Shown here one piece after another: positions 1 to 64,000 of a DNA stretch of 64,000 nt. How positions within the stretch are numbered: the stretch's first letter is position 1; each line of letters begins with the position of its first letter. The stretch is taken from NCBI GenBank assembly GCA_025061735.1, contig JANXAU010000040.1:44259-108258 (forward strand), read 5' to 3'. This DNA comes from Candidatus Bipolaricaulota bacterium. Its GTDB lineage: Bacteria; Bipolaricaulota; Bipolaricaulia; RBG-16-55-9; DRXL01. A model generated the notes under the pieces. The model was not told the origin of the DNA. It worked only from the letters and a program-made list of their open reading frames with translations, and made no database searches. A program made the translations under genes and the position numbers.

Positions 1-750
1 ATCCCAACGCTGCTCGGCGTGATCGAGCAGCGCTGCGCTCAGGGCTACAAGCGCATCAAGCTCAAAGTGAAGCCCGGATGGGATATTACAGTTCTGCGCG
101 CCGTGCGCCAGCGCTTTCCCACTCTAGACTTGATGGCCGACGCCAACGCCGCTTACACCATCGCTGATGTAGAGCATCTCAAACAGTTTGACGAGTTCGG
201 TCTCATGATGTTAGAGCAACCCCTAGAGTACGACGATTTGATAGACCACGCTCGCCTACAGCGGGAGCTGAAGACCCCCATCTGTCTGGACGAGAGCATC
301 AAGACCCCCGACGATGCCAGAAAAGCGCTAGATCTGGGGGCGTGTAAGATGATTAATATCAAGCCGGGGCGAGTGGGCGGGCTGCTGAACGCCAAGAGAA
401 TTCACGATCTCTGTCTAAGTCGGGGCGTGCCCGTCTGGTGCGGTGGGATGCTGGAGACGGGGATCGGGCGCGCGGCGAATGTCGCGCTGGCGAGCCTGCC
501 CAATTTCACGCTGCCCAACGACATATCGGCGAGCGCGCGCTACTGGCGCGAAGATCTCATAGAGCCGCCGTTCGTGCTCGAACCCGATGGGACGATCAGA
601 GTTCCGACGGGGTTGGGGCTGGGCGTGCGCGTCGTGCCAGAGCGCTTAGAGAGAGCGACACGACGACGAGCTGTCTTTCAGAGCAAGACCCTCACCCCGG
701 CTACGTCTCCCCTCTCCCGTGAGTTATCGCAGAAGAGAGATCGGGGGTGA
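1..750 (+). CDS. menC: Enolase-superfamily enzyme, o-succinylbenzoate synthase / N-acylamino acid racemase-like (5' truncated by window edge)
   Basis: Frame open from base 1; motifs [42 protein letters not shown] typical of the MenC/NAAAR group. C-terminal tail is read from a palindromic repeat. Confidence 0.8.
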
Positions 751-757
751 GAGCCTT
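691..757. repeat. Dispersed palindromic element, copy A (degenerate)
   Basis: CTCACCCCGG...CCCTCTCCC...AGAGAGATCGGGGGTGAG; same arms as the copy at 23001-23077. Confidence 0.6.
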
Positions 758-764
758 ATCACCT

Positions 765-1505
765 ATGATCCTCAAAACCGTCGGCTTGATCCTCCGTGCG
801 ATCAAGTTTCGCGAGAGCGATCTGATTCTCACGGTGCTCTCACGCGACTACGGCAAGATCGCGCTGATCGCCAAAGGAGCACGGCGCCCAGAGAGCAAGT
901 TCGGCGCGGCCTTGGATCTGCTCACCCTGAGCGAATTGGTCTTCTACGAGGGCGAGAATCTTAAGCTGCTCAAAGAAGCGAGCATTCTCAATGACTTTCG
1001 CGATCTCAAACGCGAGTACGAGAGACTAGAGACAGCCCTGCACGCCGCGTCGCTCTTGAATCATTTGATCGAAGACGAGCACCCTGACCGCGCTGTCTTC
1101 GATCTCTGTGAAGACTTTTTATCTCATTTGGGGCATTTAAAGAAACTGCGCCTGGGGGAGTTGGCTTTTAAGCTGAAATTATTGAGAGCAGCGGGTCTGG
1201 CACCGCGGCTCAATCGTTGCGCACGGAGGGGGCACCGCTTGACCTCAGAGCTATGGTTCTCCACGCAGCACGGTGGCCTCGTCTGCGCCGAGTGCCATCA
1301 AGCCGGAGATGCCCGCATAGAGCCAGGAACAGCCCAGAGCTTAAAGATGCTCTTAGGCACTAGGTGGGAGCGGCTCGACCGGCTCGCGCTCTATGACGAC
1401 AAGCTAGAGATAGCCCATCGGCTCGTGGACGAGTTCATCGGCTATCACTTACGAGACGTCCGCCGCTCGCTCACATGCTCTCGAAGTAGCCCCCAACGCG
1501 AATGA
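765..1505 (+). CDS. recO: DNA repair protein RecO
   Basis: MILKTVGLILRAIKFRESDLILTVLSRDYGKIALIAKGARRP N-terminal OB fold; ORF track start is 747 but ATG 765 fits better. Confidence 0.85.
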   Translation: MILKTVGLILRAIKFRESDLILTVLSRDYGKIALIAKGARRPESKFGAALDLLTLSELVFYEGENLKLLKEASILNDFRDLKREYERLETALHAASLLNHLIEDEHPDRAVFDLCEDFLSHLGHLKKLRLGELAFKLKLLRAAGLAPRLNRCARRGHRLTSELWFSTQHGGLVCAECHQAGDARIEPGTAQSLKMLLGTRWERLDRLALYDDKLEIAHRLVDEFIGYHLRDVRRSLTCSRSSPQRE

Positions 1506-1566
1506 GCAAGATCGCGATCCCAATCGCGATCAGAAAGTTCCCTAGAGCCGTCAACAGCTCCGACAT
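1471..1566 (-). CDS. 31-aa hydrophobic single-TM microprotein (MSELLTALGNFLIAIGIAILLIRVGGYFESM)
   Basis: Start preceded by AGAGGAGGTGAGGCC (strong SD); TTGACA-N18-TATAGA upstream; hydrophobic core; overlaps recO 3' end antisense. Confidence 0.6.
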   Translation of the reverse strand: MSELLTALGNFLIAIGIAILLIRVGGYFESM

Positions 1567-1593
1567 GGCCTCACCTCCTCTGCCTTGGGCCTA

Positions 1594-1623
1594 TCTATAG
1601 CACAAAGGGCAACGGGTTGTCAA
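1594..1623 (-). promoter_or_regulatory. sigma70-like promoter for the 31-aa microprotein
   Basis: minus strand TTGACA (1618-1623), 18-bp spacer, TGC-TATAGA (1594-1599). Confidence 0.5.
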
Positions 1624-2897
1624 ATAGAACCTAAAGCAATATCTGAACGATACTGCATCCCCTCAAATTGGATCTTCTCGATAGCGGCATAGGCGCGCAC
1701 GCGGGCCTCGCGAAGGGAAGCTCCCAGCCCAACGACGTTGAGCACGCGCCCCCCCGCCGTGACGATCTTGCCCTCTTGGAGCGTCGTGCCCGCGTGAAAG
1801 ACAAGCGTACCCACGCTTCTCTCTCTCTGAAGAGGGAAAGCCTCCAGCCCCTCAATCTCAAGGCCCTTTTCGTACCGTTCGGGATACCCTCCAGAGGCCA
1901 AGACGACACAGACGGCGCTCATGGGCTTCAGCTTCGTCTCAAACCGCTCTAAGCGTCCCTCGGCGATCGCAAGATAGAGTTCAAGCAGATCGAAATCGAA
2001 TCTTGGCACCAAGACTTGGGTTTCGGGGTCGCCCCAGCGCACGTTGTACTCCAAGACGTAGGGGCCATCTTGCGTCCAGATCAGCCCAAAGTAGAGAATC
2101 CCTTCATAACTGATGTTCTCACGGCGCAGCGCGTCAAAGGTCGGCGCGACGATCTTTTGCACGGCCTCCTCGAGCATTCTTTGGGTCAGCCACGGTATCG
2201 GCGAGAGCGATCCCATCCCCCCGGTATTGGGACCCTGATCGCCATCGCGCAGCCTCTTATAGTCTTGAGCCGTGCCCAGCAACTTCCAACAATTTCCATC
2301 CGAAGCGACAAAGAGCGAGAACTCTCTCCCGACTAAAAACTCTTCGACGACGACGCGCTGCGACGCCGCGCCGAACTTTTTCGCGATCATGAAGTCTCTG
2401 AGTATCTGTTCTGCTTCGGAGTGCGTCTGAACGATAGCGACCCCCTTGCCGGCGGCTAGACCGTCGGCCTTGATGACCAGGGGAGTTGACAAGGTGCGGG
2501 CGAACGCGACGGCCGGCTCCCACTGGTCAAAGCTGCCGTGTCGCGCTGTGGGAATCCCGTGTTTGTGCATGAACGCTTTGGCTGCGACCTTGCTGCCCTC
2601 CAGAAACGACGCCTTCTGCGTAGGGGCAACAATTTTTAGATGCTCTCTCTCAAAGAGATCGCGAACCCCGGCGACGATGGGGGCTTCCGGGCCGACAACG
2701 GTCAAGTCGATCCGTTCTTTACGAGCAAACTCTACCAGAGCAGAGAGATCCTCGGCACCGATGGAGACGTTCTCGCCCAGCTGGGCCGTGCCGGCGTTGC
2801 CGGGAGCGATATACAAATTGGAGAGCTTGGGAGATTGGACCAGCCCCCATGCGAGGGCATGCTCCCGTCCCCCAGAGCCGATTAAGAGAACTCTCAT
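1620..2897 (-). CDS. purD: Phosphoribosylamine--glycine ligase
   Basis: MRVLLIGSGGREHALAWGL...PGNAGTA...KADGLAAGKGV; full-length GARS. Confidence 0.95.
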   Translation of the reverse strand: MRVLLIGSGGREHALAWGLVQSPKLSNLYIAPGNAGTAQLGENVSIGAEDLSALVEFARKERIDLTVVGPEAPIVAGVRDLFEREHLKIVAPTQKASFLEGSKVAAKAFMHKHGIPTARHGSFDQWEPAVAFARTLSTPLVIKADGLAAGKGVAIVQTHSEAEQILRDFMIAKKFGAASQRVVVEEFLVGREFSLFVASDGNCWKLLGTAQDYKRLRDGDQGPNTGGMGSLSPIPWLTQRMLEEAVQKIVAPTFDALRRENISYEGILYFGLIWTQDGPYVLEYNVRWGDPETQVLVPRFDFDLLELYLAIAEGRLERFETKLKPMSAVCVVLASGGYPERYEKGLEIEGLEAFPLQRERSVGTLVFHAGTTLQEGKIVTAGGRVLNVVGLGASLREARVRAYAAIEKIQFEGMQYRSDIALGSI

Positions 2898-2988
2898 ACT
2901 CGCTTGGAGTATAGCAGACGCTTCCCTGGAGAGCCAATGCTAGCGCTTGGCTTGCTTTCGCTGTATAGTAGAGCGACGGAGTTATACG

Positions 2989-3432
2989 ATGAAGACGCTT
3001 GTTCTTGGGTTGGGGAACGAATTGCTTGGCGATGATGCGGTGGGGATTCTGGCCGCGCGTATGCTCAGAGAGCGCCTGGGGAACAGAGCCGACGTCGTCG
3101 AGAGCGCGCTGTCGGGGATGGCCCTGCTCGATCTCTTGATGGGATACGAGCGAGCGATCATCATTGACGCGGTCAAAACGGGGCGAAGCGCTCCGGGGAC
3201 GATCTATGAACTCACGCCCGAAGATCTGAGCGCTGGGCTCGCCCCCTCCCCCCATTACGCGGGCCTGCCGGAGCTGATCGCCACCGCCAAGGCGCTCGCC
3301 GTGGATTTTCCCAACGAGATCAAGATCTTTGCCCTAGAAGTTGAAGATCCATATACTATCGGTGGGAGGCTCAGCCCCGCGGTTGAACAAGCCCTAGAAG
3401 GGCTTGTCCGCCGCGTTGAGGAAGACTGCTAG
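2989..3432 (+). CDS. Hydrogenase maturation endopeptidase (HyaD/HycI family)
   Basis: MKTLVLGLGNELLGDDAVGILAARML, VVESALSGMALLDLL, IIIDAVKTG motifs. Confidence 0.85.
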   Translation: MKTLVLGLGNELLGDDAVGILAARMLRERLGNRADVVESALSGMALLDLLMGYERAIIIDAVKTGRSAPGTIYELTPEDLSAGLAPSPHYAGLPELIATAKALAVDFPNEIKIFALEVEDPYTIGGRLSPAVEQALEGLVRRVEEDC

Positions 3433-3434
3433 TT

Positions 3435-3842
3435 ATGCACGAGTGGGCGCTGGCCGAAGCCGTCGTAGCGACCGCCAAGAGAGCCGCGCGCGAGCAACAG
3501 TTGCGCCGCGTCACGGGGATCACCGTTCGGCTGGGCGAACTGCAACAGATCGAGAGGGAGATTTTTAAGTTCGCGCTGGAGCAGATGCTCGCCCACGAAG
3601 ACGCTCTCGTGCGCGACGCGAAGGTCGTCTTGGAGAGAGAGCGCGCGCGCTTTCGCTGCCGTGTGTGTCACCGCGAATGGGACTTCCAAGCCGAGGAGCT
3701 AGGCTCAGAGATCGCTGAAGCGATCCACTTCATCCCGGAGGTCGCGCACGCGTATCTTCGTTGTCCGAGCTGTCGTAGCCCGGATTTTGACGTGATGGCT
3801 GGGCGCGGGGTTTGGCTGGCTTCTTTGGAGGGAGAGGAGTGA
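3435..3842 (+). CDS. hypA: Hydrogenase nickel incorporation protein HypA
   Basis: MHEWALAEAVV N-terminus, CRVC...LRCPSC zinc ribbon. Confidence 0.9.
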   Translation: MHEWALAEAVVATAKRAAREQQLRRVTGITVRLGELQQIEREIFKFALEQMLAHEDALVRDAKVVLERERARFRCRVCHREWDFQAEELGSEIAEAIHFIPEVAHAYLRCPSCRSPDFDVMAGRGVWLASLEGEE

Positions 3843-3843
3843 G

Positions 3844-4602
3844 ATGGACCCGCGCGTCGCGATCATCTCAGATCGACTGAAGAGCATCAAAAAAATTATT
3901 GCTATTGCAGCGGGCAAGGGCGGGGTGGGCAAGAGCACCATCGCGACGGGGCTGGCGCTCGTGCTCTCGCAGTTGGGCTACAAGATCGGGCTTTTAGATC
4001 TAGATTTCTACGGCCCCTCGTCGCACGTGATTTTGGGACTCTCCGAAGAGATTCAGCCGAGAGAAGAGCGCGGGATCGTTCCCCCCACGGTGCACGGGAT
4101 TGAATTGATGTCGCTGGTGTTCTACACAGGGAAGAACCCGACGCCGCTGCGCGGGCCGGATCTGACCAACGCTCTCATAGAGCTGCTGGCGATTACGCGC
4201 TGGGGGGATTTGGACTTTCTGATCGTGGACATGCCGCCGGGGATGGGGGAGACGACGCTTGATGCAATTCGATTCTTAAAGAATCCGAGCTTTCTCATCG
4301 TAACGACGCCGTCGCGTGTTGCTCACGAGACGGTGGGCAAGCTCCTCGCGCTCTTGAGCGAGCTGAACATCGCGATACTTGGGGTCCTCGAGAATATGCG
4401 CAGATCGAGCGACAGAGCGCGCTCGTCTTTTGGGGTTCGTGTTGTGGGGGAGCTGCCCTTCGATGAGGGGCTGGAAGACGCCCTAGGCGATCCTGAGAGG
4501 TTCTTACAGACGGAGTTTGCGCAACGGCTGCGCGAGATTGCCTCGGCTATTTTTCCGCTGCCAGAGCCACGAGCATCTCCACCGCCTTCGTTGCGACTCT
4601 GA
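3844..4602 (+). CDS. Mrp/MinD-type P-loop ATPase, candidate HypB-substituting Ni maturation ATPase
   Basis: AAGKGGVGKSTIATGLA, DLDFYGPSSH, DMPPGMGET; 1 nt after hypA. Confidence 0.85.
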   Translation: MDPRVAIISDRLKSIKKIIAIAAGKGGVGKSTIATGLALVLSQLGYKIGLLDLDFYGPSSHVILGLSEEIQPREERGIVPPTVHGIELMSLVFYTGKNPTPLRGPDLTNALIELLAITRWGDLDFLIVDMPPGMGETTLDAIRFLKNPSFLIVTTPSRVAHETVGKLLALLSELNIAILGVLENMRRSSDRARSSFGVRVVGELPFDEGLEDALGDPERFLQTEFAQRLREIASAIFPLPEPRASPPPSLRL

Positions 4603-5326
4603 TCGCGTTCTCTTCGCTCATCTGAAGCTGATCGAGCGCGACGGATTCGCTGCGTGTGCGCTGCGCCGCTACCCCGGCAACACAACCTGCTCGTAAACCT
4701 AACGCGCTGCAGATTACGAAGAGCGTCGCGGCTTCCATCTCGTAATTTAAGACGTTCAGTCGCCTCCATTCTTCAAGCGACCCGCGCAAGTGTCGAGGGA
4801 CATGCCCACTAAAAGTATCGTATCGCTCTTGCCCGGGATAGAACGTGTCCGATGAGCACGTGATCCCGACGTGATGGGGAATCCCAAGCATTTGCGCAGC
4901 GCGAAGAAGCGCACGCACGATCTCGTAGTCGGCCACAGCGGGGTACTCGAGGGGCGCATAGTGCGTCGAAGCGCCCTCGAGGCGTACAGCCCCCGTCGTG
5001 ATAACAACGTCACCGATATTAATAGAGGGCTGAATCGCTCCTGTCGTTCCAACGCGAATGAAAAGTCTCACGCCAAGCTGGGCTAACTCTTCGACGGCAA
5101 TCGCCGTCGAAGGCCCCCCAATCCCCGTGGACGTCGTGAGCACCGGCGTCTGACCAATATAGCTGAGCCATGTGGTGAACTCGCGCTTCGACGCGAGAAA
5201 GCGCGCACGTTCTAGCGGCGCTGTCTTGGCGATCTTCTCGACGCGGGCGGGATCGCCGGGCAGGAGCGCGATCTTCGCCCCTTCGATCTGATCGTCTGTC
5301 AGATGCAAGTGATAGACGCTCTTCAT
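4547..5326 (-). CDS. udp: Uridine phosphorylase / nucleoside phosphorylase
   Basis: LLPGDPARVEKIA, VRVGTTGAIQP-like motif (FIRVGTTGAIQPSI), NYEMEAATLF; overlaps 3' end of the Mrp-like gene by 56 nt. Confidence 0.85.
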   Translation of the reverse strand: MKSVYHLHLTDDQIEGAKIALLPGDPARVEKIAKTAPLERARFLASKREFTTWLSYIGQTPVLTTSTGIGGPSTAIAVEELAQLGVRLFIRVGTTGAIQPSINIGDVVITTGAVRLEGASTHYAPLEYPAVADYEIVRALLRAAQMLGIPHHVGITCSSDTFYPGQERYDTFSGHVPRHLRGSLEEWRRLNVLNYEMEAATLFVICSALGLRAGCVAGVAAQRTRSESVALDQLQMSEENAIRVATKAVEMLVALAAEK

Positions 5327-5345
5327 CTTCTACCCATTGCTGCTA

Positions 5346-5786
5346 TTAAATCTCGTGAATTATTCTATCTAAGACTTGGGAAACCGCGCAGGCAACCTCT
5401 GTAGACAGACCCTCGCCTGCCGCAAAGTTCTTCCCCTCGATGCCATAGACGATCAGGCTTTGGGGGAGTTTGCCCAACGTCCGCGCCAATTCTATCGCTT
5501 CCGCAAGTCCGAAATTGTGCGTCGAATAGCGAAAGAATCTCGTCGGGATCTCTTGACGGTGAGCCTCAAAGCGAAAGATCGTCCCCGGCGTCGCTCCCGA
5601 CTGCACAGCGTCAATCACAATGACGTTCTCTGCATCCTGCCAAGCTTCTATCAGAGCAGTGCCTTCGCCGCTCAGCTCTAAAATCTCAACGTTCCTGAGA
5701 TTCTTTTTGCGCAGCGCACGGGCGACGACCAGCCCTATGGCGTCGTCGCGACGATAGTCGTTCCCAACCCCGATGACCAGCGTCAT
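5346..5786 (-). CDS. Second hydrogenase maturation endopeptidase
   Basis: MTLVIGVGNDYRRDDAIGLVVARAL, ELSGEGTALIEAW, VIVIDAVQSGATPGTI. Confidence 0.85.
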   Translation of the reverse strand: MTLVIGVGNDYRRDDAIGLVVARALRKKNLRNVEILELSGEGTALIEAWQDAENVIVIDAVQSGATPGTIFRFEAHRQEIPTRFFRYSTHNFGLAEAIELARTLGKLPQSLIVYGIEGKNFAAGEGLSTEVACAVSQVLDRIIHEI

Positions 5787-6226
5787 GCATCAAAGAGAAA
5801 GACCAAGTCTTGCTTGAATCCCACCACACCGCGCAGCTTGGCTAAGACTTCGGGATCGTGACGCCATAGCCCGCGCACCCTATCTCGGTGCAAGACCCAC
5901 ACCACACTCTCTTCCAAAGCCCGCGCCCGATAGACCCGCCCCGGCGCTCCCGCCCCAAAGAGCAGCTCCCCGAAAAACTCCCCCGGCCCCAACTCTATAG
6001 TCCCTACTCCGTTCACAGCAATTTCGATGCGCCCCTGCTGCACCCAATAGATCGCGCTGGGCGCGTCTTGCTCACCGTGAACGATCGCATCTGCTCTGTA
6101 GCGCACCAGCTCCGACAGCTCCTCGATCCAATCAAAGAAGCGATCGCCGCGCGCAACCGCTTCTACGTCGGGTCGAAAGCTCGGTCCCGACTCTAAGACC
6201 GCTATGCTCTCGTTCGGATTGCCCAT
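5783..6226 (-). CDS. Cyclic nucleotide-binding (cNMP) domain protein
   Basis: ELVRYRADAIVHGEQDAPSAIYWVQQGRIEIAV...LGPGEFFGELLFGAGAPGRVYRARA; start MGNPNES at 6226 fits promoter TTGAGA-N18-TACACT. Confidence 0.75.
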   Translation of the reverse strand: MGNPNESIAVLESGPSFRPDVEAVARGDRFFDWIEELSELVRYRADAIVHGEQDAPSAIYWVQQGRIEIAVNGVGTIELGPGEFFGELLFGAGAPGRVYRARALEESVVWVLHRDRVRGLWRHDPEVLAKLRGVVGFKQDLVFLFDA

Positions 6227-6275
6227 AACAAGAGCAGTGTAAGCGCGATGCGCAGCCCTTCTCAAGGCTGGTCTT

Positions 6276-7958
6276 CTATCTTCGAAGTCTCATCTGTCTC
6301 CTGCGTTGAGGACTTCTGAACGCCGAATCTAGAAATGCCCTCTGGCGCAGCAGACGATGATAGCTCAGCGCGAAGCGATGCGCCTCGTCGCGCACGCGCT
6401 GCAAGAGCTGGAGCGCAGGGCTCTCGCGGGACAGCACAATCGGAGACGAGCGCCCCTCGACAAAGAGATGCTCGAACTCTTTCGCCAGAGCTACCGTTGC
6501 GATCTGCTCTAATTTCAGTTCGCGCATCACGGCGCGTGCCGCGCTGAGCTGCCCCTTCCCACCGTCTATGAGAACGAGATCGGGCATGGGCAAGAAGCGC
6601 TCGTCGCCGGACAACCCGCGCACCAGACGCCGACGCAAGACCTCTGCGATCATCGCGAAGTCGTCTATCTGATCTACTGTCTGTATGCGAAAGCGCCGGT
6701 ACGCTGACTTCAAGGGCTTTCCCTTCCAAAAGACGACCATCGAGCCAACGGCCTGACGCCCGTGCAGATTGGAAATATCAAACGCTTCGATGCGCTGGGG
6801 CGCTGCGCTCAGCTTGAGAACGCTCTGGAGTTCTTCGAGAGCAGTGCGTTCGCGCTCGTCGTTGTTCACCGAAGGCGTGCGTAGCGCTAGAGCAGCATTG
6901 TGAGCTACAGACTCTATCAGTCTCTTGAGCGCACCGCGCTGCGGCACGCGCAGCTTGACAGGGCCGCCGCGCCGCTCGGCCAACCAATTGGCCAAAGCTT
7001 CGTCATCTTCTAAAGGCGCAGCCAGCACGATCTCCTTGGGCACCGCGCTCTTCTGATAGTACTCTTTCAAAAACGCCGTCAAGACCTCGCTGCTAGAAGA
7101 GCCAGGGGGAACGTCGAGCCAGAAGCCCTCGCGCCCCTCAAGCCGGCCCTCCCGCACGAAGAAGACCTGCACCGCAGCCGTGCGGGCCTCCTCGTCTATG
7201 GCGCACGCGATGAGATCGCGCTCGACGGGGCTGGGGCTGAGCGCTTGCTGCTCGGCATGAAGCCGTTCTATCGCTTGTATCTGATCGCGCAGGTGGGCTG
7301 CGCGCTCAAACTCCAAGCGCTCGGAAGCGCTCTCCATCTGAGCGCGCAGCTGGCGCAGCAGCTCGTTCTGTCTGCCGCGCAGAAAGAGCGTCGCGTTCTC
7401 GACAAGTTTTGCGTAATCTTCGACGGGGATTGCCGCGACGCAGGGAGCATCGCACAGCCCGATATAGTGATCCAAGCAGGGGCGCCGCCGCACCGGTGGA
7501 CGCTCGATCTTCAGCGTACAGGTGCGAAGGCGAAAGAGCTTCTGGAGGAGCTTGATCATCTCGCGGGCCGACTGCCCGCTGCGATAGGGGCCAAAGTATC
7601 TTGCGCCATCATGCTCGCGCCGCCGCACCAGCTCTACCCTTGGAAAGAGATCGCCGGTGAGCTTGATATACGGATACTGTTTATCGTCCTTGAGGCGAAT
7701 GTTAAATTTGGGCTTGTGCTTTTTGATCAGCGTCTCTTCAAGCAGGAGCGCCTCGCGCTCGTCGGGGGTTATGATATAGTCAAAATCAACGGCCTCTTGC
7801 ATCAGACGTTGCGTTTTGGGATCTGAAGACGTTTGAAAATACGAGCGCAGGCGCTCGCGCAACAGAGAGGCCTTGCCGACGTACAGAACCTTCCCGTGGG
7901 CGTCCTTGAAGAGATAGACGCCCGGAGCCGCTGGGAGTAGCGCGAGTTTCTCGTGCAT
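6276..7958 (-). CDS. uvrC: Excinuclease ABC subunit C, lacking C-terminal (HhH)2 domain
   Basis: LLPAAPGVYLFKDAHGKVLYVGKA GIY-YIG, UVR motif, RNaseH-like DGGKGQL; start ATG 7958 rather than 8048. Confidence 0.92.
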   Translation of the reverse strand: MHEKLALLPAAPGVYLFKDAHGKVLYVGKASLLRERLRSYFQTSSDPKTQRLMQEAVDFDYIITPDEREALLLEETLIKKHKPKFNIRLKDDKQYPYIKLTGDLFPRVELVRRREHDGARYFGPYRSGQSAREMIKLLQKLFRLRTCTLKIERPPVRRRPCLDHYIGLCDAPCVAAIPVEDYAKLVENATLFLRGRQNELLRQLRAQMESASERLEFERAAHLRDQIQAIERLHAEQQALSPSPVERDLIACAIDEEARTAAVQVFFVREGRLEGREGFWLDVPPGSSSSEVLTAFLKEYYQKSAVPKEIVLAAPLEDDEALANWLAERRGGPVKLRVPQRGALKRLIESVAHNAALALRTPSVNNDERERTALEELQSVLKLSAAPQRIEAFDISNLHGRQAVGSMVVFWKGKPLKSAYRRFRIQTVDQIDDFAMIAEVLRRRLVRGLSGDERFLPMPDLVLIDGGKGQLSAARAVMRELKLEQIATVALAKEFEHLFVEGRSSPIVLSRESPALQLLQRVRDEAHRFALSYHRLLRQRAFLDSAFRSPQRRRQMRLRR

Positions 7959-8047
7959 CGCTCTTTTATTGTAGCACGCCAAGCGGCAGCAGACGAGTTT
8001 CAGAATTGCTATAATCTTAGAGCGATCGTATTCCCCAAGGAGGCACA

Positions 8048-9412
8048 ATGAACCTACAGATCGATTGGGCGGCTCTGGGCCAAGAGACCACCCAGATGCT
8101 CTCGGAACTCCTGCAGATAGACACGACCAACCCCCCCGGCGACGAGTACAAGGCGATCGAGTATCTTCAGAAGAAGCTTCAGAAAGAGAAGATCGAGAGC
8201 GAGATTCTCGCTAAAGACCCCAAGCGCGCGAATCTGATCGCGCGGCTCAAGGGCAAGCGCCCCGGCAAGAAGCTGCTCCTGCTCTCGCACGTGGACGTCG
8301 TCCCCGTCACCGATCCCACGCGCTGGAAGTATCCCCCGTTCAGCGGCGCAATCGCCGAGGGCTGCGTCTGGGGCCGGGGCGCGTTGGATATGAAGTGCAT
8401 GACGGCCATGGAATTCACGGTAATGGCGCTCTTTCAGCGCGCCAAGCTCGACTTCGCCGGCGAGCTCATATTGGTGGCGGCCGCCGATGAAGAGAAAGGC
8501 TCGGCCTACGGAGCAGAATGGCTCTGCAAGGCCCACCCCGACAAGCTGCGCGCCGACTGGGCGCTCAACGAAGGCGGCGGGCTGCCCGTCCAGATCGGCC
8601 ATAAGACGTTCTATACGATCAATACGATAGAGAAGGGCCTGTGGTGGTTCAAGGTCCGGGTGAAGGGCAGCTCGGGGCACGGCTCGATCCCCCATCCGAA
8701 TAACGCTCTAGCTAAATCAGCTTATATTATAGACAGAGTCGCGCGTTATCAATTCCCCAAGAAGATCGCGCCCGCGGTGCGCGAGTTTATCTTACGAGCC
8801 GGCGAGGCCCTCGGCCCAGAGATGCACAAACTTGCGCTCGTCTTAGTGGACGAGACCAAAGAACTCGATCTTCCTCCATTGCCCGCGAACTCCCCCGTCA
8901 GCGCTCCGCTCTTAAACGCCCTCGTGCGCACCACGATCTCCCCCACGATGATCCACGCCGGCGTCAAAGAGAACGTCATCCCCGACAGTTGCGAGTTCGT
9001 CCTAGACTGTCGGCTTGTGCCCGGCTACACCCGCGAGCGCGTCCGCGAGATCTTGCTTGAGCTGGCCGGAGAGTACAAGAACGATCTGGAGATCGAGACG
9101 ATCAACGCCCACGAGGTCTCGGAGTCCCCCCTAGACGATGAGTTCTATAAGCTGATCGAAGCGACGATTCGCGAAGAGGTTCCCGGAGCGGGGACGGTCC
9201 CGCTGATGCTCACAGGAGCGACGGACTCACGCTTTGTGCGCGAGTTGGGCGTCAAGGCCTACGGCTTCTGCCCAATGTCCACCAAGATGAATCTTGCCGA
9301 CCGCGAGAGGCTGATCCACAACGACAACGAGCGGATTGACGTAGAGAGCTTAGAACTTGGGGTGCGGGTGCTCTCTAAGATCGCGATGAAGGCGCTCGAC
9401 GCTAGGTTCTAA
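8048..9412 (+). CDS. M20-family metallopeptidase (ArgE/DapE/ACY1-like)
   Basis: LLSHVDVVP, GRGALDMK, DEEKGS; extended -10 TGCTATAAT at 8007-8015 and AAGGAGG SD. Confidence 0.9.
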   Translation: MNLQIDWAALGQETTQMLSELLQIDTTNPPGDEYKAIEYLQKKLQKEKIESEILAKDPKRANLIARLKGKRPGKKLLLLSHVDVVPVTDPTRWKYPPFSGAIAEGCVWGRGALDMKCMTAMEFTVMALFQRAKLDFAGELILVAAADEEKGSAYGAEWLCKAHPDKLRADWALNEGGGLPVQIGHKTFYTINTIEKGLWWFKVRVKGSSGHGSIPHPNNALAKSAYIIDRVARYQFPKKIAPAVREFILRAGEALGPEMHKLALVLVDETKELDLPPLPANSPVSAPLLNALVRTTISPTMIHAGVKENVIPDSCEFVLDCRLVPGYTRERVREILLELAGEYKNDLEIETINAHEVSESPLDDEFYKLIEATIREEVPGAGTVPLMLTGATDSRFVRELGVKAYGFCPMSTKMNLADRERLIHNDNERIDVESLELGVRVLSKIAMKALDARF

Positions 9413-9444
9413 AAAACGCAGGGGCGTAGATCGTACGCCCCTGC
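9411..9444 (-). terminator. Intrinsic terminator of cspA
   Basis: minus strand GCAGGGGCGTA-cgatc-TACGCCCCTGC followed by GTTTTTT; overlaps stop of the opposite M20 gene. Confidence 0.85.
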
Positions 9445-9462
9445 TCCTCACGTCTTGGCTCT

Positions 9463-9669
9463 TTACTTCTTGGGAACGACGTTTTTGGCGCGGAGGCCCT
9501 TGGGATCGTTCTCGATCTCGAACTCGACGGCTTGGCCTTCGCGCAGCGTCTTGAAGCCTTCGGTCTGGATGGCCGAGAAGTGCACGAAGACGTCCGGGCC
9601 GCCGTTGTCCTGAGCGATGAAGCCAAAGCCCTTGGCCTCGTTGAACCACTTGACCTTGCCCGTCGCCAT
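9463..9669 (-). CDS. cspA: Cold-shock protein
   Basis: [34 protein letters not shown]. Confidence 0.97.
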
Positions 9670-9800
9670 GCGAAACTCCCTCCTTTGGCCTCAATCTGCT
9701 GCTCGACAACCACGACCTGCCTCGGGAAGGATCACTTCGCCGGCAACGTCATTGGTCTGAGCAACTGGACTCCGGTGCCACATCGAGTCCAATCGCTAAC

Positions 9801-9829
9801 ACTATAACGATAAGATGGGCGTTTGTCAA
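9801..9829 (-). promoter_or_regulatory. Near-consensus sigma70 promoter of cspA
   Basis: minus strand TTGACA (9824-9829), N17, TATAGT (9801-9806); predicts a long 5' UTR of about 125 nt. Confidence 0.85.
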
Positions 9830-9928
9830 GAGGGGCCATTAGGCAGCTTCCCCGGCGTCAGAAACTGGACGTTGGTCGCTATAATAAAGTAAGATTCGGG
9901 TCGAGCCTCCTAGGGGCTACGATCCCGC

Positions 9929-10372
9929 ATGAAGGACGAGCTGAGCAAGCTTGCTGGACAGATCCGCTGGGCGTATGCCGAGCATCTGATCCGTTGCAGC
10001 GATCCGGAGCCTGAGGATATGGAAGAGTTGCTTCGTCTCGATGGAGCGCACGAAGAGGCTTTCTATTGGCTGGCCTTTGGCTACGCCAAGCGCCGGTACG
10101 ATCCCGATCACGTGCGGGGGCTGCTGGTCTACCTGATCAGCCAATACCCCGCCCCGCACGAGGACCCGGCGCGCCGTGAGCTTCTGGTGAGATCCATCCA
10201 GCAAAAGAAGATCGGGTTGTCTGACTTAACCATAGAAAAGCTCTGTGGGACCTATCTCAGCTGGGACGAGATCTTCCGGCTGACGGGCAAGGAGTTCAAC
10301 CCCTCCCGCACCAAGGAACACGTCCGCAAAGTCTACGACGAGTTGATGACCAAGTCCAAGGAGAGATCGTAA
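9929..10372 (+). CDS. Hypothetical protein, 147 aa, no recognised family
   Basis: ORF with ATG; TAATG stop/start overlap with next gene; TATAAT at 9880-9885. Confidence 0.65.
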   Translation: MKDELSKLAGQIRWAYAEHLIRCSDPEPEDMEELLRLDGAHEEAFYWLAFGYAKRRYDPDHVRGLLVYLISQYPAPHEDPARRELLVRSIQQKKIGLSDLTIEKLCGTYLSWDEIFRLTGKEFNPSRTKEHVRKVYDELMTKSKERS

Positions 10373-11025
10373 TGCGCAGACCCAGCTATCATTCTTCGGA
10401 GGATGCGTGGTTTCTGGAGAGGCTGAAGTCTCTGGCCTTGCCTGTGGATCAGCGTTCTGCTCATCCCACGCGGGCCATCCTCCATGCGTACTTGCACAAC
10501 CGTTTGCCGGATCGCTGGCTGAGCGCGGAAGAGCTACAAGGGGACTCGCGGCCCTGGACGCTCACGATGGTCTCGCAACACGTGCTGGGCTGTCCTAGCT
10601 GCCAGCGCGAGCTCTCTCAAATGCGGCGCGCGCAACTCCACAGCCCTTGGGAGGCGAAGGTGCTTCATCTGGGCTCTCCCCAAGCGGCTATGGCGCACCT
10701 ACGGGTCTTTGCGCTCCTCGCGGTGGTCTTGCTCCTGTTGAATGGAGCCTTGCTGATGCTCTTCCCCACCCCAGGAGGGAAATTCATCCCGTGCAGCACG
10801 GTGGTCAAGGGCCTTTACCCCAAAGGAGAGAGCACCGATAAATCCAGCCTCCCGCTTATTGATCTAGACGCCAACAAGCTCTGCTGGAGCGCCCCTTCCG
10901 AGCAGCCTTGGCAGACGTGGTGGGCCCCCTTGGCGATAGCCCTATGGCTCCCGCTTCTGGTGTTGCACTTGCTCTGGGCGTGGGCTTCGGCCCTAGACCT
11001 GCCACGACGGCGCGAGTGGGCGTGA
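10372..11025 (+). CDS. Two-TM hypothetical protein with HxxxCxxC motif (zinc anti-sigma-like)
   Basis: HVLGCPSCQREL followed by TM VFALLAVVLLLLNGALLML and C-terminal TM segment. Confidence 0.65.
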   Translation: MRRPSYHSSEDAWFLERLKSLALPVDQRSAHPTRAILHAYLHNRLPDRWLSAEELQGDSRPWTLTMVSQHVLGCPSCQRELSQMRRAQLHSPWEAKVLHLGSPQAAMAHLRVFALLAVVLLLLNGALLMLFPTPGGKFIPCSTVVKGLYPKGESTDKSSLPLIDLDANKLCWSAPSEQPWQTWWAPLAIALWLPLLVLHLLWAWASALDLPRRREWA

Positions 11026-11053
11026 GCGCGCTCTTCTGCTAAGATAGAGCGTT

Positions 11054-11782
11054 ATGCGCTGGGTAAGATTTCTGCACGACGGGAGAGCGCGGATCGGCCA
11101 AGTGCGGGGTGAGACCGTCTATGCCGATCACGAGCGCTTTGAGTTGGGATCGCTGAGGCTACTGGCCCCAGCTCAGCCTACGAAGATCGTCTGCGTGGGG
11201 GTCAACTATCGCGACCACGCCGCGGAGATGGGACGCAAGATCCCCGAACGCCCCGTGCTCTTCTTTAAACCCCCCTCGGCCCTCATCGGCCCGGAGGAGA
11301 CGATCTATATCCCCGCTTCAGACAGGGTGGACTACGAGGGCGAGGTCGCCTTGGTGATCAAAGAGCGTTGCAAGCGCGTTCCTGCGTCTAGAGCCTACGA
11401 GGTGATCTGGGGGTTCACGTGCTTTAACGACGTGACGGATCGAGCGACCCAAGCGTGGGAGCTGAACTGGGTGCGCGCCAAGGGCTTCGACACCTCCGCT
11501 GCCCTCGGCCCGGTGCTCGTCTCCCCCGACGAGGTCTCAGAGCCGTTGCGGATAGAGACGCGGGTCAACGGGCAGGTGCGCCAGCGATCCGACACGGGAC
11601 AACTGATCTTTGCGATCCCTCAGCTTATCGAAGAGATCAGCAGTTTTATGACGCTAGAACCGGGGGATGTGATCGCCACCGGGACGCCAGCGGGGGTCGG
11701 TCCGCTGGCGCCGGGCGATCTGGTCGAAGTAGAGATTGAGGGGATTGGAGTCTTGCGCAATCGGGTGGCGCGGGCGGGTTGA
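11054..11782 (+). CDS. Fumarylacetoacetate hydrolase family protein
   Basis: VCVGVNYRDHAAEMG, PVLFFKPPSALIGP, YEGEVALVI, GTPAGVGPL. Confidence 0.9.
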   Translation: MRWVRFLHDGRARIGQVRGETVYADHERFELGSLRLLAPAQPTKIVCVGVNYRDHAAEMGRKIPERPVLFFKPPSALIGPEETIYIPASDRVDYEGEVALVIKERCKRVPASRAYEVIWGFTCFNDVTDRATQAWELNWVRAKGFDTSAALGPVLVSPDEVSEPLRIETRVNGQVRQRSDTGQLIFAIPQLIEEISSFMTLEPGDVIATGTPAGVGPLAPGDLVEVEIEGIGVLRNRVARAG

Positions 11783-11823
11783 TTTGCGCCCCTGACAGGG
11801 CATTTGGTAATCTAGAGGCTCCC

Positions 11824-11896
11824 GGGGCCGTAGCTCAGGTGGGAGAGCGCCCGCTTTGCAAGCGGGAGGTCGGCGGTTCGACTCCGCTCGGCTCCA
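11824..11896 (+). tRNA. tRNA-Ala (anticodon TGC)
   Basis: Cloverleaf folds by eye; anticodon loop TTTGCAA; G3:U70 alanine identity pair; GGTTCGACTCC T-arm. Confidence 0.95.
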
Positions 11897-11918
11897 CAGC
11901 AGAAAAAAGCTCTCTTGG

Positions 11919-11947
11919 TTGACAAGCTCCTACCAACCACCTAGAAT
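11919..11947 (+). promoter_or_regulatory. sigma70-like promoter of topA
   Basis: TTGACA (11919-11924), N17, TAGAAT (11942-11947). Confidence 0.8.
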
Positions 11948-11958
11948 GATCGTATTCT

Positions 11959-14220
11959 ATGGCCGAAAAGAATCTGGTGATCGTCGAATCTCCGGCGAAG
12001 GCCCGGACGATTGAGAAGTACTTGGGCCAAGATTTCACCGTGCTCTCGACGATGGGGCACGTGCGCGATCTGCCCAAACACCGATTCGGCGTCAATATCC
12101 AAGAGGGGTTCACGCCGACGTACGAGCCGTTGCCGGAGCGCAAAGAAGCGCTCAAGAGGCTTCAGACAGCGACGAAAAAAGCCAAAGAGATCTATCTCGC
12201 TACCGATCCAGACCGCGAAGGCGAAGCGATCGCGTGGCACGTCAAAGAGGCGCTCAAGCTCAAACAGATCCAACGGATTGAGTTCAACGAGATCACCAAG
12301 GAGGCCGTGCGACGCGCGCTGGAGCACCCCCGTGAGATTGACATGCAGCGCGTCGAAGCCCAACAAGCTCGGCGTATCTTGGATCGCATCGTCGGGTATA
12401 TGCTCAGCCCGCTCATCTCAAAAAAGATTCGGAGTCGGCTGTCGGCCGGGCGTGTCCAGTCGGTCGCCGTCAGACTGATCTGTGAGCGCGAGCGCGAGAT
12501 CCAAAACTTCGTCCCCGAAGAGTACTGGTCCATCACCGCCACGCTCACGCCCCAAGGGGAATCACGCCCCTTCGACGCCAAGCTCTACAAGCGCACCAAC
12601 GGCGAAGAGAAGCTCAAGATCTCCAACGGTGAGCAGGCCCAACAGATTTTGAAAGAGCTAGAGGGCGCTACGTATAGGGTACTCAAGGTTGAAGAGAAGG
12701 AACAGCGCCGTCACGCACCCTTGCCCTTCACGACAAGCACGCTACAACAAGAAGCCTCTAAGAAATTGGGCTTCTCTACGAAGAAGACGATGTCCATCGC
12801 GCAGCAGCTCTACGAGGGCGTCGAGCTGGGAGCCGAAGGCGCGACGGGCTTGATCACCTACATGCGCACCGACTCTACGCGCATCTCTGAAGAAGCACAA
12901 ACGATGGCGCGCGCGTTCATCGCGTCCAAATACGGCAAAGAGTACGTGCACACCGGCGAGGTCCGCAGAGCCAAAAAATCCAACATCCAAGACGCTCACG
13001 AAGCGATCCGTCCTACGGTCGTCACGCGCCTGCCCGAAGAGGTCGCCGACTACTTGACCCCCGATCAGCTCAAGCTCTACAGACTCATCTGGCAGCGCTT
13101 TGTCGCCAGTCAAATGGCTTCAGCGGTCTTCGACGTCGTCTCGGTGGAGATCCAAGGGGGAGAGTATCTCTTTCGCGCCAGCGGCTCGGTGCTGAAATTC
13201 CCGGGATGGCTGGCCGTCTACGAAGAGGCCCGCGACGAAGACAGACCCAGCGACGATGAAGAGACCACCGGTCAACTGCCCCCCTTGCGCGAGCAGCAGC
13301 TCTTAGACTTAGTTCAGCTTACGCCCAAGCAGCACTTCACCGAGCCGCCGCCGCGCTACACCGAAGCCACGCTCGTCAAAGCGCTAGAAGAGAACGGGAT
13401 CGGACGCCCTAGCACTTATGCTCCTACCATCTCGACGATCTTAGAACGCGGGTACGTCAAACTAGAGAAGCGTCGGTTTGTGCCAACCGAACTGGGCTTT
13501 TTAGTGACCGACGCGCTGGTGAAGCACTTCCCCAAGGTCGTAGACGTGGGCTTTACGGCACTGATCGAAGAAGAGCTGGACAAGATCGAAGAGGGCCAGC
13601 TCGACCGGATTACTGTTTTACAAGACTTTTACAGAGAATTTGCGAGCGCCTACGAGAAGGCCAAAGCCGAGATGGAATCTCTCAAGCCCCCGCCCATCGA
13701 GACCGACGAGAGCTGTCCAGAGTGCGGGAAGAGATTGGTGATTCGCACAGGGCGCTATGGGCGGTTCTATTCGTGTTCGGGCTTCCCCAAGTGCCGCTAC
13801 ACGCGCCCGCTCGAGACAGAGACGAAAGCCGACGAGATGCCCCAAGCGAATGAGACGAAGTCTTGCCCCAAGTGCAGCGCGCCGATGGCGCTGCGGCGCG
13901 GGCGCTACGGGCCGTTCTACGGCTGCACGCGCTACCCCGACTGCGACGGGATCGTCAACCTCGAGCGCGCGCGCGAAGAATCTCCGGTGCGCTGCCCCAA
14001 GTGCAACGGCGCTCTGGTGAAGCGCTACGCGCGCAAGGGGGGACGGAGCTTCTGGGGCTGTGAAAATTACCCAAACTGTGATTTCACCGTTAATCAGACG
14101 CCCGTCAAGCCCTGCCCCGTCTGCAAAGAGGGGGTTTTGGTCGAGGGGGCAGAAGGAGAACTGATTTGCAGCAACAAGCAGTGTGAACACCGCGAGAGCG
14201 TTACGCCGGTAGCTGTATAA
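11959..14220 (+). CDS. topA: DNA topoisomerase I
   Basis: NLVIVESPAKARTIEKYLG, TDPDREGEAIAWH, several C-terminal CxxC zinc ribbons. Confidence 0.97.
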   Translation: MAEKNLVIVESPAKARTIEKYLGQDFTVLSTMGHVRDLPKHRFGVNIQEGFTPTYEPLPERKEALKRLQTATKKAKEIYLATDPDREGEAIAWHVKEALKLKQIQRIEFNEITKEAVRRALEHPREIDMQRVEAQQARRILDRIVGYMLSPLISKKIRSRLSAGRVQSVAVRLICEREREIQNFVPEEYWSITATLTPQGESRPFDAKLYKRTNGEEKLKISNGEQAQQILKELEGATYRVLKVEEKEQRRHAPLPFTTSTLQQEASKKLGFSTKKTMSIAQQLYEGVELGAEGATGLITYMRTDSTRISEEAQTMARAFIASKYGKEYVHTGEVRRAKKSNIQDAHEAIRPTVVTRLPEEVADYLTPDQLKLYRLIWQRFVASQMASAVFDVVSVEIQGGEYLFRASGSVLKFPGWLAVYEEARDEDRPSDDEETTGQLPPLREQQLLDLVQLTPKQHFTEPPPRYTEATLVKALEENGIGRPSTYAPTISTILERGYVKLEKRRFVPTELGFLVTDALVKHFPKVVDVGFTALIEEELDKIEEGQLDRITVLQDFYREFASAYEKAKAEMESLKPPPIETDESCPECGKRLVIRTGRYGRFYSCSGFPKCRYTRPLETETKADEMPQANETKSCPKCSAPMALRRGRYGPFYGCTRYPDCDGIVNLERAREESPVRCPKCNGALVKRYARKGGRSFWGCENYPNCDFTVNQTPVKPCPVCKEGVLVEGAEGELICSNKQCEHRESVTPVAV

Positions 14221-14243
14221 AAGACCAAAGGAGGTTCGCCACG

Positions 14244-15191
14244 ATGCTGCGCGCTTTGACACTCTTTGGATGTCTCGTAGCCCTGACGGTTTCGGTGGCG
14301 AGTCCGCAATCGGTCGTGCGGATTCTCAGCCCGCAGAGCACGATCTTCTCGTTGGACTTCAGCCCCGACGGCCGATGGGTGGCCGCCGGGTGTGGCAACG
14401 GGACGGCTTGGATCTGGGAGGTCTCAACGGGAAGGCCTGTGAGAGTGCTCAACGAGAGCTTGGGCACGGTCTTCGCGCTCGCGTTCAGCCCCGACAGCCA
14501 GAGACTGCTCACGGCCAACGGCGACAGCAACGTGGGCTATCTGTGGGACATAGAGAGCGGGCGCGCGCTCCTGAAGCTAGAGGGCCACGAAGGCTGGGTG
14601 CACGCCGCGGCGTACAGCCGCGACGGCAGAGTCTTAGTAACTGGCTCGGAAGACCGCACGATCCGAGTCTGGGATGCGACTAACGGGCGTCTGATCAGAA
14701 TTCTCACGGGGCATCGCAACACGGTCTTCGGGCTGGCGATCAGTCCCGACAGCCAGATCATCGCGTCAGCGGGGGGCGACGGCGAGGTGCGCCTGTGGGC
14801 GGTCTCCGACGGCACGCTGTTGGGCGTGCTGCCGGTGCGGGTCAATGCCGTCTTTGCCGTCTCGTTCAGCCCCGACGGGAAGAAGCTCGCGGCGATCAGC
14901 GGCGACGGCGTGGTGAGGGTTTGGGACGTAGCTTCTCAGAAGTTAATTCTCTCGCTGGCGGGGCATCGTGGGCGCAGCCACGGCGTGCGCTTCCATCCCG
15001 ATGGGAAGCGCCTAGCTTCCAGCAGCATGGACTGGACGGTCAAACTCTGGGACATCGAGAAGGGACAAGAGCTGAACGTCTTCACCGAGCACAAGGAGTT
15101 TGTGCTGGCGGTGGGCTTCAGTCCCGACGGCAAGCTCTTGGCGTCGGGCGGCGGGGACTTTCAGCTCATCTTGAGAGCGCTGGAGAAGTGA
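14244..15191 (+). CDS. Secreted WD40 beta-propeller protein
   Basis: Signal peptide plus repeated FSPDGK..A...D..VRVWD units. Confidence 0.85.
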   Translation: MLRALTLFGCLVALTVSVASPQSVVRILSPQSTIFSLDFSPDGRWVAAGCGNGTAWIWEVSTGRPVRVLNESLGTVFALAFSPDSQRLLTANGDSNVGYLWDIESGRALLKLEGHEGWVHAAAYSRDGRVLVTGSEDRTIRVWDATNGRLIRILTGHRNTVFGLAISPDSQIIASAGGDGEVRLWAVSDGTLLGVLPVRVNAVFAVSFSPDGKKLAAISGDGVVRVWDVASQKLILSLAGHRGRSHGVRFHPDGKRLASSSMDWTVKLWDIEKGQELNVFTEHKEFVLAVGFSPDGKLLASGGGDFQLILRALEK

Positions 15192-15200
15192 GCGTTGTTG

Positions 15201-16190
15201 ATGAGCGTCGTCGGCTACGGAGCAGCGATCCCGCGCAAGCGCATCTCGCTTGCGGAGATCAATCGGGCGTGGGGGCGCGCGGGAGGCCGCGGCGAGCGAG
15301 CCGTCGCCGCTTCTGACGAAGACGTCGTTACGCTCAGCGTCACAGCTGCGCGACGGGCGTTGGCTCATGCGAAGATTCCGCCGACAGAGTTAGGCGCAAT
15401 CTACGCGTGTAGCGTCTCGCTGGGCTACGGGGAGCACACGCTGGCGGGCAGCGTCGCGTTGGCGCTGGGTGCTGAAGGCCCGGTGACGCTCTGCGATTTG
15501 GGGCTTTCGACGCGCTCGGTCACGTCAGCCATTCAGTGTTGCGTCGATGCGATCCGGTCTGGGCGTATCGTCTATGGACTGGTCGTCGCCGGGGATGTTC
15601 TGCCGGCCAAGCCGGGTTCGGAGTCTGAGCTGAGCAGCGGCGCTGGAGCTGCTGCTCTCGTCTTGGGAAGCGGCCCCGGTGTAGCTGAGCTGGAAGGATT
15701 CGGTTCGCACGCGGAGGGCTTCATCGGGCGTTATCGTCCGGAGGGAGATTTTCCCCAGATGGACGACGAGCGCTTCGTCTTTCAGCAGGGGGTTGCGGTG
15801 CACGTGGCCCACGCGCTGCGCCGGCTGCTGGAGCGCACGGGGCTGAAGACAGATGCCTTCGCGCGCGCGGTCTTTGGCGCGCCGGAGCCGCGCTGGGGAG
15901 CGCGAGTCGCGCCCAAGTTGGGGCTGTCTGAAAGAGTCTTCACGCTGAGCGGGGAGATCGGCTCGGCGGGCTGCGCGATGCTCTTGCTCGATCTCATCGG
16001 CGCTTTGGAGCAGAGCCAGCCCAACGAGAAGATTCTCGTGATCTCGTGGGGGCCGGGGGGCAGCGACGCGCTGGCGCTCACGGTGCGCGAACGCTCGCTC
16101 TCGCTACCAACGGTCGCCGAACAAGTAGCTCACAAAGAGCTGATCACGTACCCGGAGTATCTGCGAGCGATGAGGCTCTTGGGAGGTTGA
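15201..16190 (+). CDS. HMG-CoA synthase-like protein (archaeal type), catalytic residues apparently substituted
   Basis: MSVVGYGAAIPRKRISLAEINRAWG N-terminus and operon with DUF35 and thiolase; C-to-T and H-to-G at active-site positions by manual comparison. Confidence 0.75.
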   Translation: MSVVGYGAAIPRKRISLAEINRAWGRAGGRGERAVAASDEDVVTLSVTAARRALAHAKIPPTELGAIYACSVSLGYGEHTLAGSVALALGAEGPVTLCDLGLSTRSVTSAIQCCVDAIRSGRIVYGLVVAGDVLPAKPGSESELSSGAGAAALVLGSGPGVAELEGFGSHAEGFIGRYRPEGDFPQMDDERFVFQQGVAVHVAHALRRLLERTGLKTDAFARAVFGAPEPRWGARVAPKLGLSERVFTLSGEIGSAGCAMLLLDLIGALEQSQPNEKILVISWGPGGSDALALTVRERSLSLPTVAEQVAHKELITYPEYLRAMRLLGG

Positions 16191-16192
16191 CG

Positions 16193-16582
16193 ATGCACAC
16201 GCCGCCCGTCTGGAGAATTGCGCGGGAGAACGCGCGCCTGATCGGCTATCGCTGTCGGCGCTGCGGGTTTGTAGAGTTCCCTGAGCCGAGAAAGACGTGC
16301 AAGCGCTGTCGGGCGCCCGCGGAGTTTGAAGAGATCTCGATGGGCACGCGCGGGAAGATCGTCTCATTTGTGGTGCAGCATCGTCTGCCGGAGGGGTTTG
16401 AGACGCCGCTGCCCTTAGCCGTGATAGACTTAGAGAACGGAGCGCGGGTGTATGGTCAGATCGTGGAGTGCAAGCCCGAAGAACTGACAGTGGGCTTAGA
16501 AGTCGAAGCAGATTTCAGGGTCTTTTATGACGATGCGGGCTTGCGCGTCTATTCATATAAGTTTCACCCAGTGCGAGGCTGA
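16193..16582 (+). CDS. DUF35 Zn-ribbon/OB-fold protein
   Basis: GYRCRRCGFVEFPEPRKTCKRC zinc ribbon followed by OB fold; start ATG 16193. Confidence 0.85.
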   Translation: MHTPPVWRIARENARLIGYRCRRCGFVEFPEPRKTCKRCRAPAEFEEISMGTRGKIVSFVVQHRLPEGFETPLPLAVIDLENGARVYGQIVECKPEELTVGLEVEADFRVFYDDAGLRVYSYKFHPVRG

Positions 16583-16585
16583 ACG

Positions 16586-17755
16586 ATGGCTCAGCATAGC
16601 TTGCGCAACAAAGTAGCGATCATCGGCGCGGGGATGATCAAGTTCGGTGAGCTGTTTGACAAGAGCTTCGAGACGATGATCGAAGAGGCCTATCTGAACG
16701 CTCTGAAGAGCGTAGACAAGGGTCTAGATCCCAAGGAGATCGAGGCGGCGTGGCTGGGCACGCTCTACCCGCCCCAAGGGAATTCAGGGGTCTTGCTCTC
16801 GTTCGCTACGGGGCTGTTTGGCATCCCCGTCACGCGTGTCGAGAACGCGTGCGCAACGGGCAGCGACGCGTTCCGCAACGCGTGTTTTGCCGTAGCGTTG
16901 GGTCTGTATGACGTGGCGCTCGTCGTCGGCGTGGAGAAGATGCGCGACGACGGCGGCGGGCTGATCCAACGGACGGCCGTGAAGCAGCTCTGGGGCGGGC
17001 GCGGCGTCACGATGCCGGCCTTCTTCGGCCTGCACGCAACGGCCTATATGCACAAGTATAAAATCTCCCGCGAAGAGATCGCGCTGGTCAGCGTGAAGAA
17101 CCATCGCAACGGCGCGCTCTATCCCTACGCGCACTATCGCTTCGAGTGCTCGGTCGAAGACGTGCTCAAAGCGCCCTATATCTCGTATCCCTTGGGATTA
17201 TATGACTGCTGCCCGGTCACCGACGGGGCGGCGGCTGTGCTGATCTGCCGTGCCGAGCTGGCTTCTCAATACACCGACAAGCCCGTCTTCGTCTTGGGGT
17301 CGGGCCTGGCGACCGAGACGTTCTTTCGCGGCGGGGATCTGACGAGCTTCCCGGCTACGCGATACGCTGCTCAACAAGCCTACGAGATGGCCGGCGTCAG
17401 CCCAGACGATATTGACGTCGCCGAGATTCACGACTGCTTCAGCATCACCGAGCTGATCAGCTACGAAGACTTGGGCTTTGCCCCTCCAGGGCAGGGAATC
17501 GCTCTTTTGAAAGAGGGGATCGTTCAACTCGAAGGCTCCAAGCCCATCAATCCCAGCGGAGGTCTCTTAGCCAAGGGGCATCCCATCGGCGCGACGGGCG
17601 TCGCTCAGATCGTCGAACTCTTTGAGCAACTGCGCGGGCAGGCCGGCCCCGTCCAAGTGAAGAACAATCCCCAACTAGCCCTGCAGCACAACATCGGGAT
17701 CGGGCGGACGGCTACGGGGTCGGTAAGCTGCGTTCATATCTTAGGGCGGGGCTGA
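16586..17755 (+). CDS. Thiolase family protein (archaeal acetyl-CoA acetyltransferase / SCP2-thiolase type)
   Basis: VENACATGSDAFRNA (nucleophilic Cys), HDCFSITEL, NPSGGLLAKGHPIGATG. Confidence 0.9.
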   Translation: MAQHSLRNKVAIIGAGMIKFGELFDKSFETMIEEAYLNALKSVDKGLDPKEIEAAWLGTLYPPQGNSGVLLSFATGLFGIPVTRVENACATGSDAFRNACFAVALGLYDVALVVGVEKMRDDGGGLIQRTAVKQLWGGRGVTMPAFFGLHATAYMHKYKISREEIALVSVKNHRNGALYPYAHYRFECSVEDVLKAPYISYPLGLYDCCPVTDGAAAVLICRAELASQYTDKPVFVLGSGLATETFFRGGDLTSFPATRYAAQQAYEMAGVSPDDIDVAEIHDCFSITELISYEDLGFAPPGQGIALLKEGIVQLEGSKPINPSGGLLAKGHPIGATGVAQIVELFEQLRGQAGPVQVKNNPQLALQHNIGIGRTATGSVSCVHILGRG

Positions 17756-18148
17756 GCGCGAGACGATCAGCTTCAGTCTATATTCTTTGGGGTTGAGGCG
17801 GCAGCGCGTGCACGGCCTAGGCTCTAGATCGAGATAGCGCACCCGATAGCCCGCGTACTCCAACTCCGTAGGCGCTAGCATCGAATTGAGCGTCATCTGG
17901 GCTGGGGAAGCGCTCTGTGTTTGGAGTTCGAGTTCGACTTGAGCGTTGCCCTCCCAGACGCAGACGACATCGATGGGGCAGCGAGAGTCTTCTATCACCC
18001 TCACGAATCTCACGCTCAATCTCTCGATCTGCACACTATGCTCTACTCTCACCCAGAACGGCTCGTCGAGCTTGAACAGGGCCGTCGCGGGCTGCACGCA
18101 CCCCGTGAATGTCATCAACGCTACGATCAGAAGGCTCAAACGAGTCAT
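17741..18148 (-). CDS. Hypothetical lipoprotein
   Basis: MTRLSLLIVALMTFTGC lipobox; overlaps thiolase 3' end by 15 nt. Confidence 0.65.
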   Translation of the reverse strand: MTRLSLLIVALMTFTGCVQPATALFKLDEPFWVRVEHSVQIERLSVRFVRVIEDSRCPIDVVCVWEGNAQVELELQTQSASPAQMTLNSMLAPTELEYAGYRVRYLDLEPRPCTRCRLNPKEYRLKLIVSRSAPP

Positions 18149-18269
18149 CTGTCTCTTCTCCCCATCCCAGAGTTGTCTTGATCTCATGACCGACTCCGGC
18201 ACGTCTGCGGACGCGCCTCTGCGATTGTACTCCAAAGATCAGCTAGAATGCCACTAGAGGTGATGGCCA

Positions 18270-18371
18270 ATGGTGCTGCGTCATCGGATATCGAAGATCG
18301 GGCTGCTGATGCTGATCTACAGCGTCCCGATGCTCTTGTTGGCGTTGGTGGCCTCGTGGGCGCGTTGGTAG
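18270..18371 (+). CDS. 33-aa hydrophobic microprotein (MVLRHRISKIGLLMLIYSVPMLLLALVASWARW)
   Basis: AGAGGTGATGGCCA-ATG SD-like; single TM; sits in a gap between convergent genes. Confidence 0.5.
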   Translation: MVLRHRISKIGLLMLIYSVPMLLLALVASWARW

Positions 18372-18373
18372 AG

Positions 18374-20467
18374 CTAATAGACCCAAGGCCCCCCCGGCCC
18401 CTGATCCAGCCCAAACTCCGGATTGGGCGCATTCTCCCACCAGTCGGGCCACTCGTTCGACGCCCAGAAGCTCCCTGGCGCGATCTCATACGGCCCGTAA
18501 AGTTCTCGCTGACCGTTCTGGAGGATCTCGATCTGCGCCCGCACCGGACGCGCCGCCCCGCGCGCGTTGATCGCTATCAGATAGGGCACAAACGGATAGT
18601 GTCGCTCGTTCAGAGAATAACGCTCCATACGCTCAGACTCTAAGAAGACGCCCCATTGCTCTTCAGACGGATCGCGCTTGGCACTCACCCACCGATACCC
18701 AACCCCCGGATGAAACTCCAACATCATCAGATCTACTTCAGCGTCGCCCTCCCACCTCAACGTCACTTCTAACGTCGTGTTCAGCTCCAGCGTCAGCTCG
18801 GCCGTCTCCCCCGCTCGCACGGTGATCTCCCCCCGCGCGCTTACCCTATTAGCAAGACGATACCCGTACCAAGCCGCATCTCCCCCCGAGACGAGCACTT
18901 CATACGTCCCCGGCTCGATCGCGACAAATCTAGCAGTCCCCGAAAAGTCCGTCTGGGCAAAGTACTTCTCGGTCTTCTGCTGGCGCAGGATCACGTCTAC
19001 GGCAGGGATGCCTACAGGCTCGTCGTCTTCGGTGATCTGGCCGTCACGGTTGGTATCGGCGCGATTGCGCGTCACGACTCTGATCAGCGCGACGCCGCCG
19101 TCGTCGGGGAGCGTGGTCGTCTGGACGGCGCGGGCTAGGTTGATCCTGCCCCAGCCCGTCTGAGGATCGAACCCGCGCGCTTCGATGTCGTCGGCGGTCT
19201 CTTCTAAGACTTTACGAATCTGATAGTGCGTCGCGTGCGGGAAGAGCTGCTTGAGCAGCGCCGCGCCCCCGGAGACGTGCGGTGCGGCCATCGAAGTCCC
19301 GTCGAAGTACTCATAGAGCTTGGGCGCTCCCGTGCCGGTCTCCTCGACCCAGCGCGGAATTGCCGAGAGCACGAGTTCTCCAGGAGCCGAGACCGAGATC
19401 GCCGAGCCCATCGTGGAAAACTCCGCGCGACGGTCGCGCGCGTTGGTCGCGCCTACGCCGAGCACGCCGGGATAGTTCTTGGGATAGAGGACCTCGTCGA
19501 GTCCCGAATTCCCCATCGAATTGACGAAGACGGCTCTGTTTTCTATGACTAGATCTATGGCGTCTTTGAGGGTCTGGCTGTAGCCGCGCCCGCCCCAACT
19601 GTTGTTCAAGACGTGGGCCTCGTCGCCCGATTGTTCTAGACCGTCTGGGCCCAAGAGCGCCGCCCAGAGGAGACAGCGAGCGACGTTAAAGTCGCCCACA
19701 TACCCAGAGCGATTCTCGTCGCTCACCAAGCGCGCGTTGAAGATCTGAATGGGCATGATCTTGGCATCGGGGGCGACGCCAGCGATCCCGAAGCGATCGT
19801 TCGCCCACGCGGCGGCGATCCCCGCCACGTGCGTCGCGTGGGCCTCTTCGCCTTGAGAAGAGTCTGCATTCGGAGGGATGATCTCCCCGGTGTAGCAGTC
19901 CATCCCCGGCACTTGCTTATTTATTAGATCGGGGTGCAGGCCGTCTAGACCCGTGTCTACGATGGCGATGGTAACGCCCTGGCCGGTTGCGCGGGCCCAC
20001 GCCTCTTCGGCTCGGACTAAGTCGAGCGCGTACTGTTTCGGGCGCAACGGGTCGTTTGTGCTGAGCAGGCGCGTCTCTGCGCGTTCGACGCGGGAGCGGG
20101 GCAAGGGCGCGGGCTTGTCGCGCAGGTAGTTCGGCTCGGCGTAGCGTACCAGAGGCGCGCTCTCGCGCACGCGCCGCAGCGCCTCTCTCACGGAGAGCGT
20201 CGCGGGCAGGCGCAAGAGCGCCACCGAGATGCGCTCGATCTTCTGCTCGATCTGGGCTCCCAAGAGCTGGGCGATCTGATGCAGCGTCGCGGTGTCACGG
20301 TAGCCCACGAGCAGCTCGCCCTCGACGAACGGCGCAGAGAGAGACGAAGCAACTCGCTTGGTCGTGGCTTTTTGAGGGGGCAAGAGCGACTCGTGCACGA
20401 TCTTAGTACAGCTCACCGAGCTCCCGAAGACCAGCGCTAAACTCATCCAAAGAATCAGTTTGCGCAT
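18374..20467 (-). CDS. Subtilisin-like (S8) serine protease, predicted lipoprotein
   Basis: IVDTGLDGLHPD, HATHVAGI, GTSMAAPH triad; lipobox FGSSVSC. Confidence 0.92.
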   Translation of the reverse strand: MRKLILWMSLALVFGSSVSCTKIVHESLLPPQKATTKRVASSLSAPFVEGELLVGYRDTATLHQIAQLLGAQIEQKIERISVALLRLPATLSVREALRRVRESAPLVRYAEPNYLRDKPAPLPRSRVERAETRLLSTNDPLRPKQYALDLVRAEEAWARATGQGVTIAIVDTGLDGLHPDLINKQVPGMDCYTGEIIPPNADSSQGEEAHATHVAGIAAAWANDRFGIAGVAPDAKIMPIQIFNARLVSDENRSGYVGDFNVARCLLWAALLGPDGLEQSGDEAHVLNNSWGGRGYSQTLKDAIDLVIENRAVFVNSMGNSGLDEVLYPKNYPGVLGVGATNARDRRAEFSTMGSAISVSAPGELVLSAIPRWVEETGTGAPKLYEYFDGTSMAAPHVSGGAALLKQLFPHATHYQIRKVLEETADDIEARGFDPQTGWGRINLARAVQTTTLPDDGGVALIRVVTRNRADTNRDGQITEDDEPVGIPAVDVILRQQKTEKYFAQTDFSGTARFVAIEPGTYEVLVSGGDAAWYGYRLANRVSARGEITVRAGETAELTLELNTTLEVTLRWEGDAEVDLMMLEFHPGVGYRWVSAKRDPSEEQWGVFLESERMERYSLNERHYPFVPYLIAINARGAARPVRAQIEILQNGQRELYGPYEIAPGSFWASNEWPDWWENAPNPEFGLDQGPGGPWVY

Positions 20468-20470
20468 ACG

Positions 20471-21929
20471 TCACTCTCCTGTGGTGAAGCTGAAGTGCTC
20501 TGTCGCGGTCACGCCGACGGTAGGCAAGCCCGTGTCCAATTGAAAGCGATCTACGGCAATCGAGATCGCGGTTGGGTTTTCTGCATCGTCGAGCGCGACG
20601 GCATAGGCGATCTCCCACTCGTAGATGCGATAGGGCTGAAGCGTCTCCCAAGGGGTCTGATTGAGCCTCCCGTCTTCGTTCCACGTGACCTGCGTATCGT
20701 TCTCAATGAACTCTTTGGGCGGCTCCGGGCCGACCCACCACGACGTATCCCCTAAGACAGAATCTCTCAAGACGACGGCGTAGCGTTGGACCTTGCCAAC
20801 GCGCGGCACGGGCTTCCACCGGAACGTCGGGCGCCGGCTGACGTTGATGGCCCCATCGGCGGGCGAGAGCAATCTCACGGTGAAGGGCTTGAGGGGAATG
20901 GTGCTCACGATGGGGGTTGGGGGGCCTTCGTCGCTGCCCAAGAACGAACGCAGATAATAATAGACGGGCTGTCCTACGCGCAATAGGGGGCTAGCATCGC
21001 TGAAGATGGTCCGCTGCGGGGGCACCGTACCGATGGGTTCAAACTCTTTTCCGTCGAAGCTGCGGTAGACCCTGTAGCCCGTCAGGCCGGGGCGCGGGCT
21101 GGGCTTGAAGCGCAACTGCACGAAAAGATTGGTATTAGGAGGAGCAGCTTCGATCTTGAGCGGTGGCCCCTCTTTGAGTGGGACTGTGAGATCTCTGAGA
21201 AAAGCGACTTGTTGTCCCACGGTGACGGCAATCGCTTTCAGGTCGGTCGGGGGAGAGAGTTCGCCGCCTGCAAATAAAATCTCAATCGAGCGAATCACGT
21301 GAGTTCGATTGTTGTTGACGTCATAGACGACGACTTCAAAGGTCGTCGGGCCGTGGACGCCAAAGAGCGACGGCTCGATGATCTGCTCTCCCGTTGAGGA
21401 GGTGCTGAAGAACGCCTGTCGCGGCGCGGTGAGCAGCGACGCGCCGGGGGTCTTGCCCAGCGCGACGTAAATCACGCTGATGTCGTTCTCGCCGCGCGCG
21501 CGGACTTGATAGGGGATCGGCCCCCAGAGGCGATCCCCCTCGGAGACGCCTTCCAGCTCGACTTCCGGAGGCCGCGTCGCCCAGCGGGGATTGAACGCTC
21601 GCTGCTGCAAGATCGTGATCTGCGCGTCTTGGCGCACGTCCAGACCGATGACCCGACTCCCCGCGTAGTCGGGCTTCTGGGCGTCTATCTGATAGCGATC
21701 GGGCTTAAGCATCACGACAAAGCGCCCGGAGGAGTCGGTCTGCGCGCGTGCGCGATAGCCCGTCGTCAGCCCCAGAAATGACAACTGTGTCTGGGGAACA
21801 GGTTCGCCGGCGTTGGCGTTGAGCACGCGGCCCTCCAAGCGAGCGCGAGGGACCGCCGGCCAAAGAGATACACAACCGCTCAAGAGAATCAAAATTATCG
21901 CAAGCAGAGCGCTGAACCGTATGAGCATC
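20471..21929 (-). CDS. Predicted lipoprotein with carboxypeptidase-regulatory-like and FnIII-like domains
   Basis: MLIRFSALLAIILILLSGC; LEGRVLNANAGEPVPQTQLSF...; FRWKPVPRVGKVQRYAVVLRD. Confidence 0.7.
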
Positions 21930-21959
21930 GTGAGACCCCCTCTTGTCTTTTTTATTTTT

Positions 21960-22949
21960 TTATTCGTGAAACTCCAAGAGATCGCCATCTTGCACGACAT
22001 GATGTCTCTCTACGCGCTGGCCAGCGAACTCCGCCGACCCCCAGACGCGCGCGTACTTGAATCTCTCTGCGAGCTCTTGATGGATCGCCCGCGCCACGTC
22101 GGTCACGGTGCTCCCGACGGGCAGCACATACGGCTGATCTTTCTTAAACGGCTGCCCCGGCTTTTTAGTATAGACGCGCACGATACGCAACACCCTGAAA
22201 AAGAGCTTTTTCATCTCGTTCAGCCCCTCCCCAGAGATCGTCGAGACCGCGGCCGTCTCGAACTCGTCCCCGACCAGAGCACGCAACTGCGAGAATCGCG
22301 CTTCCGCGCCGTCTGCGTCGCGCTTGATCCCTACGACGACCGCGCGCTTGACCGCGCCGGGGCCGTCTCGCGGGGGAGCGTCTCTTCCTATCAGACCGAT
22401 GCGTGCTTTCTCTAACCAACCCAGCGCCGTCAGATAATCGTCCTCGACGCTCTCTGACGAGAGATCTATCAAGAGTGCCACGGCGTCGCTGTTGCGAATG
22501 AGACTATAGACCCACGGCTCGGTATATTCTGACAACGGCGGCAGATCGATGAGCTGAATCTGAATATCTTCAAAGGGCATCATGCCCACCGTCGGGCGAA
22601 ACGTAGAGAAGGGGTAGTCGGCGATCTCGGGTTTGGCGTGGGTAACGGCTGCTAAGAGCGATGATTTTCCACAGTTGGGCAAGCCCACCAGAGCGATCTG
22701 TCCCGCGCCTTCGCGCTCGATGTGATCATACGCGGGGCCGCGTGCACCCTTCTTCTTCTGTTGCTGTTGGATTTCTTCCTGGAGCTTGCTCCACTTGCGC
22801 TTCAGCTCGACGCGCAACTTCTCTGTGCCCTTGTGCTTGGGCACCAGAGACATCAGCTCTTTGAGGATCTCTAACTTCTCTTCGGGCGTCTTCGCTGCAC
22901 GGAAGCGCAGCTCGGCTTGGATATACTCTGGCGGTAGATTCGCCGGCAT
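21960..22949 (-). CDS. DRG/Obg-like GTPase with C-terminal TGS domain
   Basis: IALVGLPNCGKSSLLAAVT, DLPPLSE, VGIKRDAD; C-terminal PVGSTVTDVARAIHQEL...GQRVERHHVVQDGDLLEF. Confidence 0.88.
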   Translation of the reverse strand: MPANLPPEYIQAELRFRAAKTPEEKLEILKELMSLVPKHKGTEKLRVELKRKWSKLQEEIQQQQKKKGARGPAYDHIEREGAGQIALVGLPNCGKSSLLAAVTHAKPEIADYPFSTFRPTVGMMPFEDIQIQLIDLPPLSEYTEPWVYSLIRNSDAVALLIDLSSESVEDDYLTALGWLEKARIGLIGRDAPPRDGPGAVKRAVVVGIKRDADGAEARFSQLRALVGDEFETAAVSTISGEGLNEMKKLFFRVLRIVRVYTKKPGQPFKKDQPYVLPVGSTVTDVARAIHQELAERFKYARVWGSAEFAGQRVERHHVVQDGDLLEFHE

Positions 22950-23000
22950 CGCCGATCACCGAGACTATTTAAGCGAGCGCGCGCGCGAACGTCAACTGTG

Positions 23001-23077
23001 AAGGCCCTCACCCCGGCCTTGCGGCCACCCCTCTCCCGTAGGTGACCTACGGGAGAGGGGACGGGGGTGAGGGCCTT
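23001..23077. repeat. Dispersed palindromic element, copy B (perfect nested palindrome)
   Basis: AAGGCCCTCACCCC ... GGGGTGAGGGCCTT outer arms; inner CCCCTCTCCCGTAGGT-G-ACCTACGGGAGAGGGG. Confidence 0.95.
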
Positions 23078-23150
23078 GGATACTTCTACCATCTATTGAG
23101 CAATTCCGCTATAATGTTGTCATCTCGTCAAAAAGCAGGTGATTCAGCCC

Positions 23151-24134
23151 ATGCGCAAAATTTTTATGAGTCTCGCCGCGCTCCTCTCCGTGGTCTTACT
23201 GGTCTCTCTGAGCGCTTCTCTCGCCCCTGCGTCGCTGAGTTCGACGGCCATCGTTGGGGAGATCATCAGCCAAGTAGATGAGCAGAACTTAAAAACCCAT
23301 ATCTGTTACTGGCAATCCCAAGAGGGAGGCGAATCGTGCAACCCCTTGGGGTCGCGCTGGTCGTGCCTGCCCACAGCGATAGACCGCGCCCTCGACTACG
23401 GACGCCGCTACTTTGAGAGCGTAGGGTTGAGAGTGCGGGTAGATAATTACAGTTTGGCTTGCCGTGCTGGGCCTTCGAGCAATCTCGAGGCCGAGCTGCC
23501 CGGCACTGAAAGCACTAAGCTCGTGCTGATCACAGCCCATCTTGATAGCACCATCTTCGGTGTCAGCCCCAGCCAGCCAACCCCAGGAGCCGACGACAAC
23601 GCCAGCGGCAGCGCCGCCGTTCTAGAAGCCGCGCGCATCTTGAGCCAGTATCGCTTCAAACACACTATACGCTTTGTGCTCTTCACTGGAGAAGAGCAGG
23701 GCCTCATTGGGAGCCGGGCCTATGCGAGTCGTCTGGCGAGCCAAGGCGCTCAGATCTTGGGAGTCTTCAATATGGACATGATCGGCTACGACAGCGACAA
23801 AGACGGGGTGTTTGAGATTCACGCGGGGACGCGCGAAGGCCCGCTCGCGCTCGCCCAATTGATGGTCAACACGCTCAAGGCTTTTGAGATCAAGCTGACG
23901 CCCGATGTCTTAGAGAACGGCGCGACCAACCGCAGCGATCACGCCGCGTTCTGGCGCTATAACTATCCCGCCGTCTTGGTGATCGAGGACAGCGAGTACG
24001 GCAAGACCGACGATTTCAATCCCTACTATCACTCGGTGAACGATACGCTGGACAAGCTCGATCTCTCGTATGCCAAGCGCATTGCGCAGGCTGTGATTGG
24101 CGCGGCAGCGCAGCTTGCCGAGCCAACCCCATAA
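23151..24134 (+). CDS. M28-family zinc peptidase (paralog 1)
   Basis: LITAHLDS, GADDNASGSAAVLEAAR, LFTGEEQGL, DMIGYDSD. Confidence 0.9.
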   Translation: MRKIFMSLAALLSVVLLVSLSASLAPASLSSTAIVGEIISQVDEQNLKTHICYWQSQEGGESCNPLGSRWSCLPTAIDRALDYGRRYFESVGLRVRVDNYSLACRAGPSSNLEAELPGTESTKLVLITAHLDSTIFGVSPSQPTPGADDNASGSAAVLEAARILSQYRFKHTIRFVLFTGEEQGLIGSRAYASRLASQGAQILGVFNMDMIGYDSDKDGVFEIHAGTREGPLALAQLMVNTLKAFEIKLTPDVLENGATNRSDHAAFWRYNYPAVLVIEDSEYGKTDDFNPYYHSVNDTLDKLDLSYAKRIAQAVIGAAAQLAEPTP

Positions 24135-24160
24135 AGAGCCTGCAGAAGGAGGTGAACTCC

Positions 24161-25141
24161 ATGCGCTCGGTGCTTGTAGTTGGTCTGGCACTCTGGGGAG
24201 GTCTAGGGATAATCTCTACCGGCTTCGTCCAACTACAGTCCTCTCTCATCGCGGAAATCATTCAGCAAGTTGACGAAGAGCGGCTGCGGGAGCACATCTG
24301 TCAGCTTCAGTCCCGCGAAGGCGGCGAGTACTGCAACGAGGACGGCTCACGCTGGTCTTGCGATGCGAGCGCCATCGATCGTGCGACCAACTACGCACGC
24401 CAGTACCTTGAAAGCTTGGGGCTGAAGATGCGCCTTGTGCCGTACTCTCTTGATTGCCGACAAGGGCCTTCTTACAACCTCGAGGCGGAGCTGCCCGGCA
24501 CCGAAAGCGCTAAGCTCGTGCTGATCACAGCCCATCTCGACAGCATTATCTTGGGCATCCGCCCAAGCTATCCAGCTCCAGGAGCCGACGACAACGCCAG
24601 CGGCAGCGCGGCTGTGTTAGAAGCCGCACGCGTCTTGAGCAAGTATCGCTTCAAACACACTATACGCTTTGTGCTCTTCACCGGCGAAGAGCAACGTATG
24701 ATCGGTAGCAGCGCCTATGCTTCGGAGCTAGCCCGTAAGAACGTTTCGATCCTAGGGGTCTTCAACGTGGACATGATCGGCTACGATAGTGACAATAACG
24801 GGTTCTTTGAGATATGGGTAGGAATTAGATCTGAAGAGGTGTTCAAGGGATCGTGGCGCCTGGCTGAGCTGATCACCAAGACCATCGAAGCCCATAAGCT
24901 GAAGCTGGTTCCGGAAGTGCTCAATGATCCGGGAAGAGGTGGGGATCAAGCGCTTTTTTGGCGATGGGGATATGCGGCTGTCATGGTGATCGAAGACTCC
25001 GAGTACGGCGCGACGGATGATTTCAATCCGGGCTATCATACTCCTCTCGATGTGCTGCGTTTTCTCAATTTGGCTTATATGAAGCGTATGGCGCAAGCTG
25101 TCATCGGCGCGGCAGCGCAGCTTGCCGAGCCGGTGCCGTAG
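24161..25141 (+). CDS. M28-family zinc peptidase (paralog 2)
   Basis: Same motifs as the preceding gene; SD GAAGGAGGTG; nearly identical DNA blocks. Confidence 0.9.
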   Translation: MRSVLVVGLALWGGLGIISTGFVQLQSSLIAEIIQQVDEERLREHICQLQSREGGEYCNEDGSRWSCDASAIDRATNYARQYLESLGLKMRLVPYSLDCRQGPSYNLEAELPGTESAKLVLITAHLDSIILGIRPSYPAPGADDNASGSAAVLEAARVLSKYRFKHTIRFVLFTGEEQRMIGSSAYASELARKNVSILGVFNVDMIGYDSDNNGFFEIWVGIRSEEVFKGSWRLAELITKTIEAHKLKLVPEVLNDPGRGGDQALFWRWGYAAVMVIEDSEYGATDDFNPGYHTPLDVLRFLNLAYMKRMAQAVIGAAAQLAEPVP

Positions 25142-25143
25142 GG

Positions 25144-25902
25144 TTACCGAATCGCGCGGAGAAAGCTCTGCACGCCGTCAGCGATGAGGTTCTGCACCCC
25201 TGTGCAGAGCCATTGAAAACCCTTGGACTTCCAATGCCGATAGGCCTCCGGCGTGCGGGCAATCGTCCCGACGATCTTGCCGGCAGCGCGCGCCTTGGCT
25301 CCTAGATCTTCGATGAGCGAGACCACTCTGGGATGCTGCGTCTCTCCGGGAATGCCCAGAGCCGACGAGAGATCCGACGGGCCGAAGAAGATCACATCGG
25401 CTTCTTGGACTGAAAGAATCTCCGAAAGATTTTCTATGCCCTCGAGCGTTTCGATCTGCAGGGCGATCAGGGTCTCTTGATTGGAGAGGCGCACGTGCTC
25501 TGTGAGTCCGCCGGAGCCGAAGCCCCAGTGGGAGACTCGCGCGGCAGCGAGGCCGCGCTTGCCCACCGGCGGGTACTTCACGGCTTCAATCAGACGCTGC
25601 GCGTCGGCTTTGGTGTTCACCATGGGGAAGAGAAGATTGAGCGCGCCGCTTTCTAAGTATTTCTGAATCACTTGGGGATGGTGCTCGCCGATGCGGGTGA
25701 CGCACGCGAGCTGGCGCAGCTCAGCGGCGCGATAGAGGTCTTCAGCGCGTTCGGGCGTCAGCCCCGAATGCTCCCCATCGAGGATGACAAAGTCTAAGCC
25801 CAACAGACCCAACAGCTCGATGAGCGTTGCGGAGTGAATGGTCGAGAAAGCGCCGAAGAGCGTTTCGCCTTTGTATAGGCGCTCTTTGAGCGAGTTCTTC
25901 AT
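25144..25902 (-). CDS. HpcH/HpaI aldolase family protein
   Basis: FVILDGEHSGLTPE, MVNTKADAQRLIEAVKYPPVGKRG, FFGPSDLSSALG; ATGA overlap with nrfA. Confidence 0.88.
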   Translation of the reverse strand: MKNSLKERLYKGETLFGAFSTIHSATLIELLGLLGLDFVILDGEHSGLTPERAEDLYRAAELRQLACVTRIGEHHPQVIQKYLESGALNLLFPMVNTKADAQRLIEAVKYPPVGKRGLAAARVSHWGFGSGGLTEHVRLSNQETLIALQIETLEGIENLSEILSVQEADVIFFGPSDLSSALGIPGETQHPRVVSLIEDLGAKARAAGKIVGTIARTPEAYRHWKSKGFQWLCTGVQNLIADGVQSFLRAIR

Positions 25903-27170
25903 GGCTTGGCTCGCAGCGCTGCCAGCTCGGCTTGGCGCGCGTAGTCTATCGCCTCGCCCAAGATGCGCGCTGCTTCTTGGGGACTGTGAAAGCCCATGCT
26001 GTTCTCTGCCGAGATGAAGTCCCAACGCATCTGCGCCTTGCGGTGCAAGAGCCGGGCTTCTTGCAACGCTTCGTCGCTCGCTCCCGCTTCTTTGGCGGCC
26101 TTGATCGCATCTATAGCAGAGATGATCGCCTCTTCGGCGCGCACCATCAGACTATACGTTCGATCTTGAATCCGCTCGACACGCGCGCGCAGCTCCTGCT
26201 CCGAAGTCCGATGACACGTCATGCACGAGCCGGCAATGTTCAGTAATGGGCTGCGCACCCAGTGATCGCTAATTTTGATAGCACCCTCGCGCTTGTAGGG
26301 CATGTGACAATCGGCGCACGAGACCCCCGCTTGGTAGTGAATCCCCGTAGTAAATAGCTCAAATTCGGGATGCTGCATCTTCAAAATAGGCGCGCCCGTC
26401 TCGGCGTGCACAAAGTCTCGAAAGCCGTACTCGTCGTAGAACTTCTCGATGTCATCCACAGTAAAGCCCTTGTCCCATGGGAAGACCAGATATTTTCCGT
26501 CGCCGCGGAAGTAGTACTCGACGTGGCACTGAGCGCAGACGAAGGTGCGCATCTCTTGGCGCGTCGCTTGGGAGAGGTCTATCCCGCGGCGCTGCATCGC
26601 TTCGAGAAACGCCGGGCGCGAGATTCTCAAGTTCATCGTCTTAGAGTCGTGACAGTCTACGCACGAGACGCCGTGCTGGGCCTTCGCGGCCCATTCCGCA
26701 AAGGGCGTCGCGTAGAACCGCGCCGGGCTGCCGGCCTCTTCTAAGAACTGCGAGACGTTGCCGCTCTTACACGTCATGCACGTCCCGGCTTTGGGTTCGC
26801 GCAGGGTCTCCTTCACGTCTGCCAACGACCACGCGTGGCCGCGATCTTCTTTGTAGTCCACCGAGAAGGGGTTTCCGGCGAAGAGCCTCTTCAGTCTGGG
26901 ATTCTCGTCGAGCTTCTGATAGGGCACCGAGCCGCCGTACTTGGTGCGCTCAGTGGACTCGCGTGTGCGCAGATAGCCTGCGTACTGTCGGGGCCAATTC
27001 TGCCCCCACACCGACGGGTCCGGCTCGTTCTGGGCGATCTCGATCAAGCGTCGCACTGCTTCTTCCCCTTCGCGCTTGCGCTCCATGATGTTGACCAAGA
27101 GCGCTGTCACCGCTGCAGTCACGCCTACGATCAGCACGAAGAGCACGCTCCATAACAAGATGCGCTTCAT
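25899..27170 (-). CDS. nrfA: Ammonia-forming cytochrome c nitrite reductase (pentaheme)
   Basis: CMTCK active-site heme motif plus four CxxCH. Confidence 0.95.
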   Translation of the reverse strand: MKRILLWSVLFVLIVGVTAAVTALLVNIMERKREGEEAVRRLIEIAQNEPDPSVWGQNWPRQYAGYLRTRESTERTKYGGSVPYQKLDENPRLKRLFAGNPFSVDYKEDRGHAWSLADVKETLREPKAGTCMTCKSGNVSQFLEEAGSPARFYATPFAEWAAKAQHGVSCVDCHDSKTMNLRISRPAFLEAMQRRGIDLSQATRQEMRTFVCAQCHVEYYFRGDGKYLVFPWDKGFTVDDIEKFYDEYGFRDFVHAETGAPILKMQHPEFELFTTGIHYQAGVSCADCHMPYKREGAIKISDHWVRSPLLNIAGSCMTCHRTSEQELRARVERIQDRTYSLMVRAEEAIISAIDAIKAAKEAGASDEALQEARLLHRKAQMRWDFISAENSMGFHSPQEAARILGEAIDYARQAELAALRAKP

Positions 27171-27203
27171 CGCTACCTCCTTGTCAGTATCTTTACTTAG
27201 CGC

Positions 27204-27227
27204 AGCGAAGAATCCAGACTCTTCGCT
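27204..27227 (-). promoter_or_regulatory. Intercistronic hairpin between nrfH and nrfA
   Basis: AGCGAAGA-8 nt-TCTTCGCT perfect 8-bp stem. Confidence 0.6.
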
Positions 27228-27236
27228 CTGGGACAG

Positions 27237-27683
27237 CTACGGCCCATGTCCTACCCCGCGATGACACTCAAAGCACGCTCGGTCGAAGTTCGCCTCGTGG
27301 ACGATCTCGCTGACGATCGTCTGATGGCACTCGATACAGTTCAATTGTAGCAATTGACGATTGCCCTCGGTCAGCCGAATGGGTTCGGGAAAATTTTGCA
27401 ACGTGAACGCTACGGAGTGATGGAAGCCGTTGCGCGCTTTGGAGAGCCATTTGCCCACCAGATCGTGCGGCACGTGACAGGCATTGCACGTAGCGACGGC
27501 CTGATGGCTAGAGCGCGACCAGGAGTTATAGACGTCGTTCATGATATGACAATTGACGCAGGCTTTGGGGTCGTCGGAGAGATAAGACCCTCCGCGCGCG
27601 TAGATGAACGTGAATAGGCCGATCCCCATTGCGATACCTAGTGCTACAAAGACAGCGATCTTGAGCCAGAGCCAAGCGCGCAT
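27237..27683 (-). CDS. nrfH: NrfH-type tetraheme cytochrome c
   Basis: CVNCHIM, CNACH, CIECH, CFECH; N-terminal TM; start 27683 chosen because TATGAT lies 7 nt upstream. Confidence 0.88.
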   Translation of the reverse strand: MRAWLWLKIAVFVALGIAMGIGLFTFIYARGGSYLSDDPKACVNCHIMNDVYNSWSRSSHQAVATCNACHVPHDLVGKWLSKARNGFHHSVAFTLQNFPEPIRLTEGNRQLLQLNCIECHQTIVSEIVHEANFDRACFECHRGVGHGP

Positions 27684-27781
27684 AAGACTTATCATAGCGC
27701 TAGGGGAAGCTGAGTGCAAGCTTGCAGAGAGAGCTGCTGAGCAATTTGACGGCTCTCTAGAGTTCGGAGTAAGCTTAGAGT

Positions 27782-30451
27782 ATGGCCGAGCGCATCTTGC
27801 TCATTGACGCCAGCTCGCTCATCTACCCGGCGTTTCACGTCATGGGCGAGCTGAAGACAAGCACTGGCTTGCCCACCGGCGCCATTTACGGCTACGCTCG
27901 CACCGTCTTGATGCTGTTAAGAGAGTACCCATCACAGTATATCGCCGTCGCGTTCGACAGTCGCGGGCCGACCCACCGGCACGAGAAATTTTCAGAATAC
28001 AAAGCCCATCGCCCAGCGATGGACGAGGCCCTCGCCACCCAGATTCCCAAAATTAAAGAGCTAACAGAAGCCCTCAGACTGAAGCGATTCGAGCAACCCG
28101 GCTATGAAGCCGACGACATCATCGCGGCGCTGGTAGCAAAAGCCCAAGCCCAAGGCTTAGAGATCTTGATCGTCAGTAGCGATAAAGATCTCTTGCAATT
28201 GGTTGGCGATAGCGTGCGCGTGCTCAAACCAGGACGCGACGTCACTAGGGACTTCAAGATTCTCGACGCTGAAGGGGTGCGGGAATATCTGGGTGTGCCC
28301 CCCGATCAAGTGCTGGACTTTCTTGCGTTGGTGGGGGACAGCTCGGATAACGTGCCGGGGGTGCCGGGGATCGGCGAGAAGACCGCCCAGAAGCTCTTGA
28401 GAGAATTTGGCTCGCTCGATGCGCTCTTAGAGAATTTAGATAAGATCGAGCCGAAGAAGCTCAGCGAAAGACTGAAAAATTATAGAGACCAAGCGCTGCT
28501 CAGTCGGGAGTTGGTACGGCTCAAGCCGCCGCCGTTGGAGGTCTCTTTAGAAGAGTGTCGGGCACAGCCGCCGGACTCTGAGCGATTGCGGGCGCTGCTC
28601 GAAGAGCTGGAGTTTCGCAGCTTGCTCCAGACTTCGTCTGGACTCTCCATCGTGCCGCCAGAGGCGGCACGGCCAACAGCGCAGGCGAAGCCTGCTGAGC
28701 TTGCCGTAGAGGTCGTGATCACCGAAAGCCAGCTCGATGCGCTGCTTGAGAAACTCAAAGACGCCCCAGAGATCTCCCTCGACACCGAGACCACCAGCGA
28801 AGACGCGATGACCGCGGAGCTTGTCGGAATCTCGCTAGCCGTTGAGCCGAACTCGGGTTTTTATATCCCCCTTGCTCACAGCTATCTCGGCGCGCCACCG
28901 CAGCTCCCGCGCGATCTCGTCATCAAGAGACTGAAAGCGCCGCTGGAGACCAAACCCATCATCGGGCAGAACCTCAAATACGACGCGAAGATCCTCAAGC
29001 GCTTGGGGATCAGTATAAAGAATATAGTCTTTGACTCGATGCTCGCGGCGTACTTGCTCGACCCAGAGGGCCGCAAAGATCTGAACGAACTCGCGCAACG
29101 CTATCTGGGGCACAGTGTGATGAATTTCTCTGAGCTTGGGGCTGAAAGAATGGATATGGTGCCCGTAGAGCAAGCGGCTCGTTACTCCGTCGCCGACGCG
29201 GAAGCCGTGATCAGACTCAAAGAGAAGATGCTCCCAGAGCTGCGCTCCCGAGACCAAGAGAAACTCTTCTACGAGATCGAGTTGCCCCTGATCTCTGTGC
29301 TCGTCGAGATGGAGCTGAACGGGATTCTCTTAGACAGAGAGGTCTTGCGCGAGCAGGCCAAAGAGCTAGAGACCCTTGCGACCCAGCTCTTGCAAGACAT
29401 CTTTCGCTTGGCTGGACAAGACTTTAACCCTAACTCCCCCAAGCAAGTCGCCTACGTGCTCTTTGAAAAGCTGAAACTTCCCGTGCTGCGCAAGACCAAG
29501 ACCGGCCCGTCTACCGATGCGTATGTGCTACAAGAACTCGCTGGACTCCACCCGCTCCCAGAAAAACTGCTAGCGTACCGCGAGCTGGAGAAGCTCTTGA
29601 GCACGTATGTGAAAAAACTCCCGGAATATATCAATCCCCAGACAGGTCGGGTGCACACGACGTTTCAGCAGCACGTCACCGTGACGGGCAGATTAAGCTC
29701 GACCGAGCCGAATCTGCAGAATATTCCGGTGCGCAGCGAGCTGGGCGGACAGATCCGCAAAGCGTTCGTCGCGCCGCCGGGGAGGGTGCTCATCGGAGCC
29801 GACTACTCCCAGATCGAATTGAGAATCTTGGCGCATCTGTCGGGCGATGAAGGGCTGGTCGAGGCGTTCGAGCGCGACGAAGACGTGCACGCGCGCACCG
29901 CCGCGACGATCTTTAACATCCCGCTAGAGAGCGTCAACGCGCAGCAGCGCCGCATCGCGAAGATGATCAATTTCGGGCTGTCTTACGGAATGACGGGGTA
30001 TGGGCTGGCGCAGCGCACGGGGATTCCCCGAAGAGAAGCCGATCGGTTCGTGAAGAGCTATTTTGAAAAATATCCCGGCGTGAAGGCGTACATGGAGCGC
30101 ACCGTACAGCAAGCCAGGGAGCAGCGCTATCTGGAGACGCTGTTGGGGCGTCGGCGCTATTTTGTGGAGCTATCGGCGCAGACGCAGCGCGAGGCGATCA
30201 ACTTTCCGGTGCAGGGGAGCGCCAGCGACATCATGAAGCTTGCGATGATCCGCGTCTATGAAAAGATCGCATCGGGCCATATCCAAGCCCAGATGCTCTT
30301 ACAGATCCATGACGAGCTGATCTTTGAGGCCGACGCCCAGCACGCCGCACGTGCGGCCCACCTCATCCAACAGACGATGGAGAGGGCGTTTCCGCTTCGC
30401 GTGCCCCTGAAGGTCGAAACGCACATCGGGACGAATTGGGGAGAGATCTGA
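27782..30451 (+). CDS. polA: DNA polymerase I with intact 3'-5' exonuclease motif
   Basis: 5' nuclease, SLDTETTSEDAM, GRLSSTEPNLQNIPVR, ADYSQIELRILAHLSGD, QIHDELIFE. Confidence 0.97.
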   Translation: MAERILLIDASSLIYPAFHVMGELKTSTGLPTGAIYGYARTVLMLLREYPSQYIAVAFDSRGPTHRHEKFSEYKAHRPAMDEALATQIPKIKELTEALRLKRFEQPGYEADDIIAALVAKAQAQGLEILIVSSDKDLLQLVGDSVRVLKPGRDVTRDFKILDAEGVREYLGVPPDQVLDFLALVGDSSDNVPGVPGIGEKTAQKLLREFGSLDALLENLDKIEPKKLSERLKNYRDQALLSRELVRLKPPPLEVSLEECRAQPPDSERLRALLEELEFRSLLQTSSGLSIVPPEAARPTAQAKPAELAVEVVITESQLDALLEKLKDAPEISLDTETTSEDAMTAELVGISLAVEPNSGFYIPLAHSYLGAPPQLPRDLVIKRLKAPLETKPIIGQNLKYDAKILKRLGISIKNIVFDSMLAAYLLDPEGRKDLNELAQRYLGHSVMNFSELGAERMDMVPVEQAARYSVADAEAVIRLKEKMLPELRSRDQEKLFYEIELPLISVLVEMELNGILLDREVLREQAKELETLATQLLQDIFRLAGQDFNPNSPKQVAYVLFEKLKLPVLRKTKTGPSTDAYVLQELAGLHPLPEKLLAYRELEKLLSTYVKKLPEYINPQTGRVHTTFQQHVTVTGRLSSTEPNLQNIPVRSELGGQIRKAFVAPPGRVLIGADYSQIELRILAHLSGDEGLVEAFERDEDVHARTAATIFNIPLESVNAQQRRIAKMINFGLSYGMTGYGLAQRTGIPRREADRFVKSYFEKYPGVKAYMERTVQQAREQRYLETLLGRRRYFVELSAQTQREAINFPVQGSASDIMKLAMIRVYEKIASGHIQAQMLLQIHDELIFEADAQHAARAAHLIQQTMERAFPLRVPLKVETHIGTNWGEI

Positions 30452-30489
30452 GCCTCAAATCGAGCTTGCTCGTAATCCAGCAGCTCTTC

Positions 30490-33294
30490 TCACCATCCTG
30501 CCGACAGATAAAGCTTGGGACTTGGCTCTCCTACTCCCTGCGCGATCCCTAACCGCAACGCCCAACCGAAGAAATAGCCCGTCGTCAATTGCACGCCGAT
30601 CTCCGCGCCGAAGCCGATCTTCAGCTCATTGACGTCTAATTGCTCACCCGCCAAGCCCGCGTCCACAAAGACGCTCCCGCGCAGCTCGTCCAAAAAGACC
30701 GGCCAGTACCCCACCCCGCGCTCGATGTTCACCAACGGGAAACTGTAGCCGATGCTCGCGGTGAGTATCTGCTTGCCCTTGGCTAACTCTCTCTCAAAGC
30801 CGCGCACGGCAAACGCCCCATAGCCGCCCCCCAGCGAGAACCCCTCTTCGGGTTTTTCCGCATCGCTCCAGCCCGCCGAGAGCCTGAGCGCAAGCGTGTG
30901 CGTCTCGCGCACCGGCAATCGCAGCGTCTCTTGCAGGGAGAGTATCAGCTTGCGCAGAGGCGGGGCATCGCTGGGCAGCTCGAGATGTCCCTGAAGAGAG
31001 ACCCCCAAGCTGTCACGCCAAAGATCAGACCCACTCACCGATTGATAGAGATATTGCCCGATGTAGATCTCTTTGGTGCGGGCTTTCTCTAGATATTCGA
31101 TGCGCTGGTAGTTGGCTGTGGCTATCTGAGTGCGAAAGAGACTCTGCTCCAGAGGCAGGATCGCTCCCAACGCATAAGCTCGGTCGTCGCGGCCCTCGCG
31201 CACCGAGAGCGTGAGCACGGGCAAGAAACGCGCCACGATAAGATCAAACGAGTAGATGAGCTTGCTCTTGGTGAAATCCCACCCCGTCATCAGTTGATAG
31301 TTGTACTTGCTCAGCGCGTCTCGGCCCATCGTGACAAGACCCAGCGTGCTCCCATCGCCGAAGGGGAGCCAGAGCTTGGGCCAGAGCGACGGCAGGACGC
31401 TGTAGGGCTTGATGGGGTAATCCGTCTTGGGGAAGCCCGCCCACGCCGGGATCGTCTCGGAGGAGATCGAGACGGGCTTCCACGCTTGAGGGTCGAAGGG
31501 CATCTTGTGGAGATCGTACCCGTCGCTGCCGTAGCCCGTAAATACGATAGAGCTTCCATCGGGGGAGACGGCGGGATCGAAGGCGCCCGTCAAGAGATTG
31601 GTGACCCGATAGAACGAGCCATCGCGGAGCTTGTACGCATAGAGATTGGTGACGCGATAACTGCCCCGATCGGAACTGAAGAGCAGATACTCTCCGTCGG
31701 GGGAGAACGTTGGGTCTAGGTCTTCGGCCTTGTCTTGGGTGATGGGTTGAAGAGAGGAGCTGGAGAGGTCTAGCAGATAAATATCTTGATACCCGCCGCG
31801 CCGCCAGAGCGAGAGCGCGAGTCTCTGGCCGTCGGGAGAGACGGCCAGCGAGTGCACGGTGACGCTGTTGTCGGGGAACTCTTGGACGGGCGTGATCTTC
31901 CCGGAGGGGAGATCGAGCTTGGAGATCGCGGTGCTGGCGTCGCGCCCGATGTGATGCGCAAAGTAGATCGTCTGGCCGTCGGGAGCAAAAGCCGCGACAT
32001 ACGCGCGCGCGCCGCGAGTCAGCCGCCGCTCGCTCTTCTTCTCTAAGTCGTAGAGATAGAGATCGCTGTGGGCGTAGAACAGCCCGTTATAGTCGAGTTT
32101 GCTGAAGAGCACAGATTTTCCATCGGGGGAGAAGCTGGGGAGCTGCATCGGCCCGAAGAGGATTTCGCGGTCGCGCTGGCCGTGCGCGTCTATCACTCGC
32201 AAGCCGTTGCGTCCCGGCCCGCCGTGCCGATAGACGATCTCCCTTCCGTCGGGCGACCAACTGGGCTGTCCCGTCCCCCAGCCCCAGCGCGTCAGGCGCA
32301 GGCTGCTCGTCAGGCCCTCTTGGGTGATCGCGCGAATCTCTTCAGAAAATCTCTGGTGCAGCCAGCGCTGAAACCCCGCATAGACTTTATCGGCAGAATC
32401 TTTGACGACCCTCTCTAAGACCGAGTTGAAGTTCGCGCCAAAGCCGGTCATAAACAACAGATTCAGCAGTTCTGCAGAGTTCACGTCGTTGAATCGTTTG
32501 AGCGTATCGGAGCCGTAGGTCTCTTCGAGATAGAGCAAGAACCACGCGCCGAAGTTATAGACGAGCAGCCCGGCTGGGGGCCAGCTCTGACGGTTATAGT
32601 ACCCCGAGATCTCATCCCAGCGCGGGATTTTATTGTCCAAGACCATCTGCCGCACCATCATTAGCGTATTGGCATCGTTGAGGCGCGACTCGCCCAAGTG
32701 CTTGTATTTTTCATAGACGGCCAGCCCCTCTATAAACGGAATGGGCTTGCCGAAGTTGGGCATGATGATATTCCCAAAGATTCTGCGTAAGAGCGCGTTC
32801 CAGCCGCTGGCGATCTCGAGGTCCATAATGTGCACCAGCTCGTGATAGACGAGCACTCTGATCCAACTGTCTAGGCGCACGTTGGCCCAATCGGCCAAGC
32901 GCAGCTGCGCCGGGCCGATATAGATCGTATTTTGGGGGATCGTCGTCGCCGAGCCGACGATGCCGTCCATCACATCAAAGATCACGATATAGATTTTGCT
33001 CGCGGGCGCGCGCCCGAACTCTTTTTGGATAATCTCATAAGACTCCTCGGCGATGACGGCCGACTCTTGCGCGATCTTTTCTAGCCCTTGGTGATAGACG
33101 ATATCAAAGTGCGGCGTCTCTAGCTGATGCCAGCGCAGCGCAGGATCGAAGACCATGATCTGAGCGTGAGCAGAAGAGACAGACAGCAAGAGACTGAGAA
33201 TCACGGAAATCACATAGCACACACGGAAGTTTCTTTCCGTGCTCTCTCTGTTCTCCCGTGTCTTCCGTGATTCAAAGAATCTAGAACAAAGCAT
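30490..33294 (-). CDS. HExxH metalloprotease-like / TolB beta-propeller / outer-membrane barrel fusion
   Basis: LVYHELVHIMDL...EGLAVYEKY; repeated SPDG blades; C-terminal GGGYGAFAVRGFEREL barrel. Confidence 0.82.
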   Translation of the reverse strand: MLCSRFFESRKTRENRESTERNFRVCYVISVILSLLLSVSSAHAQIMVFDPALRWHQLETPHFDIVYHQGLEKIAQESAVIAEESYEIIQKEFGRAPASKIYIVIFDVMDGIVGSATTIPQNTIYIGPAQLRLADWANVRLDSWIRVLVYHELVHIMDLEIASGWNALLRRIFGNIIMPNFGKPIPFIEGLAVYEKYKHLGESRLNDANTLMMVRQMVLDNKIPRWDEISGYYNRQSWPPAGLLVYNFGAWFLLYLEETYGSDTLKRFNDVNSAELLNLLFMTGFGANFNSVLERVVKDSADKVYAGFQRWLHQRFSEEIRAITQEGLTSSLRLTRWGWGTGQPSWSPDGREIVYRHGGPGRNGLRVIDAHGQRDREILFGPMQLPSFSPDGKSVLFSKLDYNGLFYAHSDLYLYDLEKKSERRLTRGARAYVAAFAPDGQTIYFAHHIGRDASTAISKLDLPSGKITPVQEFPDNSVTVHSLAVSPDGQRLALSLWRRGGYQDIYLLDLSSSSLQPITQDKAEDLDPTFSPDGEYLLFSSDRGSYRVTNLYAYKLRDGSFYRVTNLLTGAFDPAVSPDGSSIVFTGYGSDGYDLHKMPFDPQAWKPVSISSETIPAWAGFPKTDYPIKPYSVLPSLWPKLWLPFGDGSTLGLVTMGRDALSKYNYQLMTGWDFTKSKLIYSFDLIVARFLPVLTLSVREGRDDRAYALGAILPLEQSLFRTQIATANYQRIEYLEKARTKEIYIGQYLYQSVSGSDLWRDSLGVSLQGHLELPSDAPPLRKLILSLQETLRLPVRETHTLALRLSAGWSDAEKPEEGFSLGGGYGAFAVRGFERELAKGKQILTASIGYSFPLVNIERGVGYWPVFLDELRGSVFVDAGLAGEQLDVNELKIGFGAEIGVQLTTGYFFGWALRLGIAQGVGEPSPKLYLSAGW
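33199..33272. repeat. ACGGAA-rich inverted repeat forming the N-terminal coding part of the preceding gene
   Basis: AATCACGGAA ... TTCCGTGATT plus inner CACGGAAG/CTTTCCGTG units. Confidence 0.6.
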
Positions 33295-33312
33295 AGAAAT
33301 CCTCCTTAGGTT

Positions 33313-33357
33313 ACTCTCACCCTCTCCCTCTTAGGGAGAGGGAAAGGGTGAGGGTGA
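33313..33357. repeat. Dispersed palindromic element, copy C (short form)
   Basis: CTCACCCTCTCCCTCTTAGGGAGAGGGAAAGGGTGAG. Confidence 0.85.
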
Positions 33358-33360
33358 ATA

Positions 33361-34374
33361 TCACGAGCCAAAGAGCAGACGGTACTCCCCGTCGCGCTTG
33401 AAGACAATATCTAAACGAAACTTCAAGCCGTCCAGCGAGAGAATGGCGCTCAGCCCCCACGAGAGCAGATTCGCCATCGGGACGATACATCGTGCGCAGC
33501 GCTCTGCTTCTTCTGTCTCTTCTGGCTTTTCGCGCAGAGCCGTCTTCGTGGTGCTGAGCTGCACGAAGACCGCGCCCTCTATGAAGAAGCTCTCGAAGAG
33601 CGGCTTGTTGATCACCGGCAACGGGGGTAATCCCAACGGCACTCTTATCATCTCGAAGCGGCGCTCAAAGCGCAAGGCCCAGAACTGCTCGCCCTTGATA
33701 GTTTCTGTCTCCCCCTTGACGCTCTGGACGAACTCGAAGTCTGGCAAACGGCCCTCGTTCTGGAGCGTGCCGAAGCCGAAGCTCACCGATAGAAGATCGC
33801 GTTTCAGCTCCAGATGGCTCTGGGTGTACTGAAAGCTCAACGGCAAGACCCCCAGACGCCACCAGCCGTAGAGGGTGCGGCTGTTCACGTTGAGCGTGAT
33901 CCCAAAGGGCAGAGCGAAGCGCTGCGCCGAACTCAGCGAGAGATACAGAATATCTGGGGGAAGCTCGTTGGGCACCCAGGGCCAGAGCGTGCCGAAGAAG
34001 AGAGTGACGCTGTTTTCGTACTGTTGAATCTCCACGTCGAGGAGCGTTCCGAGCGATCTTGAGCTTTTGTGAGTCACTTGGAGGCCCGACTGCCCCACGC
34101 GCCCCAGCACCGGCGTCCCCGGCCAATCGAGCAGGGAGAGTTTGACCTCCCATACCGTTAGACCGGCTTGGTAGCGAATCTTCTGGCTTTGCAGGCCGTA
34201 GGCCAGCGCTAGCGACGGTTCCAAAAACTGAAAGAGCTTGAAGCTCCCCTGCGCGCCGAGCAAGTAGCCGTCCACGCTGTTCTGCTCGAAGACGGGAGTG
34301 AGATTCTGAGCAGCGACGGGCATGGCCATAGCGAACCCCATAAGAACGATCAGCGCTCTTACACAGTTTTTCAT
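33361..34374 (-). CDS. Hypothetical outer-membrane-type protein with signal peptide
   Basis: MKNCVRALIVLMGFAMAMPVAAQ; alternating aromatic/hydrophobic strands. Confidence 0.6.
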   Translation of the reverse strand: MKNCVRALIVLMGFAMAMPVAAQNLTPVFEQNSVDGYLLGAQGSFKLFQFLEPSLALAYGLQSQKIRYQAGLTVWEVKLSLLDWPGTPVLGRVGQSGLQVTHKSSRSLGTLLDVEIQQYENSVTLFFGTLWPWVPNELPPDILYLSLSSAQRFALPFGITLNVNSRTLYGWWRLGVLPLSFQYTQSHLELKRDLLSVSFGFGTLQNEGRLPDFEFVQSVKGETETIKGEQFWALRFERRFEMIRVPLGLPPLPVINKPLFESFFIEGAVFVQLSTTKTALREKPEETEEAERCARCIVPMANLLSWGLSAILSLDGLKFRLDIVFKRDGEYRLLFGS

Positions 34375-34420
34375 TCGTAAACCTCCTTGGGGCTATTGTA
34401 AGAGAGGGCGCGTGAGGGGG

Positions 34421-34759
34421 TCAAGTCTCGCGTTCTTGGAAGGCATCTTTGTAGAGTCTTAAGTGTCCCCCGGAGATGGCGACCACGTCGAAGCGCACGG
34501 GCAGCGGGGTGGGATGGCGGGCGAGATAGTGCTGCGCTGTGAGGAGGATCTTGCGCTGCTTTCGGAGAGTGACGGTCTCTTCGGGCAGCCCGAAGAGTTC
34601 TCGCGAGCGCGAGCGGACTTCGATGAAGACTAGAAAATTGCCGTCGCGGGCGATGAGATCTATCTCGCCGCCGCGCCAGCGATAGCGTTCCGCGATGATC
34701 TCGTACCCTTGTTGGCGCAAGAAGTCGCGGGCTAGTCTTTCAGCGTCTTCCCCGCGCAT
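34421..34759 (-). CDS. yraN: YraN/UPF0102 family nuclease-like protein
   Basis: AERLARDFLRQQGYEIIAERYRWRGGEIDLIARDGNFLVFIEVRSRS. Confidence 0.92.
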   Translation of the reverse strand: MRGEDAERLARDFLRQQGYEIIAERYRWRGGEIDLIARDGNFLVFIEVRSRSRELFGLPEETVTLRKQRKILLTAQHYLARHPTPLPVRFDVVAISGGHLRLYKDAFQERET

Positions 34760-34817
34760 AGCGCGTTCACGGGCTGATCATAGCTGCAAGGGCGGGGCGT
34801 GTCAAGCCGACAACTAC

Positions 34818-35639
34818 CTACCCCCCGCGCCGCTGCATCCACAGCGAGAGCGCGATTAAACTCAGAGATACTAACAGCATCAGCGCCGCGACCGCGTTGA
34901 CTTGCGGCGGGATGCCCGCACGCCCCTGAAGAAAATAAATATAGAGGGGCAACGTCTGAAAGCCCGTGCCCCCCGCGGTCGAAAAATACGTGATGTAAAA
35001 ATCGTCGAGCGAGAGCGTGAACGCCAGCAACGCTCCGCTCAAGATCGCTGGAGCGAGCATCGGCAACGTGACTCTGTAAAAGACCTGCCAAGGGCGTGCT
35101 CCCAAATCCAACGCGGCCTCTTCCAGAGAACGGTCCATGTGCTGCAATCGAGCACGGACGACCACCATCACATACGAAAGACCGAAAGCGACATGCCCCG
35201 CCATCACACTGGGGAACGGCCCAAGCTCGAGGCCCACCAGCCCCAAAGCGGGCCGAAAAAACTGAGCAAAGAAGAGCAACAAGCCCACGGCCATCACGAT
35301 CTCCGGGATGAGAATGGGCAGATAGCTGACGCTCTCAACCAGCGTCTGCCCACGAAACCGATAGCGCTCCAACGCAATCGCCAAGAGCGTCCCCAAAACC
35401 GTCGCTACCAGCGTGGCGCTCAGCGCGACAGCGACGCTGTTGCCCAGCGCTTGCGCCACCTCTGGGTCACGCAGCACTTTTTGATACGTCTCCAGAGAGA
35501 ACCCGCCCCAGACCAGCGCATAGCGCCCCGCGCTGAAACTGTAGAGCACCAAAACAAAAATGGGCAGATAGAGAAAGAGATAGACAAAGATCGCATCTAT
35601 CTTGATGCAGAGATCTATCCAACGATCGAGCTTGCGCAT
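34818..35639 (-). CDS. potC: ABC transporter permease, PotC type
   Basis: LYLPIFVLVLYSF; EEAALDLGARPWQVFYRVTLPMLAPAILSGALLAFTLSLDDF. Confidence 0.88.
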   Translation of the reverse strand: MRKLDRWIDLCIKIDAIFVYLFLYLPIFVLVLYSFSAGRYALVWGGFSLETYQKVLRDPEVAQALGNSVAVALSATLVATVLGTLLAIALERYRFRGQTLVESVSYLPILIPEIVMAVGLLLFFAQFFRPALGLVGLELGPFPSVMAGHVAFGLSYVMVVVRARLQHMDRSLEEAALDLGARPWQVFYRVTLPMLAPAILSGALLAFTLSLDDFYITYFSTAGGTGFQTLPLYIYFLQGRAGIPPQVNAVAALMLLVSLSLIALSLWMQRRGG

Positions 35640-35675
35640 AGTTTCAGATCACAGTCTTCTAACGCTCATGAAAAT

Positions 35676-35713
35676 ACCCTCACCCTCGCCCTCTCCCTGA
35701 AAGGGAGAGGGCG
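35676..35713. repeat. Dispersed palindromic element, copy D (degenerate outer arm)
   Basis: ACCCTCACCCTCGCCCTCTCCCTGAAAGGGAGAGGGC. Confidence 0.75.
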
Positions 35714-35714
35714 G

Positions 35715-36557
35715 CTAGCTCACCCATCGCGCCTCCTTGAGCTGCTTGAAATACCTCACCAAGACCAACGAGACCAGCAGCATCAGCCCAACTGCCATTG
35801 CCGCCCCCAATGGCCAGTTCTGCACCCGCCCTAGAAACTGCTCTTCTATCGTTATCCCGATCATTGGGACCTTGCCTCCCCCCAACAGCTTGGGCGCCAG
35901 AAACTCCCCCAAGACAGGAATGAAGACCAAGATCGCTCCGGCGATCACCCCCGGACGACTCAACGGAAAAATCACGCGCCAGAAGCTCTGCCAGCGCGTC
36001 GCCCCCAGATCGTGCGCAGCTTCTACGAGCGTGAAGTCGAGCTTCTCCAGCGTTGCATACAAAGGCAGCACCATAAACGGCAGATAGCCATAGACCAACC
36101 CGATCAGCACCCCCCACGGAGACCCCAATAACGCCATCTCGACCCCAAAGGGCTTCACCAAAGCCGCGATCCAACCCTCTGGCCGCAGCAAGATAAACCA
36201 AGCGTAGATGCGCACCAAAAAGTTGGTGAGAAAGGGCAGAACGACCAAGAAGAGCAAGAGCGCGCGCCAGCGCGGCGGACGCCGCGCGATATAGTACGCC
36301 AGCGGATAGCCCAGCACAAAACAACCGACGGTCGTGAGCGCTGCCAGCCAAAGGGAGTTCGCAACCGGGCCGACAAGATAGAGCGCATCGAGGGCGCGAG
36401 CGTAGTTTTCTAGAGTGAATGTCCACTCGATCAGCCCCCCTGGAAGACGACGCGCAAAGCTGATCGAGACCATGATCAGCAGAGGGAGCACAACAAAGAC
36501 GAGCAGCCATAACAGACCGGGGAGGAGGAGCTTAGGGCCTAGGGCGTTAGAGCGCAT
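35715..36557 (-). CDS. potB: ABC transporter permease, PotB type
   Basis: LVEAAHDLGATRWQSFWRVIFPLSRPGVIAGAILVFIPVLGEF; start MRSNALGPK at 36557. Confidence 0.88.
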   Translation of the reverse strand: MRSNALGPKLLLPGLLWLLVFVVLPLLIMVSISFARRLPGGLIEWTFTLENYARALDALYLVGPVANSLWLAALTTVGCFVLGYPLAYYIARRPPRWRALLLFLVVLPFLTNFLVRIYAWFILLRPEGWIAALVKPFGVEMALLGSPWGVLIGLVYGYLPFMVLPLYATLEKLDFTLVEAAHDLGATRWQSFWRVIFPLSRPGVIAGAILVFIPVLGEFLAPKLLGGGKVPMIGITIEEQFLGRVQNWPLGAAMAVGLMLLVSLVLVRYFKQLKEARWVS

Positions 36558-37668
36558 CGTCTTCGCTGCCGATGGCACCGATGGAATGGATATCGTGCGG
36601 ACTCCACCCGAGATAGACGCTCTCGCCGAGCCGCAGCCCATGAGGACCGCGCACCGTGAGCACCATCTGCGACCCCAGACGCACCCGATAGCGCGTCTCC
36701 TTGCCGCAGTAGATCAGCTCTTCGATCTGGCCGACCCATTGGCCGTTCTCAACGCCCCTTTCCCGCAGCGCCTCCCCCCTGGGGCGCTGGAGGGGAGCGG
36801 GTTCAAGGGAGATCGCCTCGGGACGCAGCGCCAGCGTGACGCGCTGGCCAACCTTCAGACACCGCCGGCTGAAGACGTTCGTCTGGAGCGCGCCGATCTT
36901 GACTAACGCCCGCTCCCCCACCACATGAACCACCTCCCCTTCCAACAGATTGCTCTCGCCGATGAACTCGGCGACAAAGCGCGTCGCCGGGTGTTCGTAG
37001 ATCTCCTCGGGCGTGCCCACCTGCAAGACACGCCCGCGATGCATCACGGCGATTCGGTCCGAGAGCGCCAGGGCCTCTTCTTGATCGTGGGTCACGTAGA
37101 TAAAAGTAATTTGGAGCTGGCGTTGCAGCCGTTTCAGTTCTAGCTGCATCTCTTGGCGCAATTTTTGGTCGAGCGCCCCTAGAGGCTCGTCGAGCAACAG
37201 GACCGACGGGTGAGTGACCAGGGCGCGGGCGAGCGCGACGCGCTGTTGCTGCCCACCAGAGAGCTGCTTGGGGTAGCGATCCTCCAAGCCCGTCAGGCGC
37301 ACTAATTCTAAAGCTTCGGCGACCCGACGCTGGATCTCCGCGCGGGGACGGCGCTGCATCTCCAACCCAAAAGCAACGTTGCGCGCTACGGTCAGATGGG
37401 GGAAGAGCGCATAGTGCTGAAAGACCAGATTGATATCGCGTTCGTGGGGGGGGATATGCAAGGCGGGCTGGCCGTTGATGAGCAGCTCACCGCTGTCGGG
37501 GTGTTCAAAGCCCGCGATGATGCGCAGGGTGGTCGTCTTGCCGCAGCCACTCGGCCCCAGCAGCGAAAAGAACTCCCCTTTCTGAACCTGAAGCGAGACG
37601 TGATCCAAGACGGTCGTCGCGCCAAAGCGCTTGGAGACCCCTCGCAGCTCTACAGAATACTCGTCCAT
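36547..37668 (-). CDS. potA: ABC transporter ATPase, PotA type
   Basis: LLGPSGCGKTTTLRIIAGFE, LSGGQQQRVALARAL, LLLDEPLGALD, C-terminal TOBE. Confidence 0.93.
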   Translation of the reverse strand: MDEYSVELRGVSKRFGATTVLDHVSLQVQKGEFFSLLGPSGCGKTTTLRIIAGFEHPDSGELLINGQPALHIPPHERDINLVFQHYALFPHLTVARNVAFGLEMQRRPRAEIQRRVAEALELVRLTGLEDRYPKQLSGGQQQRVALARALVTHPSVLLLDEPLGALDQKLRQEMQLELKRLQRQLQITFIYVTHDQEEALALSDRIAVMHRGRVLQVGTPEEIYEHPATRFVAEFIGESNLLEGEVVHVVGERALVKIGALQTNVFSRRCLKVGQRVTLALRPEAISLEPAPLQRPRGEALRERGVENGQWVGQIEELIYCGKETRYRVRLGSQMVLTVRGPHGLRLGESVYLGWSPHDIHSIGAIGSEDDAL

Positions 37669-37707
37669 CCCACCTCGCCAACGGTCTTGGGAAGATCTCT
37701 CGTTTTC

Positions 37708-37735
37708 ATTATAGAATAAGAGAGAGAAAAGTCAA
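37708..37735 (-). promoter_or_regulatory. sigma70-like promoter of potABC
   Basis: minus strand TTGACT (37730-37735), N16, TATAAT (37708-37713). Confidence 0.75.
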
Positions 37736-37741
37736 TAGCTC

Positions 37742-38083
37742 TCAGCGCCGCACGACGAGCTTGCCCACCATCGTATAAGTCGCCCTCCCCACCCGCGTCG
37801 TGAGCAGATAGAGATAGACCCCGTTGGAGATCAACTGCCGATCGTTGCGATGGAAGTACCATTTGTAATAAGCAACCCCTAAAAGAGTGCCGCTGTTGAA
37901 GATGCGCCTCCCAGAGAGATCAAAAACTTGGAACTGCAAGCTCTCGATCTCTTCTGCTCCCTCAGCGAGGGAGATCGAAAACTCCGAGGAGCTAAGCTGC
38001 ACCTGCGCCGCGGGGGCAGCCCAGCCCCCCCATGCCCATATCCCACATCCCAACAGCGCGAGCAAGAGAGTTCGTAGGCTCAT
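37742..38083 (-). CDS. Secreted protein with FlgD/T9SS-like C-terminal beta module
   Basis: Signal peptide; LQFQVFDLSGRRIFNSG...NGVYLYLLTTRVG...GKLVVRR. Confidence 0.6.
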   Translation of the reverse strand: MSLRTLLLALLGCGIWAWGGWAAPAAQVQLSSSEFSISLAEGAEEIESLQFQVFDLSGRRIFNSGTLLGVAYYKWYFHRNDRQLISNGVYLYLLTTRVGRATYTMVGKLVVRR

Positions 38084-39408
38084 TCGTCTTCGCCGGTATC
38101 GTTCCCTTGGGAGACGCGCAAGCGCCCCAGCTCTACACAGATCACGCCCGCGTCGGTCTGCCCCAGGAGCCGATAGAGATAGACCCCCGGCGGCAGAGGG
38201 GCTGCCTCTCCGTTCGTCCCGTTCCATTGGAGCGATGGGCCTGGCCCGTAGTGGGTGTGCACCAACGTCGGGGAAGCGCTAGCGGTGTAGAGTTCCAAGC
38301 TGAGCTGATGAGCACCGGGTATCTCGATCAGCAGGGGCTTGCCAGCGATATAGACCGTGCCAAGAGGTTGCCCATCTCCGTCGCTGAAGCGCGCGCGCTG
38401 CTCTTGGGCTTGCGTTAAGATCCGTTGAGCAGAGAGGCGCAGCAGCTCGCCGAACTTGGTGAACGCGGTGAACAGCTCCATCGCGACTTCGAGCTGCGGC
38501 CGCCCCTGCGCCCCCCGCAGGAGATTTCTCAGCTCCGTCGCTAACAGAATCACGCGGTCGAACTGCTCCAGCGCCGGCGTCAGCGGCTGGAAGGGCGTCA
38601 CTTCGATCTGACGGCTGGCCAGATCGGCAAAATTCTTACGAAAGACTTGGGCGTTCTCTAAGACGCCCTCAAAGTTCCCGATGCTGAGCGTCCCCCCGAT
38701 GCGCACCAGCGAATCAGACAGTGTGCTAAAGAGCGCGGCGATATCGTCGGCTTGGCGGGATTGGGTCTGGGCGCTCAGCCACGCTGGGGCGAAGAAGCTG
38801 CGCACGAACTGCAATTCTGTGGGGGCTTCCCGAAGGGCGGCTGCACTGGCTTGGATGGCGCGGTTGGCGTTGTCAATCGAGCTGAAGACGTTGTCCGTCA
38901 GTTGGAATTTGAGGGCTTGGCCGGATTCGTCGAGCGCGCGCGTAAAGACTTTCACGGTGTCCAAGGTGAGCGCGCGCACCGCTGAAGGCGGCGCGACTTT
39001 GAAGGCGAGCGTGCCGGTATTGTTGGATTCGTTGGCTTCGCGCACGCGCCCAAAAGGCGTATCTACGTAGACGGTCACGCGGTGCTCTCCGGCAACGGCT
39101 CGCCACGGGATGCGCAGCTCCACGGTCTGTTGCGCTTTGAGTTCAAAGACCGAGCGATAGCCGATCTCGCGGCCGTTGAGTTCTACTAAGATATCGAACG
39201 GGCCGAGGGCGTCGCCGCGGCCTTGGTTGACGATGACCGTGCGCACTTGGGCGCTATCGCCCTCTTCGAGATCTGGAGGTGAAATACGAACCTCTTTCAC
39301 CGCGAGATCGGGGAGATTGGCCTGCCCCCAGAGCGCTAAGCTGCTTGCCCATAATAATAGAACCGTTACAGAAAGTATACCCCAATAGACCTGCCCTCGG
39401 TGGTGCAT
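38080..39408 (-). CDS. CARDB-domain secreted protein
   Basis: LPDLAVKEVRISPPDLEEGDSAQVRTVIVNQGRGD...ANESNNTG. Confidence 0.75.
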   Translation of the reverse strand: MHHRGQVYWGILSVTVLLLWASSLALWGQANLPDLAVKEVRISPPDLEEGDSAQVRTVIVNQGRGDALGPFDILVELNGREIGYRSVFELKAQQTVELRIPWRAVAGEHRVTVYVDTPFGRVREANESNNTGTLAFKVAPPSAVRALTLDTVKVFTRALDESGQALKFQLTDNVFSSIDNANRAIQASAAALREAPTELQFVRSFFAPAWLSAQTQSRQADDIAALFSTLSDSLVRIGGTLSIGNFEGVLENAQVFRKNFADLASRQIEVTPFQPLTPALEQFDRVILLATELRNLLRGAQGRPQLEVAMELFTAFTKFGELLRLSAQRILTQAQEQRARFSDGDGQPLGTVYIAGKPLLIEIPGAHQLSLELYTASASPTLVHTHYGPGPSLQWNGTNGEAAPLPPGVYLYRLLGQTDAGVICVELGRLRVSQGNDTGEDE

Positions 39409-39471
39409 GAGCTTGAGCCTCCTTACCATTTTGTTTGCACGAGGGCGCGCGGCGGCGCCCCCGACGATGCT

Positions 39472-39500
39472 ATTCTAGGAGCTGATCGGTCGCTTGTCAA
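39472..39500 (-). promoter_or_regulatory. sigma70-like promoter of the CARDB operon
   Basis: minus strand TTGACA (39495-39500), N17, TAGAAT (39472-39477). Confidence 0.8.
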
Positions 39501-39526
39501 TAGATCAGAGGGTGAATTTTTCGTGA

Positions 39527-40501
39527 CTAAGCCCCCTTCAGCTTCTTGATCTCGGCGATCAGCGCCGGGACGATCTGATGGAGATCGCCGATGACGCCGT
39601 AGTCAGCCCTTTGGAAGATCGGCGCTTCGGGGTCTTTGTTGATCGCCAAGATCTTTTTCGAATTTTTGCAGCCGACCATGTGCTGGATCGCCCCGGAGAC
39701 CCCCACGGCGATATAGAGATCCGGAGCGATCTGTGTTCCCGTTTGGCCGATCTGATCGGAGTGCGGGCGCCAATTGTTGCTGGTGGCCACGCGGGTCGCC
39801 CCGACGGCTGCGTTGTTGAGCAGGCTCGCAAGCTCTTCGAGCATCTTGAAGGCCTCGGCGCTGCCCAAGCCGCGCCCTCCCCCAATGACGACCTTCGCTT
39901 CGGTCAGCGAGATGCCCTTCTTCTCTTTGCGCACCAGTTCTTTCATTCGGACGCGAAAGTCTCGATCTTCAAGCGTCACGGTGAGCGCCTCTACGCTCGG
40001 CTCCGCCCCAGCCAAGGGCTGAGCCGCGACCGCGTGGGGTTGCAACGTCAGCAACTGGGGGCGGCTCAAGATCTCGATCTCTTCCAGGAGCGAACCGCCC
40101 CAGTTGGTGCGCGTCACGCCTAGGAGTTCGCCGTTCTCAACGAAAAATTCGGTGCAGCCGGTGGCCAAGCTCAGATCGAGCCGCGCGGCGATCCGCGCCA
40201 GCCAATCGTTGCCCGTCTCGGTGCCCGGCGCCAGCACGATCGTTGGTCTTTTCTTCTGGATCGCTTCGGCGGCGACCTTGGCAAACGCCTCGGGGATATA
40301 GCCCGTGAGTCTTGGGTCTTCGACGACGCTCACGCTCCGAACCCCCTTCAGCGTCGGCGCCAGAGCGCGCACGCCGCTGCCGACGAGCAGCGCTTCTGTC
40401 GCATCGTTGAGCTTTTGCGCCAGATCGCGCGCCGCTGTCAGCGCCTCCAAAGACGGCTCCGTCAGCCTCTGATTCGCTGTCTCTACCAAGACAAAGATCA
40501 T
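39527..40501 (-). CDS. etfA: Electron transfer flavoprotein alpha subunit
   Basis: MIFVLVETANQRLTEPSLEALTAARDLA; VVIGGGRGLGSAEAFKMLEELA; GQTGTQIAPDLYIAVGVSGAIQHMVG. Confidence 0.93.
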   Translation of the reverse strand: MIFVLVETANQRLTEPSLEALTAARDLAQKLNDATEALLVGSGVRALAPTLKGVRSVSVVEDPRLTGYIPEAFAKVAAEAIQKKRPTIVLAPGTETGNDWLARIAARLDLSLATGCTEFFVENGELLGVTRTNWGGSLLEEIEILSRPQLLTLQPHAVAAQPLAGAEPSVEALTVTLEDRDFRVRMKELVRKEKKGISLTEAKVVIGGGRGLGSAEAFKMLEELASLLNNAAVGATRVATSNNWRPHSDQIGQTGTQIAPDLYIAVGVSGAIQHMVGCKNSKKILAINKDPEAPIFQRADYGVIGDLHQIVPALIAEIKKLKGA

Positions 40502-40502
40502 T

Positions 40503-41252
40503 TTAGATCGCCCCCAGTTCGCGCAGCTTCGCCACGACCTTCCCAACGGCTTCTACGCCTTGGCCCAATATCTCGAGCTGGCGCCCCTCTTGCGGCTTCT
40601 TCAATCTCCTACGCGCGATCGGGGAATCGCCTCGCGCGGGCTTTCTCTGCTCGATGGGGATCTTCTTGGCGGCCATGATCCCCCGCAGACTGGGGTGTCG
40701 CGGCACGTTGATCCCCTCTTTTACCGTAAAGACCGCGGGCAGCGACACTTCATAGACCTCCCAGCCCTCCGAGCTTTCGCGCTTGGCAATCGCCTTGCCG
40801 TTCTGGATCTCCAGCGCCTTGATCCCGGAGACGCACGGCAGATCTAACAGATACGCCACGCGCAGGCCTACTTGGTAATTACAAGCGTCGGCCGATTCGT
40901 TGCCAAAGAGCAAGAGATCGAATCCCATGGGCTTGACGGTCTCGGCGATCGCGTGAGCGACGGCTTTAGGGTCCCAAGACTCATAATCGTCGGCCTCGAG
41001 CAGAATGGCGTTGTTGATGCCCTTCGCTAGTGCTTCGCGTAACTGCTCTTGAGCGGCCGCCGGCCCCAACGTCAGCACCGTCGAGCTGCCGCCGTGCTTC
41101 TCTATGATGCGAATCGCCTCTTCGACCGCACACTCCTCGTGCGGGCTGATCGTAAATCCCAAATTCGTCGTATCTACGCGCTTGCCGTCAGCCGTCAGCC
41201 GAAAGCCCCCTCCGGTGTCGGGGACGCGCTTGATGCAGACCAGCACCTTCAT
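40503..41252 (-). CDS. etfB: Electron transfer flavoprotein beta subunit
   Basis: MKVLVCIKRVPDTGGGF; ISPHEECAVEEAIRI; FGNESADACNYQVGLRVAYLLDLP. Confidence 0.93.
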   Translation of the reverse strand: MKVLVCIKRVPDTGGGFRLTADGKRVDTTNLGFTISPHEECAVEEAIRIIEKHGGSSTVLTLGPAAAQEQLREALAKGINNAILLEADDYESWDPKAVAHAIAETVKPMGFDLLLFGNESADACNYQVGLRVAYLLDLPCVSGIKALEIQNGKAIAKRESSEGWEVYEVSLPAVFTVKEGINVPRHPSLRGIMAAKKIPIEQRKPARGDSPIARRRLKKPQEGRQLEILGQGVEAVGKVVAKLRELGAI

Positions 41253-41938
41253 AGAAGACTCCTTTCGATCTGTCTCGACGGTACGCCCTCTGCAAAGGGC
41301 GCTTGAGCATATAACGGCTCTAGTTCCCACACTTGATCGCGCGGGTCGCTGAGAAATCGTCGGATCCCCAAGTGAGCGATCACCGCCCCCGAAGGCCGAT
41401 TGAGCGCCGCGGGAGCGACGATAGCAACCGACTCCAGCGCAGCGCGATGGGCTTCTGCTCCCGAACCGATGCAGAGCATCTTCTCGGCCCTGGCGCTCAG
41501 CTCCGTCTGCAAGCGGCCAATAGAGAGCGAGAGCGCTTCGCTCAGGGGAGTCTGTTGAGCGTAGAAGACCCGATAGACCAGATCGCGTCGGTCTTTCAAA
41601 ACGACACAGATGGGTTTAGGCCAGAACGCTGCTTGGACGGCGTACGCCTCGGCGGTCGGGACGCCCACCAGCGGCCGCCGGAGCGTCTGGGCCAAGCCCT
41701 TGGCGACGGCCATGCCGATTCTGAGGCTGGTGAACGATCCCGGCCCCAACGCTACCGCGATCAGATCTAATCCGTCTCGTCGGAGCTGGTGAAGGCGAAG
41801 CAGATGATCCATGGCGGCGAAGAGCAGCTCGCCCGGCCCCCGCGTCGAGGAGTAGAGCACCTCCCCCAAGATCTTCTCCCCTTGAGCGAGGCCAACGCTC
41901 CCCTGCTCGTGGCTCGTCTCGATGCCTAGGGCGACCAT
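41249..41938 (-). CDS. tsaB: tRNA t6A biosynthesis protein TsaB
   Basis: ALGIETSHEQGSVGL; ALGPGSFTSLRIGMAVAKGLA. Confidence 0.88.
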   Translation of the reverse strand: MVALGIETSHEQGSVGLAQGEKILGEVLYSSTRGPGELLFAAMDHLLRLHQLRRDGLDLIAVALGPGSFTSLRIGMAVAKGLAQTLRRPLVGVPTAEAYAVQAAFWPKPICVVLKDRRDLVYRVFYAQQTPLSEALSLSIGRLQTELSARAEKMLCIGSGAEAHRAALESVAIVAPAALNRPSGAVIAHLGIRRFLSDPRDQVWELEPLYAQAPFAEGVPSRQIERSLL

Positions 41939-41998
41939 AAAGCGTTCAAATTTTACGGAAAGAGACCGAGCTTGGCAACTCTGAGGGTCGCGTGGGGT

Positions 41999-42028
41999 TG
42001 ACAACGCCGCGGGTCGGAGGGTAGACTA
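41999..42028 (+). promoter_or_regulatory. sigma70-like promoter of the glutaredoxin gene
   Basis: TTGACA (41999-42004), N18, TAGACT (42023-42028). Confidence 0.7.
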
Positions 42029-42050
42029 GCCCCTCGATGAGGGGGGAGTT

Positions 42051-42281
42051 ATGACCGTCATTCTCTACACCACGCCGACGTGTCACTTTTGCAGTGCAGC
42101 CAAGCAATTTCTGCAGCAGCATCGCGTTGCGTTTGTCGAGTGCGATCTCTCCAAAGACCGTCAGAAGATGGAGGAGATCGTGCGGAGGACGGGGCGGGCC
42201 AGCGTCCCCGTGATCGAGATTGACGGGGATTTCATCGTGGGGTTTGACAAGCAACGTCTGATCAAGAAGCTGGGGATGTGA
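42051..42281 (+). CDS. Glutaredoxin family protein
   Basis: [30 protein letters not shown]. Confidence 0.9.
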
Positions 42282-42288
42282 AACGCTT

Positions 42289-44217
42289 ATGCCGAAGATC
42301 GCTCCCTACGGCTCATGGAAGTCGCCGATCGCGGCAGACGTGATCGCCCGTGGCGCGGTGCGCCTCATGCAAGTCGTCCTCGACGGCGAGGACATCTATT
42401 GGCTTGAATCGCGCCCCGCCGAAGGCGGCCGCTACGTCATCGTCAAAAGATCCCCCGACGGCACCGTCCGCGATGTCACGCCCGCGCCGTTCTACGCCCG
42501 CACCACCGTACACGAGTACGGCGGCGGTGACTTTTTAGTTCATAACGGCACTGTCTACTTCTCAAACTTCAAGGATCAACGGCTCTACGCCCAAACACCG
42601 AGCACAGCTCCACAGCCCATCACCCCAGATAGAGCGTTTCGCTACGCCGACGCTGTGATAGATACTCACCGGAATCGCCTGATCTGCGTGCGCGAAGACC
42701 ACACCATTGCTGGGCGTGAGGCCGTCAATACGATCGTCGGCGTCAACCTTGACGGCGATCCCGACGGGGGAAGGGTGCTCGTCTCCGGGAACGACTTCTA
42801 CGCGTCTCCAAGAATCAGCCCCGAGGGCACCCGGCTCGCTTGGCTGGCCTGGAATCACCCAAACATGCCCTGGGACGGCACAGAGCTGTGGGTCGCCGAG
42901 ATCGCTCACGACGGCTCACTCAAAAATTTCCAGAAGATCGCAGGCGGGCCAACAGAGTCCATCTTTCAACCCGAATGGGCGCCCGACAGCACGCTCTATT
43001 TCGTCTCGGACCGCACAGGCTGGTGGAACCTCTATCGCTGGCGCGGCCGCCGGGTCGAAGCGCTCACGGATAGAGAAGCCGAGTTCGGTCAGCCCCAGTG
43101 GGTCTTTGGGATGTCGACGTATGGGTTTGTCTCGGAGCGCGAGCTCGTCTGCGCGTATACTCAGAACGGCACGTGGCGCTTGGCGCGCTTGGACACCGTC
43201 ACCAAAACGCTCCAAGAGATGGAAACTCCCTACACAGAGATTAGCTACGTGCGCGCCAGTGCTAACTCTGTGGTCTTTCGCGGGGGCTCCCCCACAGAGA
43301 TGCTCTCGATTGTCAGGCTTGATCTCAGAACCCGGAGATATGAAGTGCTGCGGCGCTCGAGTGACTTAAGCTTCGACGAAGGGTATCTCTCGTTTGCGCA
43401 GCCCATCGAGTTCCACACCGAGGGCGGCCAGACCGCCTATGCGTTCTTCTATCCCCCAAAGAACAGAGACTTTCAAGCCCCACCCGGCGAGAAGCCCCCG
43501 TTGTTGGTGCTCAGTCACGGCGGACCGACGAGCGCTACAACATCTACGCTCAAGTTGGAGATCCAGTTCTGGACGAGCCGCGGCTTCGCTGTTGTCGACG
43601 TCAACTATGGGGGAAGCACCGGCTACGGGCGCGCGTACCGTGAGCGCTTGAAGGGCCAGTGGGGCATCGTCGACGTTGACGACTGTGTCAACGCTGCTAA
43701 GTATTTAGTACAGCAAGGGCTTGTAGACGGCGAGCGCGTGGCGATCCGGGGCGGCAGCGCCGGCGGGTATACGACGCTGTGCGCTCTTACGTTTAGAAAG
43801 TTCTTCACAGCGGGGGCGAGCTACTTTGGCGTAAGCGATCTGGAAGCCCTCGATAGAGACACGCACAAGTTCGAGTCGCGCTACAATAGAAGCTTAATTG
43901 GGCCGTATCCTGAGCGGCGCGATCTGTATTATCAACGCTCACCGATCCATTTTGCTCATCAGATCTCGTGCCCCGTGATCTTCTTTCAGGGCCTAGAAGA
44001 CCGAGTCGTCCCCCCCAGTCAATCGGAGATGATGGTCGAGGCGTTGCGCAAGAAGGGCGTTCCTGTGGCGTATATCGCGTTTGAGGGGGAGCAGCACGGC
44101 TTTCGCAAGGCCGAGACGATCCAGCGGTCGCTCGAAGCCGAGCTGTACTTCTACTCGAAGGTCTTTGGATTTGAGGTCGCCGATCCTGTCCAACCGTTCA
44201 GCATCGACAATCTCTGA
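42289..44217 (+). CDS. S9 family prolyl oligopeptidase
   Basis: N-terminal propeller; [38 protein letters not shown]. Confidence 0.92.
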
Positions 44218-44235
44218 TACGAAGGAGGTCTTACG

Positions 44236-44916
44236 ATGGCGCGCGGTCTGGTTCTGGTCTTGTTCGGGATCTTGCTCTGGACGTTCGACGCGCTGGGACA
44301 AGAGATGCGCATCCCCACAAGAATAACAGTAGGATGGCTCTTCTCAGATCTCTCGGAACTGAATGCCGCGCTGCGCACCCGGGGATATCCTGAGCTGCAA
44401 GAGAATTTTTTCATCTGGGGAGGCGAAGGGTTTATCATTCCACCGGGAGTGATGGGAGCCTGGAGCCTCAGGCTCTCCAGTTGGCAGGGGAGCGTCGTGG
44501 CCAAGCGCGACGACAAGCTCTCCAGGTTCGTCTTGAGCGGGAGCGCAGGCACGCTGGAGTATCTGCTTTCCAAGGCGCTTCCAGCTCGCCTAGAAGTCTG
44601 GGCCTCTCTCAGGTTGGGGATCGGAGTGGCTGCCCTCACCGTGCTGGATCACCGCCCCACCAGCTTCGACGAAGCGCTGCAAAGCCCCGCTTCGGCTTCG
44701 TTAGGGCGCTGGTTCTTACTTCTTGGCCCGGGCATCAGCGCGAGCCTCCCAATCTTCAAGTTCCCCGGAGCCTCCTCTGTTGCTGTCGCCCTTAGGTTCT
44801 CTGTAGGTTACATGCTGACGTTTGATAACGGCGCGTGGGATCAAGAGGGTCGCGCTCTGAAGGGGCCTCCCGATAACTTCAACGGCTGGATCGTGCTTCT
44901 CGCTTTGGAGATCTAG
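44236..44916 (+). CDS. Hypothetical secreted/outer-membrane protein
   Basis: Signal-peptide-like N-terminus, SD GAAGGAGGTC. Confidence 0.6.
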   Translation: MARGLVLVLFGILLWTFDALGQEMRIPTRITVGWLFSDLSELNAALRTRGYPELQENFFIWGGEGFIIPPGVMGAWSLRLSSWQGSVVAKRDDKLSRFVLSGSAGTLEYLLSKALPARLEVWASLRLGIGVAALTVLDHRPTSFDEALQSPASASLGRWFLLLGPGISASLPIFKFPGASSVAVALRFSVGYMLTFDNGAWDQEGRALKGPPDNFNGWIVLLALEI

Positions 44917-44970
44917 CCAAGCGACTCGACGCTTGCGCTCCAGAACGCTTTGCGGCATAATACGTCCGCA

Positions 44971-46113
44971 ATGACCGACTCTAAATTCATCCGAGCACGC
45001 CTTGCGAATTTCCTCGCTACCACCGCAGGGACAATCGCCGGGACGTTTATCCCCCTCTATGCCCAGCAGCTCCACGCCGACGATGTCGGGATTGGGCTGT
45101 TAGCGGCTGCCAGTTCGATCGCTGTTGTCGTTGCGAATCTAATCTGCGGCCGCGCCGCCGACCGCTACGGCACGCGCGTCTTTATTGTCTTTGGGCTACT
45201 AGCCTCGGCGATCTCGACGGCGTTGCAGTTCTTCGCGTATGATTTTAGCTCGCTGGTCGTCTTGCGCGTTCTCAACGGCTTGACGCTGGGGGTCTATCCC
45301 GCCGCGCTCATCTCGCACGTGCAAGCTTCCAAAGAGCGTCTGGGGCGCTTTTCAGCCTTTGGGTCGTTGGGCTGGACCGTAGGGTCGCTCCTCTCCGGCA
45401 CCGTTGCGACGCATTTTACGATCAAAGGGACGTTTATCGCTGCATCGCTCTTGTTCTTTCTGGCGTATCTGTTGACGGCGCGCTTTGCGGTGCGCCCGCC
45501 CGACCCCGATGGCCGACCGCCTGTCTCGTTGTGGACGGTCTTCCAGCGCCAGCGCTCGACGTTTCTCTCTGTGTTTATTCGGCATACCGGGGCGCACATG
45601 GTCTGGGCCTATTGGCCGCTCTTTTTAAGCAAGCTGGGCGCCGATTATTTCTGGATCGGCGTGATCTCGGCGATCAACAGCGGCGTGCAGTTTTTGGTCA
45701 TGTACTACATGACCGATCACGCGTGGAGCAGCGGGCTGCTGCGCCTTGGGCTGTTGCTCTCCGGCGTCACGTTTGTCACGTTCGCGCTGGCCCCCAATTT
45801 CTGGTGGATCCTGCCCACGCAGATTCTCTTGGGGATTTCGTGGGCGCTGATCTACGTAGGCGGCCTGCGGGCGGCCACCGAGGGCCATCGCGACGCCGGC
45901 GCTGCCTCAGCGATCTTCACGTCGATTCTCAATCTCTCGATGGTGATCGGGCCGTTGCTGGGGGCCGTGATCGTCTCGTGGGGAGGCTATTACGCGGTGA
46001 TCTACGGCGGGGCGATCTCGTCGCTGGCGGCGTTTCTCTATCGGCATCTTAGCCTGACCCGCGCCCAGCGAGCCAAATCCAGCGAGCAACGCCGGGTCTC
46101 GGATCAGTGCTGA
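44971..46113 (+). CDS. Major facilitator superfamily transporter
   Basis: About 12 TM; AGRAADRYGTRVF-like loop (CGRAADRYGTRVF). Confidence 0.88.
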   Translation: MTDSKFIRARLANFLATTAGTIAGTFIPLYAQQLHADDVGIGLLAAASSIAVVVANLICGRAADRYGTRVFIVFGLLASAISTALQFFAYDFSSLVVLRVLNGLTLGVYPAALISHVQASKERLGRFSAFGSLGWTVGSLLSGTVATHFTIKGTFIAASLLFFLAYLLTARFAVRPPDPDGRPPVSLWTVFQRQRSTFLSVFIRHTGAHMVWAYWPLFLSKLGADYFWIGVISAINSGVQFLVMYYMTDHAWSSGLLRLGLLLSGVTFVTFALAPNFWWILPTQILLGISWALIYVGGLRAATEGHRDAGAASAIFTSILNLSMVIGPLLGAVIVSWGGYYAVIYGGAISSLAAFLYRHLSLTRAQRAKSSEQRRVSDQC

Positions 46114-46177
46114 ATCCGGGCTTGCAGAACGCCGACGATCTTGCTATTCTCAAAGACAATTCAGGAGGACATCTAAC

Positions 46178-46882
46178 GTGCTGGACAACGACAAGAACGC
46201 GGAGACCCCCGCCGACGGCGGCTCTCCCAGCGTGACCATCTCAGAAGAACCGGAGAGACCCAAACCGTGGGTGGCCCGCGCTCTCAATCGCTTGGGCATC
46301 CCCACAACCCCCAGCGCCGATTATATCTTAGATTGGGTCCAAGTCTTGGGCGTAGCCGTTGGCATCACGTTTCTCACGGTGAATTACGCCGTCGCGCGCG
46401 TCTACGTCCCCACCGGCTCGATGGAGCCGACGATCATGGCCGGCGACAGCTTCTTTGTGGATATGCTCACGTATCACTTTCGCCGGCCCAAGCCGGGGGA
46501 TATCATCGTCTTCTGGCGCTGCGAAAACGGCCGCTGCGATCGCTTGGTTAAGAGACTGATCGCTGTGGGCGGCCAGACCGTCCAGATCAAAGACTGCTTC
46601 ACCAAGCAGTACTCCGAAGAAGAGTGCGGCGTCTATATCAACGGGGAGAAGCCCAAAGACCCCGCGTTTCATCGTCCTTATTCGAGTGGGCCGTTGGGCG
46701 ACCAGATCCAGACCGTCCCCCCTGGGCATTATTTCGTGCTCGGTGATAATACCCATAACAGCTACGACAGTCGCTATTGGGGCTTCGTGCCCGAGAAAGA
46801 TTTCATCGGCGAGCCTTTCCTGCGCGTCTGGCCCGTCACGAGAATCGGCTTCATGAACGGGTATTTCTGGAGCAGCCGCTAG
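46178..46882 (+). CDS. lepB: Signal peptidase I
   Basis: YVPTGSMEPTIMAGDSFFVD, RLIAVGGQTVQI, GDNTHNSYDSRYWG. Confidence 0.95.
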   Translation: MLDNDKNAETPADGGSPSVTISEEPERPKPWVARALNRLGIPTTPSADYILDWVQVLGVAVGITFLTVNYAVARVYVPTGSMEPTIMAGDSFFVDMLTYHFRRPKPGDIIVFWRCENGRCDRLVKRLIAVGGQTVQIKDCFTKQYSEEECGVYINGEKPKDPAFHRPYSSGPLGDQIQTVPPGHYFVLGDNTHNSYDSRYWGFVPEKDFIGEPFLRVWPVTRIGFMNGYFWSSR

Positions 46883-46892
46883 GAGCACTCCA

Positions 46893-47306
46893 ATGTTCGT
46901 TGTGCAGACCGAATCAGAGATCGTTGTGCGCTTGCAGACGGGCGAAGACTTCTTTGCAGCCCTCGGCTCGTTGAACCTCACCGCCGGGGTGATCATCGGC
47001 GGAATCGGGATGCTGAAAGACGTCACGCTCGCCTTCTGGACGGGCAAAGAATATCTAGAACACAAGATCGCAGGGCCGGCGGAACTGCTCTCGCTTCAGG
47101 GGAACTTCTCGCTCCGAGACGGAAGATCGCACATTCACTGTCATGTCGTTTTGGGCCTAGAAGATGGCTCGACCGTAGGGGGCCATCTCTCTCGTGCTAT
47201 TGTGCACGAGACCAATGAGATTTACATCCGAAAGCTCGCTGGGGTCATCATGGAGCGCAAGCCGGAACCCAGCGGGCTGTTTGGGCTGTACCCTCGCAAA
47301 GGCTGA
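46893..47306 (+). CDS. PPC/DUF296 domain protein
   Basis: IVVRLQTGEDFFAALGSLNLTAGVIIGGIGMLKDVTLAFW; HCHVVLGLEDGSTVGGHL. Confidence 0.85.
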   Translation: MFVVQTESEIVVRLQTGEDFFAALGSLNLTAGVIIGGIGMLKDVTLAFWTGKEYLEHKIAGPAELLSLQGNFSLRDGRSHIHCHVVLGLEDGSTVGGHLSRAIVHETNEIYIRKLAGVIMERKPEPSGLFGLYPRKG

Positions 47307-47312
47307 TCGGGC

Positions 47313-48992
47313 GTGCGCGTAGGGCTGGCACAGATCAACACGACCGTTGGAGATTTCTCCGGCAACAGCGCAAAAGTTCTAGAATACTTAGAACGCGCTC
47401 GCGCCGCCGATCTCGATCTCGTTGCTTTTCCCGAGCTGACCCTCTGTGGCTATCCTCCAGAAGATCTCGTCTTCCGTCGGGATTTTCGCCGGGCTTGCTC
47501 TGACGCGCTCCAGCAGATCGTCCCCAAGGTGCGCGATCTCATCGCGATTGTGGGCTTCGTCGAAGAAGATCAGAATTCTGTTTATAACTCCGCTGCCGTG
47601 ATCGCTGAGGGCCGTCTGATAGGGATCTATCGCAAGCACTTCTTGCCCAATTACGGGGTCTTCGACGAGCTGCGCTACTTCGCGCCGGGGAGCGAAGCTC
47701 TGCTCTTCACCGACGGGCAGCTCGCGTTCGGCGTGACGATCTGCGAAGATTTATGGCGACCGGGCGGGCCAGTCAGCGTGCTGGCGCACGCCGGCGCGCA
47801 GCTGATTGTGAATATTTCTGCGTCGCCCTACGAGATCGAAAAAGGGCGCCAGCGCGAAGCGCTCTTCTCCGCGCGCGCCACCCAAGAGCAGACCGCGCTC
47901 GCGTTCTGCAATCTCATCGGCGGGCAAGACGAACTGATCTTCGACGGACAGAGTCTCATCTATAACGCCAACGGGGAGTTGCTCGCGCGGGCCAGAGCCT
48001 TTGAAGAAGACTTGCTGATTGCCGATCTAGAGCTTCAGCCTCAAAAGACCGTGCGCCCAAGCAAGGGCGTGACGGTGATACGCTTGTCAAAGGGGCTGCG
48101 CGCTCCCCAGCGCGTATTAACAGCCCGCATCGAGCCGACGCTCCCCGACGACGAAGCGATCTACCGCGCGTTGGTCTTAGCGACGAGAGACTATCTGAGA
48201 AAGAACGGCTTTCAGCGCGCCTTGGTTGGGCTGTCAGGGGGCATCGATTCTTCGCTAGTGGCGACCATCGCGACCGATGCGCTGGGCGCCGAGAACGTCA
48301 TGGGGGTCTTTCTCCCCTCGAGACTGACTTCGCAAGAGAGCCGCGAGATCGTCCAGCAGTTAGCGCGCAATCTCAAGATTAAATTATTTGTGCTCGAGAT
48401 AGACGCGCTCTACGAGCGAGCGCTTCAGACGCTCGCGCCGATCTTCGCGGGCGCGCCCCCCGACGCCACCGAAGAGAACCTACAGGCGCGCCTGCGCGCT
48501 CTGCTCTGGATGGCTCTTTCTAATAAGTTGAACGCTCTCGTCTTAACCGCGGGGAACAAGAGCGAACTCTCGGTGGGCTACGCGACGCTCTACGGCGACT
48601 TGGCCGGCGGCTTCGCCGTGCTCAAAGATATCTCCAAGACGCGCGTCTATAGATTAGCGCGATGGCGCAACTCGCAAAGCCCGGTCATCCCCACAAGGGC
48701 GTTGACCAGAGCGCCGACCGCCGAGCTACGCCCCCATCAGACCGACGAGGCCGATCTCCCCCTGCCCTATAGCGATCTCGATCGCGTGCTCGAAGCGCTG
48801 ATCGAGCGCAACGAGAGCATCGAGCAGATCGCAGACTCTCTGAAAATACCTAAAGAAGCCGTGCGCCGTGTGACAGCATTAGTAGCCCAGAGCGAGTACA
48901 AGCGTCGGCAAGCGCCCGTGGGGCCGAAGATCACCCGACGAGCCTTCGGGCGCGACTGGCGACAACCGATCACCCAACGCTATCTGACGTAG
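47313..48992 (+). CDS. nadE: Glutamine-dependent NAD+ synthetase
   Basis: Nitrilase domain (PELTLCGYPPEDL, CEDLW) plus GLSGGIDSSLVA synthetase. Confidence 0.95.
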   Translation: MRVGLAQINTTVGDFSGNSAKVLEYLERARAADLDLVAFPELTLCGYPPEDLVFRRDFRRACSDALQQIVPKVRDLIAIVGFVEEDQNSVYNSAAVIAEGRLIGIYRKHFLPNYGVFDELRYFAPGSEALLFTDGQLAFGVTICEDLWRPGGPVSVLAHAGAQLIVNISASPYEIEKGRQREALFSARATQEQTALAFCNLIGGQDELIFDGQSLIYNANGELLARARAFEEDLLIADLELQPQKTVRPSKGVTVIRLSKGLRAPQRVLTARIEPTLPDDEAIYRALVLATRDYLRKNGFQRALVGLSGGIDSSLVATIATDALGAENVMGVFLPSRLTSQESREIVQQLARNLKIKLFVLEIDALYERALQTLAPIFAGAPPDATEENLQARLRALLWMALSNKLNALVLTAGNKSELSVGYATLYGDLAGGFAVLKDISKTRVYRLARWRNSQSPVIPTRALTRAPTAELRPHQTDEADLPLPYSDLDRVLEALIERNESIEQIADSLKIPKEAVRRVTALVAQSEYKRRQAPVGPKITRRAFGRDWRQPITQRYLT

Positions 48993-49001
48993 CACCTCAC
49001 C

Positions 49002-51572
49002 TCAAGAGAGCTGCGCCTTCAGCTGAGCCAACACTTCCAGAGCCTCCAGCGGGCTGAGCTTGTTGATATCTATCTCTTTGAGCCGCTGGAGCACGGGGTG
49101 CTCCTCGGCTCGAAAGATCGCCAGCTGTCGAACAAAGCGGGGATCGCGCTTGCGAAGCTCTCCCATCGCATCGAGGGGATTGTTCTGTAAGATCTTCTGC
49201 AAGATCTCGTCGGCCCTCTGGGTCACCGAGCTGGGCAGGCCGGCCATGCGCGCCACGTGCACGCCGTAGCTGCCCTCGGCAGCGCCTTCGGCTATCTGGT
49301 GCAGAAAGATCACTTGGTTGCTGTACTCTTTGACGAGCGCGTTCATGTTTTTGATCCCCGGCACGCGCTCGGCCAGCTTCGTCAGCTCGTGATAGTGGGT
49401 CGCAAAGAGCGTCTTGGCCTTGGTCTGGGTGGCCAAGTGCTCGGCTACTGCCCATGCGATGCTCACACCGTCGAACGTGCTCGTGCCCCGCCCCATCTCG
49501 TCCAAGATAATCAAGCTGCGCTCGGTCGCGTTGTTGAGGATATTAGCCGTCTCGAGCATCTCGACCATGAAGGTGCTGTAGCCCGAAGCGAGCATGTCGC
49601 TGGCGCCAACGCGCGCAAAGATCTTATCTACAATCGGCAGCTCCGCGGCTGTCGCCGGCACGAACGACCCGATCTGCGCCATCAGAGCGATCAGCGCGAT
49701 CTGTCTTAAGTAGACGCTCTTGCCGCTCATGTTAGGTCCGGTCAAGATCACGAGATGCTCGTCTTCTTTTAAGTGAAGGTCGTTGGGGACGAACTGCCCG
49801 CTGGCGAGCAGGCGTTCGACGATGGGGTGTCGGCCCTCGCGAATCGAGATCGCTCTTCTCTCCGTAAAGCGCGGGCGCGTGTAGCGATGGAGCTGCGCCA
49901 CTTCGGCCAAGCTGCTCCACAGGTCAAGCTGCGCTACGATCTGTGCGAATTGCTGAATCTCTCGGATCTTTTGAGCAGCTTGGTCCCGCACCTGACAGAA
50001 GAGTTCGTACTCCAGGCGCTTGGCGCGCTCTTCGGCCGAGAGAATCTTCTCTTCGTACTCTTTGAGTTCGGGCGTGACAAAGCGCTCGGCGTTGGCCAAC
50101 GTCTGCTTTCTGTGATAATCCGCAGGCACGCGCTTGGCCGCGGCCTTGCTCACTTCGAGATAATACCCAAAGACGGTATTGAAGCCGACTTTGAGCGTCT
50201 GAATCTGAGTGCGCTCGCGCTCGCGGGCTTCGAGTTCTAGGATCTTGCGCTTATAGATCCTCTGCTGAGCGTGAAGCTCGTCAAGTTCTGGCGAGAAGCC
50301 ATCTTTGATGATATGGCCCTCTTTGAGTTCGAGGGGGGCGTCGTCGCGAATGGCGCGACTGAGCAATTGATTCAGCTCTTCTAGTGAGAGGGAGTCGAGC
50401 GTCTGCGCGGCGTGCCGCAGCAGCACGGGCGCCTCTTGCTCACCCCATTCTGTCAGTTGTCTGCGCAGCTCCGGCAGATGCTCTAGAGACTGGCGCAACG
50501 CGAGCAGGTCTCTGGGGGTAGAGCGTCCCGCGCCCAAACGCCCCGCCAATCTCTCCAGATCACCAAGACGCTTCAGGAGTTGGCGCAGCTCGCCGCGCTC
50601 CAAGCCGCGCTCGAAGAAGAACTCTACGGCGTCGAGGCGACGCTCGATCTCCGTGCGATCTAAGAGAGGAGCCGAGAGCCATTGCCGCAAGAGGCGTTCC
50701 CCCATGCTCGTGAGGGTCTGATTGAGCACCGAGAAGAGCGTCGCTTGGGAGCTGCTGGTGCGCAGCTCCTCGAAGATCTCCAAGTTGCGTTGCGTGAACG
50801 CGTCTAGGGTCATCTGCTGGGAGAGCGCGTAAAACTTTGGGGGACTCAAGTGATGCAGTGCGTCTCTTTGGGTCTCTTGCAGATACGAGAGCAATCCGGC
50901 GGCGCTGCGCGCCGCAAGTTCGGTCAACCCCAGACCGTCCAAGGAGACCAGCCCGAAGCGCTGAAGCAGCGTCTTTATCTGAAAGCCGAAGGGGTCGCGT
51001 TCGCTGCGGGCGGCGGGAAGCTCTGGCGCTTCGAGGGGCCAGCGTTGCAAAAAGCCCTTGGGCAGCACCATCTCGGTGGGTTTAAGGCGCAACAGCTCGT
51101 GGCGCAGCTCAGAAAAAGCAAGCTCGGTGGCGCGAAAATCGCCCGTGGAGACATCGGCATAGGCCAAGCCGATGCGCTCGTCTTCGTCATAGAGGGCCGC
51201 GATATAATTGTTCTGCCCGCGCTCTAGCAGCTCTTCTTCTAAGACCGTCCCCGGCGTGATAATCCGCACGACGCCGCGCTCGACCAAGCCCTTGGCCTCA
51301 TGAGCCTCCTGGAGCTGCTCGCAGATCGCGACTTTATAGCCCTTCTTCAAGAGCTGATTGATATAGAACGTCGCGCGCTTGATGGGCACTCCGGCCATGG
51401 GGGCGTCTTCGCGCTTGGTCAGCGCGATCTCCAGCTCTCTGGCGGTCAGCTCGGCGTCTTCAAAGAACGTCTCGTAGAAGTCGCCCAACTGAAAGAAGAG
51501 AATAACGTCTTGGTGTTGAGCTTTGATGCGCAGGTACTGCTGCATCATGGGGGTAAGTCTGGGCTTGGCCAT
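49002..51572 (-). CDS. mutS: DNA mismatch repair protein MutS
   Basis: QLGDFYETF, TGPNMSGKSVYLRQIALI, DEMGRGTSTFDG, FATHYHEL. Confidence 0.97.
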   Translation of the reverse strand: MAKPRLTPMMQQYLRIKAQHQDVILFFQLGDFYETFFEDAELTARELEIALTKREDAPMAGVPIKRATFYINQLLKKGYKVAICEQLQEAHEAKGLVERGVVRIITPGTVLEEELLERGQNNYIAALYDEDERIGLAYADVSTGDFRATELAFSELRHELLRLKPTEMVLPKGFLQRWPLEAPELPAARSERDPFGFQIKTLLQRFGLVSLDGLGLTELAARSAAGLLSYLQETQRDALHHLSPPKFYALSQQMTLDAFTQRNLEIFEELRTSSSQATLFSVLNQTLTSMGERLLRQWLSAPLLDRTEIERRLDAVEFFFERGLERGELRQLLKRLGDLERLAGRLGAGRSTPRDLLALRQSLEHLPELRRQLTEWGEQEAPVLLRHAAQTLDSLSLEELNQLLSRAIRDDAPLELKEGHIIKDGFSPELDELHAQQRIYKRKILELEARERERTQIQTLKVGFNTVFGYYLEVSKAAAKRVPADYHRKQTLANAERFVTPELKEYEEKILSAEERAKRLEYELFCQVRDQAAQKIREIQQFAQIVAQLDLWSSLAEVAQLHRYTRPRFTERRAISIREGRHPIVERLLASGQFVPNDLHLKEDEHLVILTGPNMSGKSVYLRQIALIALMAQIGSFVPATAAELPIVDKIFARVGASDMLASGYSTFMVEMLETANILNNATERSLIILDEMGRGTSTFDGVSIAWAVAEHLATQTKAKTLFATHYHELTKLAERVPGIKNMNALVKEYSNQVIFLHQIAEGAAEGSYGVHVARMAGLPSSVTQRADEILQKILQNNPLDAMGELRKRDPRFVRQLAIFRAEEHPVLQRLKEIDINKLSPLEALEVLAQLKAQLS

Positions 51573-51634
51573 ACGGTTTGCATCATAGCAGCTCGGTTCG
51601 CCCTTGGCAAGCCGTTAGAGTAGAATAACAGGCT

Positions 51635-52435
51635 GTGAGAGTCAAGAGGACCCAAAAGAAGCGTCGGGTGTTGCTGGCCCTCGATGTCGGCAACACGATG
51701 ACCAAGCTGGGGCTGTTCCGGAGCGAAAAGCTGCTTGCGGATTTTCAGCTTGCTTCCAATCGCGAGCGCACCGCCGATGAGTTGGGGTTGCAGATCAAAG
51801 CGCTGCTACACGATCTGGACCCTCCCGAAGACGTGATCATCAGCTCGGTCGTGCCCCATCTCAACGCAGCGTTGGCGCGGGCCTTCGAGCGCCATTTTCA
51901 TCTTGAGCCGCAATTTTTGAGCCATCGCTGGGGATTGATCAAGCTCGATGTGGAAGAGCCGTCCAAGGTCGGGGCGGATCGCATCGCCGACTCGATTGGG
52001 GGTTTTCATTTGTATGGCGGGCCGCTGCTGACGATCAACTTTGGCACCGCGACGGTCTTCAATCTCATCTCCAAGGAGGGGCACTTTTTGGGAGGAGCGA
52101 TTGCTCCCCAGATGGAGATGGCCGCCGCGGCGCTGACGCAGCGCGCGGCGCAGCTCTACGAAGTCGAGCTGCAGCTTCCCAACAGCGTGATCGGCAAGAC
52201 CACCGAGGACAACATTCGGGCCGGGTTTGTGCTGGGCTTTCTCGACCTGGTGCGCGGCCTGATCGAACGGTTCCGTCGCGAAGCGCGCGCCCCTCTCAGG
52301 GTCGTAGCGACCGGCGGACGCGGAGAGTTCTTCGCCAAGCACCTTCCAGAGATCTCCCATTACGACCCCTATCTGACGCTCAAGGGCCTGCGCATCGCGT
52401 GGCAGCTCCACCAAGAACGCAACACCGCCCCTTGA
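51635..52435 (+). CDS. coaX: Type III pantothenate kinase
   Basis: LLALDVGNTMTKLGLF, VGADRIADSIG, INFGTATVFNLIS, GGAIAPQMEM. Confidence 0.9.
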   Translation: MRVKRTQKKRRVLLALDVGNTMTKLGLFRSEKLLADFQLASNRERTADELGLQIKALLHDLDPPEDVIISSVVPHLNAALARAFERHFHLEPQFLSHRWGLIKLDVEEPSKVGADRIADSIGGFHLYGGPLLTINFGTATVFNLISKEGHFLGGAIAPQMEMAAAALTQRAAQLYEVELQLPNSVIGKTTEDNIRAGFVLGFLDLVRGLIERFRREARAPLRVVATGGRGEFFAKHLPEISHYDPYLTLKGLRIAWQLHQERNTAP

Positions 52436-52460
52436 CAAAAAAAGCTTTAGCTAATAATAT
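52432..52460 (+). promoter_or_regulatory. sigma70-like promoter of the Mn/Zn ABC operon, overlapped by a TTTAGCTAA/TTGGCTAAA dyad (52446-52474)
   Basis: TTGACA (52432-52437), N17, TAATAT (52455-52460); dyad covers the -10. Confidence 0.75.
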
Positions 52461-52477
52461 TAGTCTTGGCTAAATCT

Positions 52478-53428
52478 ATGCGATCTCTGATTGTGATCCT
52501 AGTCATAGCGGTGGTTCTTTCAGGGTGCACCGGTGACTCTGAAAGGGCCGATCCCCTCCCTCAACGGCGCGTCTTGGCGACCATCACGATCATCGGTGAC
52601 ATGGTAAGCGTCGTGGGGGGCGAGCGCCTGGAGGTGGCGACGCTGCTGCCTGTGGGGGTAGATCCGCACATCTACGAACCTCGCCCCGACGACGTGAAGA
52701 AGATCGCGCGCTCTCAGATGGTCTTTGCTAACGGGCTGGGGCTTGAGCTGTGGCTTGAAGAGCTGATCCGGAACGCCGGAGGCGCGCGCCCCGTCGTCTA
52801 TCTGGCCGAACCCCTAAGATCGGTCGCGCTCGTCGAACGCACCGGGGCGTACGCCGGTCACGTTGATCCCCATCTGTGGAACAACGTAGAATACGCGATG
52901 CGCTATGTCGAAGAGATCGTCCGCGCCCTCAGCGAACTCGACCCCGACGGGAGAGAGAGCTTCTCTTGGAATGCCCGACGGTATCAAGAGCAGTTGGCGA
53001 AGCTCGATCGCTGGATCTTAGACCAGATCCAGACGATTCCCCCAGAACATCGCAAGCTGGTCACCAGCCACGACGCGTTTCGCTATCTGTGCCAGCGCTA
53101 CGGCTTGGAGTGCCTAGGCTCGATCTGGGGCATCACGACCGACGAAGAGCCGTCAGCGGAGAAGATCGCGCGCTTGGTAGACGATCTGAAGCGCACGCGC
53201 GTCCCGGCGGTCTTCGTCGAGACGAGCGTCAATCCCAGATTTCTCATGCAGATCGCGCTGGATACGAACGTCAAGATCGGCGGGACGCTCTACTCGGACT
53301 CGCTCGGCCCTCCGGGCAGCCCCGGCGATTCGTATATCAAGATGATGGTGCACAACGTGAAGACGATCACCGAAGCGTTGGGAGGACGCCCCAGCGATTT
53401 TGACGGAGGCGACGATGCACGCGATTGA
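52478..53428 (+). CDS. Metal (Mn/Zn) ABC transporter substrate-binding lipoprotein
   Basis: MRSLIVILVIAVVLSGC; GVDPHIYEPRPDDVKKI; HVDPHLWNNVEYA. Confidence 0.9.
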   Translation: MRSLIVILVIAVVLSGCTGDSERADPLPQRRVLATITIIGDMVSVVGGERLEVATLLPVGVDPHIYEPRPDDVKKIARSQMVFANGLGLELWLEELIRNAGGARPVVYLAEPLRSVALVERTGAYAGHVDPHLWNNVEYAMRYVEEIVRALSELDPDGRESFSWNARRYQEQLAKLDRWILDQIQTIPPEHRKLVTSHDAFRYLCQRYGLECLGSIWGITTDEEPSAEKIARLVDDLKRTRVPAVFVETSVNPRFLMQIALDTNVKIGGTLYSDSLGPPGSPGDSYIKMMVHNVKTITEALGGRPSDFDGGDDARD

Positions 53429-54161
53429 GATAGAGAATCTCTCGGTTTCGTATGGGGCGCATCGCGTCTTGCGCAACGTCACGCTCAAGATCGAGCCGGG
53501 CCAGATGGTGGGGATCTTTGGGCCAAACGGCGCGGGAAAATCTACGCTGCTGAAAGCGATCCTCGGGCTTCTCCCTCGCGACGGCGGACAGGTGCGGCTC
53601 TTTGGAGAAGACATCGACGCGATGCGCCGCCGGGTCGCCTACGTTCCCCAGAGAGAGTCGGTAGACTGGGATTTTCCCGTCTTGGTAGAAGATGTCGTGC
53701 TGATGGGGCGATATGTGCATCTGGGCTGGGTGCGCCGTCCGACGAGCGCCGACCGCGAGCGTGTGGCTCAGGCGCTCCGGCAAGTCGAGCTGGCGCCCCT
53801 GGCGAAACGCCAGATCGGGCAGCTTTCGGGTGGGCAGCAGCAGCGGGTCTTTCTCGCGCGCGCCCTCGCTCAAGAAGCTGATATCTATATGCTCGATGAG
53901 CCGTTTATCGGCGTGGACGCGGCCACCGAACAGAAGATCTTCGAGATCCTAAGAGAGCTACGCCGAGAGGGAAAGCTCGTCTTGGTCGTCAATCACGACC
54001 TGAGCACGGCGCAGCAATTTGACCGACTGGTCTTGCTCAACGGACAACTGATCGCCTACGGGGCGGTTGGCGAGGTGTTCAAGCCCGACCTCTTGCAGCG
54101 GGCCTACAGCGGGCGCTTAACGCTTCTAGAAGAGGCCGACCGCTGGATCGCGGTGCGCTGA
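53415..54161 (+). CDS. Metal ABC transporter ATPase
   Basis: GPNGAGKSTLLKAILGL; AYVPQRESVDWDFPV; LSGGQQQRVFLARALAQ; start ATG 53415. Confidence 0.92.
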   Translation: MHAIEIENLSVSYGAHRVLRNVTLKIEPGQMVGIFGPNGAGKSTLLKAILGLLPRDGGQVRLFGEDIDAMRRRVAYVPQRESVDWDFPVLVEDVVLMGRYVHLGWVRRPTSADRERVAQALRQVELAPLAKRQIGQLSGGQQQRVFLARALAQEADIYMLDEPFIGVDAATEQKIFEILRELRREGKLVLVVNHDLSTAQQFDRLVLLNGQLIAYGAVGEVFKPDLLQRAYSGRLTLLEEADRWIAVR

Positions 54162-54162
54162 T

Positions 54163-55677
54163 ATGGAACTCTTCGATCAGATCTTTATCGAGCCGCTGCG
54201 GTATGAGTTTATGCAGCGGGCGCTCCTAGCGGCCCTCTTAGTGGGCACGATCAGCTCGGTCGTCGGGTGTTATATCATCGTGCGGCGTCTGGCGCTTCTG
54301 GGGGACGCGATCGCTCACGCGGTGCTGCCCGGGGTGGCCCTCGCGCGACTGCTGGACCTGCCCTTCTTCTGGGGGGCGGTGGGCACGGGCGTCTTGACGG
54401 CGCTGGGGATCGGCTGGATCACGCGCCGCAGCAAGATCAAAGAAGACACGGCGATCGGGGTGATGTTCACGACGGCGTTTGCGCTGGGGGTGCTCTTGCT
54501 GAGCACCGATGCCGTGCGCAAGAAGGCTCAGGGCGTAGATCTCTTTCACGTTCTGTTTGGGAACGTCTTAGGCGTCTCGACGGGAGACTTGGTCACGATT
54601 GCTATAGCCGGCGCGCTCGTCTTGCTCACGATCGTTCTGCTCTACAAAGAGCTGCTCCTGCACTCGTTTGATCCGACGATGGCCGCGGCGATTGGCCTGC
54701 CTACGGGCCTTCTGCACTATCTGATGATGCTCTTGCTCTCGCTGACGATTGTAGCGAGCTTGCAGACGGTAGGCGTCGTCTTGGCCGTCGCGATGCTGAT
54801 CATCCCCGGGGCGACGGCGTTTCTGCTGACGCACCGTCTGGTGACGATGATGCTGGTCGCGGCGCTGCTGGGGGTCGTCGCGAGCCTTGCGGGGCTTTAT
54901 CTGTCGTTTCACGCGAATCTTTCGTCGGGGGCTGCGATGGTGCTGGCGGCGGGGGTGCTCTTTATGGGGGCGTTCTTGTTAGCGCCGCAGCACGGCGTGC
55001 TGGCACGCCAGTGGCACCTCCGGCGCCATCGGCGCCAGACACAGATGCAAGACCTTCTGAGAAAGATCTACGAACTAACGGAGCGCGGGGCCGAGATCAC
55101 CGTCGCGCTAGTAGCGCAGGCGCTCCGACAGCCCTTGGCCCAGACGCAGCGCGGGCTGCGGGCCCTGGTCCAGCACGGCTGGATCCGGACCTCCAACCAG
55201 AAGCTGGAGATGACCCCCGCGGGGCGAGAAGAGGCGATTCATCTGATCCGTTCGCATCGGCTGTGGGAGCGCTATTTAGCCGAAAAAGCCTCGCTGCCGT
55301 TGGAGAGCGTCCATGCCGAAGCGCATCGGCTGGAGCATGTTCAGCCTGCTGAAATGGCCGAGCGGCTCGAGCGTCAGTTGGGCCATCCTGTGCGCGATCC
55401 GCACGGCGATCCCATCCCCACTCCCGAAGGTCATATCTCTGTTGACCCCGGCCAGCCCCTTGACACCTGGCCGCTGAAGACCCCGGCGATGATTGTGCAC
55501 CTTGAAGACGAACCCGAAGAGATTCTGTCTGCGCTCTTGACACGCGGCCTGACCCCCGGCCAATCGGTGCTCATCGTAGAGCGCAACGAGAAAGAGATCG
55601 CTCTGCAAATTTCAGGGCGCGTCGAGGTCATTCCGACGCTGTGGGCCAGGGCGATCTCGGTGGTCGCCCCGCCTTGA
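54163..55677 (+). CDS. Metal ABC permease (MntB/ZnuB type) fused to DtxR-type wHTH/dimerisation/FeoA-like regulator
   Basis: N-terminal about 290 aa permease (GDAIAHAVLPGVAL); C-terminal HRLWERYLAEKASLPLESVHAEAHRLEHV plus SH3-like end. Confidence 0.9.
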   Translation: MELFDQIFIEPLRYEFMQRALLAALLVGTISSVVGCYIIVRRLALLGDAIAHAVLPGVALARLLDLPFFWGAVGTGVLTALGIGWITRRSKIKEDTAIGVMFTTAFALGVLLLSTDAVRKKAQGVDLFHVLFGNVLGVSTGDLVTIAIAGALVLLTIVLLYKELLLHSFDPTMAAAIGLPTGLLHYLMMLLLSLTIVASLQTVGVVLAVAMLIIPGATAFLLTHRLVTMMLVAALLGVVASLAGLYLSFHANLSSGAAMVLAAGVLFMGAFLLAPQHGVLARQWHLRRHRRQTQMQDLLRKIYELTERGAEITVALVAQALRQPLAQTQRGLRALVQHGWIRTSNQKLEMTPAGREEAIHLIRSHRLWERYLAEKASLPLESVHAEAHRLEHVQPAEMAERLERQLGHPVRDPHGDPIPTPEGHISVDPGQPLDTWPLKTPAMIVHLEDEPEEILSALLTRGLTPGQSVLIVERNEKEIALQISGRVEVIPTLWARAISVVAPP

Positions 55678-55682
55678 GGGAT

Positions 55683-55711
55683 TTGCCTTTTGAGAGCAAG
55701 TTTGCTATGCT
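55683..55711 (+). promoter_or_regulatory. sigma70-like promoter of the cupredoxin gene
   Basis: TTGCCT (55683-55688), N17, TATGCT (55706-55711). Confidence 0.5.
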
Positions 55712-55745
55712 CCGAGGGTCTAGAACCAAGGGAGGACTGAAGAGA

Positions 55746-56159
55746 ATGCACCGATGGATGGGACTGCTGAGTTCTCTAATGACCGTTGGCATCTTGGGAT
55801 TTGGGTGTACGCCCGCGATCAGCGATCTGCCGCCGGGAGGGGTGCGCGAGATCGTGCTGATCACCAGCAATATGCGCTTCATTGGGGAGAAGCCCGATTC
55901 GATCAAAGGGCTTGAAAATCCCGATATCATCGTCTATCTTAACGATAAAGTGAAGATCACTATCAAAAATCGCGAGACGAATCTGATCATCCACGATTTT
56001 GCGATCAGCAACTATCCCGAAGCGCGCGCCAAGCAAGCGATCCGCCCCACCGAGGAGACGACCGTGGAGTTCACGGCCTCCCGCCCGGGGGATTTTACGT
56101 ACTATTGTCGGAATCACCAGACTTCGATGTACGGGCGCTTCATCGTGCTCCGACGGTGA
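55746..56159 (+). CDS. Cupredoxin-like lipoprotein
   Basis: Lipobox ILGFGC; LIIHDFAI and YYCRNHQTSMYG copper-ligand pattern. Confidence 0.8.
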   Translation: MHRWMGLLSSLMTVGILGFGCTPAISDLPPGGVREIVLITSNMRFIGEKPDSIKGLENPDIIVYLNDKVKITIKNRETNLIIHDFAISNYPEARAKQAIRPTEETTVEFTASRPGDFTYYCRNHQTSMYGRFIVLRR

Positions 56160-56187
56160 TAAAAATCTGAGAAGGAGGGTGGGGAGC

Positions 56188-56625
56188 GTGCCCACGCCCA
56201 GCGCGGAAGACTATCTGGAGCGCATCTACGAGCTGATCCAAGAGAAGGGCTACGCGCGCGTCATAGATATTGCTTCGTCGTTGCAGGTGCGTTCGTCGTC
56301 GGTGACCAAGATGCTGCAGAGGCTGGGGGCGGAATCGCTGGTGAACTACGAGAAGTATCGAGGGATCACGCTGACGCCGCGCGGCGAGGCAATCGCTAAA
56401 TCGGTCAAGAATCGCCATCGCAAGCTCGAAGAGCTGCTCAGGATGCTCGGCGTGGGCGAGCGCTCGATCGCGCGGGACGTCGAGGGCGTCGAGCACCACG
56501 TCAGCCCCGAGACGCTCGCGTGCTTTCAGGATCTGGTCAGTTTCTTTCAGGCACACCCCAAGACCCTCGCCGCGTTTCTCAAGCATCGGCGCGCGCGACG
56601 GTGCAGCCCTCCCGCAGATGCGTAA
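56188..56625 (+). CDS. DtxR/MntR-family transcriptional regulator (short form)
   Basis: PSAEDYLERIYELIQEKGYARVIDIASSLQVRSSSVTKMLQRL; VEGVEHHVSPETL; GTG start with AAGGAGGG SD. Confidence 0.88.
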   Translation: MPTPSAEDYLERIYELIQEKGYARVIDIASSLQVRSSSVTKMLQRLGAESLVNYEKYRGITLTPRGEAIAKSVKNRHRKLEELLRMLGVGERSIARDVEGVEHHVSPETLACFQDLVSFFQAHPKTLAAFLKHRRARRCSPPADA

Positions 56626-56656
56626 ACGCCGATCTCATGGCCAAGATGCCCCTCAC

Positions 56657-56685
56657 TTGACTTCTGCCCCGTTCTTCTCTAAACT
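56657..56685 (+). promoter_or_regulatory. sigma70-like promoter of the acidic microprotein
   Basis: TTGACT (56657-56662), N17, TAAACT (56680-56685). Confidence 0.7.
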
Positions 56686-56724
56686 CTGGCAACCGGACAA
56701 CTTCACCAACAAGGAGTGACTCTC

Positions 56725-56856
56725 ATGAGAAGGCTCGATGACGAACTGTTGCTGAAGCGTCGTCCCTGGGATGACGAGGACGAAGACGACGACGAAGACG
56801 ACTGGGACGATGACGAAGACTGGGACGACGACGAGGACGAAGACGACGATTATTAA
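56725..56856 (+). CDS. 43-aa Asp/Glu-rich microprotein MRRLDDELLLKRRPWDDEDEDDDEDDWDDDEDWDDDEDEDDDY
   Basis: SD AAGGAG 8 nt before ATG, own promoter, terminates at the alaS stop codon. Confidence 0.7.
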   Translation: MRRLDDELLLKRRPWDDEDEDDDEDDWDDDEDWDDDEDEDDDY

Positions 56857-59489
56857 AGCCGGGCGCGGATGAGGGCCTCGCCGTGGCGCAGGGCTTCGTC
56901 CAGCCCGGTGGGGTTGGAGCCGCCGCCCTGGGCAAAGCGCGGTGTGCCCCCGCCGCCCCCGCCGATCAACGGCGTCAGGGCCTTCATCATTTGCCCCGCG
57001 TGAAGGTGCTTCGTCAGGGCCTCGCTCACCTTGCAGACGAGCGAGGCCTTTCCATTGAAGACCCCCCCAAGCAACACCACCCCCGGCGTGATCTCCGGCT
57101 CAATCAAGTCCGAGAGCGTCTTCAAGTCTTCTACCGAGAGATCGAGCCGCGCGCAGATCACCGAGGCTTCGTTGATCTTATAGCGCTGCTGGACGAGCCT
57201 GTCTTTGTGAGAGGCCAGCCAGTGGCGCCGGAGCGCCTCGCGCTCCTGCCATAGCGCGTCGCGCTCGGCCAGCAGGGCTTCGAGCTTTGGAACCAGCTCT
57301 CTCTCAGACGTCTTAAGCAGTTGGGAGAGCTTCGATTCTACGCGCTCGCGCTCTCTCAGATAGGCTAAGAGATTCTCCCCGACGGCGACGTGCACCCGTC
57401 GCACCCCCGCGGCGACGCTCCCCTCGCTTATGATCTTCAACAGCCCGATCTGGCCCGTCCTCTGGACATGAGTGCCGCCGCACAGCTCGACGCTGAAGGG
57501 CTGGTCGTCGCCGGGGAGGGGGGCAACGGTGACGACGCGCACTTTTTCTTTCCCCGCGTAGTCCTCGGCAAAGAGCGCCATCGCGCCGCGGGCTTTGGCC
57601 GATTCTAGGGGTTCTTCGGCAACCGTCACGGGCAGATCGGCAAGGATCGCGCGATTGGCCAGCTCTTCGATGCGAGCGATCTCTTCAGGAGTCAACGCTG
57701 CTAAGTGCTTGAAGTCAAAGCGCAGCTCATCTGGGGCGACGAGCGAGCCGGCTTGAATCCCCTGAGAATACCCCAAGACCCGACGCAGCGCCGCGTGCAG
57801 CAGATGCGTCGCGGTGTGATTGCGCATCGTGCGGGCGCGGCACTCGGCGTCGACTTTGAGCAAACAACGATCTCCAACGCGAAATTCTCCTTCCGTCACG
57901 CGCACGCGGTGGAGATAGACGCCGCGCTCGTCTTTCTGCACGTCCACGACCTCGGCTTTGCCGGGGCGCGAGAGATTTTCGATCCTCCCCGTATCGGCGA
58001 CTTGGCCGCCGGCTTCGGCGTAGAAGGGTGTCTCGGGGAAGACCAAGACCTGTTCCTCGGCAAAAAGAAGCTCTGAAGGGTGCTCCAGGGTCTGGTAGCC
58101 TACAAACCGTGTAGCCGGGAGCGTATGGCGCGCTGAAGGGGCGCTCCCTATCGGGCGTGGCTCAGCGCCGCGCGAGCGCGCGCGCTGTTTCTCCATCTCG
58201 CGCTCAAAGCCCGCACGATCGACGTGCATCCCGTGCTCACGCGCGATGTCTTCGAGCATCTCGACCGGGAATCCATACGTATCGTGCAAGAAGAACGCCT
58301 CTGGACCGTAGATAAGTTTCTCGCCCTTGCGCTTCAGCTCCGAGATGATTCTTTCAGCGCGCTCCAGACCCTGATCGAGCGTGCGCTCGAAGCGTTCTTC
58401 TTCGTGCGCGACGGCTTTGAGAATAAAGTCTCTCTGCGCTTTGAGTTCTGTATAGTGCTCGCCCATCGTCTCGATGACAAGCCGGGCGACCTGGGGCAAG
58501 AAGGGCATGGGCAGCCCTAATCTCTTGCCAAAGCGGATCGCCCGACGCATGACCATTCTCAGCACGTAGCCTTGCTTCTCGTTGCTGGGCAACACGCCGT
58601 CGGCCATCAAGAACGTCATCGCGCGCCCGTGATCGGCAATGACCCTGTAGGGCACATAATGCTGGCGCATCTGCTCTGGGCTGTGCTTGGTCAGCTCGCG
58701 CAGGCCCTCGAAGATCGGATAGAAGAGATCGGTGTCGTAATTGCTGGGGGCGTTCTGTAAGACCGCGACGATCCTCTCCAGCCCCATGCCCGTGTCCACG
58801 CCCGGCTTGGGCAGGGGGGTGCGTCTGCCGTCGGGCTCCTGGTTGAACTGCATAAAGACCAGATTCCAGACTTCAAACCAGCGATTGCAGTCGTTATCCA
58901 AAGCCGGAGAGCAATCGGGGCGTCCGCAGTCGCAGAACTCTTTGCCGCGATCCCAGATCAGCTCTGTATTGGGGCCGCAGGGGCCGGTCTCCCCCATCAT
59001 CCAGAAGTTTGTCTTCTCCCCCATCCGATGAATACGCTCTTTCGGCGCTTGGGCGATCTCTTGCCAAAGCTGAAAAGACTCTTCGTCGTCTTTGTAGATC
59101 GTGAAGTGAAAGCGATCTCTGTCTAGGCCGTAGATTTCTGTGAGCAGCTCCCACGCGTAGAAGATCGCGTCGCGTTTAAAATAGTCGCCGAACGAGAAAT
59201 TCCCCAGCATCTCGAAGAACGTGTGGTGTCGGGGCGACGGTCCGACGTTTTCCAAATCGTTGTGCTTCCCCGAAACGCGCATACACTTCTGGGCTGTGGC
59301 AGCGCGGGTGTACGAGCGCTTCTCTACGCCCAGAAAGAGCTTTTTGAACTGCACCATGCCGGAGTTGGTGAAGAGCAGGGTTGGGTCGTCGGGGACGAGA
59401 GAAGAGCTTGGCTCGACCGTGTGTCCCTTGGCACGAAAATATTCTAAGAACGTCTGGCGCACGTGGGAAGCTGTCCATCTCTTAGTCAT
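56853..59489 (-). CDS. alaS: Alanyl-tRNA synthetase
   Basis: RQTFLEYFRAKGH, FTNSGMVQFKKLFLG, RNHTATHLLHAALR, ELCGGTHV. Confidence 0.97.
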   Translation of the reverse strand: MTKRWTASHVRQTFLEYFRAKGHTVEPSSSLVPDDPTLLFTNSGMVQFKKLFLGVEKRSYTRAATAQKCMRVSGKHNDLENVGPSPRHHTFFEMLGNFSFGDYFKRDAIFYAWELLTEIYGLDRDRFHFTIYKDDEESFQLWQEIAQAPKERIHRMGEKTNFWMMGETGPCGPNTELIWDRGKEFCDCGRPDCSPALDNDCNRWFEVWNLVFMQFNQEPDGRRTPLPKPGVDTGMGLERIVAVLQNAPSNYDTDLFYPIFEGLRELTKHSPEQMRQHYVPYRVIADHGRAMTFLMADGVLPSNEKQGYVLRMVMRRAIRFGKRLGLPMPFLPQVARLVIETMGEHYTELKAQRDFILKAVAHEEERFERTLDQGLERAERIISELKRKGEKLIYGPEAFFLHDTYGFPVEMLEDIAREHGMHVDRAGFEREMEKQRARSRGAEPRPIGSAPSARHTLPATRFVGYQTLEHPSELLFAEEQVLVFPETPFYAEAGGQVADTGRIENLSRPGKAEVVDVQKDERGVYLHRVRVTEGEFRVGDRCLLKVDAECRARTMRNHTATHLLHAALRRVLGYSQGIQAGSLVAPDELRFDFKHLAALTPEEIARIEELANRAILADLPVTVAEEPLESAKARGAMALFAEDYAGKEKVRVVTVAPLPGDDQPFSVELCGGTHVQRTGQIGLLKIISEGSVAAGVRRVHVAVGENLLAYLRERERVESKLSQLLKTSERELVPKLEALLAERDALWQEREALRRHWLASHKDRLVQQRYKINEASVICARLDLSVEDLKTLSDLIEPEITPGVVLLGGVFNGKASLVCKVSEALTKHLHAGQMMKALTPLIGGGGGGTPRFAQGGGSNPTGLDEALRHGEALIRARL

Positions 59490-59504
59490 AGGGATCAGAG
59501 ATTA

Positions 59505-59540
59505 AGTGTAATCGAGCGGACGAGCCTGTGCAAGCTTCAT
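59505..59540. repeat. Imperfect direct repeat, left copy
   Basis: AGTGTAATCGAGCGGACGAGCCTGTGCAAGCTTCAT; similar to 60164-60200. Confidence 0.7.
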
Positions 59541-59923
59541 GGCGCTTGCCGTTGGTAGGCAGGCACTTCCAATGCTAGTCCAGCAATATCCCTGAAGTGT
59601 TTGTAATTCCCACTGACTAAAGTCGCCCCCTGGTTTAAGGCGATAGCAGCTATGAAAGCATCAGCTAACCGCAACCCGCTCGGCAGGGCATATCTTTCAA
59701 TAAGATCTATTGCGAGCAGCGAAGTAGCTGGGGATAGTGTTAAAACGTCAGCGAAGGAGTCCCTAACGAATCTCTTGATTTGTCTTAAAGTCTTTTTATC
59801 CGGAGCGCCTTGATATAGCTCGATCAGGTTGACCACAGTAATATAACGCTGATAGTAGCAATTCAAGAGCACCTGATCTCCCCTTGAGAAAGTCAACCAG
59901 GAGTCAGTGTCGAAGATAGTCAT
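59537..59923 (-). CDS. VapC-like PIN-domain toxin 1
   Basis: MTIFDTDSWL, LRLADAFIAAIAL, VSGNYKHF acidic PIN motifs. Confidence 0.82.
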   Translation of the reverse strand: MTIFDTDSWLTFSRGDQVLLNCYYQRYITVVNLIELYQGAPDKKTLRQIKRFVRDSFADVLTLSPATSLLAIDLIERYALPSGLRLADAFIAAIALNQGATLVSGNYKHFRDIAGLALEVPAYQRQAP

Positions 59924-60129
59924 GCAGAACGCTTTTCGTCGCGCAGCCTTCTGACCCATGCTGCTGAATCTTCAAGGTCAGCGCGCTCGGCCCAGATGCC
60001 AAAGTGCCTGAGGCAGCGACGATCGGTTTCCTCTAAGTTTTCAGCAATCTCCAGCAGGCGCTGGAGTTCTGCGTCAGAAAGCTTTTCCAATCTCTTCGAG
60101 ATCTTCTCAAGAAGGATAGCTCGTGCCAT
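59920..60129 (-). CDS. VapB-like antitoxin 1
   Basis: Small ORF with ATGA overlap to the PIN toxin. Confidence 0.7.
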   Translation of the reverse strand: MARAILLEKISKRLEKLSDAELQRLLEIAENLEETDRRCLRHFGIWAERADLEDSAAWVRRLRDEKRSA

Positions 60130-60163
60130 AGTCTCAATCCTTGGGTATTGATTGTCTTAAAAG

Positions 60164-60200
60164 AGTGTAATCGAGCGGGCGCGGCTGCGCAAGCTCTCAT
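60164..60200. repeat. Imperfect direct repeat, right copy
   Basis: AGTGTAATCGAGCGGGCGCGGCTGCGCAAGCTCTCAT. Confidence 0.7.
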
Positions 60201-60206
60201 CCGTAA

Positions 60207-60596
60207 TTACCATATAGTGTGGACAAGCCCCGCCTTCACGATTGCCTCATCTCGTGTGATAACCGATACGTTCTCGCCTAGGGATTCTTGAATCGTTAAA
60301 CCTGTTGCTACAATGATAGCATCATGGATTCCTAAAGTCGTCGGCATTTTTGCAATAACTGCTTCATCGAGGGGATACACTGTGCAGTTCCGAGCAGCGA
60401 TTACATTGCTATAGATTGTGTTGAGATCAATGGCAATCCGTTTTTTGGCGAACAGAAATTTGCTCTCAGCCAAGACGATGGTGGGGATGACCAGATCTGC
60501 ATCTGGTTTGAGCAAGATAGATTTGGCCTTCTTCCCTAAACGCTTATTCGCCTCGAGGAACCATACTAGAGCATGGGTATCAACGACGTAGATCAC
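60207..60596 (-). CDS. VapC-like PIN-domain toxin 2
   Basis: MIYVVDTHALVWFLEANKRLG, LGIHDAIIVATGL, VITRDEAI. Confidence 0.85.
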   Translation of the reverse strand: MIYVVDTHALVWFLEANKRLGKKAKSILLKPDADLVIPTIVLAESKFLFAKKRIAIDLNTIYSNVIAARNCTVYPLDEAVIAKMPTTLGIHDAIIVATGLTIQESLGENVSVITRDEAIVKAGLVHTIW

Positions 60597-60796
60597 GGTA
60601 TCTGCTCTATGCCTCGATATTCGGTTTCTTGGATCTCTTCAAAGGTGGATTCGCTCTGGCCTTTCAAAAGCCCATAGAGTGAGGAGAGTGGCTTGCCGTC
60701 CTGAGCGGATTGTGCTAGCTTCGCTCGCAGTATTTTCAACTCAAGCTCAAGGCTCTTCACTCGCGAGCCAAGCCAAGGAACTTGGATGTCTTTCAT
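60593..60796 (-). CDS. Putative antitoxin 2
   Basis: Small ORF overlapping the toxin start by 4 nt; start ATG 60796. Confidence 0.65.
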   Translation of the reverse strand: MKDIQVPWLGSRVKSLELELKILRAKLAQSAQDGKPLSSLYGLLKGQSESTFEEIQETEYRGIEQIP

Positions 60797-60888
60797 GGTT
60801 CTCACTCCTGCTGGCTTCAAACTCTTATCATACTATCTTACAAGCTTGTCAGCCAACTGATCAATGAGCGTTTTTTGAGGCAGATTGA

Positions 60889-63800
60889 TTATGGGTTAGA
60901 TCGCCCTTCCACCAAGGCAATTTCAGCTTCGGTCAGGCCGTAGAGTTTATAAACGATCTGGTCAATGAGCGCATCGGTCTTCTTCAGCTTCTCCTTAATG
61001 GGCAAGAGCGTGTTCAGTGTAGCTTGGTAATATTCGCCTAGCCGTTGGAGAAAATCAGGCGAGAGCCGCGCTCCCAGACGCCTCTCGTTCTCCCTCAGAA
61101 TCTGCCAAAGCTCATCGAGGGTCAGATGGGGTTCGTCTTTCTGATAGTCGCCGAGAAAGTTTTTCAGTTTCGTCTTGTTTGTGAGGGCTTCTAGGCCGAC
61201 CTTGCCGTCATTGGTCGGTCTGACTTGCAGCTCTGTTTCGAGCCAGTTTAGAAACTTCTTGATCTCGACTTGCTTGTGTTTGTTGAGTTCGATCATCTGC
61301 TCGGCGAGAAAGGCGAGAAAGTCGTGAACGACGTCGGAGTGTTCCAAGGGCTTGCCTTCAGCATCCAAGCCGGAGGGATCGTCATCAGTAAGCGCCTGGG
61401 CCTCAGCTTGCTCTTTTGTCAGATAGCCTTTGGTAATGGCTTCTTTGACGGGAACAGAACGCGTGAATGCAAGGAAGTTGCCAGCGCCATCTTTAGGAAG
61501 ACAATTCTCGATCACATTCAGAATCTGGTCAGGTTGCTCTAGGCTTTGCATGTACAGCTTTTTGAGTCTTTTGAATAACTGTCGGCGCTTCGGCGCGGTC
61601 GTAGCGAAGAAGATGCGTCGAATGGGGGTGAAATCTGCATAATCAGGGCGATAGTGCATTGTACGAACGGCTTTATTGAAAATGAAGTGATACACATACT
61701 ATGATATGAGCTTTGAGTTCAACAAGCCTAGCAAAAAGCTATCTAAAATCTTGCTGCTTGTGTTAGTAAAATTAATAACCGTCTCGTGAGTGATTGTTCC
61801 CGCTTGAGCTAAGGTTGCCATAAGAATAATATGATCCTTGGGGGAGAAGACATGAGCCACAATATCTTGGGCTACTATTCTTTTGTGGTCATGCTCCTGA
61901 TAATCTCTCTCAGAGGGTATATTGGAAGGGACATACCAAATGTCCTCGGTTTCCTCATAGCGAGCTAAGGATTGGCCTTTTAATATCTTAGGCCCGACTG
62001 CTTCTTTAGAAAGCTCTTTCGTTATACCCCCTATACCTGCCCAAATTCTGACATAGTGTGACAAGTTTTTCGACATGGATTCTACTTTTTGTGCTAACCG
62101 ACGCAATTTTCCAAAACGATATACGGGAAGGAGTCTCGAAGTGAATTCTAATCTGTTGACTTTCTCAATATCGGCTAGCTCCGATTCCTTTATAACTGCA
62201 ATGCTGACAAACTCCCTCGGAGGAGCTTTAGCAGCAATCAGCACTACTTGCTCAAGAAGAACTTCTTCAAAAGCTTTACTCACATCACCAATATGAGATA
62301 ATTGTTGGGATAGAATAAACTCTCGTATGTCACTCCACGAAGTTATATAGCTGAAGGGCTTGGGTACTATGAATCCCCAGTAACCACCAGTATTCATAAG
62401 CTTAAAGCTTTGCTCTGTAAACATTGCTGCAGTGTCCCCACTGTTAGTGTATTCTAAGACCTCACGGATGTAATCCTTGTCTTCAGGGGATAACATCTTT
62501 TTTGATCCATACGGTGGATTTCCGATCACCGCATCGAACCCCGGATTTGCGCGCGGCCCACGCTCAGTGTACCAAACTTCAGGAAACTCTAACTTCCAAT
62601 GGAAAAATCTCTTCTGACGCGCGATCTCCAGGGCTTGATCAAGCAAGGAGTGAATCTCAGGACTCTTCCATTCTTCTTGCGAGAGAGCTGTCTGCACCGC
62701 CACACGCTGATCTGTCGTAAGCTCCATAAAATGTTCCATCGCTAAAGAGGCGTCTAGTTTGCGCCGGAAAGGCTCTAACCAACTCTTGGCCTCATCAAAA
62801 AGCCGCTTACTCTCCAGCGTTTCAGCCAACGTCACATCTGTAAGCTGTCCTACAAGGACCATGTTACGCAACGCTTGCACGAACTCTCGATAGCGCGGCG
62901 AGCTTGCAGCGATCACATCTGAAACGTCGAAAACCCCAATTAGTGAATTACCGCACTTGAGATGGTGATCCAAGAACGAGAGCGGCGCACCGACAGTGAA
63001 GCTATGTAGCCAGAGCGAGACTTTCGCTAGCTCGACGGCCATCTCGTTGAGATCTACCCCATAAATGCAGCGTTTCATCACCATGCGCTTGATGATATGC
63101 TTGTCTTCTAATTTGCTCTCGTCAAGCTCTATGCCTTGCTGAGCTGCGCTTTCGTGAATCTTCTGACGCACTTCCTCAATCTGACGATAGAGCGGACTTT
63201 CGTACAGTTCATCGCCGAAATATTTTTTGCCGTTGTGATTCTCCAGCAAGCTGTTGATACGATCTGCTAAGAAATCTACGGCGGCAACCAAGAAGTGCCC
63301 GCTGCCCATTGCAGGATCGAGGACTTTCAGCTCTAATACTCGCATGGCGGGATCGTGCTTATCAGCTAACTCGACAGTCTTCGCACGAGCGCTGAGATTT
63401 CTATTCGCTTTCAGCTCTTCACGCTTACGCTCAAATTCTTCTTCGATGCGCTGGACGAGCGGCTCCAGCGTGTTCTCGACGATGTACTGCACGATATAGT
63501 CCGGTGTGTAGTAGCTGCCGGTGGCCTTGCGCTCAGATTTATCGTTGGTGATAAATAGATTGTCTTTTTTGATCTCAGCTAAAATTCTCTTTCTCTTTTG
63601 CTCAGCTTCCGCTTTGGGCAGATAGTGCTCTCCATCTTTATCTTTGACAACAACCAAGTCTTCTTGGGCAATGCGGAGCTTGAACTCCAAAAGCCCCTCA
63701 TAAATGCTCCCAAGCTGGCGCACACCCAAGTCACGATAGTTAATGCGCCGAGGGCGATTAGGGTCTTTATAATCGCGGCTCATCTGGTCGAGTGCAGGCG

Positions 63801-64000
63801 CAAGCCAGAAGTCAGAGATAGTGTATTGCTCCAAGAACGGATGTGCTTGCGGGTCGAATAGCCCGCCGTTATAAATAGGAACGTTGATCGAAGGATCCCC
63901 ATCGTTGATCATGTGAAAGAGCGTCTTGAGACGATCCCAGTAACTGGTCGCTCGCTGGCTGAAGTTATCTCTTTTGTCTATCCTGCGCTCAATCTCGTCG
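60889..64000 (-). pseudogene. Type IIG / Eco57I-like restriction-methyltransferase, interrupted by in-frame TAG at 61699-61701 and truncated by window edge
   Basis: Motif I VLDPAMGSGHFLVAA, motif IV NPPYGSKK; ORFs 61699-63912 and 60889-61695 are in the same frame; frame is open to base 64000. Confidence 0.82.

Follow-up and report, generated by a model that had tools for sequence, protein, structure and literature searches.

An operon of a Candidatus Bipolaricaulota bacterium encodes an intact SCP2-type thiolase, a DUF35 protein, and an HMG-CoA synthase-like protein without the catalytic triad

RESULTS

Organization of the locus

The window, i.e., the whole 64,000-nucleotide stretch of DNA that was analysed, carries a tight operon of three genes, designated A, B, and C here:

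15201..16190, + strand: gene A, HMG-CoA synthase (HMGCS)-like subunit, 329 aa from ATG 15201
16193..16582, + strand: gene B, DUF35 (zinc ribbon plus OB fold) subunit, 129 aa, Cys21/24/36/39
16586..17755, + strand: gene C, SCP2-type thiolase, 389 aa

The positions and the shared strand agree with those of the first-pass annotation; 2 bases separate A from B and 3 bases separate B from C, and gene A could instead start at one of the in-frame TTG codons at 15195 and 15198. A scan for promoters and terminators returned none on the + strand, and no pathway genes were found beside the operon. A WD40-repeat-like gene (14244 to 15191) ends 9 bases before A; its membership in the operon was considered and rejected, since in the nearest relative a gene on the opposite strand lies between the WD40-like gene and A. 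Elsewhere in the window, judged by eye, two similar adjoining genes of about 330 aa (23139 to 25138) look like tandem-duplicated M28-type peptidases, and ORFs at 2947 to 3839 and 5349 to 5786 resemble hydrogenase maturation proteins (protease-like and HypA-like).

Gene A has lost the HMGCS catalytic residues

Gene A matched the NCBIfam family NF003274 over residues 3 to 327 with 218.1 bits (E = 1.7e-64) and TIGR00748 with 176.9 bits (E = 6.5e-52), both below the respective equivalog cutoffs of 244 and 353.35, and its best sequence match in the PDB was 6esq_I, the archaeal HMGCS of Methanothermococcus thermolithotrophicus (E = 1e-37). The E values for NF003274 and 6esq_I exclude chance similarity. 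The AlphaFold model of A (pLDDT 90.8) was closest to 6et9_I (TM-score of 0.90, normalised by query) and 6esq_I, followed by CsATase (9skh), PhlA (5mg5/5m3k), and MucABC (9vbo/9vbt). Thus, by both sequence and fold, gene A is a full-length homologue of the archaeal-type HMG-CoA synthase.

The positions of the HMGCS catalytic residues were located in A by alignment with 6esq_I:

15414..15416, + strand: position of the catalytic Glu, GTC (Val) in A; SESHPYA in HMGCS
15510..15512, + strand: position of the catalytic Cys, ACG (Thr) in A; FACKAG in HMGCS
15876..15878, + strand: position of the catalytic His, GGC (Gly) in A; FHQPNGK in HMGCS

Aligning A with this crystallised archaeal enzyme had been proposed in the first-pass annotation, and the result bore out its claim that the Cys, His, and Glu of the active site are all replaced, here by Thr, Gly, and Val, respectively. 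Among the eight orthologues described below, the Glu position is occupied by V, L, I, or T and the His position by G, Q, or H, while the Cys position is T, A, or S in orthologues and T, A, G, R, E, Q, or P in the haloarchaeal and Sphingobium relatives. The three residues are missing together from every inert form of A, apart from a lone His retained in two orthologues, and since all three positions vary among the eight orthologues, no replacement residue is fixed in A. An archaeal locus with intact Glu, Cys, and His (L068) served as the positive control, and its triad fell in register in the same alignment, which indicated that the alignment is able to recognise an active enzyme.

Other cysteines of A (numbered from TTG 15198) were considered as replacement nucleophiles. 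C114 and C115 of the AIQCC motif, which had been put forward as a possible catalytic substitute, are C/A and C/A/G, respectively, among the eight orthologues, and the second of them aligns with a noncatalytic Cys of 6esq_I; this candidate therefore fails. C71 and C99 are unconserved, and C259 is Cys in seven of the eight orthologues, Ser in the remaining one, and mostly Ala elsewhere. Judging by these alignments, none of the remaining cysteines of A is conserved well enough to stand in for the lost one.

We then considered the genome, a 93% complete assembly, in which neither an HMGCS (by PF01154) nor an HMG-CoA reductase was found and the DXR of the MEP pathway is present. A hidden mevalonate pathway was rejected on these grounds within this assembly, and HMG-CoA synthesis for isoprenoids is thus not the function of the operon. 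The overall fold and full-length similarity would suit an A protein that is still an active HMG-CoA synthase working with other residues, but its three catalytic residues are lost and variable, it has no conserved replacement Cys, and the genome combines a MEP-pathway gene with the lack of HMG-CoA reductase; we regard this explanation as very improbable.

Gene C encodes a thiolase with a complete active site

Gene B matched PF01796 with 55.5 bits (cutoff, 27.1), and its best PDB match was 6esq_E (E = 1.4e-21). The four cysteines of its zinc ribbon (Cys21/24/36/39) are invariant in the orthologues. Gene C matched PF22691 with 142.8 bits, and its best PDB match was 6esq_A, an acetoacetyl-CoA thiolase (E = 1.3e-73; 1.8e-84 by profile). 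Since the best PDB sequence matches of A, B, and C all lie in 6ESQ, the resemblance of the operon to the archaeal thiolase-DUF35-HMGCS assembly, already remarked upon in the first-pass annotation, holds for all three subunits. The active-site features of C are as follows:

16850..16852, + strand: Cys89, the thiolase nucleophile (ENACATGS), kept in all examined Bipolaricaulota, haloarchaeal, and Sphingobium partners of inert A
17429..17437, + strand: His282-Asp283-Cys284, HDCF motif of SCP2-type thiolases, kept in partners of inert A wherever covered
17579..17581, + strand: His332, GHP motif, kept in partners of inert A wherever covered

The ENACATGS Cys is retained, as had been noted before, and HDCF and GHP are likewise present. 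These motifs show that the active site of C, an SCP2-type thiolase, is complete.

Gene A is maintained together with B and C in the order

Seven other genomes of the order were found to encode an orthologue of A, giving eight with the window. The window and six of these relatives have the three genes side by side; the seventh relative, G004, has A on one contig and a B-C pair on another. Of the order's 19 genomes, eight have A, and precisely these eight have a C of at least 75% identity, a count that takes the genomes as independent; in one of the eight, G018, C is cut by a contig end. The identity of C among orthologues is 75 to 93%. In two genomes without A, thiolase pieces 40 to 55% identical to C were seen (G010:C25:113872-115116 and G014:C32:21919-23172), and these possibly represent a related thiolase that works without an inert subunit.

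Comparison of the window with its nearest relative, G002, yielded dN/dS values of 0.16 for A, 0.07 to 0.10 for B, and 0.03 to 0.05 for C. Among orthologues, A shows the lowest conservation of the three proteins, which is the one point in favour of a decaying pseudogene; however, its dN/dS value indicates purifying selection, its frame is open in eight genomes, and its fold is predicted with high confidence (pLDDT as above), such that decay is most improbable. A is therefore kept as a gene, and it is less constrained than C, as would suit a subunit that has no active site.

These results bear on two suggestions of the first-pass annotation, a pseudo-enzyme scaffold and a new condensation chemistry. 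A scaffold-like role was supported, as the catalytic positions vary and the gene is kept with its partners, although the precedent of PhlA had gone unmentioned; for a new condensation chemistry in A, no evidence was found in the sequences, in which the active site of thiolase C appears ordinary and complete.

Relatives in haloarchaea and on plasmids

A genome-wide pattern scan revealed a haloarchaeal relative in Salinirussus. A survey of 195 genomes of the haloarchaeal class added many others, from which 30 loci were read in detail; a C homologue adjoins A at every one of the 30. At eight of these loci, A is a separate gene with B and C after it, the arrangement seen in the window, and their C proteins are 59 to 64% identical to the window C. 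At 21 loci, A is part of a single long frame (about 470 to 510 aa) with a DUF35-like domain, judged by length and in many cases also by a direct match, and the thiolase lies upstream. The remaining locus, L068, is the one with the intact HMGCS. Plasmid records added three more haloarchaeal copies and one Sphingobium fusion, all labelled only as hypothetical proteins. In the thiolases beside inert A, the Cys, HDCF, and GHP were kept wherever covered.

L068 (archaeal genome G121; 1501 to 4022 of the reverse-complemented locus) is a mirror image of the window module: its HMGCS is intact, whereas in the adjoining thiolase-like protein Asp replaces the nucleophilic Cys and HDSY stands in place of HDCF.

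In the phylogenetic tree, PhlA joined the active HMGCS (SH-aLRT of 90), and the Bipolaricaulota and haloarchaeal forms stood apart. In the topology test, a single clade of all inert A forms, including PhlA, was not rejected (p-AU of 0.24), so that one loss of catalysis is as compatible with the data as repeated losses.

A conserved Glu-Arg pair in the former active site of A

Two residues of A (numbered from ATG 15201) covary among the inert forms:

15432..15434, + strand: Glu78 of A, conserved in inert forms, covaries with the Arg at 15513-15515
15513..15515, + strand: Arg105 of A, directly after the lost Cys; R in 30 of 34 sequences, whereas intact HMGCS has Lys

The pair is E or D with R or H in 31 of 33 inert sequences and T with L in the other two; in intact HMGCS, it is V with K. 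The simple reading of this pattern is a salt bridge that would close the old pocket, with few independent changes behind it. The conservation of the pair could also point to a positive role beyond structure. There is a small chance that the former active site with its Glu-Arg pair is a binding site which steers thiolase C to a substrate or reaction new for thiolases in the lineage from Bipolaricaulota to haloarchaea. Along the same line, the pocket of A may have been repurposed, such that the pair and its neighbours bind a second substrate or carry out a new chemistry with C. Nearly all inert members retain Glu and Arg, and both residues change together in the two that lack them, as this would predict, but A has no conserved nucleophile, the co-change of the two residues amounts to few independent events, and a buried salt bridge would yield the same pattern; we thus consider a repurposed pocket doubtful.

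Acyl-CoA metabolism genes in the genome and beside related modules

The genome contains six acyl-CoA dehydrogenase matches, several enoyl-CoA hydratases, and FadB-like genes. Related modules lie amid acyl-CoA dehydrogenase genes in Natrinema, Halomarina BCD28, Salinirussus (neighbours read from ORFs, without annotation), and Sphingobium, and some of these four neighbourhoods add ETF, MaoC, SDR, or AMP-binding genes; in Halomarina PSR21, only some acyl-CoA genes are found near the module. Since acyl-CoA genes occur both in the genome and beside related modules, C is likely a thiolase of acyl-CoA metabolism. As the window operon has no neighbouring pathway genes, this assignment leans on genes elsewhere in the genome and on remote relatives.

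Two further observations concern genes of this kind. At 39530 to 41330 of the window, two overlapping minus-strand ORFs have starts that, by eye, read like EtfA and EtfB. In the same genome (C63), locus L117 (5084 to 8435) holds two adjoining thiolase-like genes that both lack the nucleophilic Cys, the HDCF Cys, and the GHP His, with Gly/Thr, Pro/Arg, and Asn/Asp at these positions; two DUF35-like genes lie downstream and a FadB-like gene lies beside the pair, and similar tandem thiolase-like pairs occur in several genomes of the order.

These data also bear on whether ABC is an acyltransferase of the PhlABC/MucABC type, transferring an acyl group onto a carbon of a phenolic or tetramate-like molecule, in which A would be inert too. 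Such enzymes have the same three-part make-up with an HMGCS-like A, and 9skh, 5mg5/5m3k, and 9vbo/9vbt are the next matches of the A model after 6et9/6esq. However, C scores 287 bits against archaeal acetoacetyl-CoA thiolase versus 109 bits against PhlC, with SCP2-thiolases also nearer; no biosynthetic or natural-product genes were found among the ORFs neighbouring the operon; and the sole match to the chalcone-synthase family (PF00195) in the genome is part of a FabH-like gene (C43), just over the cutoff. PhlA also falls outside the clade of A in the tree, although a common clade is compatible with the topology test (p-AU as above). An acyltransferase of this type is therefore unlikely.

DISCUSSION

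We reasoned that A, B, and C probably form a complex in which thiolase C is the sole catalytic subunit, acting in acyl-CoA metabolism, and A is an inert partner derived from HMGCS. Directly supported by the data are the loss of the triad in A, the intact thiolase site, the strict co-occurrence of the genes, the tight operon, the A-B fusions in relatives, and the purifying selection. By analogy with homologues, the three proteins would assemble into a single complex resembling the archaeal thiolase/DUF35/HMGCS one, in which C, via Cys89/His332 and HDCF, would make or cleave a carbon-carbon bond of an acyl-CoA substrate. The homologues suggest CoA-dependent cleavage of a 3-ketoacyl-CoA rather than biosynthesis as the more likely direction and substrate. 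A, as a pseudo-enzyme, would complete the assembly around B and probably shape the CoA/acyl pocket where A, B, and C meet, in the way that PhlA does for PhlC.

Complexes with an inert A are a known kind, since PhlABC has an inert A subunit and MucABC has the same architecture. What appears undescribed in the literature searched is this branch, its spread over a bacterial order and haloarchaea, the A-B fusions, and the apparent acyl-CoA setting; the search, which lay largely outside subscription journals, turned up no paper on the modules of haloarchaea or Bipolaricaulota. The modules show that inert HMGCS-like subunits accompanying a thiolase are widespread beyond antibiotic-type acyltransferases. 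In haloarchaea, these subunits are often joined to DUF35 in one protein, and a tie to acyl-CoA metabolism is apparent. Similarity-based annotation could wrongly assign an HMG-CoA synthase to such genomes, and the module lends itself to a clear test of the reason for which a thiolase would require an inactive partner.

Comparison with known systems

The benzoylsuccinyl-CoA thiolase BbsAB (7PXP) combines a DUF35 protein with an SCP2-type thiolase in acyl-CoA degradation, as B and C may do; unlike the window operon, it has no HMGCS-like subunit among the chains found in 7PXP. The thiolase/DUF35/HMGCS complex of M. thermolithotrophicus (6ESQ and 6ET9) has a thiolase with the same Cys/HDCF/GH set as C, whereas its HMGCS keeps Glu, Cys, and His and serves the mevalonate pathway, in contrast to the window A, which lost these residues in a genome without HMG-CoA reductase. 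MucABC of Streptococcus macacae (9VBO/9VBT) is a three-subunit acyltransferase that acetylates tetramates (mutanocyclin/reutericyclin) (PMC10161427); its HMGCS/KASIII-like subunit matches the A model and is only about 20% identical to A.

PhlABC (PpATase, 5M3K/5MG5) and CsATase (9SKH) resemble the ABC complex proposed here in combining an inert HMGCS-like A, a DUF35 B, and a thiolase-fold C as the sole catalytic site, but PhlABC is a natural-product acyltransferase, of a type marked by an (A2C2)2B4 assembly and by acyl transfer independent of CoA, and PhlA branches separately in the tree, although the support for this is limited. PhlA was noted as an inactive member of the thiolase superfamily already in 2010 (PMC2954200); its Cys is replaced by Gly115 and its Glu by Cys83 (PMC6392133, PMC12955522), and its inertness was established by the crystal structure and mutants (PMC6392133). 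Consistent with catalytic residues being present only in PhlC (PMC6392133), the C88S variant of the CsATase PhlC subunit was inactive (PMC12955522). PhlABC activity nevertheless needs all three genes, and its three subunits enclose one cavity (PMC6392133).
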